A stretch of 64,000 nt of DNA from contig NZ_FOUG01000002.1 of NCBI RefSeq assembly GCF_900114785.1, positions 372,001 to 436,000 of the forward strand, given 5' to 3'. The stretch is from Variovorax sp. OV329. GTDB lineage: Bacteria; Pseudomonadota; Gammaproteobacteria; Burkholderiales; Burkholderiaceae_C. Position numbers and translations under genes: made by a program. The notes under the pieces are model-generated. The model saw nothing but the letters and a program-made list of their open reading frames with translations. It searched no databases and was not told where the DNA came from. Position 1 is the first letter of the stretch, and every line of letters starts with the position of its first letter. Below are positions 1 through 64,000 of the stretch, piece by piece.

Positions 1-95
1 TGCTGAGTGATGGTGCATTGCAATAGAATTTTGGGTTGTTTGCTTCTTTGACAACGAAGAACAAGCCGTCCTCCAAGAAAGCCACGAAAGCCCCC

Positions 96-539
96 ATGAC
101 AGAGCTTGCAACAAGCCGGCCTCCACGCCGCGAATTTCGCAACATCAACGCCCTCACCGACCTGCCGAGCTACCGGCTGCCTCCGGCGGGCCTCGTGTCC
201 ATCCTTCACCGGGTCAGCGGCGTGCTGATGTTCCTGCTGATGCCCTTCATCATCTGGATGTTCGACGCATCGGTGTCTTCCGAAATCTCCTTTGCCAAGT
301 TCAAGGCCGTCTTCAACAGCGGCTTTTCTTTTGTCCCGGGCTTCCTGGTGAAACTGGTGGCGCTGGCCCTGATCTGGGCCTACCTGCATCACTTCTGCGC
401 CGGCCTGCGCCACCTTTGGATGGACGTGAGCCACTCCGCCGTCAACAAGGAGTTCGGCAAGACCTCCGCCCTCGCCGTCCTGGCCATCAGCGTGCTGCTC
501 ACCGTGGTGCTGGGCCTGAAGCTGTTCGGCGTCTATTGA
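96..539 (+). CDS. sdhC: Succinate dehydrogenase cytochrome b556 subunit
   Basis: Membrane anchor subunit of respiratory complex II (147 aa); with SdhD it binds heme b and ubiquinone and anchors SdhAB to the inner membrane. Three hydrophobic segments are visible, at about residues 33-56, 87-107 and 127-146. The second leads into an HHFCAGLRHLWMD stretch matching the SdhC heme-histidine region. I start at the ATG at 96; an in-frame TTG at 36 would add 20 basic residues not typical of the family. It is the first gene of sdhCDAB-sdhE-gltA, 19 bases before sdhD. The window begins only 95 bases upstream, so the promoter cannot be judged. Confidence 0.93.
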   Translation: MTELATSRPPRREFRNINALTDLPSYRLPPAGLVSILHRVSGVLMFLLMPFIIWMFDASVSSEISFAKFKAVFNSGFSFVPGFLVKLVALALIWAYLHHFCAGLRHLWMDVSHSAVNKEFGKTSALAVLAISVLLTVVLGLKLFGVY

Positions 540-558
540 GAACAAGGAGCAGAACAAC

Positions 559-924
559 ATGGCAGTGAACTACGGCTCCAAGCGCACCGTCGTCGGTGCG
601 CATTACGGCATGCGCGACTGGCTCAGCCAGCGCGTCACCGGCGTCCTCATGGCGCTCTTCACCATCGTGCTGCTGGCACAGGTGATCTTCTCCAGGGGCC
701 CGATCGGCTACGACAAGTGGGCGGGCATCTTCTCGTCCCAATGGATGAAGGTGCTCACCTTCACCGTCATCGCTTCGCTTCTCTATCACGTGTGGGTCGG
801 CATGCGCGATGTCTGGATGGACTACGTCCAGCCGGTCGCCATCCGCCTGGTCCTGCAAATCTTCACGATCGTCTGGCTTGTCGGTTGCGCGGGTTGGGCC
901 ATTCAGGTCCTCTGGAGAGTCTAA
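559..924 (+). CDS. sdhD: Succinate dehydrogenase hydrophobic membrane anchor subunit
   Basis: Second membrane anchor of complex II (121 aa). Three transmembrane helices are apparent: about residues 25-45, 64-83 and 95-117. The middle one carries a histidine in a YHVWVGMRDVWMDY context, the expected heme/quinone region. An AAGGAG Shine-Dalgarno lies about 10 bases before the ATG. The stop is three bases before the sdhA start, which indicates translational coupling. Identity follows from family pattern and position between sdhC and sdhA. Confidence 0.93.
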   Translation: MAVNYGSKRTVVGAHYGMRDWLSQRVTGVLMALFTIVLLAQVIFSRGPIGYDKWAGIFSSQWMKVLTFTVIASLLYHVWVGMRDVWMDYVQPVAIRLVLQIFTIVWLVGCAGWAIQVLWRV

Positions 925-927
925 AAA

Positions 928-2739
928 ATGCCCAACTACACCAAAGACCAAATCACCTCGCGCAAGTTCGACGTCGTCATCATCGGCGCCGGCGGCTCCG
1001 GCATGCGCGCTTCGCTGCAACTGGCACGCGCCGGCCTGAACGTGGCCGTGCTGTCCAAAGTGTTCCCCACCCGCTCGCACACCGTGGCGGCGCAGGGCGG
1101 CGTGGGCGCCTCGCTCGGCAACATGAGCGAGGACAACTGGCACTACCACTTCTACGACACCATCAAGGGCTCCGACTGGCTGGGCGACCAGGACGCCATC
1201 GAGTTCATGTGCCGCGAAGCACCCAAGGTGGTGTATGAGCTCGAGCACTTCGGGATGCCCTTCGACCGCAACCCCGACGGCACGATCTACCAGCGCCCCT
1301 TCGGCGGCCACACCGCCAACTACGGCGAAAAGCCCGTGCAGCGCGCCTGCGCCGCGGCCGACCGCACCGGCCACGCCATGCTGCACACGCTCTACCAGAA
1401 GAACGTGGAAGCACGCACCCAGTTCTTCGTCGAGTGGATGGCCCTGGACCTGATCCGCGACGCCGAAGGCGACGTGGTGGGCGTCACCGCCCTGGAAATG
1501 GAAACCGGCGACCTGCACATCCTGCAGGCCAAGACCGTGCTGCTGGCCACCGGCGGTGCCGGCCGCATCTTCGCCGCCTCGACCAACGCCTTCATCAACA
1601 CCGGCGACGGCCTGGGCATGGCCGCACGTGCGGGCATCCCGCTGCAGGACATGGAGTTCTGGCAGTTCCACCCCACCGGCGTGGCCGGCGCTGGCGTGCT
1701 GCTGACCGAAGGCTGCCGCGGCGAAGGCGCCATCCTGCTCAACAGCAACGGCGAGCGCTTCATGGAGCGCTACGCGCCCACCCTGAAGGACCTGGCACCG
1801 CGCGACTTCGTCTCGCGCTCGATGGACCAGGAAATCAAGGAAGGCCGTGGCTGCGGTCCCAACAAGGACTACGTACTGCTCAAGCTCGACCACCTGGGCG
1901 CCGAGACCATCCACAAGCGCCTGCCCTCGGTGTACGAGATCGGCATCAACTTCGCCAACGTCGACATCACCAAGGAACCGATCCCGGTGGTGCCCACCAT
2001 CCACTACCAGATGGGCGGCATTCCCACCAACATCAACGGCCAGGTCGTGGTGCAGCAGGGCGAGGAGAACAGCGCCGTGGTCAACGGCCTGTACGCGGTG
2101 GGCGAATGCTCCTGCGTGAGCGTGCACGGCGCCAACCGCCTGGGCACCAACTCGCTGCTCGACCTGCTGGTGTTCGGCCGCGCGGCCGGCAACCACATCG
2201 TGCAGTTCAACGACAAGCAGAAGGAACACAAGCCGCTGCCGGCCGACGCGGCCGACCGCACGCTGGAGCGCCTGAACCGCCTGGAGAACTCCAAGGAAGG
2301 CATCTACGCGCAGGACGTGGCCAACGACATCCGCGCCACCATGCAGCAGCACGCCGCCGTGTTCCGCAAGCAGGTCACGATGGACGAGGGCGTGCAGAAG
2401 ATCGCCGCCGTGCGCGAGCGCGTCAACGCCATCACCCTCAAGGACAAGTCGCGCGTGTTCAACACCGCCCGCATCGAGGCACTGGAAGTCGACAACCTGA
2501 TCGAGGCAGCGCAGGCCACCATGGTGTCGGCGGCCGCCCGCAAGGAATGCCGCGGCGCGCACACGGTGGAAGACTACGAGCGTCCCGCCGACGATCCGGT
2601 CGCGCCGCTGGGCCGCGACGACGCCAACTGGATGAAGCACACCCTGTGGTACAGCGCGGACAACCGCCTGTCCTACAAGCCGGTCAAGCTGCAGCCGCTG
2701 ACCGTCGAGTCCGTTCCGCCCAAGGTCCGCACCTTCTAA
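928..2739 (+). CDS. sdhA: Succinate dehydrogenase flavoprotein subunit
   Basis: Catalytic subunit of complex II (603 aa, usual length); oxidises succinate to fumarate and passes electrons through covalently bound FAD to SdhB. The N-terminal dinucleotide fold GAGGSGMRA is near residues 20-28. The FAD-attachment region RSHTVAAQGG has its histidine near residue 51. HPTG near residue 249, RGEGA near 271 and HGANRLGTNS near 401 are substrate-site and FAD-site motifs of the fumarate reductase/succinate dehydrogenase family. Nothing is missing. It sits between sdhD and sdhB in the expected order. Confidence 0.98.
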   Translation: MPNYTKDQITSRKFDVVIIGAGGSGMRASLQLARAGLNVAVLSKVFPTRSHTVAAQGGVGASLGNMSEDNWHYHFYDTIKGSDWLGDQDAIEFMCREAPKVVYELEHFGMPFDRNPDGTIYQRPFGGHTANYGEKPVQRACAAADRTGHAMLHTLYQKNVEARTQFFVEWMALDLIRDAEGDVVGVTALEMETGDLHILQAKTVLLATGGAGRIFAASTNAFINTGDGLGMAARAGIPLQDMEFWQFHPTGVAGAGVLLTEGCRGEGAILLNSNGERFMERYAPTLKDLAPRDFVSRSMDQEIKEGRGCGPNKDYVLLKLDHLGAETIHKRLPSVYEIGINFANVDITKEPIPVVPTIHYQMGGIPTNINGQVVVQQGEENSAVVNGLYAVGECSCVSVHGANRLGTNSLLDLLVFGRAAGNHIVQFNDKQKEHKPLPADAADRTLERLNRLENSKEGIYAQDVANDIRATMQQHAAVFRKQVTMDEGVQKIAAVRERVNAITLKDKSRVFNTARIEALEVDNLIEAAQATMVSAAARKECRGAHTVEDYERPADDPVAPLGRDDANWMKHTLWYSADNRLSYKPVKLQPLTVESVPPKVRTF

Positions 2740-2758
2740 GCACAACAAGGTTTTCACG

Positions 2759-3460
2759 ATGAAGCGCACATTCCAGATCTACCGCTACGACCCGGACAAG
2801 GACGCCAAGCCCTACATGCAGACCATCGAGGTCGAACTCGACGGCCACGAGCGCATGCTGCTGGACGCCCTGATGAAGCTCAAGGCGCAGGACCCCACGC
2901 TGTCGTTCCGCCGTTCGTGCCGCGAAGGCGTCTGCGGCTCCGACGCGATGAACATCAACGGCAAGAACGGTCTGGCCTGCCTGACCAACATGAACACGCT
3001 CAAGGGCACCGTGGTGCTCAAGCCGCTGCCCGGCCTGCCGGTCATCCGCGACCTGATCGTGGACATGACGCAGTTCTTCAAGCAGTACAACTCGATCAAG
3101 CCCTACCTGCAGAACGACAACGTGCCGCCCGAGAAGGAGCGCCTGCAGTCGCCCGAGGAGCGCGATGAGCTCAACGGCCTGTACGAGTGCATTCTTTGCG
3201 CCAGCTGCTCGACCAGCTGCCCCAGCTTCTGGTGGAACCCCGACAAGTTCGTGGGCCCCGCCGGCCTGCTGCAGGCCTACCGCTTCATCGCCGACAGCCG
3301 CGACGAAGCCACCGGCGAGCGCCTGGACAACCTGGAAGACCCGTACCGCCTGTTCCGCTGCCACACCATCATGAACTGCGTCGACGTCTGCCCCAAGGGC
3401 CTGAACCCGACGCAGGCGATCGGCAAGATCAAGGAATTGATGGTCCGCCGGGCCATCTGA
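2759..3460 (+). CDS. sdhB: Succinate dehydrogenase iron-sulfur subunit
   Basis: Electron-transfer subunit of complex II (233 aa) carrying three Fe-S clusters. The [2Fe-2S] ligands lie in SCREGVCGSDAM. The 4Fe and 3Fe cluster ligands lie in CILCASCSTSC and CHTIMNCVDVCPKGLNP. The residue between ligand cysteines is Ser where E. coli has a non-ligand Cys, so the cluster set looks complete. It follows sdhA by 19 bases and precedes sdhE. Confidence 0.97.
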   Translation: MKRTFQIYRYDPDKDAKPYMQTIEVELDGHERMLLDALMKLKAQDPTLSFRRSCREGVCGSDAMNINGKNGLACLTNMNTLKGTVVLKPLPGLPVIRDLIVDMTQFFKQYNSIKPYLQNDNVPPEKERLQSPEERDELNGLYECILCASCSTSCPSFWWNPDKFVGPAGLLQAYRFIADSRDEATGERLDNLEDPYRLFRCHTIMNCVDVCPKGLNPTQAIGKIKELMVRRAI

Positions 3461-3486
3461 TCCTGTAGCCAGCCAAGCCGCCCATC

Positions 3487-3771
3487 ATGCAAGCCGCCGA
3501 CACAGCCCTGCACGACCAGCCGATCGACGAGCGCAGGCTCAGCCGGCTGAAGTGGCGCTGCCGCCGCGGCCTGCTCGAAAACGACCTGTTCATCGCCCGC
3601 TTCTTCGAGCGATATGAAGCCACCCTCACCCAGGGCCAGGCACAGGCACTGGAGACATTGATGGATCTGTCGGACAACGACCTGCTGGATCTTCTGCTGC
3701 GCCGAAAGGAGCCCGAGCCTGAACTGGCCGGGGCCGGCGTGGCGGAACTCCTGCAGCTGCTGCGCACCTGA
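3487..3771 (+). CDS. sdhE: FAD assembly factor SdhE
   Basis: Small cytosolic protein of the SdhE/YgfY family (94 aa) that helps attach FAD covalently to SdhA. The diagnostic RGxxE motif appears as RRGLLEND near residues 23-30, followed by the helical [11 protein letters not shown] region. Its place directly after sdhB and before gltA is the usual betaproteobacterial arrangement. The acidic C-terminal half ends in a Leu-rich helix. Confidence 0.93.
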
Positions 3772-3851
3772 TCCAGTGCGATCCTGAGCGTTCTGCTGCC
3801 GCCAACTTCTTCAACCTCTCCAGCCCCTTCAGTTTCAGAAAGACCTCAGCC

Positions 3852-5162
3852 ATGAAAGCCTCCGATACCAAGGCCACCCTGTCGTTCAGCAACGGCGGGC
3901 AAGCCGTCGACCTGCCGATCTACAAGGGCACGCTGGGCCCGGATGTCATCGACATCCGCAAGCTCTACGCGCAAACCGGCATGTTCACGTACGACCCGGG
4001 CTTCATGTCGACCGCGTCCTGCGAATCGGCCATCACCTACATCGACGGCGACAAGGGCGAGCTGCTGTATCGCGGCTACCCCATCGAGCAGCTGGCCACC
4101 AACTGCGACTTCCTGGAAACCTGCCACCTGCTGCTGTACGGAGAGCTGCCCAACAGCGACGAGAAGGCCAAGTTCACCGACCTCGTGACACACCACACGA
4201 TGGTCAACGAGCAGATGCAGTTCTTCCTGCGCGGCTTCCGCCGCGATGCGCACCCGATGGCCATCATGACCGGCCTGGTGGGCGCCCTGTCGGCCTTCTA
4301 TCACGACAGCACGGACATCAACAATCCGAAGCACCGCGAAATCGCCGCCGTGCGCCTGATCGCCAAGATGCCCACGCTGGTGGCCATGGCCTACAAGTAC
4401 ACCGTCGGCCAGCCGTACATGTACCCGAAGAACGACCTGAGCTATGCAGGCAACTTCCTGCACATGATGTTCGCCACGCCCTGCGAGGAGTACAAGGTCA
4501 GCCCGGTGCTCGAGCGCGCGCTCGACCGCATCTTCATCCTCCACGCCGACCACGAGCAGAACGCCTCCACCTCGACGGTGCGCCTGTGCGGCTCGTCGGG
4601 CACGAACCCGTTTGCGGCCATCGCGGCCGGCGTGGCCTGCCTGTGGGGCCCCGCCCACGGCGGCGCCAACGAAGCGGCGCTGAACATGCTCTACGACATC
4701 CAGAAGGCTGGCGGCGTCGAGAAGATCGGCGAGTTCATCAAGCAGGTGAAGGACAAGAACTCCAACGTCAAGCTGATGGGCTTCGGCCACCGCGTCTACA
4801 AGAACTACGACCCGCGCGCCAAGCTGATGCAGGAAACCTGCCGCGAAGTGCTGGGCGAGCTGGGCCTGGAGAACGATCCCCTCTTCAAGCTGGCCATGGC
4901 CCTGGAGAAGATCGCCCTGGAAGACGAGTACTTCGTCTCGCGCAAGCTCTACCCCAACGTGGACTTCTACTCGGGCATCGTGCAGCGCGCCATCGGCATC
5001 CCGGTGCCGCTGTTCACCGCGATCTTCGCGCTGGCCCGCACGGTGGGCTGGATCGCCCAGCTGAACGAGATGATCGGCGACCCCGACTACAAGATCGGCC
5101 GTCCGCGCCAGCTCTTCGAAGGCTCGCCCAAGCGCGACGTCAAGCCGATCGGCGCCCGCTGA
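3852..5162 (+). CDS. gltA: Citrate synthase (type II)
   Basis: Condenses oxaloacetate and acetyl-CoA to citrate, the entry step of the TCA cycle (436 aa, typical of the hexameric proteobacterial enzyme). Visible active-site landmarks are [14 protein letters not shown] near residues 230-243, the GPAHGGANE segment and [14 protein letters not shown] near 310-323, which supply the catalytic histidines. The late motif [14 protein letters not shown] includes the catalytic aspartate region. It is the last gene of the sdh operon, 80 bases after sdhE, and is followed by a strong terminator. Confidence 0.97.
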
Positions 5163-5206
5163 TCTGCTGCTCGAGCACCCGCGCGCGCTCTGCGCCCGCA
5201 CCCAGG

Positions 5207-5231
5207 AAAGCTGCCTTCGGGCAGCTTTTTT
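5207..5231 (+). terminator. Intrinsic terminator after gltA
   Basis: A nine-base-pair stem, AAAGCTGCC with GGCAGCTTT, closes a UUCG tetraloop of the very stable C(UUCG)G type and runs into a T tract. It lies 45 bases after the gltA stop and closes the sdh-gltA transcript. Confidence 0.9.
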
Positions 5232-5323
5232 GCGTCTTGGCTGACACGGTTGGTGCCTTCCAACGCGTAACTTTGCTGCCAGAGGGATCTGCCTCGCTTT
5301 CAAAACCGTCGAAGGAGCCAACC

Positions 5324-5464
5324 ATGAGAAAACTCGCCGCATTCATCGCCATCGCCTTCACCCTGTCCGTGCCGCTCGCCGGCTGCAACACCATGAAGGG
5401 TGCCGGCCAGGACATCCAGAAGGGTGGCGAGAAGCTGGAAAACAGCGCCGACAAGAAGAAGTAA
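5324..5464 (+). CDS. Entericidin-like small lipoprotein
   Basis: Tiny secreted lipoprotein (46 aa) of the entericidin A/B family, best known from the ecnAB stress-linked locus. A basic start, a hydrophobic run over residues 6-18 and the lipobox LAGC place the lipidated cysteine near residue 20. The mature part is the family-like NTMKGAGQDIQKGGEKLENS followed by a lysine-rich tail. A GAAGGAG ribosome-binding site is seven bases before the ATG. No antitoxin partner is adjacent, so a toxin role should not be assumed. It is flanked by terminators and looks monocistronic. Confidence 0.85.
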   Translation: MRKLAAFIAIAFTLSVPLAGCNTMKGAGQDIQKGGEKLENSADKKK

Positions 5465-5504
5465 GCCTGGCGGCTGCCTTCGGGCCCCTCAGCATCGCTA
5501 CCGG

Positions 5505-5546
5505 GAAGCCTGGTCATCGCCGTTCGCGATGACCAGGCTTCTTTTT
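5505..5546 (+). terminator. Intrinsic terminator after the entericidin gene
   Basis: A perfect 16-base-pair inverted repeat (5505-5520 with 5526-5541), five-base loop CGTTC, then five T. It lies 40 bases after the lipoprotein stop and insulates it from the LysR gene. Confidence 0.9.
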
Positions 5547-5594
5547 CGGTAGCAAAATGGCGGAACGCATCGCGAATGGCGATGCCTCCGCCCC

Positions 5595-6545
5595 ATGTCC
5601 TCCCTCCCTGACCGCAACTTCGTCCGTCGCGTCGACCTCACCTCGCTGCAGCTTTTCGTGGCGGTGTGCGAGCTCGGCAGCATCGGCCGTGCGGCGGAGC
5701 GCGAATTCATTGCCGCCTCGGCCATCAGCAAGCGCCTGTCGGACCTGGAAGCGGCCCTTCACACCCCCCTGCTCTACCGCCACACCCGCGGCGTCGACCT
5801 GACGCCCGCCGGCGAGAGCCTGCTGCACCATGCGCGCAGCGTGCTCTACAGCCTGGAGAAGATGCAGGGCGAACTCAGCGAGTACGCCGACGGCGTGCGC
5901 GGACACGTGCGGGTGCACGCCAACATCTCGGCCATCGTGCAGTACCTGCCGGAAGACCTGGGCGTCTTCACGCGTGAGCACGAGGCCATCAAGATCGACC
6001 TGGAAGAGCACCTGAGCAGCGAGGTGCTGCGCGCCGTGCAGGAAGGCGCCGCCGACCTGGGCATCTGCCATGCCAGCCAGGGCACGCACGAACTGCAGGC
6101 CCTGCCCTACCGGCAGGATCGCCTCGCCCTGGTCGTGCCGGCCGGCCACCCACTCACGAAGCTGGGGCCGGCCATCGACTTCATCTCCACGCTGGATTTC
6201 GACCACGTGGGCCTGCACACCAACAGCTCCATCTACGTCGCCATGCACCAGGCGGCCACCGAGGCGGGCCGGGGCATCAAGCTGCGCATCCACGTCACCG
6301 GGCTGGACGCCATGTGCCGCATGATCCAGAACGGGTTGGGCATCGGCATCATGCCGCTGCGGGCCTTCGAGCTCATGAAGGGCGGCATCGGCGCCGGCCT
6401 GGCCAGCGTCGCCCTGAAAGACGCCTGGGCCGTGCGCCAGATCCAGCTGGTGGCGCGTGACTTCTCCACCCTGCCGGTGGCCGCCCGCACCCTGGTCACG
6501 CACCTGCGCGCCGGCGCCGACGCGCCGCACGCGCTGGCGGCCTGA
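5595..6545 (+). CDS. LysR-family transcriptional regulator
   Basis: One-component DNA-binding regulator (316 aa). The N-terminal winged helix-turn-helix spans about residues 14-72, with [18 protein letters not shown] and the recognition region [14 protein letters not shown] linker helix and a periplasmic-binding-protein-like effector domain follow from about residue 100 to the end. It lies 38 bases upstream of leuC on the same strand, so it may be co-transcribed with or may regulate leuCDB; this is inference from position. LysR proteins usually control divergent genes, and none is divergent here. The start has no obvious Shine-Dalgarno. Confidence 0.9.
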
Positions 6546-6583
6546 ACACATCCAACCACAAGCATTTCCCACGAAAGACCACC

Positions 6584-8005
6584 ATGGCACGCACGCTCTA
6601 CGACAAGCTCTGGGACGAACACGTCGTCCACACCGAGGAGGACGGCACCGCCATCCTCTACATCGACCGCCACCTGGTGCATGAAGTGACCAGCCCGCAG
6701 GCCTTCGAAGGCCTGCGCGAGGCCGGCCGCAAGCTGTGGCGCATCAGCTCGGTGGTGGCCACGGCCGACCACAACACGCCCACCACAAACTGGGAGTTGG
6801 GCTACGACGGCATCGCCGACCCGGTCAGCAAGGAACAGATCACCACGCTGGATCACAACATCCAGGAATTCGGCGCCGCCGCCTTCTTCCCCTTCCTGAG
6901 CAAGCGCCAGGGCATCGTGCACGTGATCGGCCCCGAGTCGGGCGCAACGCTGCCGGGCATGACGGTGGTGTGCGGCGACTCGCACACCTCCACCCACGGC
7001 GCCTTCGGGGCGCTGGCGCACGGCATCGGCACCAGCGAGGTCGAGCACGTGATGGCCACGCAGACCCTGCTGGCCAAGAAGGCCAAGAACCTGCTGGTGA
7101 AGGTGGAAGGCAAGCTGCCCCTGGGCTGCAACGCCAAGGACATCGTGCTGGCCATCATCGGCAAGATCGGCACGGCAGGCGGCACCGGCTACACCATCGA
7201 GTTCGCCGGCTCGGCCATCCGCGACCTCAGCATGGAAGGCCGCATGACCGTGTGCAACATGGCCATCGAGGCCGGCGCGCGCGCCGGCCTGGTGGCGGTG
7301 GACGACAAGACGATCGCCTACGTGAAGGGCCGCCCGCTCGCGCCCAACGGTGTCGAATGGGACCAGGCCGTGGCCCACTGGCGCACCCTGCATTCCGACC
7401 CGGGCGCGCACTTCGACGCCGTGGTCGAACTCGACGCCACGCAGATCCTGCCGCAGGTCACCTGGGGCACCTCGCCCGAGATGGTGGTGGCCATCGACGG
7501 CCGCGTGCCGGACCCGGACCGCGAGAAGGACGCCAGCAAGCGCCACGCCATCGAGAACGCCCTGAAGTACATGGGCCTGGAGCCCAACAAGGCGATGAAC
7601 GACATCTTCGTCGACAAGGTGTTCATCGGCTCGTGCACCAACAGCCGCATCGAGGACATGCGCGAGGCCGCCGCGGTGGTCAAGCGCCTGGGCCAGAAGG
7701 TGGCCAAGAACGTCAAGCTCGCGATGGTGGTGCCGGGCTCGGGCCTGGTGAAGGAACAGGCCGAGCGCGAAGGCCTGGATGCCATCTTCAAGGCTGCCGG
7801 CTTCGAGTGGCGCGAGCCCGGCTGCTCGATGTGCCTGGCGATGAACGCCGACCGGCTGGAGCCGGGCGAGCGCTGCGCCTCCACCAGCAACCGCAACTTC
7901 GAAGGCCGCCAGGGCGCCGGTGGACGCACGCACCTCGTGAGTCCGGCCATGGCCGCGGCTGCCGCAGTGCACGGCCACTTCGTCGACGTCCGCCAGTTCG
8001 CCTGA
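6584..8005 (+). CDS. leuC: 3-isopropylmalate dehydratase large subunit
   Basis: Large subunit of isopropylmalate isomerase (473 aa), which with LeuD converts 2-isopropylmalate to 3-isopropylmalate in leucine synthesis. Cysteine ligands of the [4Fe-4S] cluster are seen in [11 protein letters not shown] near residues 347-357 and in GCSMCLAMN near 410-418. [19 protein letters not shown] near residues 129-147 is an aconitase-family signature. It begins the leuCDB run and is 26 bases before leuD. Confidence 0.97.
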
Positions 8006-8031
8006 TCCGCCGCTACGAGAGAGACATCACC

Positions 8032-8682
8032 ATGCAGAAATTCACCGTTCACAAGGGCCTCGTGGCGCCCATGGACCGCGAGAACGTCGACACCGACGCG
8101 ATCATTCCCAAGCAGTTCCTCAAGTCCATCAAGAAGACCGGCTTCGGCCCGAACCTCTTCGACGAGTGGCGCTACCTGGACCGTGGCGAGCCCGGGCAAG
8201 ACCCGGCCAGCCGCAAGCCCAATCCCGACTTCGTGCTGAACCTGCCGCGCTACCAGGGCGCGTCGGTGCTGATCGCGCGCAAGAACTTCGGCTGCGGCTC
8301 CTCGCGCGAGCACGCGCCCTGGGCGTTGGACCAGTTCGGTTTCCGCGCCGTCATTGCGCCCAGCTTTGCTGACATCTTCTTCAACAACTGCTTCAAGAAC
8401 GGCCTGCTGCCCATCGTGCTGCCCGAGGCGCAGGTGGCCCAGTTGTTCGACGAAGTGGCAGCCTTCCCCGGCTACAGTCTCACCGTCGACCTGGAGCGCC
8501 AGGTGGTCGAGAAGCCCGACGGCAGCACGCTGCCCTTCGAGGTGCAGGCCTTCCGCAAGTACTGCCTGCTCAACGGGTTGGACGACATCGGCCTGACCCT
8601 GCGCCACAAGGACAAGATCGCCGCCTTCGAGGCGCAGCGCCTGGCCGCCAAGCCCTGGCTGACGCACCAGATGATTTCCTGA
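8032..8682 (+). CDS. leuD: 3-isopropylmalate dehydratase small subunit
   Basis: Swivel-domain subunit of isopropylmalate isomerase (216 aa). The start is the ATG at 8032, giving the family N-terminus [18 protein letters not shown] with [12 protein letters not shown] just after. [16 protein letters not shown] near residues 82-97 is the substrate-binding loop of the small subunit. It lies between leuC and leuB with short gaps, consistent with one operon. Confidence 0.97.
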
Positions 8683-8716
8683 ACCGACTGAACCCAAGAG
8701 AAGAGAGAACACGCAT

Positions 8717-9787
8717 ATGAAGATCGCAGTCCTTCCCGGTGATGGCATCGGCACCGAGATCGTCGAGCAGGCCGTGCGCGTGCTGGGCGCGCTGGACCTG
8801 AAGTTCGAGATGGAGACCGCCGTGGTCGGCGGCGCCGCCTACGAGGCCAGCGGCCGTCCGCTGCCCGAGGCCACGCTCAAGCTGGCCAAGGAAGCCGACG
8901 CGGTGCTCTTCGGCGCCGTGGGCGACTGGAAGTACGACAAGCTGGAGCGCGCGCTGCGCCCCGAGCAGGCCATCCTGGGCCTGCGCAAGAACCTGGGCCT
9001 GTTCGCCAACTTCCGTCCCGCCATCTGCTACGAGCAGCTGACGCACGCCTCGAGCCTCAAGCCCGAGTTGGTGGCGGGCCTGGACATCCTGATCATCCGC
9101 GAGCTGACCGGCGACATCTACTTCGGCCAGCCGCGCGGCAAGCGCACCTCGCCCGACGGCAACTTCCCCGGTGCCGAGGAAGCCTTCGACACCATGCGCT
9201 ACACCCGCCCGGAGATCGAGCGCATCGCCCGCGTCGCCTTCGAGGCCGCGCGCAAGCGCAGCAAGCGCGTGACCAGCGTGGACAAGGCCAACGTGCTGGA
9301 GACCTTCCAGTTCTGGAAGGACGTGGTCACCGAGGTGCACAAGGACTATCCCGACATCGAGCTGGACCACATGTACGTGGACAACGCCGCCATGCAGCTG
9401 GTGAAGGCGCCCAAGAAGTTCGACGTGGTGGTCACCGGCAACATGTTCGGCGACATCCTCTCGGACGAGGCTGCCATGCTGACCGGCTCCATCGGCATGC
9501 TGCCTTCGGCATCGCTCAACGCCAGCAAGCAGGGCCTGTACGAACCCAGCCACGGCAGCGCCCCCGACATCGCCGGCAAGGGCGTGGCCAATCCGCTGGC
9601 CACCATCCTCTCGGCCGCGATGATGCTGCGCTTCTCGCTGGAGCAGGAAGAAGCTGCCCAGCGCATCGAGAACGCGGTCAAGAAGGTGCTGTCCCAGGGC
9701 CTGCGCACGCCGGACATCTACAGCGAAGGCACGACCAGGGTCGGAACGCGCGAGATGGGCGACGCGGTGCTCAAGGCACTCGGCTGA
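8717..9787 (+). CDS. leuB: 3-isopropylmalate dehydrogenase
   Basis: NAD-dependent oxidative decarboxylation of 3-isopropylmalate, third step of the leucine branch (356 aa). The N-terminus [15 protein letters not shown] is characteristic. [10 protein letters not shown] and the metal/substrate segment [19 protein letters not shown] near residues 242-260 identify the isocitrate/isopropylmalate dehydrogenase family. [10 protein letters not shown] and [13 protein letters not shown] complete the NAD site. It is last in leuCDB and followed by a GC-rich terminator. Confidence 0.97.
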
Positions 9788-9812
9788 TTGCCAGCCCTCG
9801 GGGCGCGAAGAC

Positions 9813-9838
9813 AGGGCGGCCGGGCGGCCGCCCTTTTT
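9813..9838 (+). terminator. Intrinsic terminator after leuB
   Basis: A nine-base-pair GC-rich stem, AGGGCGGCC with GGCCGCCCT, four-base loop GGGC, then a T tract. It sits between convergent leuB and the SRPBCC gene. The T tract favours termination of the plus-strand leu transcript. Confidence 0.88.
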
Positions 9839-9848
9839 CATGGGGTGT

Positions 9849-10247
9849 TCAACCCTTGGGCCGCTCGGCATGCCGCTTCATGGCGGCCAGCCCCTGCTCG
9901 ATCATGCCGGCGATGGCCGGCGCCATCTCGTGGGGCAGGAGGTCGGCGATCCAGACCACGCGGCAGTTCCCCGCGCCCTCGGGGAAGACCTGGGCGGACG
10001 CGTTGTAGTGCTTGAGCTGCCCTGCCGCCGTCCACGCCACCCGGCGATCGTCGTCGTTCACGTCGATGATCAGCTCGCGCGTCTTCACGCCGTTGGCGAA
10101 GGTGATGTCCCGGCCTTCGCCGTCCCACACGCACTCGATGACGAAGCCGGGCACCAGGCGCGTGTGCAGCGCACCGACGTCGCGCAGGGCGCTCCACAAC
10201 TCCTCGGGCGGCGCATGGATCAGGGTCTCGCGTCGGATGGATGCCAT
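9849..10247 (-). CDS. SRPBCC-family protein
   Basis: Small cytosolic protein (132 aa) of the START/polyketide-cyclase (SRPBCC) superfamily, which forms a helix-grip cavity for hydrophobic ligands. MASIRRETLIHAPPEELWSAL followed by an RLVPGFVIE segment is the typical N-terminal strand-helix of the fold. DDRRVAWTAAGQLKHYNAS forms the central strands, and the C-terminal helix is EMAPAIAGMIEQGLAAMKR. The ligand is unknown. It stands alone between leuB and asd on the opposite strand. I chose the ATG at 10247 because the upstream in-frame extension shows no family pattern. Confidence 0.8.
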   Translation of the reverse strand: MASIRRETLIHAPPEELWSALRDVGALHTRLVPGFVIECVWDGEGRDITFANGVKTRELIIDVNDDDRRVAWTAAGQLKHYNASAQVFPEGAGNCRVVWIADLLPHEMAPAIAGMIEQGLAAMKRHAERPKG

Positions 10248-10331
10248 CGAAGAGCTCCGCGGTGGTGTGGTAATCCTGCAAGTGTGAGCGCCTCGCGCCG
10301 CTTGACCAAGCGCGATTTCGCCACCCTCCGG

Positions 10332-10337
10332 TACAAT
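10332..10337 (+). promoter_or_regulatory. Candidate -10 box of the asd leader promoter
   Basis: TACAAT in a region between the divergent SRPBCC and asd genes. A TTGACC lies at 10302-10307, but the 24-base spacing is too long for a normal sigma-70 pair, so only the -10 is supported. A start about seven bases downstream would place the leader ATG (10346) at or near the 5' end of the RNA. Confidence 0.4.
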
Positions 10338-10345
10338 CGACGGCC

Positions 10346-10459
10346 ATGTTTGCCGCCCATCCGTTCCTGCTGAACACCCTGCCCGCCTCCGCGGTTGGCA
10401 AGGCTGCGCGCGCATCCATCGTTTCCTCCACCAAAACCACGACCAAGATTAAGGGCTGA
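10346..10459 (+). CDS. Putative leader peptide upstream of asd
   Basis: A 37-codon reading frame ending in [11 protein letters not shown] just before a TGA at 10457-10459. Four Thr, three Lys and one Ile fall in the last nine residues; these are products of the pathway that aspartate-semialdehyde dehydrogenase feeds. This resembles thrL-type attenuator peptides by composition. Downstream, 10464-10475 can pair with 10497-10508 (12 pairs, one G-U). The loop of that stem contains CCTTTC, complementary to the asd Shine-Dalgarno GAAAGG at 10546-10551. There is no U tract, so control would be translational or Rho-linked rather than a classical terminator. No strong Shine-Dalgarno precedes the ATG. 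Function is inference. Confidence 0.45.
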
Positions 10460-10560
10460 CCCAGCCTGGTTCGTCGTGCGCCTTTCCCTGGCCCCGGACG
10501 AGCCAGGCGGGCAGTCCCTTCGGCGCGGTCTCACTGTTTGACACTGAAAGGGCATCTGAA

Positions 10561-11691
10561 ATGAGCAAGTTGGTAGGGTTGGTCGGCTGGCGCGGCATGG
10601 TCGGCTCTGTGCTGATGGACCGCATGGTCGAGGAGAAGGACTTCGATCTCATCGAACCCCTGTTCTTCTCCACCTCCAACGCCGGCGGCAAGGCACCCGG
10701 CATGGCCAGGAACGAAGGCACCCTCCAGAACGCCTTCGACATCGCCGCCCTCAAGCGCTGCGACATCATCATCACGGCCCAGGGCGGCGACTACACCACC
10801 GAGGTGTTCCCCCGCCTGCGCGCCGAAGGCTGGAAGGGCCACTGGATCGATGCGGCCTCCACCCTGCGCATGAAGGATGACGCGGTCATCGTGCTTGACC
10901 CGGTCAACCTGCCCGTGATCAAGAACGCCCTGGCCAAGGGCGGCAACAACTGGATCGGCGGCAACTGCACCGTCAGCTGCATGCTGATGGGCGTTGGCGC
11001 GCTCTACAAGGCCGGCCTGGTCGAGTGGATGACCTCGATGACCTACCAGGCAGCCTCGGGCGGCGGCGCGCAGCACATGCGCGAACTGCTGACGCAGTAC
11101 GGCACGCTCAACGCCGAAGTGCGCGACCTGCTGCACGACCCGAAGTCCGCCATCCTGGAAATCGACCGCAAGGTCCTTGCAAAGCAGCAGAGCCTGTCGG
11201 CGCAGGAAACCGCCAACTTCGGCGTCCCGCTGGGCGGCTCGCTGATCCCCTGGATCGACAAGGACCTGGGCGACGGCATGAGCAAGGAAGAGTGGAAGGG
11301 CGGCGCCGAGACCAACAAGATCCTGGGCCAGGGCGCCGGCTTCGAAACGGCCGCGGTGCCGGTCGATGGCTTCTGCGTGCGCATCGGCGCCATGCGCTGC
11401 CACAGCCAGGCCCTGACCTTCAAGCTGAAGAAGGACGTGCCGCTGGCCGAGATCGAGGGCATGATCGCCGCCGACAACCAGTGGGTGAAGGTCGTTCCCA
11501 ACACCCGCGAGGCTTCGATCAAGGACCTGACACCGGTCGCCGTGACCGGCACCATGGACATCCCGGTCGGCCGCCTGCGCAAGCTGGCCATGGGCCCGGA
11601 GTATTTGGGTGCGTTCACCGTCGGCGATCAGCTCCTGTGGGGTGCTGCCGAGCCGCTGCGCCGCATGCTGCGGATCCTGCTGGAGGCCTGA
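10561..11691 (+). CDS. asd: Aspartate-semialdehyde dehydrogenase
   Basis: Reduces aspartyl phosphate to aspartate semialdehyde, the branch precursor of lysine/diaminopimelate, methionine, threonine and isoleucine (376 aa, the long Gram-negative type). [19 protein letters not shown] at the N-terminus is the NADP-binding fold. The catalytic cysteine lies in [16 protein letters not shown] near residues 132-147. [18 protein letters not shown] is the C-terminal active-site segment with the histidine acid/base. A GAAAGGG ribosome-binding site is eight bases upstream. The gene is preceded by the candidate leader peptide. Confidence 0.97.
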
Positions 11692-11699
11692 TGAGGGCT

Positions 11700-11724
11700 G
11701 CGGGTGCTAGTCTCCGGCACCCGC
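11700..11724 (+). terminator. Possible weak terminator after asd
   Basis: GCGGGTGC (11700-11707) pairs with GCACCCGC (11717-11724) around a nine-base loop, eight bases after the asd stop. There is no T tract, so it may be a Rho-dependent or 3'-stabilising hairpin rather than a full terminator. Confidence 0.4.
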
Positions 11725-11859
11725 CGTTGCTCACTTGCAACGACCAAAGTGCGACGAACGTCGTACTTGCCCGGTTAACAAGCGTTGCCGCCTTGTCATT
11801 GGCAGGGTTAAGGTGTTAACGTCCACTTACACTTTTGGGCCGGACCTGCCCCTATCAGC

Positions 11860-14646
11860 ATGACAAGACATTCGTTGCCTGCCGCCCCCGGGGTGGCGAC
11901 CCGTGCGATCTCGAAAAATCCTGGTCGTTGTCAGCTGAGTGTTCTGGGGGCTGCCGTGGCGCTCGCCCTGAGCACCCTGGCCACCGACGCGAGCGCCCTG
12001 GCCCTTGGCCGCATGAATGTCCGCTCGGCACTGGGCGAACCGCTGCGCGCCGAGATCGAGGTCACCGAGATCACCGCCGCCGAGGCCGACGGCCTGCGCA
12101 TCAACATCGCCTCGCCTTCGGCCTTCAATGCCGCTGGCGTCAACTACAACCCGGCCCTGGGCGACGTGCGCGTTTCGCTGCAGCGTCGCGCGGACGGTCG
12201 CTACGTCGTCAACCTGACGGGCAACCGCTCGATGAACGACCCCTTCATCGACCTGCTGCTGGAAGCGAACTGGAGTGCCGGCCGCGTGGTGCGCGACTAC
12301 ACGGTCCTGCTGGACCCGCCGGCCAGCCCCAAGTCGCAGGTGGCCATTTCCCCGATTGCTCCCCAACTGGCGCCCGCCGCGCCCGGCACGCTGCCGCGCT
12401 CCAGCCGCGCCGCCCGTGCCCAGGCCGCCCCGGCGACCCCGGTGGAAGCCGCCCCGGCGGCGCCCGCCCGGCAACGTGCCGCCGCTGCGCCCGCCGCGCC
12501 GGTTTCACCGGCCGAATCGCAAGTTCGCACCGGCAGCGGCGAAGAACAGCAGGTCACCGTCAAGGCCGGTGACACCGCTGGCAAGCTCGCCGCCACCTAC
12601 AAGCCGGCCGACGTCTCTCTCGACCAGATGCTGGTCGCCATGCTGCGCGCCAACCCGAACGCCTTCATCGGCGGCAACGTGAACCGCATCAAGGCCGGCT
12701 CGGTGCTCAACGTGCCCAGCGCCGCGCAGGCGGGCTCGGTCACGGGTGACGATGCCAAGCGCACCGTCACGGCCCAGAGCCAGGACTTCAACCAGTACCG
12801 CCGCCGCCTGGCCGAGAACGCCCCCGCCTCGCGCGTGGAGGGGGCTGACCGCCAGGCTGCAGGCAAGCTGCAGGCCAACGTGGAAGACCGCAATGCGGCT
12901 GCCGCTTCGCCCGACAAGCTCACCATCAGCCAAGGCAATGCCGGCGCCAAGGCGGCCGACGACAAGCTGGTCGCCAACCGCCAGTCCGCTGCCGACAGCT
13001 CGCGCGTGGCCGAACTGTCCAAGAACCTGAACGACCTGAACAAGCTGCAGGCCGCCAGCGGCGCCCCCGGTGCAGCACCCGCCGGCTCGGCAGTTGCGCC
13101 CGCCGCTGCACCTGGCGCTGCACCGCCTGCCGCGGGCGTTGCGACTCCGGCCGGCCTGAATCCCGCGGCACCCGCCGCTGCCCCCGCAGCCGCCGCACAA
13201 GGCGCCCCCGCAGCCGGCACCCCGCCTGCGCCGACGCCTGCTGCCGCCGGTGCGGGCGCCACGCCTGCCGCTACGCCGGGCACGCCCGCCCCGGCTGCCG
13301 GCGCCGACGCCGCAGCAGCACCGGGCGCCAGTCCGGCCGCCGCTGCCGACGCTTCCGCCGCCGCACCGGCACCTGCCGCACCCGCGACGCCGCCCCCGGC
13401 CGCTGTCGCCCCGCCCAAGCCGAAGGTGGCGGCACCTCCGCCGCCCCCGCCCAAGGGCTTCTTCGACGATCTGATGGACAACCCGCTGGCCCTGGGTGGT
13501 GGCGGCTTGCTCGTCGTGCTGCTGGGCTGGCTGGGCTACCGCGTGGCCAGCCGCCGCCGTGCAAATTCCAGTGAAAGCATCTTCCTGGAAAGCCGCATCC
13601 CGAAGGACTCCTTCTTCGGCAGCAGCGGCGGCGAGTCGGTGGACACCAAGAACCAGGGCCTGTCGGCCACGTCCTCGATGTCCTACTCGCCCAGCCAGCT
13701 GGATGCCGGCGACGTGGACCCGGTCGCCGAGGCCGACGTCTACCTGGCCTACGGCCGCGACCTGCAGGCCGAGGAAATCCTGCGCGAGGCGCTGCGCATC
13801 AATCCCGAGCGCAGCGCCATCCACCTCAAGCTGCTCGAGATCCATGCCAAGCGCCGTGACCTGCGCGCCTACGAGGCCCTGGCTTCGGACGTGCACAAGC
13901 TGACCGGCGGCTCCGGCACCGAGTGGGCCCGCGTGGTGGAACTGGGCCGAGACCTGGACCCGGGCAACCCGCTGTACCAACCCTCTTCCGGCGCATCTGC
14001 AGTGACGGCCGCGGCCCCGGTCGTTTCCGCGCCCGCCGCGCCGTCGATCTCCGCGCCCATTCCGCTGACGCCCGTGACGGCGCCGGCGCCGCTGGAGCCC
14101 CAGCCGGCCTTCGTGCCCTCGGTGGCCCCGCTGGACTTCGACCTGGAACTCGACAAGCCCGCCACCAAGCCCACGCCCCTGACGGCCAGCCTGCCCCCCG
14201 TGGCAGCCCCCGCCGTCGCGGCCGCGGCTGCCCGCGGTGCAATGAACGGCGCCGGCCGCCACATGGCCGACCTGGAAAACGACTTCGACACCGCCCCGGC
14301 CGCCCTGGAGCCCTCGGCACGCCCGGTCCCGCGCATTTCAGCCGACGACGAGGAACACACCCAGCCCGCCACCCTGCGTGCCGGCCTGCCGGGCGACTCG
14401 GGCTTCGTCGAGTTCGACATGAGCACCCGCGGCGGCTCGCTGGGCACCCACACCTCGCCCGCCCGCCTGGAACCCGCCTTCGAGGACAGCGGCGAGAGCC
14501 CGCACGCGATCAAGCTGACCCTGGCGCGCGAACTGCACGCCCTGGGCGATGCCGAAGGCGCCCGCTCGCTGGTCGAGGAAGTGGCCGCCGAGAGCACCGG
14601 CGACATGCGCGCCCAGGCGCAGCAGCTGCTCGGCCAGCTGCGCTGA
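11860..14646 (+). CDS. fimV: FimV-like peptidoglycan-binding polarity/pilus assembly protein
   Basis: Large inner-membrane protein (928 aa) of the FimV family, which organises type IV pili and type II secretion at the pole. Order of parts: hydrophobic signal segment about residues 26-50; conserved FimV N-domain beginning GRMNVRSALGEPLRAEIE; LysM-like domain about 228-285; long Ala/Pro-rich linker about 395-535; one transmembrane helix about 545-566; cytoplasmic TPR-like region from about 620 (ADVYLAYGRDLQAEEILREAL); second Ala/Pro linker; conserved C-terminal FimV motif about 885-928. The start lacks a clear Shine-Dalgarno. It sits between asd and truA, the usual position in this family. Confidence 0.92.
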   Translation: MTRHSLPAAPGVATRAISKNPGRCQLSVLGAAVALALSTLATDASALALGRMNVRSALGEPLRAEIEVTEITAAEADGLRINIASPSAFNAAGVNYNPALGDVRVSLQRRADGRYVVNLTGNRSMNDPFIDLLLEANWSAGRVVRDYTVLLDPPASPKSQVAISPIAPQLAPAAPGTLPRSSRAARAQAAPATPVEAAPAAPARQRAAAAPAAPVSPAESQVRTGSGEEQQVTVKAGDTAGKLAATYKPADVSLDQMLVAMLRANPNAFIGGNVNRIKAGSVLNVPSAAQAGSVTGDDAKRTVTAQSQDFNQYRRRLAENAPASRVEGADRQAAGKLQANVEDRNAAAASPDKLTISQGNAGAKAADDKLVANRQSAADSSRVAELSKNLNDLNKLQAASGAPGAAPAGSAVAPAAAPGAAPPAAGVATPAGLNPAAPAAAPAAAAQGAPAAGTPPAPTPAAAGAGATPAATPGTPAPAAGADAAAAPGASPAAAADASAAAPAPAAPATPPPAAVAPPKPKVAAPPPPPPKGFFDDLMDNPLALGGGGLLVVLLGWLGYRVASRRRANSSESIFLESRIPKDSFFGSSGGESVDTKNQGLSATSSMSYSPSQLDAGDVDPVAEADVYLAYGRDLQAEEILREALRINPERSAIHLKLLEIHAKRRDLRAYEALASDVHKLTGGSGTEWARVVELGRDLDPGNPLYQPSSGASAVTAAAPVVSAPAAPSISAPIPLTPVTAPAPLEPQPAFVPSVAPLDFDLELDKPATKPTPLTASLPPVAAPAVAAAAARGAMNGAGRHMADLENDFDTAPAALEPSARPVPRISADDEEHTQPATLRAGLPGDSGFVEFDMSTRGGSLGTHTSPARLEPAFEDSGESPHAIKLTLARELHALGDAEGARSLVEEVAAESTGDMRAQAQQLLGQLR

Positions 14647-14674
14647 TACGGGGCTTTTGCTTGGGGGTCGACCA

Positions 14675-15487
14675 GTGAGGGTGGCCCTCGGCGTTCGCTA
14701 CCTGGGCCGTGCCTACGAGGGCTGGCAGAGCCAGCTCTCGGGCAAGACGGTGCAGGACAAACTGGAGGCCGCGCTTGCGGCCTTCGCCGCTTCTCCTGTG
14801 TCCACGCTGTGCGCCGGCCGCACCGACTCCGGCGTGCATGGCCTGATGCAGGTGGTGCACTTCGACACCGAGGTCGAGCGCAGCACCAACTCTTGGGTGC
14901 GCGGCACCAACACCTTCCTGCCCGAGGACATCGCCGTCCAGTGGGCGCAGGTCGTGCCGCGCGAGTTCCACTGCCGGGCCAGCGCCCTCTCGCGGCGGTA
15001 CCTCTACGTGCTCTCGCAGTCGCCGGTGCGGCCCAGCGTCGAATCCGGCCGGGTCGGCTGGACCATGTACCCGCTCGACGGCGAGGCGATGCGCGCCGCG
15101 GCGCAGATCCTGGTGGGCCGGCACGATTTCAGCTCCTTCCGCGCCTCGGCCTGCCAGGCGCTGTCGCCGGTGAAGGAGGTGCGGCGCATCGAGATCCGCC
15201 GCGACACCGAGAACGAGCGCTGCCGCTGGTATTTCGAATTCGAGGCCGATGCCTTCCTGCACCACATGATCCGCAACATCATGGGCTGCCTGGTGCGCGT
15301 GGGCCAGGGCCAGGCCCGGCCCGAATGGGTGCAGGAGGTACTGGACGCGAGGAGCCGCCTGATCGCCGCCCCCACCTTCTCGCCTGCGGGCCTGTACTTC
15401 CTCGGCCCGCAATACGGCCCCGAGTGGGGTCTCCCGCCGGAGGTGACGCTGGGCTCCGGGGCGCCTGCGTATCATGGCCTGCCATGA
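14675..15487 (+). CDS. truA: tRNA pseudouridine(38-40) synthase
   Basis: Converts uridines 38-40 of the tRNA anticodon stem to pseudouridine (270 aa). The catalytic aspartate lies in CAGRTDSGVHGLMQVVHF near residues 46-63. DFSSFRASACQA near residues 152-163 and FLHHMIRNIMGCLV near 195-208 are TruA signatures. The start is a GTG at 14675 with GGGGGTC upstream, which fits the family N-terminus VALGVRYLGRAYEGWQ. The stop overlaps the trpF ATG by four bases (ATGA), showing translational coupling. Confidence 0.94.
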   Translation: MRVALGVRYLGRAYEGWQSQLSGKTVQDKLEAALAAFAASPVSTLCAGRTDSGVHGLMQVVHFDTEVERSTNSWVRGTNTFLPEDIAVQWAQVVPREFHCRASALSRRYLYVLSQSPVRPSVESGRVGWTMYPLDGEAMRAAAQILVGRHDFSSFRASACQALSPVKEVRRIEIRRDTENERCRWYFEFEADAFLHHMIRNIMGCLVRVGQGQARPEWVQEVLDARSRLIAAPTFSPAGLYFLGPQYGPEWGLPPEVTLGSGAPAYHGLP

Positions 15488-16173
15488 GCCAGCCCGCCGC
15501 CCGCACCCGGATCAAGATCTGCGGCCTGACCCGCGAAGAGGATGTGGATGCGGTCGTGGACGCCGGCGCGGACGCCATCGGCTTCGTGCTCTATCCCCAG
15601 AGCCCGCGCTTCGTGCCCATCGGGCGGGCAGCCGAGCTGGCCTCGCGCCTGCCGCCCTTCGTGACGCCGGTGCTGCTGTTCGTGAACGAGGACCCGGCCG
15701 CCTCGAGCCGAGCGCTGGCATCCATCCCCGGGGCCATGGCCCAGTTCCACGGCGATGAAACCCCCGCCCAATGCCATGCCGGCAGCGCCGCGGGCGCCCA
15801 CCGTTACATGCGTGCCGCCCGCATTCCCATGGGTGCGGCCGGGATCGACTTCGACCTCGTAAAATACGCCCAGGAATTCTCAAACGCCCAGGCCATCCTG
15901 CTCGACGCCCATGTCGAGGGATATGGCGGAGGCGGCAAGGCATTCGATTGGTCACTCCTTCCACACGTCGCAAACGCTCACCTCGTCTTGTCTGGTGGGT
16001 TGACGCCTGCCAACGTCGGCGATGGCATTCGCGTGCTCCGGCCGCGTTGCAGGACGCTGGCCGTTGACGTGAGTTCCGGCGTGGAAGCCCGCAAGGGCAT
16101 CAAAGACGCCGGCAAGATCCGCGAATTCGTGGCGGCCGTGCGGGCCGCCGACGCCTTCGCCTCCCCCCAGTAA
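15484..16173 (+). CDS. trpF: Phosphoribosylanthranilate isomerase
   Basis: Third step of tryptophan synthesis, an Amadori rearrangement to CdRP (229 aa, TIM barrel). [20 protein letters not shown] near residues 9-28 holds the catalytic cysteine, and [16 protein letters not shown] follows. The second catalytic aspartate lies in [39 protein letters not shown] is the phosphate-binding end of the barrel. It overlaps truA and is 77 bases before trpB. Confidence 0.96.
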
Positions 16174-16250
16174 GCGCTGGCAGCCGCCTCCCATCTTTCG
16201 AAGAAGAAGCATGGGTCGGCCGCGCCGGCACCCATCGAGGCTTTGCATCC

Positions 16251-17525
16251 ATGTTCGAATACCAGCAACCCGACGCCAGCGGCCATTTCGGCATCTATGG
16301 CGGCACCTTCGCCAGCGAGACGCTGACCCACGCCATCAACCAGCTGCGTGAGGCCTACGATCGCTACAAGAACGACCCCGACTTCCTGGCCGAATTCCGC
16401 TACGAGCTGGCGCACTTCGTCGGCCGGCCCTCGCCCATCTACCACGCCGCCCGCAGCAGCCGCGAGATGGGCGGCGCGCAGATCTACCTCAAGCGCGAGG
16501 ACCTGAACCACACCGGCGCCCACAAGGTGAACAACACCATCGGCCAGGCCATGCTGGCGCGCCGCATGGGCAAGCCGCGTGTGATCGCCGAGACCGGCGC
16601 CGGCCAGCACGGCGTGGCCACCGCCACCATCTGCGCCCGCTACGGGCTGGAATGCGTGGTCTACATGGGGGCGGAAGACGTGCGGCGCCAGAGCCCCAAC
16701 GTCTACCGCATGAACCTGCTGGGCGCCACGGTGGTGCCGGTCGAATCGGGCAGCCGCACCCTGAAGGACGCGCTGAACGAAGCCATGCGCGACTGGGTCA
16801 CCAACGTGGAAGACACCTTCTACATCATCGGCACCGTCGCCGGCCCGCACCCCTACCCGACCATGGTGCGCGACTTCCAGAGCGTGATCGGCAACGAGTG
16901 CATCGAGCAGATGCCGGCCATGCTGTCGCAGCAAGGCATCGCGGGCGAGATGCAAGGCAAGCAGCCCGACGTGGTGGTCGCCTGCGTGGGCGGCGGCAGC
17001 AACGCCATGGGCATCTTCTACCCCTACATCCCCTTCGAGAACACGCGCCTTATCGGCGTGGAAGCGGCGGGCGAAGGCCTGGACAGCGGCAAGCACTCGG
17101 CCTCCATCCTGCGCGGCAGTCCGGGCGTGCTGCACGGCAACCGCACCTACCTGCTGCAGGACGACAACGGCCAGATCACCGAGACGCACAGCATCAGCGC
17201 CGGCCTGGACTATCCCGGCGTGGGCCCCGAGCACTCCTTCCTGGCCGACATCGGCCGGGCGGAATACGTGGGCATCACCGACAAGGAGGCGCTGGACGCC
17301 TTCCACTACCTGTGCCGCACCGAGGGCATCATCCCGGCGCTGGAATCGAGCCACGCGGTGGCCTACGCGCTCAAGCTGGCCAGGACCATGCGGCCGGACC
17401 AGTCGATCCTGGTCAACCTCTCGGGCCGGGGCGACAAGGACATCGGCACGGTGGCCGACCTGTCGGGCGTCGATTTCTACGACCGACCGTCGATGCGCGG
17501 CCTGTCGGTGAAGGGAGGCAAGTGA
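16251..17525 (+). CDS. trpB: Tryptophan synthase beta chain
   Basis: PLP enzyme that joins indole and serine to make tryptophan (424 aa, slightly longer than the usual 395-405). The Schiff-base lysine is in [16 protein letters not shown] near residues 85-100. [13 protein letters not shown] and the phosphate-cradling [10 protein letters not shown] near residue 245 are present, as is the late [11 protein letters not shown]. Its stop overlaps the trpA start (TGATG), so beta and alpha subunits are translated in coupling. Confidence 0.97.
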
Positions 17526-18370
17526 TGAGCCGCATTGCCGCCACCTTCGACAAGCTGAAATCCGGGGGCCGCCGAGCCCTCATCCCCTACGTGACGGCCG
17601 GCTTTCCCTACGCCGACGTCACGCCCGAGCTGATGCACGGCATGGTCGCCGCCGGCGCCGACGTGATCGAGCTGGGCGTGCCCTTCTCCGACCCCATGGC
17701 CGACGGCCCGGTGATCCAGAAGGCCGGCGAAGCCGCGCTGGCATTGGGCGTGGGCATGAAGCAGGTGCTGGACATGGTCGCCGCCTTCCGCAAGAAGGAC
17801 GCGGTCACGCCGGTGGTGCTCATGGGCTACGCCAACCCGGTGGAGCGCTATGACCAAAGGCACGGCAAGGGCGCCTTCGTGCGCGACGCGGCCAAGTCCG
17901 GCGTCGACGGCCTGCTGATCGTCGACTACCCGCCCGAGGAGTGCGAGGCCTTTGCCGAAGAGTTGCGCGCCCAGGGCATCGACCTGATCTTCCTGCTGGC
18001 GCCCACCAGCACGCCCGAGCGCATGGCCCAGGTGGCGCGCATCGCCTCGGGCTACGTCTACTACGTCTCGCTCAAGGGCGTGACCGGCGCCGGCCACCTC
18101 GACACCGAGGCGGTGGGCCAGATGCTGCCGCGCATCCGCGAGCACGTGAAGATCCCCGTCGGCGTGGGCTTCGGCATCCGCGACGCGCGCACCGCGCAGG
18201 CCGTGGGCAGCGCCGCCGACGCCGTGGTGATCGGCAGCAAGATCATCCAGCTCATCGAGGAGGCCCCGCGCGATCGCGTGGTGCCGCTGGTGGGCGAGTT
18301 CCTGTCGGGCATCCGCGAGGCGCTCGACGCCCTGCCCGCCAACACCCCCAAGAACGCCTCGGGCCGCTAG
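17525..18370 (+). CDS. trpA: Tryptophan synthase alpha chain
   Basis: Cleaves indole-3-glycerol phosphate to indole and passes it through a tunnel to TrpB (281 aa). The catalytic glutamate lies in [19 protein letters not shown] near residues 46-64. The aspartate corresponding to Asp60 is in the same segment. [36 protein letters not shown] and [15 protein letters not shown] mark the barrel and phosphate site. The start is the ATG overlapping the trpB stop. Confidence 0.97.
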
Positions 18371-18428
18371 AAATTGGCCTGTATTGGCATTTGGCAAAAT
18401 ACAGCACGCACCCATTTGGAGTGACCGC

Positions 18429-19301
18429 ATGAGCTGGCTAGAAAAACTTCTCCCCCCCAAGATCACCCCGTCCGACCCGAGCGAACGCCGCCAGATGCCC
18501 GAAGGCCTCTGGATCAAGTGCCCGAGCTGCGAGACGGTGCTCTACAAGACCGACCTGGAACACAACCAGAACGTCTGCCCGAGCTGCGCGCACCACCACC
18601 GCATCGGCGCCCGCGCCCGCCTCGACGCCTTCCTCGACCCCGAGGGCCGCTACGAGATCGGCCAGGAAGTCCTGCCGGTGGACGCGCTCAAGTTCAAGGA
18701 CAGCCGGAAGTACCCCGAGCGCCTGAAGGAAGCCCTGGAGAACACCGGCGAGACCGATGCGCTGGTGGTCATGGGCGGCGCCATCCACAGCATCAACGCG
18801 GTGGTGGCCTGCTTCGAGTTCGAGTTCATGGGCGGCAGCATGGGCAGCGTGGTGGGCGAGCGCTTCGTGCGCGGCGTCGAGACCGCCATCGAGCAGAAGG
18901 TACCCTTCATCTGCTTCACCGCCACCGGCGGCGCCCGCATGCAGGAGGGCCTGCTCTCGCTCATGCAGATGGCCAAGACCAACGCCTCGCTCACCCGCCT
19001 GGCGAAGAAGGGCCTGCCCTACATCAGCGTGCTGACCGACCCGACCATGGGCGGCGTGAGCGCCGGCTTTGCCTTCATGGGCGACGTCGTCATCGCCGAG
19101 CCCAAGGCACTCATCGGCTTTGCCGGCCCGCGCGTGATCGAAAGCACCGTGCGCGTGACCCTGCCCGAGGGCTTCCAGCGCGCCGAGTTCCTGCAGACCA
19201 AGGGCGCGATCGACTTCATCTGCGACCGCCGCGAACTGCGCAAGACCATCGCCAGCACGCTGGCCATGCTGCTGCGCCAGCCCGCCGACGCGGTGCTCTG
19301 A
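18429..19301 (+). CDS. accD: Acetyl-CoA carboxylase carboxyltransferase subunit beta
   Basis: Forms the carboxyltransferase with AccA, making malonyl-CoA for fatty-acid synthesis (290 aa). An N-terminal zinc ribbon is visible as [12 protein letters not shown] and [12 protein letters not shown] near residues 34-61. The crotonase-like domain includes [19 protein letters not shown] and [15 protein letters not shown]. The ATG at 18429 gives the standard [13 protein letters not shown]-terminus. Upstream 18374-18400 carries a TTGGCC and AAAATA pair at about 16 bases, a plausible promoter separate from trpA. Confidence 0.97.
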
Positions 19302-19324
19302 TCTTCTTGTCTTGCCGCTGATTC

Positions 19325-19347
19325 ATCCGGGCCTTCGTGGCCCGGAT
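19325..19347. terminator. Hairpin between convergent accD and yggT
   Basis: ATCCGGGCC pairs perfectly with GGCCCGGAT around the loop TTCGT. It lies between the accD stop (19301) and the yggT stop (19354) and probably ends transcription from either side, though T tracts are short. Confidence 0.7.
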
Positions 19348-19353
19348 CTCATT

Positions 19354-19917
19354 TCAGCGGCGCCCCAGCGCGTAGGCCCAGGCCAGTGCGTCGCCCAGCA
19401 CGATGGCCACGATCTGCAGCAGCACGATCACCACCAGCGGCGACAGGTCCACCCCACCCACCAGCGGAATGAGCTTGCGCACCGGCCGCACCAGCGGCTC
19501 GGCCAGGCGTGCCACCAGGTCCTGCAGCATCGAGGAGGCGGTGGGAATCCACGACAGGATGGCGTAGACGATCAGCAAGGCCGTCAAACCCGAGATCGCC
19601 AGCTGCAGCAGCCCCAGGAACGAGAGCAGTGGCAGGATTGCATAGCCGCCTCCCGCGCCGACCAGAAGGAAGAGCAGCAGGAATTTCACCATCACCAGCA
19701 GCCAGGCGGCAATGAGGCTGGCCAGGTCCCAGCGGCGGAAAGCCGGCACGATGCGCCGAAGCGGCAGCACGATCCAGTCGGTGATGGCAAAGATGAAGCG
19801 GCCCAGCGGATTGCCGAAAGGCACCCGGTGGTATTGCATGTAAAGCCGCAGCAGGCAGGCGCCACCGAACAAGCCAGTGATCACATCGAGGAGAAACGAG
19901 GGAATCTGGTAGAGCAT
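19354..19917 (-). CDS. YggT-family integral membrane protein
   Basis: Inner-membrane protein (187 aa) of the YggT family, with two copies of a helical hairpin domain. Hydrophobic stretches appear near residues 6-24, 65-88, 95-118 and 160-182. The family-type motif SWIPTASSMLQDLVARLAEP follows the third segment, and RPVRKLIPLVGGVDLSPLVV precedes the last. The family has been linked to osmotic tolerance and to division or photosystem assembly in other organisms, but no biochemical activity is established. It starts 26 bases from the divergent Lon-substrate-domain gene. Confidence 0.88.
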   Translation of the reverse strand: MLYQIPSFLLDVITGLFGGACLLRLYMQYHRVPFGNPLGRFIFAITDWIVLPLRRIVPAFRRWDLASLIAAWLLVMVKFLLLFLLVGAGGGYAILPLLSFLGLLQLAISGLTALLIVYAILSWIPTASSMLQDLVARLAEPLVRPVRKLIPLVGGVDLSPLVVIVLLQIVAIVLGDALAWAYALGRR

Positions 19918-19943
19918 GGCAAGCCGCTTGGGAAGGGAGTGCG

Positions 19944-20612
19944 ATGATAGCCAGCCCTGGAACGCATTCAATGACCTCTTCTCCCCTCGTCACCCTTCCG
20001 CTGTTTCCACTGGGCAGCGTTCTCTACCCCGGCGGCCTGCTGCCGCTGCGCGTGTTCGAGGTGCGCTACCTGCACATGGTCGGCGAGGCGCACAAGGCCG
20101 GCTCGCCCTTCGGCGTGGTGGCGCTCACCCAGGGCTCGGAGGTGCGGGTGGCAGGCGCCGAGGCCGAGCGCTTCGCCTCGGTGGGCACGCTGGCCGAAAT
20201 CCGCCGCTTCGATGCGCAGCAACCGGCGCTGCTGCAGATCGAATGCCTGGGCACCCGACGTTTCCGGGTGCACGGCAGCACGCAGCACAAGAATGGCCTG
20301 TGGACCGCCGATGTCGAATGGCTGGCCGATGACCTGGCCATGCCGGTGCCGGAGGACCTGGCGCAAGTGCCGGAGGCCCTCAAGCGCCTGATCGACACGC
20401 TGGAAGCCCGCAAGGCGGCGGAAGACCGCGAGGATGTTCGTCTGCCCGTCGCTGCGCCCTATCGCTTCGACGACTGCGGCTGGGTGGCCAACCGCTGGTG
20501 CGAGCTTCTGCCCCTGCAGACGGAACTCAAGCAGCGGCTCATGGAGCTGGAAAGCCCCCTGATGCGCCTCGAACTCGTAGCCGACCTGCTCTCTCGCCAC
20601 GGCATAGCCTGA
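19944..20612 (+). CDS. LON substrate-binding-domain protein
   Basis: Stand-alone N-terminal Lon domain protein (222 aa) without ATPase or protease parts. The signature is LPLFPLGSVLYPGGLLPLRVFEVRYLHM near residues 17-44, written here as two adjoining parts: LPLFPLGSVLYPGG and LLPLRVFEVRYLHM. Such proteins are probably adaptors that bind unfolded polypeptides, but no partner is known. I keep the ATG at 19944 because GGAAGGGAG lies just upstream; the ATG at 19971 lacks one. It is divergent from yggT and precedes lysS by 100 bases. Confidence 0.85.
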   Translation: MIASPGTHSMTSSPLVTLPLFPLGSVLYPGGLLPLRVFEVRYLHMVGEAHKAGSPFGVVALTQGSEVRVAGAEAERFASVGTLAEIRRFDAQQPALLQIECLGTRRFRVHGSTQHKNGLWTADVEWLADDLAMPVPEDLAQVPEALKRLIDTLEARKAAEDREDVRLPVAAPYRFDDCGWVANRWCELLPLQTELKQRLMELESPLMRLELVADLLSRHGIA

Positions 20613-20712
20613 CAGAGCGCGTCTGCCCAGGGCGGCGGATTAAAATAGTGGGTTTCGCGCCGCCCGACGGGCACTTCGAATCATTCGCGCGATTCCCCAT
20701 TCCGCCCCTTCC

Positions 20713-22251
20713 ATGACCCAGCCTACGCCCAACACTGCCGCCGCACCCGCGCCCGACGACAACCAACTGATTGCCGAGCGCCGCGAGAAACTGAAGGCGC
20801 TGCGCAGCGCGCAGGCCGAAGGCAAGGGCGTCGCCTTCCCCAACGACTTCAAGCCGGCCGACCGTGCAGCCCAGCTGCAGTCCGCTCATGGCGAGACCGC
20901 GACCGAAACGCTCGATGCCCAGCCGGTGGCGGCCAGCGTGGCCGGCCGCATGATGCTCAAGCGCGTGATGGGCAAGGCCAGCTTCGCCACGCTGCAGGAC
21001 GCCACCAGCCGCATCCAGCTCTACGTGACCCGGGACGCCATCGGGGAAGAGGCTTATGCCGAGTTCAAGCGCTGGGACCTGGGCGACATCGTGGCGGCCG
21101 AAGGCACGCTGATGAAGACCAAGACCGGCGAGCTGTCGATCAAGGTCGATCGCCTGCGCCTGCTCACCAAGAGCCTGCGCCCGCTGCCCGACAAGTTCCA
21201 CGGCATGGCCGACCAGGAGCAGAAGTACCGCCAGCGCTATGTCGACCTGATCACCGACGAGTCGGCCCGCGCACGCTTCACGGCACGCAGCCGCGCCGTG
21301 TCGGCACTGCGCGAATTCATGGTGGCGAACGACTTCCTGGAAGTCGAGACGCCCATGCTGCACCCGATCCCGGGCGGCGCCAACGCCAAGCCTTTCAAGA
21401 CGCACCACAACGCGCTGGACCAGGAGATGTTCCTGCGTATCGCGCCCGAGCTGTACCTCAAGCGCCTGATCGTGGGCGGCTTCGAGCGCGTGTTCGAGAT
21501 CAACCGGAGCTACCGCAACGAGGGCATCTCGGTGCGGCACAACCCCGAGTTCACGATGATGGAGTTCTACGCGGCCTACTGGAACTACCGCGACCTGATG
21601 GACTTCACCGAGACGCTGATCCGCACCATTGCGCAAAAGGCCGCGGGCGGCCTGCAGCTCGAATACCAGGGCAAGCCGGTGGACCTGGCGCAGCCTTTTG
21701 CGCGCCTGACGATTCGCGAAGCCATCCTCAAGTACACCGAGGCCGGCGACCACGTGGACGACGCCCAGTGGCTGGTCAACGCGCTGCGCAAGCTCGGCAT
21801 GACCGAGGAGAAGGACCGCCTGTCCGGCCGCAGCCTGGCCAGCCTGCAGGTGCTGTACTTCGAGGAGACGGTGGAAGAGAAGCTCTGGCAGCCCACCTTC
21901 ATCATGGAGCACCCCACCGAGATCTCGCCGCTGGCACGCGCCAACGACGAGCGCCCCGAGGTCACCGAGCGCTTCGAGCTCTACATCACCGGCCGCGAGT
22001 TCGGCAACGGCTTCAGCGAACTGAACGACGCCGAGGACCAGGCCGCGCGCTTCAACGCGCAGGTGGCTGCCAAGGACAGCGGCGACGACGAAGCCATGTT
22101 CTACGACCACGACTTCGTGCGCGCGCTGGAATACGGCATGCCGCCCACCGGCGGCTGCGGCATCGGCATCGACCGCCTGATGATGCTGCTGACCGATTCG
22201 CCGAGCATCCGCGACGTGATCCTCTTCCCCGCCCTGCGCAGGGAATCATGA
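20713..22251 (+). CDS. lysS: Lysyl-tRNA synthetase (class II)
   Basis: Charges tRNA-Lys (512 aa). The N-terminal OB-fold anticodon-binding domain is about residues 65-160. Class II motif 2 is [19 protein letters not shown] near 270-288. Motif 3 is [16 protein letters not shown] near 479-494. The N-terminus begins with a low-complexity Thr/Ala/Pro stretch, common in this group. The stop overlaps the next ATG (ATGA), linking it translationally to the Hsp70-like gene. Confidence 0.97.
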
Positions 22252-23561
22252 GAGCCGGCGCTGCGCCGGCAGTCATGAGCCAGGGCGCCGCGCACAAGAC
22301 GATGGGCGCCGCGGTCGGCATCGACTTCGGCACCTCCAACTCCGCCGTCGCCTTCGCCGGGCCGAGCGGGCCGGTGCGCGCCCTGCCGCTGGAAGGCGAC
22401 GCCACCACCCTGCCCACGGCCGTCTTTTTCAATTCCGAGGATCGCAGCACGCATTTCGGCCGCGACGCCGTGAGCCTTTACCTGGCCGGCGTCGAAGGGC
22501 GGCTGATGCGCTCGCTCAAGAGCCTGCTGGGCAGCTCGCTCATGAACGAGACCACGGCCGTGTACGACGGCTTGGTCAGCTTCCAGGACATCGTCACCCG
22601 CTTCCTGGCCGAACTGGCATCGCGCGCCGAGGGCCACCTGGGCCAGCGGCCCGCGAGCGTGGTGCTGGGCCGGCCGGTGCATTTCGTCGACGACGACCCC
22701 AAGCGCGACCGCCAGGCGGAAGACGCGCTGCGCCAGGCGGCCCGCGCCGCGGGCTTCAGGCACATCGAGTTCCAGCTGGAGCCCATCGCAGCCGCCTTCG
22801 ACCACGAGCAGCGCGTGACCCGCGAGTCGCTGGTGCTGGTGACCGACATCGGGGGCGGTACGTCGGACTTCACCGTGGTGCGCCTGGGTCCCGAGCGCGT
22901 GGCCCTGGCCGACCGGGCGCAGGACATCCTGGCCACCAGCGGCGTGCACATCGGCGGCACCGACTTCGACCAGCGCCTGAACCTCGAATGCGTGATGCCC
23001 CTGCTGGGCCTGCGCCACCAGGGTCCGCAGGGCCGCGAGGTGCCCAGCAAGGTGTTCTTCGACCTCTCGACCTGGCACCTGATCCACTGGGCGCAGACGC
23101 CCAAGGCGGTGCGCGAGGCCAACGAACTGCGCAGCAACTACACCGACCTGCGCTTGCACGATCGCCTGATGCGCGTGCTGCGCGAGGCGCAGGGGCACCG
23201 CATCGCCAGCGAGGTGGAGCAGGCCAAGATCCTGGGCTCGAACCAGGATGCGCCGGCTGCCATCGACCTGGACTTCGCCGAAAAGGGCCTGTCGGCGACG
23301 CTGCGGCCGGAGGACCTGTCCACCCACCTGGACGAGGCCCTGTCCCGCGTGGTGGCCTGCGCGCACGAGTGCGTACGCCGCGCGGGACTGCACACGCGCC
23401 AGCTCGACGGCATCTACCTCACCGGCGGCTCCTCGGCGCTGCGGCCCTTCCGGCATGCGCTCGCGCACAGCTTCGCGGGCGTGCCGATGATCGAGGGCGA
23501 CCTCTTCGGTGGCGTGGCCGCCGGGCTGGCGTGCACGGCACAGCGCCGCGGCCTGGCTTGA
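22248..23561 (+). CDS. Hsp70-family protein, YegD-like
   Basis: Actin-fold ATPase (437 aa) of the short YegD type of Hsp70 proteins. Phosphate 1 motif [16 protein letters not shown] is near residues 22-37. Phosphate 2 is [17 protein letters not shown] near 199-215, and the adenosine motif [18 protein letters not shown] is near residue 390. There is no canonical C-terminal peptide-binding domain, so it is not DnaK. Starts at 22248, 22275 or 22302 are possible. The first overlaps the lysS stop and has CAGGGA upstream, so I chose it. Substrate and role are unknown. Confidence 0.85.
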
Positions 23562-23566
23562 ACGGC

Positions 23567-24085
23567 ATGCGCCTGAAGTATCTGGCTCACTACCCGGAGC
23601 CGCTGCAGGCGCAGGTGCGCCCGCTGGCCGAGGCCGGACGACTTGGCGAGGCACTGCAGCGGCGCTTTCCCCAGGCGCACGACGTCCGCACCGACGGTGC
23701 GCTGTACGACTACACCCAGTCGCTCAAGAGCGAATTCATGCGCAACGCGCAGCCGCTGTCCAAGGTGCTCTACGACAGCAAGCTGCACGTGGTGCGCCAT
23801 GCCCTGGGCACGCACACCACCGTGTCGCGGGTGCAGGGCCAAAAGCTCAAGGCGCGGCACGAGATCCGCGTGGCCAGCCTGTTTCGCGAAGTGCCGCTCG
23901 AGTGGCTGCGCATGATCGTCGTGCACGAACTGGCGCACTTGAAGGTGCGCGAGCACGACAAAGCCTTCTACGCCCTGTGCACGCACATGGAGCCGGCCTA
24001 CCACCAGCATGAATTCGACCTGCGGCTGTACATGACGCACCTGGACCTGGGCGGCCAGGCGCTGTGGACGCCGGCTGCCGCCTAG
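23567..24085 (+). CDS. YgjP-like (DUF45/M48-type) zinc metallopeptidase-domain protein
   Basis: Small protein (172 aa) with the zincin signature IVVHELAHLKVREHDKAFY near residues 120-138. HELAH supplies two zinc histidines and a catalytic glutamate, and the following HDKAF has the third histidine typical of the YgjP/DUF45 family. Preceding strands (KLKARHEIRVASLFREVP) fit the family. No signal peptide is seen, so it is probably cytosolic. It follows the Hsp70-like gene by five bases and overlaps the end of convergent nagZ. Confidence 0.85.
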   Translation: MRLKYLAHYPEPLQAQVRPLAEAGRLGEALQRRFPQAHDVRTDGALYDYTQSLKSEFMRNAQPLSKVLYDSKLHVVRHALGTHTTVSRVQGQKLKARHEIRVASLFREVPLEWLRMIVVHELAHLKVREHDKAFYALCTHMEPAYHQHEFDLRLYMTHLDLGGQALWTPAAA

Positions 24086-25164
24086 CCGAGGGACTGCAGG
24101 CGGCGCAGCGCGTCCTGGTAGCGGGGTGCGGCGGCCATCGCGTCCCAGCCGGGCGCATCGCCCATGGGCAGCAGGGCACGCCGACGGGCATCGCTCGCCG
24201 GATCGGGCGACCAGCTGCCATCGCGCAACGCAGCGGCCACGTCATCGAGCATCTGGTCGAGGCCAGCCGCCTTCTCGCCCACGCTCTGGTTGCACAGCAT
24301 CGGCAGGTCGCAGCCGGCCTTCAGCGCGGCCAGGGCGGCTTCGCCGAAGCTCAGCAGGCGGCCGTCGATGTAGCGACCGGCTTCCATGCTCAGGTCGTCG
24401 CTGAAGATGGCGCCGGTGAAGCCCAGGCGCCCGCGCAGAATCGCCTGGAGCCAGCGCGCGGAAAAGCCCGCTGGCAGCGCATCCACCTTGGGGTAGATCA
24501 CATGCGCCGGCATCACCGCGCTCAGCGAGCCGCCCAGCCACTCGAAGGGCTTCGCATCCTCGCCGAGGATGGCTTTCAGGCCGCGCTGGTCCACCGGGAT
24601 CGCGACATGCGAATCGGCCTTCACGGACCCGTGACCCGGGAAGTGCTTGCCGCAATTGCCCATGCCCGCCTGCAGCATGCCGTGCATCACGCTCTTGGCG
24701 AGCAGTGCGACCACGCGCGGGTCGCGGTGGAAGCTGCGGTCGCCGATCACGCCGCTCTCGCCCCAGTCGAGGTCGAGCACCGGTGCGAAGCTGAAGTCGA
24801 TGCCGCAGGCGCGCAGTTCGGTGGCCAGCACGTGGCCGGCACTGGTGGCTGCCTGCATGGCCTGCATGGCGTCCTGCATCCACAACTGTCCGAGCCGGCC
24901 CATGGCGGGCAGGCGCGTGAAGCCGTCGGTGCGGAAACGCTGCACCCGACCGCCTTCGTGGTCCACGCAGATGAGCAGGTCCGGCCGCAGCGACTTGATC
25001 TCGCGGTTGAGTTCGCGCATCTGCACCCGGCTGTGCCAGTTTCGGGTGAAGTGGATCAAGCCGCCCACCAGCGGGTTCGAGAGGCGCCGGCGGTCGTCCG
25101 CCGTGAGTTCGGTGCCGGCGATGTCGATGATCAGCGGCGCATGCGGTGCGGTGTTGGAAGTCAT
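24082..25164 (-). CDS. nagZ: Beta-N-acetylhexosaminidase (cell-wall recycling)
   Basis: Family 3 glycoside hydrolase (360 aa) that removes GlcNAc from 1,6-anhydromuropeptides in the cytoplasm. GKHFPGHGSVKADSHVAIP near residues 178-196 is the NagZ loop with the catalytic His/Asp dyad. The nucleophile aspartate is in FTGAIFSDDLSMEAG near 253-267. CVDHEGGRVQRFR near residue 68 is also diagnostic. It is the last gene of the long minus-strand series, four bases after the acpS stop. Confidence 0.95.
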   Translation of the reverse strand: MTSNTAPHAPLIIDIAGTELTADDRRRLSNPLVGGLIHFTRNWHSRVQMRELNREIKSLRPDLLICVDHEGGRVQRFRTDGFTRLPAMGRLGQLWMQDAMQAMQAATSAGHVLATELRACGIDFSFAPVLDLDWGESGVIGDRSFHRDPRVVALLAKSVMHGMLQAGMGNCGKHFPGHGSVKADSHVAIPVDQRGLKAILGEDAKPFEWLGGSLSAVMPAHVIYPKVDALPAGFSARWLQAILRGRLGFTGAIFSDDLSMEAGRYIDGRLLSFGEAALAALKAGCDLPMLCNQSVGEKAAGLDQMLDDVAAALRDGSWSPDPASDARRRALLPMGDAPGWDAMAAAPRYQDALRRLQSLG

Positions 25165-25168
25165 GCAG

Positions 25169-25582
25169 TCAGGAGTTGGCCGGCGGCGGAAGGTCGCGCT
25201 CCACCACCACGAAGCTGGCCGCGTAGTCGGTCTCGTCGGTCACCGTCACATGGGCGCGCAGGCCCTGGGCCTCGAACCAGGCCTTGAGTTCGCCGTGCAG
25301 AACGATGCGGGGCTTGCCGCTCTTCTCGTTGAGGATCTCGCACAGCCGCCAGCTCATGGGCATGCGCATGCCCATGCCAACTGCCTTGCTGAAGGCTTCC
25401 TTGGCCGAGAAGCGGGTGGCCAGATAGCGCACGCCGCGCTGGGGCCAGCGCGCGCTGCGGCTGCGCCAGACGGCCAACTCGTCGTCGCCCAGCACCTTGG
25501 TGGCGAATCGATCGCCCTGCCGCTGCAGCGTGGCCGTGATGCGGCGGATGTCGCAGATGTCGGTGCCGATGCCGTAGATCAC
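25169..25582 (-). CDS. acpS: Holo-[acyl-carrier-protein] synthase
   Basis: Transfers 4'-phosphopantetheine from CoA to apo-ACP (137 aa). The N-terminal [14 protein letters not shown] holds the metal-binding aspartate. [20 protein letters not shown] near residues 58-77 holds the second metal-binding residue, a glutamate. The start overlaps the pdxJ stop by four bases. Its usual neighbour pdxJ and the series from lepA onward match the standard proteobacterial order. Confidence 0.95.
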
Positions 25583-26334
25583 TTGGCCTCGCCGATGCAG
25601 CGCAGGTAGTCGCGTGTGGTGGCGGCGTAGCCCAGCTCCAGCGAATCGGCGATGAAGGCATGGCCGATGGACACCTCGCGAACTTCGGGCACCGCCTTGA
25701 GGAACTCCGTCAGGTTGTCGCGGCTGAGGTCATGGCCCGCGTTCACCTCCAGCCCCGAAGCCACCGCCGCCTTGGCGGCGTCCGCATAGAGCTGCAGCAC
25801 AGCGTCGGCGCGCGAAGTACCGCGCGAGGCGGCAAAGCCTTCGGTATAGAGCTCGACGCGGTCCGCACCGGCGGCCTTGGCACCGGCCATCATGTCGGCG
25901 TCCGGGTCCATGAACAGGCTCACGCGCACGCCCAGGGTCTTGCATTCGGCGATCAGGGGCTTCAGGCGCGCGGCATCGTCCGGGAAGGTCCAGCCATGGT
26001 CGCTGGTGAACTGGTCCGCGCTGTCTGGCACGAAGGTGGCCTGGGTGGGGCGCAACTCGCGCACGAATTCCATCAGGTTGTGGAAGGGGTTGCCCTCGAT
26101 GTTGAACTCGGCCTTGGGCCAGTCCTTGGCCAGCAGCGCGGACAGCTCGTGCACGTCCTGGCCGCGGATGTGGCGCTCGTCTGGCCGCGGATGCACCGTG
26201 ATGCCATGCGCTCCTGCGTCCAGGCAGACGGCGGCCGCGTAGAGCACGCTGGGTATGCCCAGGTGGCGCGTGTTGCGCACCAGGGCGACCTTGTTGAGGT
26301 TGACCGACAGGGCGGTGGTGACTGGAGAGCTCAT
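25579..26334 (-). CDS. pdxJ: Pyridoxine 5'-phosphate synthase
   Basis: Condenses aminoacetone phosphate derivative and deoxyxylulose phosphate to pyridoxine 5'-phosphate (251 aa, TIM barrel). Characteristic segments are [14 protein letters not shown] near the N-terminus, [17 protein letters not shown] near residues 41-57 with catalytic histidine, and VELYTEGFA near 156-164. [15 protein letters not shown] near residue 190 is also typical. The start is the ATG at 26334, which overlaps the recO stop (26331). Confidence 0.96.
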
Positions 26335-27101
26335 AGGGCTTGAAGGTCTCGCATGAGTTGCCGCGTGCGCAGCGTGGCGACGCCGCAATGGTAGTTGAGC
26401 AGCACCCGCAACTGGTTGCGCAGGGCGCTGTTGCCTCCGGGAGGCAGGCCGGCGATGGCGCGCAAGGCGGCGGTGAAGGGCAGGCGCTCGTCCAGTGCGG
26501 CTTGCAGGCCCAGCCAGTCGGCGCCCGAGAGCGCCGGCTCCTCGTCCTGGGCCTCGCGCAGACCCGCCTCGGGCACCAGGGCATAGGCCGCCGACGGCAG
26601 CACCGGCGCCAGGGTGAGCGTCTGCGCCTCGAGGCTGGGCAGGAAGCCGGTCTCGCGCAGCAGGATCAGCTCGAAGGCCCGCAGTGCGGCCGACTGCGCC
26701 GCGGTCTGGGCACCGGCATGCTCGCCGGCCAGCACCTCCACCGCGCCGGCATAGGCCTCGAACAGGGCCGCATGCGGATCGTCGCGCACCAGCAGGCGCA
26801 TCAGCAGTTCGTTCAGGTAGTAGCCGGAGATGAGCGAGTCGCCGGTGGGCATCACGTGGCCGCCCATCCATTCGGCGGACTTGAGGGTGCGGATCTCGCT
26901 GTCGCCGCCGAAGCTCAGGTGCAAGGGCTGCAGCGGCAACAGCACCGGGCGGAAGTTGGAGCTGGGCCGCTTGGCCCCCTTGGCCACCAGCGCGATGCGC
27001 CCGTGGTTGCGGGTGAACACTTCCAGGATCAGGCTGGATTCGCTCCAGTCGTAGCGGTGCAGGACGTAAGCCGGCTCGTGCGAGACGCGATGGGTGGCCA
27101 C
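26331..27101 (-). CDS. recO: DNA repair protein RecO
   Basis: Recombination mediator (256 aa) that anneals ssDNA and helps load RecA with RecR. The N-terminal OB-fold includes [20 protein letters not shown] near residues 11-30 and [14 protein letters not shown] near 35-48. The helical middle holds [21 protein letters not shown] do not see the four-cysteine zinc motif found in some RecO proteins. It lies between era and pdxJ. Confidence 0.93.
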
Positions 27102-27119
27102 TAGCGCCCTGCCCGGCCG

Positions 27120-28124
27120 CTATTCGTAGCCAAAGGACTTGACCCGCGCCTCGTCGTCGGCCCAGCCGGAACGCACCTTGACCCACAGCTCGATGAACAC
27201 CTTGGCGTCCATCAGCTTCTCCAGTTCCTGGCGCGTCTCGGTACCGATGCGCTTGATGCGCTCGCCCTTGTCGCCGATCACCATGGCCTTGTGGCCGTCA
27301 CGCTCCACCACGATGGTGGCGGCGATCTTCAGCAGGCGCTTCTGGCCCTTGCGCTGCGGCGGCTCTTCCTCGAACTTGTCGATGATGACCGTGGAGGTGT
27401 AGGGCAGCTCGTCACCGGTCAGGCGGAAGAGCTTCTCGCGCACCGTCTCGCTGGCCAGGAACTTCTCGCTGCGGTCGGTGAGCTCGTCCTGGTCGTACCA
27501 CCAGTCCTGCTCGGGCAGGTACTTCTCGCAGATGCCCAGCAGGCGCTGGATGTCGGCGGCGTTCTTGGCCGTCATCGGCACGTATTCGGCGAACTGGTGC
27601 TCGGTCTGCATCTGCGCCAGCCAGGGCGCCAGCTCGGCGCGGCGGTGCACGTTGTCCAGCTTGTTGGCGATCAAGAGCGTGGGAATGTGCTTGCCCAGCA
27701 GCTTCAGCACCCTGGCATCGGCCGGCGTGAAGCTGCCGGCCTCGACCACGAAGAGGATCAGGTCCACGTCCGCCACCGCGCCCAGCACCGTCTTGTTGAG
27801 CGAGCGGTTGAGCGCGTTGGCATGCCGCGTCTGGAAGCCGGGCGTGTCGACGAAGACGTACTGCGTGCCCTTGCCGTCGGGCTGCGCCAGCGTGCGCATG
27901 CCGGTGATGCGGTGCCGCGTGGTCTGCGCCTTGCGCGAGGTGATGCTGATCTTCTGGCCCACCAGCGCGTTGAGCAGCGTGGACTTGCCCACGTTGGGCT
28001 TGCCGACGATGGCGATCAGGCCGCAGCGCCGGCCGGGCACCGGGGGGCCGCCGGGCAACGCCGGCATGGGGGGAATCGCCGCGTCCGGGGATGGCGGCGG
28101 CGTGTCGTTGGAATCCTGGTTCAT
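27120..28124 (-). CDS. era: GTPase Era
   Basis: Ribosome-assembly GTPase (334 aa) that binds the 3' end of 16S rRNA. G1 is [16 protein letters not shown] near residues 37-52, with DTPGF (G3) and NKLDN (G4) following. The C-terminal KH domain contains [20 protein letters not shown] near residues 275-294. The ATG at 28124 overlaps the rnc stop. An N-terminal Pro-rich extension of about 30 residues precedes the G domain. Confidence 0.96.
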
Positions 28125-28816
28125 TTGCTTCTCTGGTGCATTGCCTTCAGGCGGATGAGCATGGCGGCCGCGGCCGCCTGCTCGCCGGCCCGGCGCGATC
28201 CGCCGATGCCGCGCTCGGTCCAGCCGTTCTCGGCCACCTCGCACTCCACCTCGAAGGTCTGCTTGTGCGCGGCCCCCAGTGTGGCCGCCACCCGGTAGAC
28301 GGGCAACTTCATTTTGTGACCCTGCAGCCATTCCTGCAGTTCGGTCTTGGGGTCCTTGGAGGCGGCTTCCATCCGCGGATTGATTTCTACCGCCTGATAG
28401 AGCCGGTGCACCAGCGCCTGCGCGGCCGCGTAGCCGGCGTCGAGGTACACGGCGCCGATCACCGCCTCCAGCGCATCGGCCAGGATGGAGGGGCGGTTGG
28501 CACCGCCGGAACGCGATTCGCCCTCGCCCAGGCGCAGCAGCGGCGACAAGGCCAGCTTCACCGCCAGCTGGTGCAGGGTGTCCTGCTTGACCAGGTTGGC
28601 GCGCACGCGCGACAGATCGCCTTCCGGCAGGTCCGCCAGGCGGGTGAAAAGGAGATGCGAAACCGCGAGATTCAGCACCGAGTCGCCCAGGAATTCCAGG
28701 CGCTCGTTGTGATCGGCGGAAAAGCTCCGGTGGGTGAGCGCGCGGGTCAGCAGGCGCTGGTCCGCAAAGCTGTGTTGAAGACGCGCCTGCAGCGCGGCAA
28801 GTCCGCTATCCGACAC
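28121..28816 (-). CDS. rnc: Ribonuclease III
   Basis: Double-strand RNA endonuclease (231 aa) for rRNA processing. The catalytic signature [19 protein letters not shown] is near residues 38-56. [18 protein letters not shown] near 110-127 carries the second acidic pair. The C-terminal dsRNA-binding domain runs from about 155 to 225 ([12 protein letters not shown] and [15 protein letters not shown]). It is translationally coupled to era downstream. Confidence 0.96.
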
Positions 28817-28839
28817 AGCCTGTCATGCGCGCCGAGCCG

Positions 28840-29202
28840 TCAGCTCGACTGGCCCTTGTATTTAAGCAGCAGGTAGGCCGGGCCGAAGAGGTGGATTTCG
28901 CGGTCGTAGGCGAAAGAGACCACGACCTTGTCGCCCACCTTCTGGATATCGAGGTCCTTGCCGGCGACGGACTGGAAGTCGTCGATGGCCTGGGCGCGGT
29001 CGAAGATCGCGCGAACCTCGGGCACCGTGGTGCCGTCCTTGGCCTTGTTGGTCGCCTTGAGGATGGCCTGGTATTCGATCAGCGTCGGGATGACCTGCGC
29101 CACCACCACGCCCACGCACCCGACCACAACCGCCACGAACAGCAGGCCGATGAACGAGATGCCACGCTGCCCAGCCGGGCGGCTCCACCGCTTAACCCTC
29201 AT
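28840..29202 (-). CDS. DUF4845 membrane protein
   Basis: Small membrane protein (120 aa), DUF4845 family, regularly found between lepB and rnc in betaproteobacteria. The N-terminus GQRGISFIGLLFVAVVVGC resembles a type IV prepilin leader (Gly followed by a hydrophobic helix), but lacks the usual Glu at position 5. After the single helix (about residues 13-37) comes a soluble alpha/beta part. The function is unknown. Confidence 0.85.
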   Translation of the reverse strand: MRVKRWSRPAGQRGISFIGLLFVAVVVGCVGVVVAQVIPTLIEYQAILKATNKAKDGTTVPEVRAIFDRAQAIDDFQSVAGKDLDIQKVGDKVVVSFAYDREIHLFGPAYLLLKYKGQSS

Positions 29203-29226
29203 GACTACCCTCGTTTTTTTGAACGC

Positions 29227-30198
29227 TTATTGGAACGAGCCAATGCGTTTGAAATTGCCGAAGTTCATCCAGATGAAGAACGCTCTTCCGACGATGTTCT
29301 CATCCGGGACGAAGCCCCAATAGCGCGAGTCCAGCGAGTTGTCGCGGTTGTCACCCATCATGAAATAGTGACCCGCGGGAACTTTGCAAACCACGCCTTC
29401 AATACTGTAACGGCAATTGTCACGATTCGGGAACTCTGCAATCTCGACCTCGGACAAACCAGCACGGCGGCTCTCGTCATTGAGAATTTTGTGTTCTTTT
29501 CCGCCGAGGTCTTCGCTGAATTGCTTGAGGTAGCGCATGCTCTCCTCGTCGAAATAATCCGGAATGGCCGTCTTGGTCACCGGCTTGCCGTTGATGGTGA
29601 GCTGCTTGTTCAGGTAAGCCACCTCGTCGCCCGGCAGGCCGACCACGCGCTTGATGTAGTCCATGCTCGGCTTGGGCGGATAGCGGAACACCATCACGTC
29701 GCCACGCGCGGGCGGCGTGCCGTCGGTGATCTTGGTGTTGATCACCGGCAGGCGCAGGCCGTAGGTGAACTTGTTGACCAGGATCAGGTCGCCGGTAAGC
29801 AGCGTCGGCATCATCGAACCCGACGGAATCTTGAACGGCTCGACGATGAAGGAGCGCAGCAGGAACACGGCCAGGATCACCGGGAACAGGCCCGCGGTCC
29901 AGTCCAGCCACCAGGGCTGCATCAGCAGGCGCTCGCGCGCCTTCGGGTCCACCGTGTCGACCTGCGTGATGCCCTGCTTCGCCAGATCGGACTGGCGCTG
30001 CGACAGCGAGCTCTCGAGCGCATGCGCCGCCTGGCGCCGGCGCGGCAGGAAATAGAAGCGCTCCGCCACCCAGTACAGCCCGGTCACCAGCGTGGCGAGA
30101 AACAGCAGCAGCGAGAAATTGCCTTCGACCGCGCCGAAATACCAGGCACCGATATAGCCGGCAAAGGCCGCGAGGATGAGGGAAGTGAGAAAAGGCAT
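29227..30198 (-). CDS. lepB: Signal peptidase I
   Basis: Inner-membrane leader peptidase (323 aa). Hydrophobic helices lie near residues 3-22, 29-52 and 108-125. The catalytic serine is in IPSGSMMPTLLTGD near residues 129-142. The catalytic lysine is in PSMDYIKRVVGLPGDE near 184-199. The C-terminal box MGDNRDNSLDSRYWGFVP near 281-298 is diagnostic. It follows lepA by six bases and leads DUF4845, rnc and era. Confidence 0.97.
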   Translation of the reverse strand: MPFLTSLILAAFAGYIGAWYFGAVEGNFSLLLFLATLVTGLYWVAERFYFLPRRRQAAHALESSLSQRQSDLAKQGITQVDTVDPKARERLLMQPWWLDWTAGLFPVILAVFLLRSFIVEPFKIPSGSMMPTLLTGDLILVNKFTYGLRLPVINTKITDGTPPARGDVMVFRYPPKPSMDYIKRVVGLPGDEVAYLNKQLTINGKPVTKTAIPDYFDEESMRYLKQFSEDLGGKEHKILNDESRRAGLSEVEIAEFPNRDNCRYSIEGVVCKVPAGHYFMMGDNRDNSLDSRYWGFVPDENIVGRAFFIWMNFGNFKRIGSFQ

Positions 30199-30204
30199 TT
30201 GTTC

Positions 30205-32016
30205 TTAGTCTTCGACTTGCAGGATGGCGAGGAAGGCCTCCTGGGGCACCTCGACCGAGCCGATCTGTTTCATTCGCTTCTTGCCCGCCTTCTGCTTTTC
30301 CAGGAGCTTCTTCTTGCGGGTGATGTCGCCGCCGTAGCACTTGGCGAGCACGTTCTTGCGAAGCGCCTTGATTGTCTCACGCGCAATGATGTTGACCCCG
30401 ATCGCTGCCTGGATGGCAACGTCGAACATCTGGCGCGAAATGATCTCGCGCATCTTCGACACCACCGCCCGGCCGCGGTATTGCGACTGGCTGCGGTGCA
30501 CGATGATCGACAGCGCATCGACCTTCTCGCCGTTGAGCAGGATGTCGACCTTCACCACGTCCGATGCCCGGTACTCCTTGAATTCGTAGTCCATGGAGGC
30601 ATAGCCGCGGCTCACCGACTTCAGCTTGTCGAAGAAGTCCAGCACGATCTCGCCCAGCGGCATCTCATAGGTGAGCATCACCTGCCGGCCGTGGTAGGCC
30701 ATGTTGATCTGAACGCCGCGCTTCTGGTTGGCCAGCGTCATCACCGCACCCACGTACTCCTGCGGCATGTACAGGTGCACCGTGACGATGGGCTCGCGAA
30801 TCTCGGCCATGCGGCCGACGTCGGGCATCTTGGACGGGTTCTCCACCATGAGAACTTCGCCATCGTTCTTCATCACCTGGTAGACAACGCTGGGCGCGGT
30901 GGTGATGAGGTCCTGGTCGAATTCGCGCTCCAGGCGCTCCTGCACGATCTCCATGTGCAGGAGGCCCAGGAAACCGCAGCGGAAGCCGAAGCCCAGCGCC
31001 TGGCTCACTTCGGGTTCGTACTGCAGCGAAGCGTCGTTGAGCTTGAGCTTTTCCAGCGCATCGCGCAGCGCGTCGTACTCGCTGGCCTCGGTCGGGTACA
31101 GGCCGGCGAAGACCTGCGGCTGGATTTCCTTGAAGCCCGGCAGCGGCTCGGTGGACGTGAATGCCGCACCGCCGCTGCCCTGCTTGATCTGGGTGACGGT
31201 GTCGCCCACCTTCGCGGCCTGCAGTTCCTTGATGCCGGCGATGATGTAGCCCACCTCGCCCGCCTCCAGCGAATTGCGCGACTCGTTCGCCGGCGTGAAG
31301 ACGCCCAGGTTGTCGGCGTTGTAGCTCGCGCCGCTGGCCATCATCTTGATGCGATCGCCCTTGGCCAGGCGGCCGTCGACCACGCGCACCAGCATCACCA
31401 CGCCCACGTAGGCGTCGAACCAGCTGTCGATGATCATCGCGCGCAGAGCGCCTTCGGGATTGCCGCGCGGCGCCGGCACCTTCGCGACCACGGCCTCGAG
31501 GATTTCGTCGATGCCCATGCCGGTCTTCGCGGAACACGGAATCGCGTCGGTCGCATCGATGCCGATCACGTCCTCGATCTCGGCCTTCGCGTTGTCGGGA
31601 TCGGCTTGCGGCAGATCCATCTTGTTGAGCACCGGCAGCACTTCCACACCGAGGTCGAGCGCGGTGTAGCAGTTGGCCACCGTCTGTGCTTCCACACCTT
31701 GGCTCGCATCGACGACGAGCAGCGCGCCTTCGCATGCAGACAGCGAGCGCGACACTTCATAAGAGAAGTCGACGTGCCCCGGTGTGTCGATGAGATTGAG
31801 GTTGTAGACCTTGCCGTCGCGTGCCTTGTAGTGCAGCGCAGCGGTCTGTGCCTTGATGGTTATCCCACGCTCTTTCTCGATGTCCATCGAGTCGAGGACC
31901 TGCGCTTCCATCTCGCGATCCGCGAGTCCGCCGCAGCGTTGGATCAAGCGATCGGCGAGCGTCGACTTGCCGTGGTCGATGTGCGCAATGATCGAAAAAT
32001 TTCTGATGTGATTCAT
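30205..32016 (-). CDS. lepA: Elongation factor 4
   Basis: Ribosome-dependent translational GTPase (603 aa) that back-translocates or aids assembly. G1 is [16 protein letters not shown] near residues 11-26, G3 is DTPGHVDF and G4 is NKMDLP. The C-terminal domain has [17 protein letters not shown]-like sequence ([19 protein letters not shown]) near residues 558-576. I use the ATG at 32016; a TTG directly before it is also in frame. It heads the minus-strand series to nagZ and is preceded by a terminator-like hairpin at 32071-32102. Confidence 0.97.
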
Positions 32017-32070
32017 CAACGGGGACGCTTAAGTACTTGAATTGCCTCGTGCACGCGAGCAACAGGCAAG

Positions 32071-32102
32071 AAAAAAGGGCGCGTCCTCTGAGAGACGCGC
32101 CC
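32071..32102 (-). terminator. Strong intrinsic terminator/attenuator ahead of lepA
   Basis: On the minus strand a perfect nine-base-pair stem (GGGCGCGTC with GACGCGCCC) and an eight-base loop run into six T. It lies 55 bases before the lepA start. No coding gene lies directly upstream of it, so it either ends a non-coding transcript or attenuates lepA. Confidence 0.8.
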
Positions 32103-32218
32103 TGAACCAACAAGCAATGGCAACTGCAGTAGTTGGAGCTTCATTGTAGGCAAAAAGGGGGGCGCGTACAGCCGAGCGGACCGGCCAAAAGGCTCGTTGC
32201 GGGTCAGCAACATGAAAC

Positions 32219-32288
32219 TTATCAACAGCTTGTCAACAAATGCTGTGGGCTATGGTTTGGACAACTTGTGGGCGATCTGTGGAGCGCC
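32219..32288. repeat. Phased DnaA-box-like repeats
   Basis: TTATCAACA (32219-32227) is one base from a consensus DnaA box. An adjacent 11-base tandem copy, CTTGTCAACAA (32229-32239), differs from CTTATCAACAG (32218-32228) at two positions. TGTGG cores recur at 32244, 32267 and 32278, with spacings of 23 and 11 bases. None is a perfect box, and dnaA is not nearby, so function is uncertain. Confidence 0.35.
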
Positions 32289-32401
32289 GGTGGACTGTCA
32301 CAAGCCATCCCGCATCGTGAACAAGAGCCTTCGGCTTATGCATAGGAACCTGCTGGAGCGCCCGCGTATTCTATCAAATCGGGTTGTTAGCCCTTTGGTA
32401 A

Positions 32402-32421
32402 GTTAGTGTGCGCAAACTAAC
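32402..32421. promoter_or_regulatory. Near-perfect 20-bp palindrome (operator-like)
   Basis: GTTAGT-G-TGCGCA-A-ACTAAC: symmetric except for one central-flanking pair (G at 32408, A at 32415). It lies in an AT-rich part of the mucD-lepA gap and is the shape expected of a dimeric regulator site. Confidence 0.5.
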
Positions 32422-32473
32422 TAACGCGAAAAACTGGCTGAAGAATATTTTTCTGGAGCGTGTTCATTTGGCC

Positions 32474-32508
32474 AAAAAGGGCCCCAAACCCGACTAGCGG
32501 CTGGGGCC
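32474..32508 (-). terminator. Intrinsic terminator after mucD/degP
   Basis: On the minus strand TGGGGCC (32502-32508 as GGCCCCA) pairs across a 15-base loop with 32480-32486, then CTTTTT. It begins about 20 bases after the protease stop and closes the RpoE operon. Confidence 0.8.
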
Positions 32509-32528
32509 ACTTGACGACCGCCCGCTCT

Positions 32529-34019
32529 TCAGCGGGCAGGACGCACCAAGGCGTACTGGGCCCAGTCGCCCCGGCGGAACAGCATGCTGATGGGCTTGGA
32601 CTTGTCCGCCTTGCCCAGGGCGTTGTCGAACTCCTTCACGCTGGCGATCTCCGTATTGCCCACGGCGAGGATCACATCTCCCTCGCGCAGGCCGGCGCGG
32701 GCCGCGGCCTCGTTGGCCGACTCGACCTTCACGCCGCCCTTGAGCTTGAGTTCGCGCTTCTGCGCATCGGTGAGCTCGCTCACCGCCAGGCCCAGCGAGC
32801 GCGCCGCCACCGAGGCCGAGGCCTTGGGTGCGGGCTCCTCACGCTCGGCCGCGATCTTCGGCGCCTTGTCGGGCTCGATCTCGGCAATGGTCACGTTCAG
32901 GTCGCGCGATGCCCCGCGGCGGAACACGGTGACCACGCTCTTCGTGCCGGGCTTGGTGTTGCCCACCAGGCGCGGCAGGTCGCTCGGACGGTCGATGGCC
33001 TTGCCGTCGAACTTGGTGATGATGTCGCCGGCCTCGATGCCCGCCTTCTCGCCGGGCGAGCCGGTTTCCACGCTGCGCACCAGTGCGCCTGCGGGCTTGC
33101 CCAGGCCGATGGACTCGGCCACGTCCTTGGTGACCTGGTCGATCTGCACGCCGATGCGTCCGCGCGAGACGCGGCCGCTGGTACGCAGCTGCTCGGCCAC
33201 GCGCCACGCCTCGTCGATCGGGATCGAGAAGGAGATGCCCATGAAGCCGCCCGAGCGCGAGTAGATCTGGCTGTTGATGCCCACCACCTCGCCGCGCATG
33301 TTGATCAGCGGGCCGCCCGAATTGCCGGGGTTGATGGCCACGTCGGTCTGGATGAAGGGCAGGTAGTCGCCGGTGTCGCGCTGCTTGGCGCTGACGATGC
33401 CGGCCGTCACGGTGTTCTCCAGGCCGAAGGGCGAGCCGATGGCCATCACCCATTCGCCCACGCGCAGCTTGGACACGTCGCCCACCTTCACCGCGGGCAG
33501 GCCGGTGGCGTCGATCTTGACCACGGCCACATCGGTGCGCTTGTCCGAGCCGACGATGCGTGCCTTGAACTCGCGCTTGTCGGGCAGCGTGACCAGCACC
33601 TCGGAAGCGTCCTCCACGACGTGCGCATTCGTCATCACGTAGCCGTCGGGCGTGAGGATGAAGCCGGAGCCGACGCCGCGCGGGCGCTCCTCTTCCTGCG
33701 GCGAGGGTCGGTTGGGCCGGGGTCCGGAACGTGGCGCACCGGGCATGGGCTGGCCGAAGAAGCGGCGGAAGAATTCCTGCATCTCCTCGTCCATCTCCGG
33801 ATTGCCGCCGCGCTGGCTCACACGCTCGATGGTGCGGATGTTGACCACCGACGGCCCCACCTGGTCCACCAGGTCGGTGAAGTCCGGCAGCGTGCGCGAG
33901 GCCGTCTGCGCCTGCACGGGCGTTGCGGGCACCAGGCCCAGCATGGCACCCAAGGCCAGCCCCGCCGCCATGGCATAGGCGCGAAGCTCTTTTCCCTCAG
34001 CTTTGAACAGCATCATCAT
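32529..34019 (-). CDS. mucD: Periplasmic serine protease DegP/MucD
   Basis: Trypsin-like protease/chaperone of the HtrA family (496 aa) for envelope quality control. A signal peptide covers about residues 1-40, with VQAQ near the cleavage site. The catalytic triad is visible: His in TNAHVVED, Asp in KRTDVAVVKID, Ser in NPGNSGGPL. Two PDZ domains occupy about residues 280-375 and 405-490. The start is the first of three in-frame ATGs at 34019. It is the last gene of rpoE-rseA-rseB-mucD. Confidence 0.95.
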   Translation of the reverse strand: MMMLFKAEGKELRAYAMAAGLALGAMLGLVPATPVQAQTASRTLPDFTDLVDQVGPSVVNIRTIERVSQRGGNPEMDEEMQEFFRRFFGQPMPGAPRSGPRPNRPSPQEEERPRGVGSGFILTPDGYVMTNAHVVEDASEVLVTLPDKREFKARIVGSDKRTDVAVVKIDATGLPAVKVGDVSKLRVGEWVMAIGSPFGLENTVTAGIVSAKQRDTGDYLPFIQTDVAINPGNSGGPLINMRGEVVGINSQIYSRSGGFMGISFSIPIDEAWRVAEQLRTSGRVSRGRIGVQIDQVTKDVAESIGLGKPAGALVRSVETGSPGEKAGIEAGDIITKFDGKAIDRPSDLPRLVGNTKPGTKSVVTVFRRGASRDLNVTIAEIEPDKAPKIAAEREEPAPKASASVAARSLGLAVSELTDAQKRELKLKGGVKVESANEAAARAGLREGDVILAVGNTEIASVKEFDNALGKADKSKPISMLFRRGDWAQYALVRPAR

Positions 34020-34118
34020 CGAATGGCTTTCCCAGGAATTAAGAAAGAAGCAATAGCAAGTCAGCACTATGAACCCGAACGGGCGCAATGGTTCAGCCTG
34101 ATGGCGCTCTCCTACGCC

Positions 34119-35177
34119 TTATCGCGTGGGCTGGCGCGTCAGGTTCTGGGCGAAGGCTTCGAGCGTGCGCGCGGGCACTTCGCCCACCGCAGTGAGCCAC
34201 CAGTCGCCCGCCGGGTCGGCGATGCGCCGCGTGAGGGTGTAGGTGGCGCCCAGCGCCATCGTGCCTTCCTGCGCATCGCGCTTGGCGTCGAAAGGCTCCA
34301 GGAACAGCGACACCGTGGCCAGGCCGTCGGAGAAGGTCCATTGCAGGGTGCGCTCAGAACCGGCGATCGCGCGGCGGTTGCAACTCATCGGCTTGAAGCC
34401 GGGCACGGGGTTCTTCAGCGCCCAGCCTTCGGCCTGGGCCGTGGTGCGCTCCACCTGCGACTTCTCCATCCGGTAGCCGGCGGTGCTGCCCATCATCTGC
34501 GACAGGGCCTGCACCTTCACGGGGGCATCCAGCTGCAGTTCGGAGAAGGCCGACTGCTCCACCACCTTGCCGTCGCTGTCCACGGTCTGCAGCTTGGTGA
34601 GCAGGCCGGTGCGCTTTTCGGTCCAGACGCGGTAGCCGAAGCGCAGCTGGTCGCGCGGCATCAGCTGGATCACGTCGGTGTCGAAGCCGGCCACGCGGCC
34701 CTTGCCGACCACCTTGACGGTGTAGAAGTCGGCGATGGCGGAGTCGGGCACGCCCAGCAGGTTGGGAAAAAGCTCGGAGTTCTCGCGCTTCTCGCTCTTG
34801 ATCACGCGCTGGTCGGGCAGGAAGGTGAGCACCTGCTCGTTGCGGCGGAAAGTGGTGCGCGGCGGTCCGGAGAGCACGTCGACGCGCTCGATCTGCAGAT
34901 CGCCTTCGCACGCGTGCCAGATGCGCGCGCTCGACAGGTTGCCGGCCGCCACGGTCACCACGAAAGTGCCCACGTAGGCATGGCTGCGGGCCGCGCCATG
35001 CATGCGCTTGAGCCACTCGACCACGCTCAGGTTCGAGCTCTCGTCAGGGCCGCCGCTCGACGCGGAAGGCGTGGACGCCGCCGGCGGTGCGGGTTGCGCC
35101 GTCGCGATCTGGGCCATGCAAAGCAGGACCAGGGCCGGCAGGAAAAGCGAAACGGAGCGGCGCGTGGAAATCGTCAT
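34119..35177 (-). CDS. rseB: MucB/RseB sigma-E regulatory protein
   Basis: Periplasmic protein (352 aa) that binds the anti-sigma factor RseA and shields it from DegS until lipopolysaccharide or lipoproteins signal stress. A Sec signal peptide covers about residues 1-28 (VSLFLPALVLLCMAQIATAQ). The N-terminal LolA-like domain and the C-terminal domain are recognisable, with SYNGTFV-type sequence here HAYVGTFVV near residue 62. It lies 17 bases after rseA. Confidence 0.92.
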   Translation of the reverse strand: MTISTRRSVSLFLPALVLLCMAQIATAQPAPPAASTPSASSGGPDESSNLSVVEWLKRMHGAARSHAYVGTFVVTVAAGNLSSARIWHACEGDLQIERVDVLSGPPRTTFRRNEQVLTFLPDQRVIKSEKRENSELFPNLLGVPDSAIADFYTVKVVGKGRVAGFDTDVIQLMPRDQLRFGYRVWTEKRTGLLTKLQTVDSDGKVVEQSAFSELQLDAPVKVQALSQMMGSTAGYRMEKSQVERTTAQAEGWALKNPVPGFKPMSCNRRAIAGSERTLQWTFSDGLATVSLFLEPFDAKRDAQEGTMALGATYTLTRRIADPAGDWWLTAVGEVPARTLEAFAQNLTRQPTR

Positions 35178-35194
35178 CGGTCCTGGGCTGAAGT

Positions 35195-35866
35195 TCAGCG
35201 CGACTGCCCTTCGAAGGTGGCGTTGCGCAGGAAGCCCGAGGGCATGTGCGAGGCGCCGCCAGCCTGCTGGTGCGCTTCGAGCAGCGCATCCAGGCGCGGA
35301 TCGCGAAGCATCACCTGGGGCACGGGGTTGTTGCCCACCAGCACGCGGGTGGCCGTGGTGGCCTGCGGCGCGGCGGCCGGTTCGACGGCCGAAGCCAGCA
35401 CCGGCCCCGCGGCAATGCCTTGCTGCTGCACGCCGGGCACGCTCGACTGCTGGGCGACGTGCGGGCCGGCCGAGCCCGGCATCAGGGTGCTGCTCCAGTT
35501 CCAGCCGATGGCGGCGGCGGCAGCCACCGAGGCGATGCCGGCCACGAGCTTCCACCGGAACACCGGCTCGTTGGCCGCTTCCGCCCGGATGTGGGCCACG
35601 GGCTCTGCCACGGCCACCGGCGCGCTCGACAGACGGCCTTCGGCCGCCAGGCGCTCGCGGAACCGACCCAGGAAGGCCGAAGCGTTCTGGCAGGCGACAT
35701 GCTCGCCCGTGCGCAGCACATCGCCCACCACGTGGTAGGCGTGCCAGGTGGCACGCAGTTCTTCCTGGCCACAGACCTGCTCGACGGCACGGGCGAAGTC
35801 GTCGCCACGCAACTGGCCGTCCACCAATGCCGAGACCTGTTCGCGCAAATTGTCGGAGTCGTTCAT
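35195..35866 (-). CDS. rseA: Sigma-E anti-sigma factor RseA
   Basis: Single-pass inner-membrane anti-sigma factor (223 aa). The cytosolic N-terminal domain LREQVSALVDGQLRGDDFARAV (first 20 residues: LREQVSALVDGQLRGDDFAR) binds RpoE. A membrane helix near residues 99-117 contains VAGIASVAAAAAIGW. A periplasmic Ala/Pro-rich tail follows. I prefer the ATG at 35866 with AGGTGA upstream; an in-frame GTG at 35875 would add three residues. It follows rpoE by 19 bases. Confidence 0.9.
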   Translation of the reverse strand: MNDSDNLREQVSALVDGQLRGDDFARAVEQVCGQEELRATWHAYHVVGDVLRTGEHVACQNASAFLGRFRERLAAEGRLSSAPVAVAEPVAHIRAEAANEPVFRWKLVAGIASVAAAAAIGWNWSSTLMPGSAGPHVAQQSSVPGVQQQGIAAGPVLASAVEPAAAPQATTATRVLVGNNPVPQVMLRDPRLDALLEAHQQAGGASHMPSGFLRNATFEGQSR

Positions 35867-35885
35867 TTCGTTCACCTGCTAAGAC

Positions 35886-36533
35886 TTACCAGCGCTTCCC
35901 GGACTGGCTGTCCAGGAGCGGTTTGACCCGGGCCGAAATGGCTTCACGGGCCCGGAAGATTCGCGAGCGCACGGTCCCGATGGGGCAGTTCATGACCTCG
36001 GCGATCTCTTCATAGCTCAAGCCCTCGATCTCGCGCAGGGTCACCGCCTGCCGCAATTCGTTGGGCAGCGCTTCCATGGCAGCGTTCACAGCGGCCGCGA
36101 TTTCCTTGGCAGCAAGGATCGTGTCCGGGCTCTCGTCGCTGATTGGTTCATTTCCGGGCCGGTAAGTTTCATCGTCGTCGTCGCTGGAGCGAAAGGCCGC
36201 TTCGCTCACCGTCGGGTCGCGCTTCATGTCCACCAGCGCCTTCTTGGCGGTGTTGACGGCGATGCGGTAGAGCCAGGTGTAGAACTGGGCCTCGCCCCGG
36301 AACTGATGCAAGGCCCGGTAGGCGCGGATGAAGGTTTCCTGGGCGATGTCCTCGACCAGGTCCACGTCGCGCACCATGCGGCCGATCAGCCGCTCGATGC
36401 GCCGCTGGTACTTCAGCACCAGCAGCTCGTAGGCCTTGTCGTCACCCGCGACGGTGCGCTGGACCAGCTGGAAGTCCGCATCCGCGGAATTGGCCGGCGG
36501 AGGTGGCGCGGGGGGTGTGATGCTTTCGCTCAT
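35886..36533 (-). CDS. rpoE: RNA polymerase sigma-E factor
   Basis: Extracytoplasmic-function sigma factor (215 aa) for envelope stress. Region 2 runs about residues 25-95 with RMVRDVDLVEDIAQETFIRA and FYTWLYRIAVNTAKK. An acidic linker (SSDDDDETY) follows. Region 4 is about 150-205, with ALPNELRQAVTLREIEGLSY and the helix-turn-helix EEIAEVMNCPIGTVRSRIFR. The ATG overlaps the stop of the upstream YgfX-like gene by four bases. Confidence 0.96.
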   Translation of the reverse strand: MSESITPPAPPPPANSADADFQLVQRTVAGDDKAYELLVLKYQRRIERLIGRMVRDVDLVEDIAQETFIRAYRALHQFRGEAQFYTWLYRIAVNTAKKALVDMKRDPTVSEAAFRSSDDDDETYRPGNEPISDESPDTILAAKEIAAAVNAAMEALPNELRQAVTLREIEGLSYEEIAEVMNCPIGTVRSRIFRAREAISARVKPLLDSQSGKRW

Positions 36534-36985
36534 GGCTGGACGAGCCCCTCAGGAGGATCCTGCTGGGGCTGCGCTGCATGCAATGCGCGGCGCAGATCGA
36601 GCCAGCGCGCGGGAAGGCATGCGCGGTCCAGCCACAGCCAGGCGGCGCGCCGGCCGGGCTCTTGCAGGCAAACAAGCATCAGTGATTGCAGGTCCAGGTG
36701 AATGGTGGCGGTCGCGGCGTGGAAGCTTGCGCGTCCGTTGCACGACCAGTGCTGGCCGTCCCAGCGCAACTCGGCGCCCTCCCCCAGTCGCGACGCATGC
36801 CGGGCCGAAACGCCGGCAAGCAGCACCGCGGCAAGCAGCAAGCCCGTGCGCCAGACGAAGGGGCCACTGAACTGGAGCGCCCATGCGCACAGCGCCGCCG
36901 CACCCAGCGTCCAGAGAAAGCCGAGAAGGCGCCGCGCCATGCGCGAGCGCCCCACCGGAAAGCTTACCGATGGGGCGCTGTGCAT
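36530..36985 (-). CDS. Small membrane protein, possibly YgfX-like
   Basis: Membrane protein of about 151 aa; an ATG at 36940 would shorten it by 15. Two hydrophobic helices are adjacent at about residues 20-40 and 45-62. The soluble end is rich in Trp and Arg (RWDGQHWSCNG, AWLWLDRACLPARWLDLRRAL). Helix hairpin plus a WLWLDRxxLPxRWxxLRRAL tail resembles the YgfX family, whose E. coli member lies beside sdhE; that assignment is tentative. It is translationally coupled to rpoE and follows fabF by 13 bases. Confidence 0.7.
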   Translation of the reverse strand: MHSAPSVSFPVGRSRMARRLLGFLWTLGAAALCAWALQFSGPFVWRTGLLLAAVLLAGVSARHASRLGEGAELRWDGQHWSCNGRASFHAATATIHLDLQSLMLVCLQEPGRRAAWLWLDRACLPARWLDLRRALHAAQPQQDPPEGLVQP

Positions 36986-36998
36986 GGATGTTTGCAGA

Positions 36999-38243
36999 TC
37001 AAGCCCGCTTGAACACCAGCGTGCCGTTGGTGCCGCCGAAGCCGAAGTTGTTCTTGACCGCGACGTCGATCTTCAGATCGCGCGCCTCATTGGCGCAGTA
37101 GTCGAGATCGCACTCCGGATCCTGGTTGAAGATGTTGATGGTGGGCGGGCTCTTCTGATGATGAAGCGCCAGCACCGTGAACACCGACTCGATGCCGCCC
37201 GCGCCGCCCAGCAGGTGGCCGGTCATGGACTTGGTCGAGTTCACCACCAGCTTCTTCGCCTGGTCGCCGAAAGCCAGCTTGATGGCGTTCGTCTCGTTGA
37301 CGTCGCCCAGCGGCGTGGAGGTGCCGTGCGCATTGATGTAGCCCACCTGGTCGGCGTTGACGCCAGCATTGGCCAGCGCGTTGACCATGGAGCGGCGCGG
37401 GCCGTCCACGTCGGGCGCGGTCATGTGGTACGCATCGCCGGACATGCCGAAGCCCGAGAGCTCGGCGTAGATCTTGGCGCCGCGCTTCCTGGCGTGCTCG
37501 TATTCCTCGAGCACCATCACGCCGGCACCCTCGCCCAGCACGAAGCCGTCGCGGTCCTTGTCCCAGGGGCGCGAAGCCGTCTTGGGATCGTCGTTGCGGG
37601 TGCTCAGGGCACGTGCAGCCGCGAAGCCGCCGATGCCCAGGGGGGACACGGTGGATTCGGCGCCGCCCGCGACCATGACGTCCGCATCGCCGTACTCGAT
37701 CATGCGCGCTGCGATGCCAAGGGCATGCAGGCCGGTCGTGCAGGCGGTGACCACGGCGATGTTCGGGCCCTTGAAGCCGTACTTGATCGACACGTGGCCC
37801 GAGATCATGTTGATGATCGACGCAGGCACGAAGAAGGGCGACACGCGGCGCGGGCCGCGGTTGACCAGCTCCGAATGCGTGTTCTCGATCATCGGCAGGC
37901 CGCCGATGCCCGAGCCGATGTTGCAGCCGATGCGATCGGCCATCTCGGGGCTCAATGCGTCGCCCGTGGGCAGTCCGCTGTCCTCCACGGCCTGGATGGC
38001 CGCGGCGAGGCCGAGATGGATGAAGCGGTCCATGTGGCGCGCTTCCTTCTCGGGAATGAACTTCGAGATGTCGAAGCCCTTGACCTCACCGGCAAACTTG
38101 CAGGCGAAGGCACTGGCATCGAAGCTCTGGATGGTGTCGATGCCGGACTGTCCAGCCAACAGGTTGGCCCAGGCTTCCGTGACGGTGTTTCCGACTGGAG
38201 CCAGGCAACCCAGCCCGGTCACGACGACGCGGCGTTTGGTCAT
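36999..38243 (-). CDS. fabF: Beta-ketoacyl-ACP synthase II
   Basis: Condensing enzyme of fatty-acid elongation (414 aa). [20 protein letters not shown] opens the thiolase fold. The catalytic cysteine is in [14 protein letters not shown] near residues 159-172. The two histidines are in [12 protein letters not shown] near 301-312 and [12 protein letters not shown] near 336-347. The ATG at 38243 matches the family N-terminus [10 protein letters not shown]. It follows acpP by 93 bases. Confidence 0.96.
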
Positions 38244-38336
38244 GCCTGCATACCTTTCTGGGATGAGTGAGACCCGCTGGCGCGGCGCGTCATCCAAAAG
38301 GGCAGCGCACCGATGAGCGGAACTCCGGGAGGCCGA

Positions 38337-38651
<315 letters not shown>

Positions 38652-38690
38652 TTAGTGAAATGGGTGGTCGAACGGGTGGCGGGTGAACGC

Positions 38691-39437
38691 CTACATGTAC
38701 ATGCCGCCGTTGACGTGCAATTCCTGGCCCGTGACGTAGCCCGCCTGCGGCGACGCGAGGTAGGCCACGGCATGGGCGATGTCGGCCGGCTTGCCCAGGT
38801 GGCCCAGCGGGATCTGCGTGAGCAGCGCCTGCTGTTGGGCCTCGGGCAGCGAGGACGTCATGTCGGTGGCGATGAAGCCAGGCGCCACGCAGTTGACCGT
38901 GATGTTGCGGCTGCCCAGCTCCCGGGCCAGTGCGCGGGTCATGCCCGCCACCCCGGCCTTGGCGGCCGCGTAGTTGGCCTGGCCGGGGTTGCCGGAAGCG
39001 CCCACCACGCTGGTGATGCTGATGATGCGGCCGTAGCGCTGCTTCATCATCGGGCGGATCACGGCGCGCGAGAGGCGGAACACCGCCTTCAGGTTGGTGT
39101 CCAGCACCGCGTCCCAGTCCTCGTCCTTCAGGCGCATGGCCAGCGTGTCGCGGGTGATGCCGGCGTTGTTGACCAGCACATGCAGGGCGCCGTGCTCCTT
39201 CACGATGGCGTCGATCAGCGCGTCGGTCGCGGCGGCATCGTTCACGTTGAGCACTTGGCCCTGGCCGCCGTGGGCCGACAGCGCCGCGCCGATGGAAGCA
39301 GCGCCTTCGGCCGTCGTGCCGGTGCCGATCACCTTGAGGCCGCGCTGCGCCAGCTCGAGCGCGATGGCTGCGCCGATGCCGCGGGTGGCGCCGGTCACCA
39401 GGGCCACCTGGCCTTCGAATGCAATGGAATCGCTCAT
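38691..39437 (-). CDS. fabG: 3-oxoacyl-ACP reductase
   Basis: NADPH-dependent short-chain dehydrogenase (248 aa). The cofactor motif is TGATRGIGAAIALEL near residues 14-28. The catalytic tyrosine and lysine are in NYAAAKAGVAGMTRAL near 155-170. NNAGITRD near residue 90 is also standard. The ATG at 39437 gives the N-terminus MSDSIAFEGQVALVTG. It is 11 bases after fabD. Confidence 0.96.
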   Translation of the reverse strand: MSDSIAFEGQVALVTGATRGIGAAIALELAQRGLKVIGTGTTAEGAASIGAALSAHGGQGQVLNVNDAAATDALIDAIVKEHGALHVLVNNAGITRDTLAMRLKDEDWDAVLDTNLKAVFRLSRAVIRPMMKQRYGRIISITSVVGASGNPGQANYAAAKAGVAGMTRALARELGSRNITVNCVAPGFIATDMTSSLPEAQQQALLTQIPLGHLGKPADIAHAVAYLASPQAGYVTGQELHVNGGMYM

Positions 39438-39448
39438 GTCGCTCTTGC

Positions 39449-40399
39449 TCAAGCCAGTTGTTGTTTCACTTCGGCCAGCGAGGCCGGATCGTAGATGGCA
39501 CCCGATGCCAGATCGGGGGCGATGCGCTTGGCCATGCCGGCCAGCACCTTGCCCGGACCGCATTCGATCACGGCCGCGACGCCGCGCGCCTGCAGGGCCT
39601 GCACCGTCTCGACCCAGCGCACCGGGCCGGCGGCCTGGCGCACCAGCGCCTCGCGGATGCGATCGCCGTCGCTCTCGACCGCCACGTCGATGTTGTTGAC
39701 CACCGGGATCTGGGGCGCGGCAAAGCTCACCTCGGCCAGCCTGGCGCGCAGCGCGTCGGCAGCAGGCTTCATCAGGCTCGAATGGAAAGGCGCCGATACC
39801 GGCAGCGGCAGTGCGCGCTTGGCGCCGCTGGCCTTGAGCATCTCGCAGGCCTTCTCGACGGCGGCCTTGCTGCCGGCGATCACGGTCTGCATCGGATCGT
39901 TGAAGTTGACGGCCTCGACCACCTCGGGCGAACCGGCGCCGAAGGTGGCGGTGGCTTCGGCACAGCCGGCGATGACCTTGGCCGCGTCCATGCCGAGGAT
40001 GGCGGCCATGGCGCCGGCACCCACCGGCACGGCCTGCTGCATGGCCTGGGCGCGAAAGCGAACCAGCGGCGCGGCCTGCGCCAGCGTGAGGACACCGGAG
40101 GCGACCAGCGCCGAGTACTCGCCCAGCGAATGGCCGGCGACCACCGACGGCGTCTCGCCGCCCTCGGCCAGCCAGGCGCGCCAGGCAGCGACGGCAGCCA
40201 CCAGCATCACCGGCTGCGTATTGGTGGTGAGTGCGAGCGCTTCCTTCGGGCCTTCATGGATCAGCTTGGCGACGTCCTCGCCCAGTGCATCGGAAGCTTC
40301 TGCCAGCGTCTCGCGCACGACGGCGTGGTCGCCCCAGGCGTCCAGCATGCCAACCGATTGCGAACCCTGGCCCGGGAATACGAAGGCGGATGATTTCAT
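39449..40399 (-). CDS. fabD: Malonyl-CoA:ACP transacylase
   Basis: Loads malonyl groups on ACP (316 aa). FVFPGQGSQSVGML opens the alpha/beta hydrolase-like domain. The nucleophile serine is in VVAGHSLGEYSALVASG near residues 90-106. The catalytic histidine is in APFHSSLMKPA near residue 203. It lies between fabH and fabG. Confidence 0.96.
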   Translation of the reverse strand: MKSSAFVFPGQGSQSVGMLDAWGDHAVVRETLAEASDALGEDVAKLIHEGPKEALALTTNTQPVMLVAAVAAWRAWLAEGGETPSVVAGHSLGEYSALVASGVLTLAQAAPLVRFRAQAMQQAVPVGAGAMAAILGMDAAKVIAGCAEATATFGAGSPEVVEAVNFNDPMQTVIAGSKAAVEKACEMLKASGAKRALPLPVSAPFHSSLMKPAADALRARLAEVSFAAPQIPVVNNIDVAVESDGDRIREALVRQAAGPVRWVETVQALQARGVAAVIECGPGKVLAGMAKRIAPDLASGAIYDPASLAEVKQQLA

Positions 40400-40454
40400 T
40401 GTTCTGTTCTGTCTCCTGCAGTGACGCGCGGCCCGTGGGTCGGGCCGGCGCGCC

Positions 40455-41432
40455 CTACATATTCAATAGGACGGCGCCCCAGGTGAAGCCGCCACCCACG
40501 CCCTCGAGCATGACGGTGTCGCCTTTCTTCACCTTGCCGCTGCGCACGGCGTCGTCGAGCGCCAGCGGAATGGAGGCTGCCGAGGTGTTGCCGTGCTCGT
40601 GCACGGTCACGATCAGCTTCTCACGGTCCAGCTTCAGCTTCTTGGCCGTGCCTTCCATGATGCGGATGTTGGCCTGGTGCGGAATCAGCCAGTCGATGTC
40701 CGCGTCGGTCTTGCCGGCCTTGGCCAGCGTGGCGCGGGCGGCTTCTTCCAGCACGCGCACCGCCAGCTTGAAGACGGCCTGGCCGTCCATGTGCAGCAAG
40801 GGCGTGCCGCTGACCTGGCCGCCGGAGACATGGCCGGGCACGCACAGGATGCCGACGTGCTTGCCGTCCGCGTGCAGGTCGCTGGCCAGGATGCCGGGAG
40901 TCTCGCTGGCTTCCAGCACCACGGCGCCGGCGCCGTCGCCGAACAGCACGCAGGTGGTGCGGTCGTTGAAATCCAGGATGCGGGAGAAAACCTCGGCGCC
41001 CACCACCAGCGCGCACTTGGCGCTGCCGGTGCGGATCATGGCGTCGGCCACCGTCAGGGCGTAGACGAAACCGCTGCAGACGGCCTGCACGTCGAAGGCC
41101 GGGCAGCCGGCGATGCCGAGCTTGTTCTGCAGGATCGCCGCGGACGACGGAAACACCATGTCCGGCGTTGACGTGGCCACGATGATCAGGTCGACCTCTT
41201 CCGCCTTGCGTCCGGCGGATTCGAGGGCGTGCCTGGCGGCCTCGAAGCCCAGGTCGCTGCTCGTCACCTCGGGGGCGGCGAAATGGCGGGCACGGATGCC
41301 GGTCCGCTCAATGATCCATTGGTCGGAGGTCTCGATCCCGCGCTGCGCCAATTCGCGCGCCAGATCGTCGTTGGTCACCCGGCGCGGCGGCAGGTAGCTG
41401 CCCGTTCCGGTAATTCTTGAATATGAAGCCAT
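40455..41432 (-). CDS. fabH: Beta-ketoacyl-ACP synthase III
   Basis: Starts fatty-acid synthesis by condensing acetyl-CoA with malonyl-ACP (325 aa). The catalytic cysteine is in [17 protein letters not shown] near residues 109-125. The histidine is in [13 protein letters not shown] near residue 250, and the asparagine is in [14 protein letters not shown] near 280. The start overlaps the plsX stop (TGATG). Confidence 0.97.
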
Positions 41433-42523
41433 CAGACTTGAAGTGCCGCCGACTCGGCCGGCGCCGCGGACTCTCTACGCGCAAGAAGCGGTGCGGCGTG
41501 CGCGATGCGGGCTCGAACGCGGTCGAGCAGATTGTTGCGAGCGGCATCATAAGCGCGATCCAGCGCGTACCCGAAAGCCATCTCGTCAGCAGACCCATGG
41601 CTCTTGAACACCAAGCCGCGCAGGCCCAGCAGCGCCGCGCCGTTGTAGCGCCGATGATCCAGCCGACTCTTAAAGGACTTCAGGACCGGATAGGCGGCAA
41701 TGGCAGCAAGTTTAGTGAAGATGCTGCGCGAAAACTCCATGCGAATGAACTCGCCAATCATCGACGCAACGCCCTCGCTCGCCTTGAGTGCAACATTTCC
41801 GACAAAACCGTCACATACAACGATGTCGGTCGTGCCCTTGTAGATGTCGTTGCCCTCCACGTTGCCGAAGAAGTTCAGATCTTGCGAATTGGCAGCCGTA
41901 CGCAGCAGTTGCGACGCTTTTTTTATTGTTTCGCTGCCCTTGATGGCTTCTTCGCCGATGTTGAGCAAGCCGACCGATGGCGACTCGTTTCCGGTCAACG
42001 CCGATACCAGCGCCGACCCCAGAACCGCAAACTGAAGGAGGTCTTCGGCGTCGCAATCGACGTTGGCACCCAGGTCCAGCACCGTGGTGGCGCCCCCCTT
42101 GACGTTCGGCAGTTGTGGCGCGATGGCGGGGCGGTCGATGCCGTCCAGGGTCTTGAGCAGATAGCGCGCAATGGCCATCAGCGCACCGGTGTTGCCGGCG
42201 GACACGGCCGCCTGGGCAGCTCCGTCCTTGACCTGCGCGATGGCCACGCGCATGGAGGAATCCTTCTTCTTGCGCAGGGCAATCTCGATTGGATCGTCCA
42301 TGCCCACCACCTCGCTGGCCTCGACGATTCGGGCGCGGGGGTGGGAGAAGCCGGCCAGTGCGGCAGGCGCGCCCACGAGGATGAGCGAAGCTTGCTCATG
42401 GCGCTCCAGAAAGGACCTGCAGGCGGGCAGCGTGACCGAAGCGCCATGGTCACCCCCCATGCAGTCCACCGCCAGGGTGACCGCATCCAGGGGAGCGGAA
42501 GCGAATTGGGAGGGCGTAGCCAT
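41432..42523 (-). CDS. plsX: Phosphate acyltransferase PlsX
   Basis: Makes acyl-phosphate from acyl-ACP, the first committed step toward phosphatidic acid (363 aa). [20 protein letters not shown] near residues 12-31 is the family signature. [20 protein letters not shown] and the late [15 protein letters not shown]-type stretch (here [20 protein letters not shown]) are also diagnostic. I use the ATG at 42523; a TTG one codon earlier is in frame. It follows rpmF across an intrinsic-terminator-like hairpin. Confidence 0.96.
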
Positions 42524-42524
42524 C

Positions 42525-42565
42525 AAAACAAAGGCCCGACGCTACAGCAGAAGTAGCCTCGGGCC
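42525..42565 (-). terminator. Terminator/attenuator between rpmF and plsX
   Basis: On the minus strand a long hairpin (GGCCCGA and GCTAC arms with one mismatch, seven-base loop) runs into TTTGTTTT just before the plsX ATG. It probably uncouples abundant L32 mRNA from the lipid genes, with partial read-through. Confidence 0.75.
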
Positions 42566-42584
42566 CGCGCCTGGGAAATGCGAA

Positions 42585-42767
42585 TCAGGCTTCGTTCTTG
42601 GTCTTCAGCACCTGGCGACCACGGTAGAAGCCGTTGGGGCTGATGTGGTGACGCAGGTGCGTTTCGCCGGTGGTGGGTTCCACGGCGATGCCGGGCACGT
42701 TCAGCGCATTGTGCGAACGGTGCATGCCCCGCTTGGAGGGCGACTTCTTGTTTTGCTGAACGGCCAT
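42585..42767 (-). CDS. rpmF: 50S ribosomal protein L32
   Basis: Large-subunit ribosomal protein (60 aa). [20 protein letters not shown] is the standard N-terminus. The central region [20 protein letters not shown] follows. No zinc-binding cysteines are present, so this is the zinc-free form. A GGAGCC Shine-Dalgarno is just upstream. It lies between yceD and plsX in the conserved order. Confidence 0.98.
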
Positions 42768-42919
42768 GATGGCTCCTGGAATCTGGTTGGTTGGCGGGAC
42801 GCTTTTGCAGAATCGACCCCAGAACACCGAGGACGCCTGCCATTCCCAATTCCAATTCGAATGCCCGACCACGACGGTCACGCTCGAGCAACTGGTTTGG
42901 GTTACGCGCGAAGCCCATG

Positions 42920-42925
42920 ATTATA
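42920..42925 (-). promoter_or_regulatory. Candidate -10 box of an rpmF promoter
   Basis: A perfect TATAAT on the minus strand in the yceD-rpmF gap, about 150 bases before the rpmF start. The -35 region is poor, so support is the -10 alone. It would give rpmF a leader of about 145 bases. Confidence 0.45.
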
Positions 42926-42956
42926 GCCTAGCCAGTGTGCGTAGCGCCAGCCCTTG

Positions 42957-43505
42957 TTACTCGGCCTTGTCGGAGCGCAATTTGGCCAGTGCGGCAAAGG
43001 GATTGACGCGCTCCTTTTCACTCGAATCGAAGTCCGCATCCTGGACGGACAGCGGAAGGTCCTGCGGGCAGACCTCGTGGCGCGGCGTGATGGGCACTTC
43101 CATCAGCAGTTCATCCTCGATCAGCTCCAGCAGGTCGAAGTCGCGGCTGGCGACGAGCACATCGTCCTCCAGTTCCTCGTCCAGCGCGGCTGCGCTTTCC
43201 TCGTCGGCTGCGAAGCGGAACCAGCGGTCCACCTCGATCGGCGTCTGCACCGGCGTCAGGCAGCGCTGGCAGGTCAGGGGCAGCGTGGCACCGGCGCGCA
43301 AGTGGATCCAGGGCTCGGCGCGGCCGCCGGTTTCCTCGCGCTCTTCGCCCTCGGCTTCCCAGTGCACCTGGCGGTCTTCGACGGATTCGACCGCCTCTGC
43401 CGCCAGCCGCTTGAACTCAGCCAGTGGGTTGTCGCCGGACAGCTGCCCGCCCGCCTTGGCGAACTCGGCGACATGCAGGTGCTCGGGCACGAAATCTCTC
43501 TTCAT
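42957..43505 (-). CDS. yceD: YceD/DUF177 family protein
   Basis: Protein of 182 aa, homologous to E. coli YceD and plant DUF177 proteins linked to 23S rRNA accumulation. The LTCQRCLTPVQTPIEVDRWF segment near residues 86-105 contains the CxxC pair typical of the family. A second CPQDLP lies near residue 157. The middle is strongly acidic. It sits immediately before rpmF, as in other proteobacteria, and is divergent from maf. Confidence 0.9.
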   Translation of the reverse strand: MKRDFVPEHLHVAEFAKAGGQLSGDNPLAEFKRLAAEAVESVEDRQVHWEAEGEEREETGGRAEPWIHLRAGATLPLTCQRCLTPVQTPIEVDRWFRFAADEESAAALDEELEDDVLVASRDFDLLELIEDELLMEVPITPRHEVCPQDLPLSVQDADFDSSEKERVNPFAALAKLRSDKAE

Positions 43506-43556
43506 CGGCAGGAGTCTAATCCGCGTTGGCCGGCAGCATCCGGGACAATCGCGGAC

Positions 43557-44141
43557 ATGCAAGAACGCACCGTCATCCTGGCTTCCACCTCGCGCTACCG
43601 GCGCGAACTGATGAACCGGCTCAAGCTCCCCTTCGAAGTGCATTCGCCCGAGGTCGACGAGACGCCCCTGCCCGGTGAAACGCCCAGCGCGCTGGCCCAG
43701 CGCCTGGCGCTGGCGAAGGCGCAGGCCGTGGCGCAGCGCTTCCCGCAGGCGGTGGTGATCGGCTCCGACCAGGTGGCCGACCTGCATGGCGAGTCACTGG
43801 GCAAGCCCGGCACCCACCACCGCGCGGTCGAGCAGTTGCGCCGCATGCGCGGCCAGACGCTGATCTTCCAGACCGCGGTGGCCGTGGTGTGCCAGGCCAC
43901 CGGTTTCCAGCAGCAGGACATCGCCCCGGTGCGCGTGGTCTTCCGCGACCTGGGCGACGCCGCCATCGAGGCCTACCTGCAAGCCGAGCAGCCCTTCGAC
44001 TGCGCCGGCAGCGCCAAGAGCGAGGGCCTGGGCATCGCCCTGCTGGAAGCCATCGACAGCGACGACCCGAGCGCCCTGGTGGGCCTGCCGCTGATCCGCA
44101 CCTGCAGGATGCTGCGTGCCGCCGGAGTGAGCCTGCTTTGA
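43557..44141 (+). CDS. Maf-family nucleoside-triphosphate pyrophosphatase (YceF-type)
   Basis: Hydrolyses non-canonical or methylated nucleotides; the YceF subgroup prefers 7-methyl-GTP (194 aa). ILASTSRYRRELMNRLKLPF opens the fold. The catalytic region is VIGSDQVADLHGESLGKPGT near residues 67-86. SAKSEGLGIALLE near residue 152 is also conserved. The start at 43557 is 51 bases from divergent yceD. Its stop overlaps the start of the next gene. Confidence 0.93.
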   Translation: MQERTVILASTSRYRRELMNRLKLPFEVHSPEVDETPLPGETPSALAQRLALAKAQAVAQRFPQAVVIGSDQVADLHGESLGKPGTHHRAVEQLRRMRGQTLIFQTAVAVVCQATGFQQQDIAPVRVVFRDLGDAAIEAYLQAEQPFDCAGSAKSEGLGIALLEAIDSDDPSALVGLPLIRTCRMLRAAGVSLL

Positions 44142-44914
44142 CGGAGGCGACGACGAAGCGCGGCGCGCTCTACCTGGTGCCCGCGCCACTGGATTTCGGC
44201 TGTGAGCCGCAGCCGCCGGTGGAGCAGTCGGTGCCCCTGGGCACCCTGCAGGCAGCCGCCGCGATCACCCACTGGATCTGCGAGAACGCCAAGTCGGCGC
44301 GCGCCTACCTGAAGCGCGTCGACGCGGTCACCCCGCTGGCCGCGCCCCTGCAGGCGCAGCAGATCCAGGAACTGCCACGAGAAGTCCACAAGAAGGGCGA
44401 CCACGGCGGCCAGTTCGACGCCCGACCGCTGCTCGCCCCTGCCCTCGCAGGCAACGACATGGGCCTGCTCAGCGAAGCGGGGATGCCGGCTGTGGCGGAC
44501 CCGGGCTCTTCCGTGGTGCGGGCGGCCCATGAACTGGGGCTGCGCGTGGTGCCGCTGAGCGGGCCGGTGTCGCTGCTGCTGGCACTGGCCGCCAGCGGCC
44601 TCAACGGCCAGAACTTCGCCTTCGTGGGATACCTGCCGCAGGACGCGGCGGAACGCACGCAGCGCATCCGCGAGCTGGAAGCGCTGGCCCTGCGCACCGG
44701 CCAGACGCAGCTCTTCATCGAGACGCCCTACCGCAACGCCGCTCTCACGCAAGCCCTGCTGCAGGCGCTTCAGCACAACACTCGCCTGTCCATCGCCCGC
44801 GGCCTGACGCTGGCAGCCGCCGACGTGCGCTCCAACACGGTCAAGGGCTGGCGCGCCACGCCCGCGGTGGCAGCCGACGAGCGCGCGCCGGCTGTCTTCG
44901 CCATCGGACGCTGA
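44138..44914 (+). CDS. RsmI-like SAM-dependent methyltransferase paralogue
   Basis: Tetrapyrrole-methylase-fold methyltransferase (258 aa) related to the 16S rRNA 2'-O-methyltransferase RsmI. The GLLSEAGMPAVADPGSSVV segment near residues 109-127 matches the RsmI core, and FVGYLPQDAAER near residue 163 matches RsmI FxGFLP. However, the N-terminus YLVPAPLDFG replaces the usual TPIGNLxD, so the substrate may differ. The start is uncertain; a TTG overlapping the maf stop (TTGA) is the best choice. It is coupled to the MFS gene by TGATG. Confidence 0.82.
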   Translation: MTEATTKRGALYLVPAPLDFGCEPQPPVEQSVPLGTLQAAAAITHWICENAKSARAYLKRVDAVTPLAAPLQAQQIQELPREVHKKGDHGGQFDARPLLAPALAGNDMGLLSEAGMPAVADPGSSVVRAAHELGLRVVPLSGPVSLLLALAASGLNGQNFAFVGYLPQDAAERTQRIRELEALALRTGQTQLFIETPYRNAALTQALLQALQHNTRLSIARGLTLAAADVRSNTVKGWRATPAVAADERAPAVFAIGR

Positions 44915-46086
44915 TGTCTTCCGCAAGCACGGCCGTCCATCCCATCTACGCCGCCACCCGCTGGGCCTCGCGCACGCAGTTCTTCTGCTCGGGCTTCATC
45001 TTCGCCACCTGGGGCGTGCACATTCCCACTGTCAAGGCGCACTATGGCGTGGACGAGGCGCAGCTGGGCTTCGCCTTGCTGGCTGCCGGCATCGGCGCGC
45101 TGCTGGGCCTCACGCGCGCCGGCGCCTGGATCGGCCGGCGCGGCGCCAGGGCGATGGCCGGGCTCACCGGCGTCGTCTACGCCCTGATGCTGGCCGGGCT
45201 GCTGGTGATGCCCGGCTACGCCGCGCTGCTTGGACTCCTGGCGGTGTTCGGCGTAGTCACCAGCGTATTCGACGTCGCCATCAACACCGAGGCAGCGCAA
45301 CTCGAGTTGCAGGACGGCCGTCCGCTGATGAGCGGCATGCACGGCATGTTCAGCCTGGGCGGCATGGTGGGCGCGCTGACCGGCGGCATGGCCCTGGGCG
45401 CCGGCATGGGTGCGCAGTGGCACCTGCTGCTGGTGGCGTTGGCCATGGCCGGCGCGATCGGCTTCGCCACCACGCGCATGCTGCCGCGCGATGCCACGGC
45501 CTCGGCCGGCGGCGACCACGCATTCCGTCTCCCGCGTGGAGCCCTGGCGGTCCTGGGTGCGTTGGCCGCCCTGGGGCTGATCGCCGAAGGGGCGATCTAC
45601 GACTGGAGCGTGCTTTACCTGCAGCAGGAACTGGGCAGCCCGCAGGAACAGGCGGCCCTGGCCTACGCCAGCTTCTCCGCGGCGATGGCGGCGACCCGCT
45701 TCGCCGGCGACGCGCTGCGCGCCCGCTTCACGCCCCGTACGCTGCTGCGCGCCAGCGCCTTGCTGGCGGCCGCGTCGATGACGCTGGCCTTGCTGGCGAA
45801 ACAACCCTGGATCGCGCTGGCAGCCTTTGCCGGCGTGGGGATGGGCTTTGCCAACATCGTGCCCATCCTGTTTGCCGCTGCGGCGCGCCTGCCGGGCGTC
45901 GCGCCATCGCAAGGCATCGCGGCGGTGGCGGCGGCCGCGTACCTGGGCTTCATGGCCGGACCGCCGGTGATCGGTTTCGTGGCCAAGCTGCACACACTGA
46001 CGGCAGCGCTGTACCTGGTGGTGCTGTTCGCCGTGGTCCTGGCCGTGTTCGCGCGCCACGGGGGCGCAACCCGGCCAGGGGACTGA
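44914..46086 (+). CDS. MFS transporter (YbjJ-like)
   Basis: Major facilitator superfamily permease (390 aa) with about 12 hydrophobic helices. The N-terminal RTQFFCSGFIFATWGVHIP and the acidic-loop motif DEAQLGFALLAAGIGALLGL recall E. coli YbjJ. RAGAWIGRRGARAMAG between helices 2 and 3 corresponds to the MFS loop motif. DWSVLYLQQELG is near residue 230. The substrate is unknown. It starts within the stop of the methyltransferase gene and converges on sppA. Confidence 0.88.
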   Translation: MSSASTAVHPIYAATRWASRTQFFCSGFIFATWGVHIPTVKAHYGVDEAQLGFALLAAGIGALLGLTRAGAWIGRRGARAMAGLTGVVYALMLAGLLVMPGYAALLGLLAVFGVVTSVFDVAINTEAAQLELQDGRPLMSGMHGMFSLGGMVGALTGGMALGAGMGAQWHLLLVALAMAGAIGFATTRMLPRDATASAGGDHAFRLPRGALAVLGALAALGLIAEGAIYDWSVLYLQQELGSPQEQAALAYASFSAAMAATRFAGDALRARFTPRTLLRASALLAAASMTLALLAKQPWIALAAFAGVGMGFANIVPILFAAAARLPGVAPSQGIAAVAAAAYLGFMAGPPVIGFVAKLHTLTAALYLVVLFAVVLAVFARHGGATRPGD

Positions 46087-46098
46087 GAAGGAAAGTCC

Positions 46099-47124
46099 TC
46101 AGCGGACGGAGGGCGCCATGCGCGAGGCGGCGCGCACCGTGGCCTCGCCCATGGCGGCGCCGAAGCGCTTGGCCAGTTTCTCGGCCACGTTCTCGCGGCG
46201 GGTGTAGTCGACCAGTTCCTCGGCCTTGACGATGTCGCGGGCGACGAAGTCCACACTGCCGATCTGGTCGGCCAGGCCGATCTCCACCGCCTGCTGGCCG
46301 GTCCAGAACAGGCCGCTGAACAGGCCCGGCGTCTGCAGCTTGAGGCGGTCGCCGCGGCCGGCCTTCACCACGTTGATGAACTGCGCGTGGATCTGGTCGA
46401 GCATCTGCTGCGCATGGGCGCGCTGGGCGTCGCTCACCGGGCTGAAGGGGTCGAGGAAGCCCTTGTTCTCGCCCGAGGTGAGCAGGCGGCGCTCCACGCC
46501 CACCTTCTCCATCACGCCGGTGAAGCCGAAGCCGTCCATGAGCACGCCGATGCTGCCCACCAGACTGGCCTTGTCGACGAAGATCTTGTCGGTGGCCGAG
46601 GCGATGTAGTAGGCGGCCGAGGCGCAGGTCTCTTCCACCACCGCGTAGACGGGCTTGTTGTACTTGGCACGCATGCGCTTGATCTCGTCGGCCACGATAC
46701 CGGCCTGCACCGGACTGCCGCCGGGCGAGTTGATCAGCAGCACGACGGCCTTGGCGCCGTCGTCCTCGAAGGCGGACTTCATGGCCGAGGAGATGAACTC
46801 GGCGCTGGCGTCGGCACCTTCGGCGATCTCGCCCTTGATCTCGACCACCGCGGTGTGGGCGGTGGACTTCACCGCCGCGGGCTGCGCGCGCGAGAAGGCC
46901 AGCCAGCCGATGGTGATGAAGAAGACCAGCCAGGCCAGGCGCACGAAGGTCTTCCAGCGGCGCGCGGCCCGCTGCTCGTTGAGGGCGGCAAAGGCCAGTT
47001 TCTCGAGCGTGGCGCGCTCCCAGCCGGCGGGCTGGTCCTTGGGACTGGCGGAGACTGCGGCGCGCGCCGGGGGACGTTCGAAGGGTTCGAAACCTTCGGG
47101 TTCCGTGCGGGTGGGTTCGGTCAT
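46099..47124 (-). CDS. sppA: Signal peptide peptidase SppA (S49 family)
   Basis: Inner-membrane serine protease (341 aa) that degrades cleaved signal peptides. A signal anchor lies near residues 64-82. The nucleophile serine and lysine are in the S49 segments NSPGGSPVQAGIVADEI near residues 126-142 and ETCASAAYYIASATDKIFV near 162-180. The length fits the short, single-domain bacterial form. It is 10 bases after the Rieske gene. Confidence 0.92.
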   Translation of the reverse strand: MTEPTRTEPEGFEPFERPPARAAVSASPKDQPAGWERATLEKLAFAALNEQRAARRWKTFVRLAWLVFFITIGWLAFSRAQPAAVKSTAHTAVVEIKGEIAEGADASAEFISSAMKSAFEDDGAKAVVLLINSPGGSPVQAGIVADEIKRMRAKYNKPVYAVVEETCASAAYYIASATDKIFVDKASLVGSIGVLMDGFGFTGVMEKVGVERRLLTSGENKGFLDPFSPVSDAQRAHAQQMLDQIHAQFINVVKAGRGDRLKLQTPGLFSGLFWTGQQAVEIGLADQIGSVDFVARDIVKAEELVDYTRRENVAEKLAKRFGAAMGEATVRAASRMAPSVR

Positions 47125-47134
47125 TGGGGGGCTT

Positions 47135-47500
47135 CTAGAAAACCAGAGGTTTCAGGTTCCAGTCAGTATGCCAGCGCACCACGCCGTCGTCCTCGCTCAG
47201 GGCGATCTTCACCAGGCCGCCGCGGCAGGGGCCGCCGGCGCATTCGCCGGTGTCGGGCTTGTAGACCGCGCCATGGGTGGCGCACAAAAGCCACTGGCCG
47301 GTGTCGTCGAAGAAGCGGTCGGGCTGGTAGTCCATCTCCATCGCCACGTGCGTGCAGCGGTTGAGGAAGGCATGGACGGCGCCCTCGAAGCGGATGGCGA
47401 AGGCCCGGCAGCTCAACCCCGCGTGCACCACGTCGAAGGACACGGCCCGGCCGCCCTCGACCAGGTCGGCGGAATTGCACAGCGGGATCCGTTCGTCCAT
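47135..47500 (-). CDS. Rieske [2Fe-2S] domain protein
   Basis: Small soluble Rieske ferredoxin (121 aa). Cluster ligands are in NRCTHVAME near residues 47-55 and LLCATHGAVYKP near 71-82, giving C-x-H...C-x2-H. A second CAGGPC lies near residue 89. It has no membrane helix and no oxygenase domain, so it may be an electron carrier of unknown partner. It is 10 bases from the HAD gene and sppA, likely one transcript with rluC. Confidence 0.9.
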   Translation of the reverse strand: MDERIPLCNSADLVEGGRAVSFDVVHAGLSCRAFAIRFEGAVHAFLNRCTHVAMEMDYQPDRFFDDTGQWLLCATHGAVYKPDTGECAGGPCRGGLVKIALSEDDGVVRWHTDWNLKPLVF

Positions 47501-47510
47501 GCCTTCGATT

Positions 47511-48191
47511 TCAGCCGTTTTCCAGCAACCACGCCTGCAGACCGGCCACCGAATGCGCCACGTACAGGGGCTCCAGCGCGCCGAAGCTGTCGATCGGGTG
47601 CGCGCCGTAGCTCACGGCCACGCTGGGGCAGCCGGCGTTGCGGGCCAACTGCAGGTCGTGGGTCGTGTCGCCGATCATCAAGGTGCGCTCGGGCGAGGTG
47701 CCCTGCTCTTCCATCAACTCGAGCAGCATGCGTGGATGCGGCTTGCCCAAGGTCTCGTCGGCCGTGCGCGAGCCATCGAAGCGGCCCTGCAGGGCGGTGG
47801 TGGCCAAGGCGGCGTTGAGCCCGGAGCGCGACTTGCCTGTCGCCACCGCCAGCTTGTATCCGCGGCCGCGCAGCACATCCAGCAGAGGCAGCACGCCATC
47901 GAAGAGCACCAGGTCGTCATGGTGGCGCAGGTAGTGGTGGCGGTAGCGCGAGCCCAGTTCGGGGTACTTGTCGCGCGGAACGTCGGGCGCGACGCGCGCC
48001 AGGGCCTCGCCCAGGCCCAGGCCGATGACCCAGGCGGCATCGGTGTCACTGGGACGCGCGCCACCCACGTCGACCACCGCCGCCTGGATGCAGCGCACGA
48101 TGATCTGGGTGGAGTCGTACAGCGTGCCGTCCCAGTCGAAGGCGATGAGGTCGAAGCGGCGGTCGGAGGAAGAAGAGGAAGCGATGGTCAT
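47511..48191 (-). CDS. HAD-family phosphatase (Gph-like)
   Basis: Haloacid-dehalogenase hydrolase (226 aa) similar to phosphoglycolate phosphatase. The nucleophile motif is AFDWDGTLYDST near residues 20-31. Motif II is LAVATGKSRSGLN near 113-125. Motif IV is MIGDTTHDLQLARNAG near 170-185. The substrate cannot be fixed from sequence. Its start overlaps the rluC stop by four bases, an arrangement common in Burkholderiales. Confidence 0.9.
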   Translation of the reverse strand: MTIASSSSSDRRFDLIAFDWDGTLYDSTQIIVRCIQAAVVDVGGARPSDTDAAWVIGLGLGEALARVAPDVPRDKYPELGSRYRHHYLRHHDDLVLFDGVLPLLDVLRGRGYKLAVATGKSRSGLNAALATTALQGRFDGSRTADETLGKPHPRMLLELMEEQGTSPERTLMIGDTTHDLQLARNAGCPSVAVSYGAHPIDSFGALEPLYVAHSVAGLQAWLLENG

Positions 48192-49258
48192 GGATGCGTC
48201 GAAAGGCTGTCGCGGGTGGCGGCGGGCAGCACGCCGGCCAGGTCGTCGGGCAGCCCGGCCTGCAGCGCCATGCGCCGGCCGTCCGCCGGATGGTTGAACT
48301 GCAGGCGCCAGGCGTGCAGGAACATGCGCTTGAGCCCCTGCTTCTGCAGGAGCCGGTTGCGGGCGTAGTCGCCGTACTTCTCGTCGCCGGCGATGGGATG
48401 CCCGCTGGAGGCCAGGTGCACCCGGATCTGGTGGGTGCGGCCGGTCTTGATGGTGACGGCCAGCAGCGACATCGGCGCGGCCTCGCCCGGCAGCGTGAAG
48501 CGATCCAGCACCTTCACCAGGGTGACGGCCTTCATGGCGTCCGGATGGTCCTTGGGCACCACCCGCACCCGGCGCTCGCCCTCCCCGCCCGACACGTCGC
48601 CGGCCGGCAAGAGGTAGCGCGCCAGCGGCGAATCGATCACCTTCTTGTTGGCAGGCCATTCGCCCAGCACCAGCGCCAGGTAGGTCTTGCCGGTCTCGCG
48701 CTCGCGGAACTGGTCCTGCAAATTGGTGAGGGCGCTGCGCTTCCTGGCCACCAGGAGGATGCCGGAGGTTTCCCGGTCCAGCCGGTGCACCAGTTCCAGG
48801 AAGCGGGCCGTGGGCCGGGCGGCGCGCAGCTGCTCGATCACGCCGAAGCTCACGCCGCTGCCGCCATGCACCGCCACTCCGGCCGGCTTGTCGATGGCCA
48901 GGACGGCGTCGTCTTCGTGCAACACGGTGAAAACCCGTGCCGGCGCGGGCTTGGCGGACGCCTCGGGGGCCGAACTGGCGCTGGTCCGGGTGGGCGGCAG
49001 GCGCACCACGTCGCCCTCCTCGACACGCGTTTCGGCCTGGGCGCGGCCCTTGTTCACCCGCACCTCGCCAGAGCGGATGATCCGGTAGACGTGGGTCTTG
49101 GGCACGCCCTTGAGGTGCTTGAACAGGTAGTTGTCCAGCCGCTGACCGGCCGAGCCGTCGTCAACGGTCAGAAACTTGACCGATTCGGCAGGCGCAAGGG
49201 CTGGCCCTGTCCCGGGCTCGCGCTTCGCACCTATAATGTTTTTTACCAGCGCGGTCAT
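48188..49258 (-). CDS. rluC: 23S rRNA pseudouridine synthase RluC
   Basis: Pseudouridylates 23S rRNA (positions 955, 2504, 2580 in E. coli); 356 aa. An S4 domain is near residues 36-90 (RLDNYLFKHLKGVPKTHVYR). The catalytic aspartate is in ELVHRLDRETSGILLVARK near residues 154-172. IDKPAGVAVHGGSG precedes it. It is divergent from rne, as in E. coli, and the rne -10 box lies inside its first codons. Confidence 0.95.
   Translation of the reverse strand: MTALVKNIIGAKREPGTGPALAPAESVKFLTVDDGSAGQRLDNYLFKHLKGVPKTHVYRIIRSGEVRVNKGRAQAETRVEEGDVVRLPPTRTSASSAPEASAKPAPARVFTVLHEDDAVLAIDKPAGVAVHGGSGVSFGVIEQLRAARPTARFLELVHRLDRETSGILLVARKRSALTNLQDQFRERETGKTYLALVLGEWPANKKVIDSPLARYLLPAGDVSGGEGERRVRVVPKDHPDAMKAVTLVKVLDRFTLPGEAAPMSLLAVTIKTGRTHQIRVHLASSGHPIAGDEKYGDYARNRLLQKQGLKRMFLHAWRLQFNHPADGRRMALQAGLPDDLAGVLPAATRDSLSTHP
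49232..49237 (+). promoter_or_regulatory. Candidate -10 box of the rne promoter
   Basis: A perfect TATAAT inside the first codons of the divergent rluC gene. It would give rne a 5' untranslated leader of about 550 bases. The -35 is weak. Confidence 0.5.
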
Positions 49259-49794
49259 GTAAGTGCTTGATTAGACGAGAAGTTTAGAGCACCCCCACGG
49301 TCCACGCTGAAAGGTCGATGCCGCTTTGGCGACGCCTCCTGCAAACCCCGCGCTAGAGCGCAAAGTGGCAGGTGCGCTGCACAAGTCAAGCCGACGCCAA
49401 CGAAACACGAAAACGGAATACCCAGCCGGCAGACCCACATCTGCCGGCGGATCGAAGCGAGTCTCTTGTGCTGATGTTGCTGATTCATATGGTGCTGCAC
49501 TGGCTAAAGCCGGTGGCCGCAGCCATTGAATTCACCCTGGAGCGCGTCGCAACCCACGCGCCCCCTGCCGTCCCCCAGACGGCGCGCAAGCATCACATCG
49601 GGCTCGCGCCCATCCATGCGCCCCCACCCCGGCTGACGAGCTAGCGCTCGGGCGGCCGCTGCGCGCATCTTGCGCGCCTTGGCCGCCTCCATGCATCCGG
49701 AGTCAAGCGGCAATCCCGTCGTTTCGCGAGCGATCGTCCGTGCATCGTTGCCCGTCATGGGCATGTAGAGCGATAGACAAAAGGACAACGCATC
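49259..49794 (+). promoter_or_regulatory. Long structured 5' leader of rne
   Basis: No convincing gene in 536 bases. It holds a perfect nine-base-pair hairpin at 49425-49448 (loop CCCACA). It also holds a larger hairpin at 49651-49687: two seven-base-pair helices separated by a symmetric GCT/CTT internal loop, with a TCT end loop. In E. coli a structured rne leader mediates feedback by RNase E; the same role is inferred here. AAAAGGAC is the likely rne ribosome-binding site. Confidence 0.55.
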
Positions 49795-52700
49795 ATGAAG
49801 CGGATGCTGATCAATGCCACGCAGGCCGAAGAACGCCGCCTGGCCATCGTCGACGGACAGAAGCTCCTCGACTACGAAATCGAAATCGAAGGGCGCGAAC
49901 AGCGCAAGGGCAACATCTACAAGGCCGTCGTCACCCGCGTCGAGCCTTCGCTGGAAGCCTGCTTCGTCGACTACGGCGAAGACCGCCACGGCTTCCTGCC
50001 GTTCAAGGAAATCTCCAAGCAGTACTTCGCAGAAGGCGTGTCGGCCAGTTCGGCGCGCATCAACGAAGCCATCCGGGAAGGCCAGGAACTGGTCGTCCAG
50101 GTGGAAAAGGAAGAACGCGGCAACAAGGGCGCGGCCCTCACCACCTTCATCTCGCTGGCCGGCCGCTACGTCGTGCTGATGCCCAACAACCCGCGCGGCG
50201 GTGGCGTGAGCCGCCGCATCGAGGGTGACGACCGGGCCGAGCTGAAAGAGGCCATGGACCAGCTCGAGTACCCCAAGGGCATGAGCATCATCGCGCGCAC
50301 CGCCGGCATCGGCCGCACTGCGCCCGAACTGCAATGGGACCTGAACTACCTCCTCAAGCTGTGGGGCGCCATCGACGGCGCCGCCAAGGGCGGCAAGGGC
50401 GCCTTCCTGATCTACCAGGAATCCAGCCTGGTCATTCGCGCGATCCGTGACTATTTCAATCACGACATCGGCGACATCCTGATCGACACCGACGACATCT
50501 ACGAGCAGGCCCAGCAGTTCATGGCGCACGTCATGCCCGAGCATGCCGCCCGCGTGAAGCGCTACCGCGACGACGCCGCCCTGTTCAGCCGCTTCCAGAT
50601 CGAGCACCAGATCGAGTCGGCCTACGCCCGCACCGTGCAGCTGCCCTCGGGCGGCGCCATCGTGATCGACCACACCGAAGCCCTGGTCTCGGTGGACGTG
50701 AACTCGGCCCGCGCCATCAAGGGCGGCGACATCGAGGAAACCGCCACCCGCACCAACCTCGAGGCCGCCGATGAAGTGGCCCGCCAGATGCGCCTGCGCG
50801 ATCTGGGCGGCCTGATCGTCATCGACTTCATCGACATGGACGAGTCGAAGAACCGCCGCGAAGTCGAAAGCCGCCTGCGCGACGCCCTGCGCCAGGACCG
50901 CGCCCGCGTGCAGTTCGGCTCGATCAGCAAGTTCGGCCTCATGGAAATGAGCCGCCAGCGCCTGAAGCCGGCGCTCTCCGAAGGCGCCTCCATCCCCTGC
51001 CCGCGCTGCGGCGGCTCCGGCCACATCCGCGACACCGAGTCGAGCGCGCTGCAGATCCTGCGCATCATTCAGGAAGAGTCCATGAAGGACAACACCGCCG
51101 CCGTGCACGTACAGGTGCCGGTGGAAGTGGCTTCCTTCCTGCTGAACGAGAAGCGCACGGAAATCGCCAAGATCGAGCTCAAGCAGCGCGTGAACGTGCT
51201 GATGGTGCCCAACAAGACGCTGGAAACGCCCAACTACAGGCTCGAGCGCCTGAAGCACGACGACCCGCGACTGGACCACATCGAAGCCAGCTACAAGATG
51301 GCCGACGAGATCGAGGACCCGACCTCGGTGACGCGCCGCTCGCAGGAGCCCACCAACAAGCAGACGCCGGTGATCAAGGGCGTGCTGCCCGACGCGCCGG
51401 CCCCCATCGCCACGCCCAAGCCCGAGGCGGCACAGGCCGCACCGGCTGCGCCGCGCGCACCGGTTGCCGCGCCTGCCCCCGTGGCGGCGCAGCGCCCGGT
51501 CGCCGAAGGCGGCTTCATGGGCTGGCTCAAGGGCCTGTTCGGTGGCAACGCCGCACCGGCACCCGCCCCTGCGCCGGCGCCTGCCGCTGCAGCGGCTGCG
51601 GAAGCCAAGACCGGTCGTCGCGACGGCCGCACCGGCCGTGATGGCGAAGCACGTGGTGGACGCGATGGCGAGCGCCGCGGCGGACGCGACGGCGAAGGTC
51701 GTCGCGGCGAGGGCCGTGGCGGACGCGACGGCGAGCGCCGCGGTGGTGCCGGCCGCAACGGCGAGCAGCGCCGCGAAGGCCAGGGCCGTGGTGGCGAGGC
51801 ACGCGGCGACGCGCCGGTGCGCGAACCGCGCGAGCCGCGCGAACAGGCAGCCCGCGAAGTGCGCGAGCCGCGCGAGGCCCGCGAAGTGCGCGAGCCGCGT
51901 GAACCCCGCGCACCGCGCGAAGGACGCGAAGGTCGCGAAGTCCGCGAACCGCGCGAGGGTCGCGAACCGCGCGAGGGTCGCGAGCCGCGTGAAAACCGTG
52001 AAGCGCGTGAAGGCCGCGAACCACGCGAGGCCCGTGAGCCGCGCGAGCCGCGCGAGGCACGCGAGCCGCGCGAACCCCGCGAAGGCGAGCGCCGCTCTGG
52101 CCGTGGCGAGCGCCGCGAGGGCGATGCACGCAACCGCGAAGAGAACCCGGCAGTCCTGCCCGAGGGCCAACTGGCAGCCGCCGAGCAGTTCGTCGGTGAA
52201 GAAGCGCCGGTGAATGCCGAGCAGCAGCGCCCGCAGCGCAGCCGCGGCGAGCGCCGCGAGCGCGGTGAACGTGGCGAGCGCGTCGAACGCCGTTTCGACG
52301 AGCAGACCCATGCCGACCCGGCTCAGGCAGAAGCCTCGAACGCACCGGAAGCCGAAGGCGCGCAAGCCCCCGAGGCAGCGCGCGCCGAAGGCGAAGAGCG
52401 CCGTCCGCGTTCGCGTGACCGCTACGGCCGCGATCGCCGAGAGCGTGCCCCGCGCGAGGGCGGCGAGCCCCGCGCCGAAGCTGGCACCGCGGAAGAAGCG
52501 CCGCTCCAGGCCGCAGCACCGATGCAGCCGGTGCGCAGCAACATCGAGGTGGCCCCGCCTTCGCTGGAACTGCCAGCCGCCACCAGGCCGATCGAGGTTC
52601 CGGCGGCGCCCGCAGCGCCTTCGCGCGGCATGCCGAAGGTGTCCTCTTTCGACCTGCCACTGGCCGATCTGGCGCAGATCGCGGAAGGATCCGGCCTGCA

Positions 52701-52908
52701 CTGGGTCAATTCGGACGCCGAACGCGTCGCCCAGGTCCAGGCCGCCATTGCTGCGGAACCCAAGCCGGTGCACGTACCGCGCGAGCGTCCCGCGGTGGTC
52801 CAGCTCGACGAAGGTCCGCTGATCCTGGTGGAAACGCGCCGTGATCTGGCGCAGGTGGTGCTGCCCTTCGAGGGCGGCCAACCCGGTGGCTCGGCCCACC
52901 TGAGCTGA
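49795..52908 (+). CDS. rne: Ribonuclease E
   Basis: Endoribonuclease and degradosome scaffold (1037 aa). S1 domain about residues 37-120 ([20 protein letters not shown]). The catalytic aspartates lie in [14 protein letters not shown] near residue 303 and [14 protein letters not shown] near 346. The zinc link is [12 protein letters not shown], cysteines 402 and 405. The C-terminal half is low-complexity: an Arg/Gly/Asp/Glu stretch from about 610 and R-E-x triplet repeats at about 676-764. A conserved end motif around [14 protein letters not shown] near 965 follows. Downstream is a terminator. Confidence 0.96.
51820..52085 (+). repeat. R-E-x codon-triplet repeat within rne
   Basis: About 89 codons of imperfect (Arg-Glu-X) units, mostly REP, REA, REG and REV, built on a CGCGAG/CGCGAA DNA repeat. 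It encodes a charged, probably disordered RNA-binding or scaffold segment. The copy number is likely variable between strains. Confidence 0.85.
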
Positions 52909-52941
52909 TTTTTGGCGGCACAGCCGCCTTTGCGCCTCCCC

Positions 52942-52976
52942 AAAGGCGACCAGGAACTGTCCTGGTCGCCTTTTTT
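52942..52976 (+). terminator. Intrinsic terminator after rne
   Basis: A 13-base-pair stem (52942-52954 with 52961-52973), six-base loop AACTGT, then a T tract. It starts 34 bases after the rne stop. Confidence 0.92.
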
Positions 52977-52977
52977 C

Positions 52978-53318
52978 TTGCCGTCGGGCGCGCCGTGCTC
53001 GCCGCTCGTCGACAGCCTCGCAAGAGCTCCGGGGCCTTTTAGTTGGTGCACACACACCACATCTGCCGCACGAAAGCTGTTACGCGCGATGCAAACGAAG
53101 GGATTACACATAGACTGTCGCTTGCTGCACTGAAGCATGACGCAAAATCCGGTCCCGGCCGAATGTCACGGTCTCCCATTCGCCGTATGGCGTACCACTT
53201 TCGGGAGCGCGACAATGTCAGCAGAATGTGTTCAAATTCTTGCGAATAGTAGTAAAGCGTTACACTGCCACTCCCCACCGAAGTGGCGCCGCTACTGCAC
53301 CAAATTCGAGGAATTTGC
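52978..53318 (+). promoter_or_regulatory. Promoter region of the exopolysaccharide locus
   Basis: About 340 bases without a supported gene, visibly AT-richer than its surroundings after 53080. TTGCGA (53241-53246) and TACACT (53261-53266) are a possible but imperfect promoter pair. CAAATTC occurs at 53233-53239 and again in the palindrome at 53301-53317. Confidence 0.4.
53301..53317. promoter_or_regulatory. 17-bp palindrome over the ribosome-binding site
   Basis: CAAATTC-GAG-GAATTTG is perfectly symmetric and ends one base before the ATG at 53319. It contains the GAGGA ribosome-binding site in its centre. It could be a repressor operator or an RNA hairpin that masks the site. Confidence 0.5.
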
Positions 53319-54044
53319 ATGTTCCGACCTGATTCCAGCGCACGCGGTCGACTAGACCGGCAACTGTCCCCCGGTGGAGGGAGCAGTTCGTCGCCATATA
53401 TCGCGGCCCCTGTCCTCCGCAGGCTGAGCGTGCCGGAGCGCGTGGCCAAACGCGCCATCGACATCGTGGGCGCCCTGGTGTTCTTCCTGGTCCTCGGCCC
53501 CTTCTACCTGGCCGTGGCGCTGTGCGTGCGATTGAGCATGGGCAGCCCGGTGCATTTCGGCCAGGTGCGCCTGGGCGAAGGCGGCCGGCGCTTTCGCTTC
53601 TTCAAGTTCCGCTCCATGGTGCGCGACTCGGACACCGTCCTGGACCAGTTCCTCAGCAAGAACGACATGGCCCGCACCGAGTGGGACACCTTCCAGAAGC
53701 TGGAAAAAGACCCGCGTATCACCCCCATCGGCCACTGGATCCGCAAGCTCAGCCTGGATGAGCTGCCCCAGTTCTGGAACGTGCTCAAGGGCGACATGAG
53801 CCTGGTGGGCCCGCGCCCCTGCATGGAGCGCCAGCGCACGCTCTACGGACGCGACTGGGAGCATTACTGCGCCATGCGCCCGGGCATCACCGGGCTGTGG
53901 CAGGTCAGTGGACGTAATCGTCTGCCCTACGCCAAACGGGTAGAGCTGGACGCCTACTACGTCAACAACTGGTCGCTCTGGCTGGACCTGAAGATCCTCG
54001 TCAAGACGGTGCTGGTCGTCATCACCGGAGACGGCTCGCGATGA
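53319..54044 (+). CDS. Undecaprenyl-phosphate sugar-1-phosphate transferase
   Basis: Initiating phosphoglycosyltransferase of exopolysaccharide synthesis (241 aa). One membrane segment lies near residues 45-66. The catalytic region begins RFFKFRSMVRDSD near 98-110. SLDELPQFWNVLKGDMSLVG and GPRP follow, and RPGITGLWQVSGRNRLP is near 186-202. It has only the catalytic domain of the WcaJ/WbaP superfamily and lacks the multi-helix N-terminal half. The sugar is not determinable. The ATG at 53319 has GAGGA upstream. Its end overlaps manC. Confidence 0.92.
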   Translation: MFRPDSSARGRLDRQLSPGGGSSSSPYIAAPVLRRLSVPERVAKRAIDIVGALVFFLVLGPFYLAVALCVRLSMGSPVHFGQVRLGEGGRRFRFFKFRSMVRDSDTVLDQFLSKNDMARTEWDTFQKLEKDPRITPIGHWIRKLSLDELPQFWNVLKGDMSLVGPRPCMERQRTLYGRDWEHYCAMRPGITGLWQVSGRNRLPYAKRVELDAYYVNNWSLWLDLKILVKTVLVVITGDGSR

Positions 54045-55489
54045 GCGCCATCCTGCCCGTCGTCCTGTGCGGCGGCAGCGGCACCCGGCTGTGGCCCCTG
54101 TCGCGCAAGACGCTGCCCAAGCAGTTCGCACCCCTACTGGGAGACAAGAGCCTGCTGCAGCTCACGCTGGAGCGCCTGCGCCTGCTGGGGCCGGACGTGA
54201 TGTGCGTGGCGGCCGAGGAACACCGCTTCCTGGTGCAGGAAGTGACGCAGGCCGCCGGGGTCGGCGGTTCGCAGGTGCTGGAGCCCTGCGCGCGCAATAC
54301 GGCGGCGGCCATGGCTGCGGCGGCGCTGCTGGCCAAGCCTGATCAGTTGCTGCTGTTCGCGCCGGCCGACCATCACATTCCCGAGCCGGAAAAGCTGGCC
54401 GCCACCATTCGCAAGGGCGTGCCGGCGGCAGAGAGTGGCTGCTTCGTGACTTTCGGAGTGGTCCCTACCTTTCCGAGTTCGGGCTACGGCTACATCCGCC
54501 AGGGCGAGGTGCTCGAAGGCGAGGCCGGCCGCCAGGGCGCGAACCGGGTCGAAGCCTTTCTCGAGAAGCCATCGGCAGAGCGTGCGGCTGAAATGATCCT
54601 GGCCGGCGGCCACCTCTGGAACGCCGGCATCTTCCTGGTGCGCGCCCAGGTGCTCATCGACGAGCTCGCGCAGCACGCGCCCGACATCCTCGACAGTTGC
54701 CGGCGCGCCACCGCGCGGCCGATGCACGACGGCGACTTCATCCGCGTGGATCGCGCGGCCTTCGAGGGTTGCCGCAGCCAGAGCATCGACTACGCGGTGC
54801 TCGAGAAGTCCGGCCGCGTCGCGGTGGTGCCCTTCGAAGGCGCCTGGAGCGACGTGGGCAGCTGGAACGCGGTGGCCGACCTGCATCCCTGCGACGAGCA
54901 GAGCAACCGCATCAGCGGCAACGGCTTCACCATCGCCGCGGCCAACACCTTCATTCACGCGCCCACCCGGCCGGTGGTTGCACTGGGCACGCAGGACCTG
55001 CTCATCGTCGACACGCCCGACGCCCTGCTGGTGGCGCACCGCGACAACGCCGAGCAGGTCAAGGACGCGGTGAGCCTGCTCACCACCCGCGGCCGCAGCC
55101 AGGCCACGCACCACCGACGCGTGCCGCGGCCCTGGGGCGCCTACGACAGCGTGGACGACGGCGAGCGATTCGCCGTCAAGCGCCTCACGGTCAAGGCAGG
55201 CGCGAAGCTCGCGCTGCGAATGCACCACCACCGCGCCGAGCACTGGGTGGTGGTCCAGGGCACGGCGCAGGTGCTGCGCGACGGCGAAACCACGCTCGTG
55301 CACGAGAACCAGTCCATCTACATCTCGCCGGGCACGGTCTACCAGCTGAGCAATCCTGGCAAGACCACCGTCGAGATCATCGAAGTCCAGACCGGCGGCT
55401 ACCTCGGCGACGACGACATCGTCCGCTTCGAGGAAGGCCAGGAAACCGGCACGCCCGACGACGAAACGCTACAGCGGCGGATCGCCTGA
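54041..55489 (+). CDS. manC: Mannose-1-phosphate guanylyltransferase / mannose-6-phosphate isomerase
   Basis: Bifunctional enzyme (482 aa) supplying GDP-mannose. The nucleotidyltransferase domain starts [20 protein letters not shown] near residue 6, with KQF next. FLEKP is near residue 170. [15 protein letters not shown] is near 267-281. The C-terminal cupin isomerase domain from about 355 has [16 protein letters not shown] and [17 protein letters not shown], the type II phosphomannose isomerase motifs. It overlaps the transferase gene by four bases. Confidence 0.95.
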
Positions 55490-55535
55490 GCCGCCCCTCC
55501 CTTCTGTCACAACCACAGGCCATTGCGCTAACGTC

Positions 55536-56522
55536 ATGAGCAATTCGCAAAAACGGATCTTCGTCGCAGGTCACCGGGGCATGGTGGGAAGTGCCATCGT
55601 GCGCAGCCTGGAGCGTCAGGGCGTGAAGTCGATCATCACCCGCACCCATGCCGAACTGGACCTGACCGACCAGGCCGAAGTGCGCGCCTTCTTCGCCAAG
55701 GAGCGGCCCGACGAGGTCTACATGGCAGCCGCGCGCGTGGGCGGCATCCATGCCAACAACACCTATCCGGCGGAGTTCATCTATTCGAACCTCATGGTGC
55801 AGAACAACGTGGTGCATGAAGCCTGGCGCGCCGGCGTGCGGCGCCTGCTGTTCCTCGGCTCCAGCTGCATCTACCCGCGCCTGGCGCCGCAGCCCATGAC
55901 CGAGACCGCGCTGCTGATGGGCAAGCTGGAGCCCACCAACGAGCCCTATGCCATCGCCAAGATCGCCGGCATCAAGCTGTGCGAGAGCTACAACCGGCAG
56001 TACGGCACCGACTATCGCAGCGTGATGCCCACCAACCTCTATGGCCCGGGCGACAACTACCACCCCGAGAACAGCCACGTGGTGCCGGCCATGATCCGCC
56101 GCTTCCACGAGGCCAAGCTGGCCGATGCGCCCTTCGTCACCATCTGGGGCACGGGCCGCGCCAAGCGCGAGTTCCTGTTCGTGGACGACATGGCCGAGGC
56201 CTGCCTGCACACCATGGCCCTGCCGCACGACGTGTACGCGGCCAGCACGAATCCGATGGAAAGCCACCTCAACGTGGGCACCGGCGAAGACCTCTCCATC
56301 GGCGAGCTGGCCAGCCTGGTGGCCGAGGCCGTGGGCTACAGCGGCGGCCTGAAGTACGACACCAGCAAGCCCGACGGCACGCCGCGCAAGCTGCTGGACG
56401 TGTCGCTGTTGCACAAGCTGGGCTGGAAGGCCAGCACTCCGCTGCGCGAGGGCCTGTCACGTGCCTACGCAGATTTCCTGGCCCAGCAGGCGCGTGAGCC
56501 CGAAGCCGTTGCTGCGGCTTGA
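55536..56522 (+). CDS. fcl: GDP-L-fucose synthase
   Basis: NADPH-dependent epimerase/reductase (328 aa) that makes GDP-L-fucose from GDP-4-keto-6-deoxymannose. The cofactor motif is [16 protein letters not shown] near residues 10-25. [15 protein letters not shown] is near 109-123 and the catalytic [10 protein letters not shown] near 138-147. The partner gmd is not in the window. It lies between manC and a glycosyltransferase gene that overlaps its end. Confidence 0.94.
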
Positions 56523-57555
56523 GCGCCTCCATCCCGACGGCGCGCCGCTGGGCGGGTCGGATTTCGCGCGCGCCGCTGCCTTGATGTCCCCCGAACTCGT
56601 CACCCTGATTCCACCGGGCACCGGTGGTGTGCGCGACTACGCGGAGATCATGAACCGGCACATCCCCGGCCGCATCCTCGCGCCCACCGCCGACACCCCG
56701 CTGTCGGAGTACGGCTCGGGCAGCGTGATGCTGAACTTCAGCGGTTATGGCTATCACCCGCGCGGCATTCCCAACTGGCTGGTGCAGCGGCTCACGCAAC
56801 TGCGCACGCGCGGCACGCAGGTAGGCATCTTCTTCCACGAACTCTTCGCGGTGGAGCCCCCTTGGCGCTCGGCCTTCTGGCTGGGCCCGATGCAGCGCCG
56901 GATCGCCGCCGACCTGGGCAGCCTGTCCAGCTACTGGCTGACCAACTGCAACATGGCGGCGCACTGGCTGCGCGCGCATTCGGGGCCTGTGCCGCATCGC
57001 GTGCTGCCGGTGTATTCCAACGTCGGCGAGCCGGCGACGCGGCCCACGCAGCGCGCCGACAAGATCGTGGTGTTCGGCGGCCCGTCCATCCGTGCCCAGG
57101 TGTATCGCCGGCTCGACGCCGGCTTCTGGCGCTGGACAATGGAGCAGGGCCTGGCGGTGCATGACATCGGTCCGCCCATCTGCTCGAACGACTACGACCG
57201 CCTGCGCGAGTCGCAGCGCATCCATGCCCACGGCAGCCTCCCGCCCGAGCAGGTCAGCGAGCGCCTGGCGGAAGCGCGCTTCGGCCTGCTGTGCTATCCG
57301 CCGCACGTGGTCGCCAAGAGCGGCGTGTTCGCGGCCTACAGTGCGCACGGCGTGTCCACCCTGCTGTTCGCCGACGACTACCAGGCCCACGACGGCCTGG
57401 TGCCCGACCACCACTACGCCGCGGGCTACGCCGGCGTATCGGCCGGCCGGCTCGACCCAGACCGCGTCGGCACGGCCGCCTTCCAGTGGTACCAGCCCCA
57501 CCGCGTCGACGCCCATGCCCAGGCTTTCCGCGACCTGATGCGGGCATCGCCATGA
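56494..57555 (+). CDS. Glycosyltransferase-like protein
   Basis: Cytosolic protein (353 aa) with features of GT-B glycosyltransferases but no confident family. Recognisable pieces are [14 protein letters not shown] near residues 112-125, [20 protein letters not shown] near 148-167 and the C-terminal [20 protein letters not shown] near 259-278, a likely nucleotide-sugar side. I chose a GTG at 56494 with AGCAGG upstream; an earlier GTG at 56461 is possible. Both overlap fcl. Role in exopolysaccharide assembly is inferred from position. Confidence 0.7.
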
Positions 57556-58907
57556 GATCATCGGCCATGATGCCCGGCGCCGCCGCCCTTGCCCGTCCCG
57601 CTTCCTCGTCCAGCGCAACCAGCGCGCGCATGAGCCTGACCGGACGCCTGTTCATCTCGGTGATGCTCATCATCATCTTCGAGGGTGCCGTGCGCAAATG
57701 GGTGGCGGAGTCGAGCACACTGCCCCTCATCCTGCTGCGCGACGTGCTGGCGAGCTACATGGTGGTGCGCGCCATCACCCGCGGCCACTTCCGCCGCCTG
57801 CCGCAGCTGGCCACGATCATGGGCGCCTGGTCGGCCTGCGTGCTGGGCTGGGGCCTGCTGCAGCTCACGCTGGGCGAAAGCACCTTCGCCGTGCTGCTGA
57901 TCGGCCTGCGCTTCTGGCTGCTGTATTTCTGGTTCGGCCTGGCGGCCGCGGTGGGAATGAGCGAGCGCGACTACATCGTCTCGCTGCGCGTGCTGCTCGC
58001 CACGCTGGTGCTGATGGCGCCGCTGGCCGTGCTTCAGCACCAGTCGCCGCCCGGGGCCTTCATCAACCAGTCACTGGACGCCGACGAGGGTTCGGTGTTC
58101 GTGGTGATCGCCGGCGTGGTACGCACCACCGGCACCTTCAGCTTCACCTCTGGCTTCACCATCTTCCTGGCCACCTGCGCACCTTTTGCGCTGGGCGCGT
58201 TCGAGGCGCGCAAGCGCAAGTTCAGCCATCGCTTCATCGCGCTGGCCTTCCTGGGCGCACTCGCGGCCTGCGCGCTGGTGAGCGGCGCGCGGGCCTCGAT
58301 CATCTACACCGGCGGCATGTTCGCCATCTTCCTGCTGGGCAACCTGGTGTTCGCTCCCATGCGGCGCAAGGGCCTGGCCCTCATTGCCGCCGTGGTCGCC
58401 GTGCTGGCGGTGGTGGCCCTGGTCTACCTCTTCCAGGGCGCGGTGGAAGCCACGCAGCAACGCTTCCAGGTGGCCGCGGAAAGCGAAGACCTGGTCGAGC
58501 GCATCTCCTCCATCTTCCTGGGCGAGCGCGGCGTTCTGGACCGCTTCACCTGGCTGGGCGCGGGCATCGGCATCGGCTCCAACCTGGCGCAGTACGTGCA
58601 GTTCAGCGGGCGCACGGTGTTCCTCTATTCCGAATCGGAAGCAGGCCGCACCTTGATCGAAGGCGGACTGGTCGGCGCCCTCTTCGTGCTGGTCAAGCTG
58701 GCGGTGGTGGTGGGCGGCATCGGCATCGCGCTCAAGCGCTCGCTGCAGACGAAAGCGGTGTTTCCCATCCTGGTGTGGATCGCGATCTCGCTGGCGCTGA
58801 TCACCTGGCCTGTGATCGGCCAGCTCACCGCCAACGGCATGTTCGGCGTGCTGCTGGCCCTGGGTTTCCTGAGCCTGCGCTACCCGACGCTGCGGCTGTT
58901 TGGATGA
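57552..58907 (+). CDS. O-antigen ligase/polymerase-like membrane protein
   Basis: Polytopic membrane protein (451 aa) with about 10-12 hydrophobic helices and a large loop between the last pairs. ALVSGARASIIYTGG near residues 241-255 resembles the SGSR-type motif of Wzy/WaaL proteins. LGAGIGIGSNLAQY near residue 335 is the late loop. It most likely polymerises or ligates the repeat unit. It overlaps the preceding gene by ATGA coupling. Confidence 0.8.
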   Translation: MRSSAMMPGAAALARPASSSSATSARMSLTGRLFISVMLIIIFEGAVRKWVAESSTLPLILLRDVLASYMVVRAITRGHFRRLPQLATIMGAWSACVLGWGLLQLTLGESTFAVLLIGLRFWLLYFWFGLAAAVGMSERDYIVSLRVLLATLVLMAPLAVLQHQSPPGAFINQSLDADEGSVFVVIAGVVRTTGTFSFTSGFTIFLATCAPFALGAFEARKRKFSHRFIALAFLGALAACALVSGARASIIYTGGMFAIFLLGNLVFAPMRRKGLALIAAVVAVLAVVALVYLFQGAVEATQQRFQVAAESEDLVERISSIFLGERGVLDRFTWLGAGIGIGSNLAQYVQFSGRTVFLYSESEAGRTLIEGGLVGALFVLVKLAVVVGGIGIALKRSLQTKAVFPILVWIAISLALITWPVIGQLTANGMFGVLLALGFLSLRYPTLRLFG

Positions 58908-58914
58908 GGCTCGC

Positions 58915-60111
58915 ATGAGGTTCCTGCACGTCATCGCCTCGGTGGACGCCGCCGGCGGCGGACCGATCGAGGGTGCGACCCAACTGCAGCGCGCACTGGC
59001 AGTCCAGGGGCACACGGGCGAGTTCGCATCGCTGGACGATCCGGCGGCAGCCTGCGTGGGCGAATTCGACACGGCGCCGCTTCATGCACTCGGCCCGGCA
59101 CGCGGCCGCTTCGGCTACAGCCCCGCCTTCGTGCCCTGGCTGCAGGCCAACGCGGGCCGCTTCGACGCCGTGATCGTCAACGGCCTGTGGCAGTACATCG
59201 GCCTGGGTACGCGACAGGCGCTGGCCGGCACCGGCACGCCCTACTACGTGTTTCCGCACGGCATGCTCGACCCCTGGTTCAAGCGGCGCTATCCGCTCAA
59301 GCACCTGAAGAAATGGGCCTATTGGCCCTGGGCCGAGTACCGCGTGCTGCGCGACGCGCGGCGCGTGCTCTTCACCTGCGAGGAAGAACGCCTGCTGGCG
59401 CGCCAGAGCTTCTGGCTGTACAGCGCCAGGGAAGCCATCGTCTCCTTCGGCACGGCGCCGCCGGCCGATGACCCGGCGGTGTCGAAGGACGCCTTCTTCA
59501 GCGCCTTTCCGGATCTGCGCGGCAAGCGCACGCTGCTCTTCCTGGGCCGCATCCATTCCAAGAAGGGATGCGACCTGCTGGTCGAGGCCTTCGCCAAGGT
59601 CTGCGCGAACCGGCCCGAGGTGCACCTGGTCATGGCCGGGCCCGACCAGACTCACTGGCAGCCCACGCTGGAACAGATGGCACGGCGCCTGGGCGTGGCG
59701 GACCGCATCTGCTGGGCCGGCATGCTGACGGGCGCGGCCAAGTGGGGCGCTTTCCGCAGCGCCGACGCCTTCTGCCTGCCTTCGCACCAGGAGAACTTCG
59801 GCATCGCGGTGGTGGAAGCCATGGCCTGCGAATGCCCGGTGCTGGTCAGCGACAAGGTGAACATCTGGCGCGAGATCGAGTCGGCACAAGCCGGCCTGGT
59901 GGCGGCCGACACCCTGGAAGGCACGGTGAGTCTCCTGGAGCGCTGGCTGGCCATGCCCGCGCCGCAGTGGCAGCAGATGCGCGAGGCCGCCCGCGCGTGC
60001 TTCGACGCGCATTTCCGCATGGACCAGGTTGCCCGCACGCTGACGGGCATCGTGCAGGATTCCCGGACCACGCCAATGTCTCCCTTGCAGAAGCAGGGGG
60101 CCCATGTCTGA
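58915..60111 (+). CDS. Family 4-type glycosyltransferase
   Basis: GT-B glycosyltransferase (398 aa). The N-terminal MRFLHVIASVDAAGGGPIEG is typical. The donor domain starts LLFLGRIHSKKGCDLLVEAF near residues 205-224. The E-x7-E region is HQENFGIAVVEAMACECPVL near 290-309. The sugar and acceptor are unknown. The ATG at 58915 is chosen over an upstream ATG because it begins the family fold. It overlaps the next gene by eight bases. Confidence 0.9.
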   Translation: MRFLHVIASVDAAGGGPIEGATQLQRALAVQGHTGEFASLDDPAAACVGEFDTAPLHALGPARGRFGYSPAFVPWLQANAGRFDAVIVNGLWQYIGLGTRQALAGTGTPYYVFPHGMLDPWFKRRYPLKHLKKWAYWPWAEYRVLRDARRVLFTCEEERLLARQSFWLYSAREAIVSFGTAPPADDPAVSKDAFFSAFPDLRGKRTLLFLGRIHSKKGCDLLVEAFAKVCANRPEVHLVMAGPDQTHWQPTLEQMARRLGVADRICWAGMLTGAAKWGAFRSADAFCLPSHQENFGIAVVEAMACECPVLVSDKVNIWREIESAQAGLVAADTLEGTVSLLERWLAMPAPQWQQMREAARACFDAHFRMDQVARTLTGIVQDSRTTPMSPLQKQGAHV

Positions 60112-61435
60112 TTCGCAGCGACAGGCCCTCGTTCCTCCCGGTGCGAAGCCTGCGCACCACGACACCGACCACACAGGCGCGGCGCAGCTGCCGGGCCATC
60201 GCATGAAGCTTCTCCTCTACGGCATCAACTTCGCGCCGGAGATGACGGGCATCGGCAAGTACACCGGCGAGATGGCGCAGTGGCTGGCGGCCCAGGGCCA
60301 CGAGGTGCGCGTGATCACCGCGCCGCCCTACTACCCCGCATGGGCGGTGTGGCCCGGCTACAGCGCTCGGCGATTCCGGCGCGAGATCTGGCATGGCGTG
60401 GAAGTGACGCGCACGCCGCTGTGGGTGCCGGCCAGGCCCTCGGGCCTGCGGCGCCTGGTGCACCTGGGCAGCTTCGCGCTCGCCAGCCTGCCGGCCCTCG
60501 CCGGCCAGTGGCGCTGGCGGCCCGACGTGGTGTGGGTGGTGGCGCCCGCCTTCGCCTGCACGCCCGGCGCGCTGGCGCTGGCCCGGCTGTCGGGCGCACG
60601 CGCCTGGCTGCACATCCAGGACTACGAGGTCGATGCCGCCTTCGAACTGGGCCTGCTCAAGGGCGAGCGGCTGCGCGCATGGGTCAGCGCGGCGGAGCGC
60701 TGGGTGCTGCGCCGCTTCGACCGCGTGTCCACCATCTCCCAGCGCATGCTCGAGCGCGCCCGCGACAAGGGCGTGGCGCCGGATCGGCTGGTCTCGCTTC
60801 CCAACTGGGTCGACGTGTCGGCCGTCAGGCCGCTCGCCGGCGCCAGCAGCTACCGCGCACAACTGGGCATTGCCGACGATGCGGTGGTGGCGCTCTACTC
60901 GGGCAACATGGGCGCCAAGCAGGGCCTGGAGGTGCTGTCGGGCCTGGCGAGAAAGCTGCAGCACCGCGGCGACATCCAGTTCGTCTACTGCGGGCAAGGT
61001 GCAGGACGCGATGCGCTGCTGCGAGATTGCCAGGGCTTGGCCAACGTGCACTTCCTCGATCTGCAGCCGGTCGAGCGCCTGCCCGAACTGCTGGGCCTGG
61101 CCGACATCCACCTGCTGCCCCAGCGAGCCGATGCCGCCGACCTGGTCATGCCCTCCAAGCTCACCGGCATGCTCAGCAGCGGCCGGCCGGTGGTGGCCGG
61201 CTCGCGGCCGGACACCGAACTGGGCCAGGTCGTGGCCCAGTGCGGCAGGCTGGCCGTGCCCGACGACGCCGATTCCTTTGCGGCGGCGATCGAGGATCTC
61301 GCCAGCCAGCCCGCGCTGCGCCAGGAACTGGGCCGCCGTGCGCGCGACTGGGCCGAGCAGAACCTGGCGCGCGATTCCGTGCTGCGCCAGTTCGAGCTCG
61401 CCCTGCACGACTGCATCGCCCAGGCCCGCCGCTAG
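60104..61435 (+). CDS. wcaI: WcaI-type glycosyltransferase
   Basis: Fucosyl/other glycosyltransferase of the WcaI family (443 aa), GT-B fold. A 33-residue polar N-terminal extension precedes MKLLLYGINFAPEMTGIGKY, then TPPYYP-type VITAPPYYPAWAVWPGY near residues 70-86. The donor side is ALYSGNMGAKQGLEVL near residue 265. The late motif is DLVMPSKLTGMLSSGRPVV near 346-364. A strong AGCAGGGGG ribosome-binding site precedes the ATG. Confidence 0.9.
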   Translation: MSDSQRQALVPPGAKPAHHDTDHTGAAQLPGHRMKLLLYGINFAPEMTGIGKYTGEMAQWLAAQGHEVRVITAPPYYPAWAVWPGYSARRFRREIWHGVEVTRTPLWVPARPSGLRRLVHLGSFALASLPALAGQWRWRPDVVWVVAPAFACTPGALALARLSGARAWLHIQDYEVDAAFELGLLKGERLRAWVSAAERWVLRRFDRVSTISQRMLERARDKGVAPDRLVSLPNWVDVSAVRPLAGASSYRAQLGIADDAVVALYSGNMGAKQGLEVLSGLARKLQHRGDIQFVYCGQGAGRDALLRDCQGLANVHFLDLQPVERLPELLGLADIHLLPQRADAADLVMPSKLTGMLSSGRPVVAGSRPDTELGQVVAQCGRLAVPDDADSFAAAIEDLASQPALRQELGRRARDWAEQNLARDSVLRQFELALHDCIAQARR

Positions 61436-61460
61436 GCCCTCCAGGCGCCTTCGAAAAGAC

Positions 61461-61492
61461 GAAGGGCGCGCACCCGTCGGTGCGCGCCCTTC
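61461..61492. terminator. Hairpin between convergent wcaI and wzc
   Basis: A perfect 14-base-pair stem (61461-61474 with 61479-61492) and a four-base loop CGTC lie between the two stops. T tracts are short on both sides, so it may act as a weak bidirectional terminator. Confidence 0.75.
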
Positions 61493-61510
61493 TCGAGGAT
61501 CTGCCGGCCC

Positions 61511-63781
61511 TTACTGGTTTTCCGGCAGGATGCTCTCGTAACTGTAGTCGGCGTGCCGATAGCGGCCGTAGCGGTAGCTGCCGATATTGCGGCGCTTGTT
61601 GTCCACGCCGTTGAGCAGCACGCCCGCGGCGGTCTTGCCGCCCAGCGACAGCCGGCGCATGGATTCCTTGAGCTCGCCCATGGTCGACAGTTCGGCCCGC
61701 GCCACCAGCAGCACGGTGCCGGCATGCGTGGCGATCGACGAGGTGTCCGAGGCCACCAGCACCGGCGGCGTGTCGATCACCACGAAGTCGTACTGCTCCG
61801 ACAGCTTCTGCATCATGCTGGTGAAGGACTCGGAGGTCAGCAGTTCGGCCGGGTTCGGCGGCAGTTGGCCGGTGGCCAGGAAGTCGAGGTTGGGCACCAC
61901 CTGGCGGTGCACCGTCTGCTGGATCGTGAGGCTGCCAGCGATCAGTTCCGACAAGCCGCCGTGGCGCTGCAAGCCCAGGTACTGGTGCAGGTGGCCTCGC
62001 CGCAGGTCGGCATCGATCATCAGCGTCTTCTTGCCCGAGGCGGCCAGCAGCGCTGCGAAGTTGGCGGTGACGAAGCTCTTGCCCACGCCCGGCGTGGCGC
62101 CGGTGATGAGCACGCGGTTGCTCGGCGCTTCCAGCATGGCGAACTGCATCGCGGTGCGAAGACTGCGCAGGCTTTCCACGGTCGGGTCGTCCGCATGCTC
62201 GATGGCCAGCAGCCGCACCCCGGTGGGACCGGTCAGGCGGCGCTGGGCGATGCCTGCCTGCTGGTTGCTGGTCGGGATGGTGGAGAACACGGCCATGCCG
62301 GTCTGCGCCTCGACCTCGAAGGGATCCTTGATGCGCTGCTCGACCAGCATGTTGCGGATCAGCGCAGCCACCACGCCCAGGAACACGCCCAGCGCCAGCG
62401 CTGCCGCGACGATGGTCTTGCGCTGCGGCTTGATCGGCAGTTGCGGCTCGACGGCGGCGTCCAGCACGCGCACGTTGCCGACCTTGCCTTCCTTCACCAG
62501 GCGAAGCTGCATGGCGTTGTTCAACAGCGACTGGTACAGCTCGGTGTTGACCTTGACGTCGCGCTCCATGCGCACGGCTTCCTGCTGTGTTTCAGGCAGC
62601 GCCTTGATGCGGCTCTGCACCTCGCCCAGGTTGCCCCGCAGGGCGGCAATCTGCGAATCCAGCGTCTGCACCATCGGATGGGCCGGGGTGAAGCGCGCTT
62701 CCAGCTCCTTGCGTTTTTGCTGCAGTTCCAGCAGCTTGGTCTGGCGGTCCACCGCCTGGCCAAGTGCGATCGTGGCTTCCTCGGTAAAGGACACCGTGCC
62801 CTTCTGGTTGCGGTAGCGGTTGTAGACCTCTTCGGACTGCTCCAGCTGGCGCTTGAACGCAGGCAGTTGCACGTCCAGGAAAGCAAGCGACTTCTGTGCC
62901 TCGGCCGCGCGGCGCTCGACGTTCTGGCGCACGTACTGGTCGCCGATCGCATTGAGCACACGCACCAGTTGCACCGGATTGCCGCTTTGCAGGCCGACAT
63001 TGATGATGCCCGACTGCTTGCCCATCTCCACCAGCGACATGCCGCCCTGCACGGCAGAGATGGTCGCCTGGCGCGACAGTCGCGTGACGTAGAACTCGGC
63101 CCCCGGCTTGCCAGCCAGGGCGTCGACCAGCAACTCGATCCGCCCGTCCGGCGTGTCGGCCTTGAGCGGCACGCCGACCTGGCCCTTGAGTGGCTCGGCC
63201 AGGCGCGGGCTGCTCAGCGTGTAACGGCCGTCGGCTTCCGCGGTGACCAAGAACTGCACTGTCTCCAGGCGCTGGGGCACTTCGAAGCGCGACACCGAGA
63301 TGCGCTCGCTGCCCGTCACGTAGCCCGGCATGCCGAGGAAGCCGGGATCGGACAGCCCGCTGGCGCGGCGTGCCAGCCATTCGCCCACGTAGGGCGCATA
63401 GCGCGGCGCTGCCTCGATGTTCAGGTGGGAGGCATCCACCGCCTCGCCGATCACGGTGCGCGAGCGGATGATCTCCATCTCGGCAGCCGCCGGCGTCTTC
63501 AGATCGAACAGCGTGCTGGCCGCACCCAGGACGTTTTTGGATGCGCCTTCGGAGTCCTCCACCTGCACGACCAGGTTGGCCGCGTAGATGGGTCTCTGCA
63601 GCAGTGCGTAGACCACGCCCAGCACCGTGACCAGCACGGCAATCCCGACGATCAGCCAGCGGTTGACGATCAGGGCTTCCAGGTAGCGGCCCAGGTCCAC
63701 GTCCCCCTCGGCGGCCGGGTCGACCGCCGCCACCGGCGCCGTGGCCGGACCGAATCCCGAATAAGGCAGTTTGGAATTCAT
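61511..63781 (-). CDS. wzc: Polysaccharide co-polymerase/tyrosine autokinase
   Basis: Inner-membrane chain-length regulator fused to a BY-kinase (756 aa). Membrane helices are near residues 42-62 and 452-475, flanking the periplasmic Wzz domain with coiled coil about 285-415. Walker A is ITGATPGVGKSFVTANFAAL near 557-576. Walker A' is TLMIDADLRRGHL near 586-598, and Walker B is DFVVIDTPPVLVA near 669-681. The tail has five tyrosines in SYRYGRYRHADYSYES, the autophosphorylation cluster. It is convergent with wcaI and six bases after wza. Confidence 0.95.
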   Translation of the reverse strand: MNSKLPYSGFGPATAPVAAVDPAAEGDVDLGRYLEALIVNRWLIVGIAVLVTVLGVVYALLQRPIYAANLVVQVEDSEGASKNVLGAASTLFDLKTPAAAEMEIIRSRTVIGEAVDASHLNIEAAPRYAPYVGEWLARRASGLSDPGFLGMPGYVTGSERISVSRFEVPQRLETVQFLVTAEADGRYTLSSPRLAEPLKGQVGVPLKADTPDGRIELLVDALAGKPGAEFYVTRLSRQATISAVQGGMSLVEMGKQSGIINVGLQSGNPVQLVRVLNAIGDQYVRQNVERRAAEAQKSLAFLDVQLPAFKRQLEQSEEVYNRYRNQKGTVSFTEEATIALGQAVDRQTKLLELQQKRKELEARFTPAHPMVQTLDSQIAALRGNLGEVQSRIKALPETQQEAVRMERDVKVNTELYQSLLNNAMQLRLVKEGKVGNVRVLDAAVEPQLPIKPQRKTIVAAALALGVFLGVVAALIRNMLVEQRIKDPFEVEAQTGMAVFSTIPTSNQQAGIAQRRLTGPTGVRLLAIEHADDPTVESLRSLRTAMQFAMLEAPSNRVLITGATPGVGKSFVTANFAALLAASGKKTLMIDADLRRGHLHQYLGLQRHGGLSELIAGSLTIQQTVHRQVVPNLDFLATGQLPPNPAELLTSESFTSMMQKLSEQYDFVVIDTPPVLVASDTSSIATHAGTVLLVARAELSTMGELKESMRRLSLGGKTAAGVLLNGVDNKRRNIGSYRYGRYRHADYSYESILPENQ

Positions 63782-63787
63782 GTCAGG

Positions 63788-64000
63788 TCAGTTCTTCGGA
63801 AGGTTGACAACCGACGTGTAGGCGCTGGTCGAAGGCAGGATCAGGTTGGCCACGCGGCTCCAGTGAACCAGTGGGACCGGATCGACGTAGATCACGTCCT
63901 TGGGCTTGAGCGGGAAGCCGTCGGCCAGGGCCAGCGCCGTCGCGCTCTTCGCGTCCAGGTGATAGATGGAATAGCCGCCCTGCGGCTGGTTGCGGATCAC
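63788..64000 (-). CDS. wza: Polysaccharide export outer-membrane protein (partial)
   Basis: Only the last 70 residues are in the window; the start lies beyond base 64000. GFPLKPKDVIYVDPVPLVHW matches the SLBB-domain end of Wza-type exporters, where a beta-grasp sequence LKPGDVIYV is typical. It ends six bases before wzc on the same strand, as expected for the export machinery. Without the signal peptide and lipobox the exact subtype is open. Confidence 0.8.
   Translation of the reverse strand: MIRNQPQGGYSIYHLDAKSATALALADGFPLKPKDVIYVDPVPLVHWSRVANLILPSTSAYTSVVNLPKN

Follow-up and report, generated by a model that had tools for sequence, protein, structure and literature searches.

The gene for aspartate-semialdehyde dehydrogenase (asd) in Variovorax sp. 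OV329 is preceded by a short open reading frame that quite probably encodes an amino-acid-sensing leader peptide, which would set asd expression by ribosome stalling. Asd acts at the branch point of the aspartate family, and the last nine codons of the frame, TKTTTKIKG, comprise four Thr, three Lys and one Ile. The locus displays two of the features by which attenuator leaders are recognized, a short ORF with end-product codons ahead of a biosynthetic gene and sensor residues that are conserved in relatives. A first-pass annotation of the window, the whole 64,000-nucleotide stretch of DNA analyzed here, had read the locus as stalling control by end products of the aspartate family; the retention of the run in relatives and a covarying stem behind the stop codon support this reading, with stalling as the step that we infer.

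Loci compared

Regions preceding asd were gathered from a collection scan, from which the best 80 of 594 loci were taken (mostly Comamonadaceae), and further loci were added from whole-genome searches. The latter found asd in 297 of 299 genomes; out of 150 places listed, the best 30 were taken automatically and 60 were picked by hand, as were 20 order-level places. Loci sharing identical last 200 bases before asd were counted once. The resulting 180 distinct loci, 162 from the family of the window and 18 from other families of the order, are not a random sample and lean towards asd genes close to that of the window. A run was scored when at least five of the last nine residues were Thr, Lys or Ile and the frame ended within 170 nt before asd. 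The run forms the end of a small ORF in 87 family loci (stand-alone form) and the C-terminus of LeuB, assigned via a LeuB motif in the open frame, in 66 (fused form). With nine loci of neither form, this final set of 162 superseded an earlier one of 55 fused, 78 stand-alone and 7 without a run.

The leader locus in Variovorax

Every element of the frame that the first-pass annotation had described, 37 codons behind a TACAAT box with a Thr/Lys/Ile run at the end, was recovered in place, from the ATG at 10346 to the TGA stop codon at 10457-10459 as read from the sequence (Table 1). The 12-pair stem that it had drawn after the stop codon (stem A) is likewise present, one of its pairs being G-U. 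The peptide matched no NCBIfam, Pfam or PHROGs family. Against Rfam, the leader region of the window drew no hit at E 5, the four matches elsewhere in 9500-12000 being at chance level, and 16 related loci gave none at E 0.5.

The two frames 5' of leuB are, judging by their sequences, leuC and leuD. LeuB of the window ends without a sensor run, and leuB codons 9593-9628 read GCCACCATC, not GCTACAATC. Because a Polyketide_cyc2 family gene lies between leuB and asd on the opposite strand, the close leuB-asd spacing seen in fused-form relatives is broken in the window, and the free leader ORF may stand in here for the LeuB tail.

Table 1. Features of the asd leader region, in window coordinates
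Feature	Position	Strand	Basis or remark
leuB	8717..9787	+	Iso_dh match; upstream of leader
Polyketide_cyc2 family gene	9849-10247	-	between leuB and leader
-10 box TACAAT of leader promoter	10332..10337	+	TCCGG before it; no recognizable -35
Leader peptide ORF, 37 aa, probably leaderless	10346..10459	+	window sequence, relatives
Sensor codons TKTTTKIKG, last nine of leader	10430..10456	+	
Hairpin over stop codon, GGGCUG (10453-10458) with CAGCCU (10462-10467)	10453..10467	+	last codon covaries with post-stop bases
Segment 1, 5' arm of stem A, GCCTGGTTCGTC	10464..10475	+	
Possible anti-Shine-Dalgarno CCTTTC	10481..10486	+	complementary to GAAAGG 10546-10551; weak
Segment 2, CCTGGC	10487..10492	+	can pair with GCCAGG 10502-10507 (stem B), excluding stem A; suggestive
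Segment 3, 3' arm of stem A, shared with stem B, GACGAGCCAGGC	10497..10508	+	
asd ribosome-binding site GAAAGGG	10546..10552	+	window sequence
asd, aspartate-semialdehyde dehydrogenase, proposed regulated gene	10561..11691	+	TIGR01745 match

Conservation of the sensor run

Comparison of sequences across the family establishes that the run is conserved and that its amino acids, rather than its bases, are under choice. A run precedes asd in 153 of the 162 distinct family loci, so relatives do not show the lack of conservation of the frame or of its Thr/Lys codons that the first-pass annotation had held would tell against it. At least six of the nine residues are Thr, Lys or Ile in 152 of the 162, versus 2 of 1100 random windows drawn from 99 of those loci. 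No run was found at L062, L110, L126, L131, L140, L144, L145, L172 and L187. The last eight codons have a pN/pS of 0.36 among 60 distinct stand-alone tails and of 0.60 among 49 distinct fused tails. The leader outside the run is weakly constrained, with values of 0.78 for codons 2-12 and 0.85 for codons 13-24 in 47 leaders of 33 residues.

Within the final nine positions of the 153 tails, Thr (555), Lys (305) and Ile (248) predominate, followed by Gly (145), Ser (58) and Ala (44). Codons for Thr, Lys and Ile all start with A, and those for Asn, Met and Arg are one base away; since the latter residues are nearly absent from the same positions (0, 3 and 3, respectively), it is the amino acid that is under selection. 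Among tails the three residues replace one another, as in KTTTIKG, KKTITG, GKTITKS and TTTKTIKS, an interchange that fits the sensing of three end products.

Probably leaderless stand-alone leaders

Of the 87 stand-alone loci, 85 have a -10-like hexamer 3-10 nt upstream of an ATG in frame; the distance is 8 nt in 45, 7 in 17, 6 in 15, 9 in 5, 10 in 2 and 3 in 1. The remaining two (L077 and L137) have no such hexamer within 3-10 nt of the ATG. A -10 box this close to the start codon, at 6-9 nt in 82 of 87 loci, leaves no room for a ribosome-binding site and fits the earlier suggestion that the frame might be leaderless; stand-alone leaders, that of the window included, are probably translated from a leaderless mRNA. 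A pyrimidine (C or T) precedes the ATG in 80 of 85 loci, and the A of the ATG would thus be the first good start purine. Among 73 less similar upstream sequences, which were picked using the hexamer itself, the only other conserved stretch is TCCGc just 5' of it, and no -35 box is present. A pattern scan of window positions 10000-10800 also gave no sigma-70 promoter match with a -35 element.

Measured from the ATG next to the -10 box, stand-alone ORFs range from 11 to about 40 residues. The 11-residue leaders MNKIKTTGTKG (L023) and MNAIKTTGTKG (L070) lie right after leuB, with TACAAT directly at the leuB stop codon.

LeuB tails as proposed embedded leaders

In fused loci the leuB match ends 98-161 nt before asd (28 loci measured). 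The codons for one peptide motif of LeuB spell TACAAT, with Thr written as ACA, in 62 of the 64 fused loci that show the motif; L103 and L120 have CACCAT instead. The same hexamer in leuB occurs in 0 of 66 stand-alone loci, in 0 of 13 loci from other families and in 1 of 8 loci without a run (L110). ACA is otherwise rare: of the 247 Thr codons counted over the 250 leuB codons ahead of the motif, in fused loci long enough to measure, 3 are ACA. This association with the fused form points to a likely promoter inside leuB. At 13 nt 3' of the hexamer stands ATG ATG, in frame with LeuB, so that such a transcript would encode the last 60-70 LeuB residues as a leader peptide.

A tree of LeuB and Asd, built with the tail left out, covers 81 loci (51 stand-alone, 28 fused and 2 without a run). 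The two forms alternate on this tree with at least 6 changes, 4 of which are forced by strongly supported branches, and Hydrogenophaga holds both. Supported branches yield 4 independent pairs, in which the leuB hexamer accompanies the fused form on average 3.9 times out of 4 and is never opposed to it; so few pairs cannot reach significance (p 0.125). It is more likely than not that in many genera the LeuB tail doubles as a sensor. A promoter in synonymous leuB codons would yield a near-leaderless leader of 60-70 residues, the Thr/Lys/Ile tail of which controls asd, and the sensor would have changed more than once from such an embedded state to a free leaderless ORF of as few as 11 residues, or back, with the RNA switch staying the same. 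Recruitment of the LeuB end as a leader would also explain why the tail varies freely among three amino acids.

RNA structure behind the stop codon

Covariation in the stem had been named by the first-pass annotation as a check on its reading, and stem A does covary. In an alignment of 42 diverse sequences, 90% of its cells are paired and both-sided changes occur in 6 of 10 pairs; versions of the stem slid along the sequence have 23-50% of cells paired, yet show double changes in up to 5 pairs and once in the same 8 cells. None of 500 shuffles reached the counts of stem A, 6 of 500 its pair types and 1 of 500 its score. In a separate comparison of pairing scores, stem A has 25.4 and shuffles 15.0 (sd 4.1). 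RNAalifold gave only short consensus helices on the full alignment and did not return the full stem A on the fused subset, a shortfall ascribed to clade-specific inserts that break the alignment.

The hairpin over the stop codon is conserved, though its pairing score is just moderately above that of shuffles (13.5 vs 10.7, sd 2.4). The pattern for its partner position allowed only C or U, which made 18 of 22 AGC, 120 of 129 GGC and 0 of 2 CGC loci scorable. With AGC as the last codon, the partner is U in 18 of 18 scorable loci, much of this group being one clade, so that these are not independent events; with GGC, the partner is C in 83 and U in 37 of the 120. The two CGC loci (L078, L176) carry GCG or CGC repeats after the stop codon that by eye are able to pair. 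This pattern suggests that RNA pairing determines which residue, Gly, Ser or Arg, ends the peptide.

Stem B, the competing pairing of segments 2 and 3, has 83% of its cells paired, and its covariation is not significant. A three-segment test scored 68 of the 87 stand-alone loci: where segment 3 reads CCAGG, a U is available in segment 1 as well as in segment 2 in 15 of 15 loci, and where it reads CCGGG, segment 2 has U in 14 of 53. The wider set, in which 108 of 153 loci were scored, includes three exceptions (L105, L142, L184). Since these loci are related, the three-way co-variation is no more than suggestive.

Folding predictions favor the switch in part, depending on the ribosome edge assumed. 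When folding starts from the edge of a ribosome stalled in the run, segment 3 is predicted to pair with segment 1 with a mean of 0.94 in stand-alone and 0.69 in fused loci. If instead the ribosome sits at the stop codon and its edge is set at 12 nt, this pairing falls to 0.16 and 0.14, respectively, and that of segment 3 with segment 2 increases to 0.34 and 0.55; an edge of 9 nt leaves pairing between segments 3 and 1 nearly as it was (0.77 and 0.61). Many stand-alone relatives, e.g., L016 and L031, have in addition an AAACAGT..ACTGTTT hairpin or a variant of it just 5' of the ribosome-binding site, between stem B and the asd start.

Proposed mechanism and output step

In the proposed mechanism, transcription from the TACAAT promoter would begin at the leader ATG or no more than a few bases from it, and translation would initiate on a leaderless mRNA. 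In related genera with the fused form, the sensor codons would be the last codons of leuB, read both from the intra-leuB promoter transcript and from the full leuB mRNA. A shortage of charged tRNA-Thr, tRNA-Lys or tRNA-Ile would make the ribosome stall in the run just before the stop codon, leaving segment 1 free to pair with segment 3 as stem A, which is taken to be the ON state for asd. When the amino acids are plentiful, a ribosome at the stop codon would cover the first part of segment 1 and prevent stem A, and segment 3 could then pair with segment 2. Stem B is taken to be the OFF state, in which the asd ribosome-binding site is probably blocked by the C-rich stretch adjoining segment 2; the main alternative for this step is Rho-dependent termination.

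A translation block appears the likelier output of the two. The complementarity between CCTTTC and the GAAAGG of asd that the first-pass annotation had pointed out stands in the window; as a pairing shared across genomes it holds up weakly. A C-rich stretch able to pair with the asd ribosome-binding site occurs in most of the 153 loci with a run. When binding sites were swapped among loci, the true partners were beaten by 0 of 200 swaps in the fused set, 20 of 200 in the stand-alone set and 4 of 200 overall. In the stalled state, the predicted access to the binding site goes up in 31 of 86 stand-alone loci and down in 9 (L173, with no recognized site, was left out); among the 66 fused loci it goes up in 8 and down in 7, so that the modeled effect is weak.

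The most serious rival to this translation block keeps the sensor peptide but has Rho terminate transcription in the C-rich stretch that follows the stop codon; it is given a lesser though substantial chance. It would suit the 16 of 153 loci in which pairing to the binding site is poor, many of them Roseateles- or Rubrivivax-like with sites such as AAAGGA, as well as the missing U-tract terminator of the window; the complementarity kept in most of the 153 loci speaks against it. The earlier remark that the leader lacks a U-tract terminator agrees with a pattern scan, which found no terminator on the plus strand in window positions 10000-10800, and thus not the intrinsic terminator of thrL-, trpL- and hisL-type attenuators.

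The same scan makes classical transcription attenuation unlikely. A thrL-like intrinsic terminator would share the peptide logic of the asd leader, and T-rich stretches do precede asd in some clades among the loci listed. By eye, these stretches in relatives lie some 10-25 nt after stem B, and with no terminator on the plus strand in window positions 10000-10800 a classical terminator was rejected.

The remaining two readings concern the peptide itself. Arrest peptides of the SecM, TnaC and ErmCL type need fixed residues near the C-terminus, with which the nascent chain itself stalls the ribosome in response to a small molecule. The asd leader resembles them in having its conserved residues at the extreme C-terminus, but Thr, Lys and Ile interchange in the tails and two relatives make do with leaders of only 11 residues; an arrest peptide was rejected on these grounds and is considered very improbable. 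Still less credible is the reading of the run as a mere RNA feature (an A-rich strand) or a side effect of LeuB with no sensing involved, which could appeal to the initial A of every Thr, Lys and Ile codon but is opposed by the scarcity of Asn, Met and Arg and by the presence of the run in two unrelated contexts, the LeuB tail and the small ORF. Amino acid sensing by ribosome stalling, with a translation block as its likelier output, is thus the preferred reading.

Distribution across genomes

At E 0.001, a covariance model of the element has matches in 240 of 298 genomes of the family, covering 112 of its 126 genera; the other 58 genomes have none at this threshold. The genome of the window has one strong site, before asd (E 3e-13); the next is partial (0.018). 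All 20 element sites that were fetched lie just before asd, which in 17 is 65-73% identical to that of the window. A search of 140 genomes of the order gave matches in 10 at E 0.01, of which four are strong, all from the family of the window, and the other six (E 0.003-0.009) are near chance.

Frames rich in Thr, Lys and Ile also precede asd in two other families of the order, namely f31 in 7 of 13 loci (L211, L212, L214-L217, L221), e.g., ..VITKTITTKTIIKR, and f13 in 3 of 3 (L208-L210). In the first 18 loci examined from other families, 16 have no such frame, and L159 (f31) and L166 (f13) have one. Six of the f31 frames carry -10-like boxes (TAGACT, TATATT, TAAACT) 6-8 nt before the ATG, and several of the f13 and f31 frames share a CTTCCCCGC/GCGGGGAAG hairpin after the stop codon.

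Relation to known leaders

The asd leader is like thrL of thrABC in that a short peptide with Thr/Ile codon runs precedes an aspartate-family gene and, in the proposed mechanism, the position of the ribosome decides between RNA structures. Unlike thrL, it precedes asd rather than thrABC, adds Lys codons, has its ATG close to the promoter and lacks a U-tract terminator; in many relatives its sensor codons are moreover the LeuB tail. The thr leaders of E. coli and V. natriegens are described in PMC12925634. Leaderless attenuator peptides are already known from Sinorhizobium meliloti, in which, according to PMC7298713, the rnTrpL RNA starts with the ATG of the leader ORF for peTrpL. The asd leader is probably leaderless in the same manner, whereas peTrpL senses Trp, is encoded by a free-standing small ORF and belongs to another bacterial class.

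A transcription-start study of Burkholderia cenocepacia (PMC4603805) names leaderless genes, and its main text holds no match for asd or for a leader peptide; passages of PMC8632094 do not mention asd. Searches of open-licence PMC papers, which fall short of proving absence, turned up no report of a leader peptide ahead of asd in this order and no earlier description of the embedded LeuB-tail form.

Implications

A single sensor reading Thr, Lys and Ile together before asd would constitute multivalent attenuation. The fused form suggests that evolution can turn the end of a normal enzyme gene into a regulatory leader, with the promoter hidden in synonymous codons, and the repeated switches between forms lend themselves to studying the origin of attenuators as a natural test set. 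The locus also serves as a warning that, in operon genes, C-terminal tails and synonymous codons can have a regulatory role.
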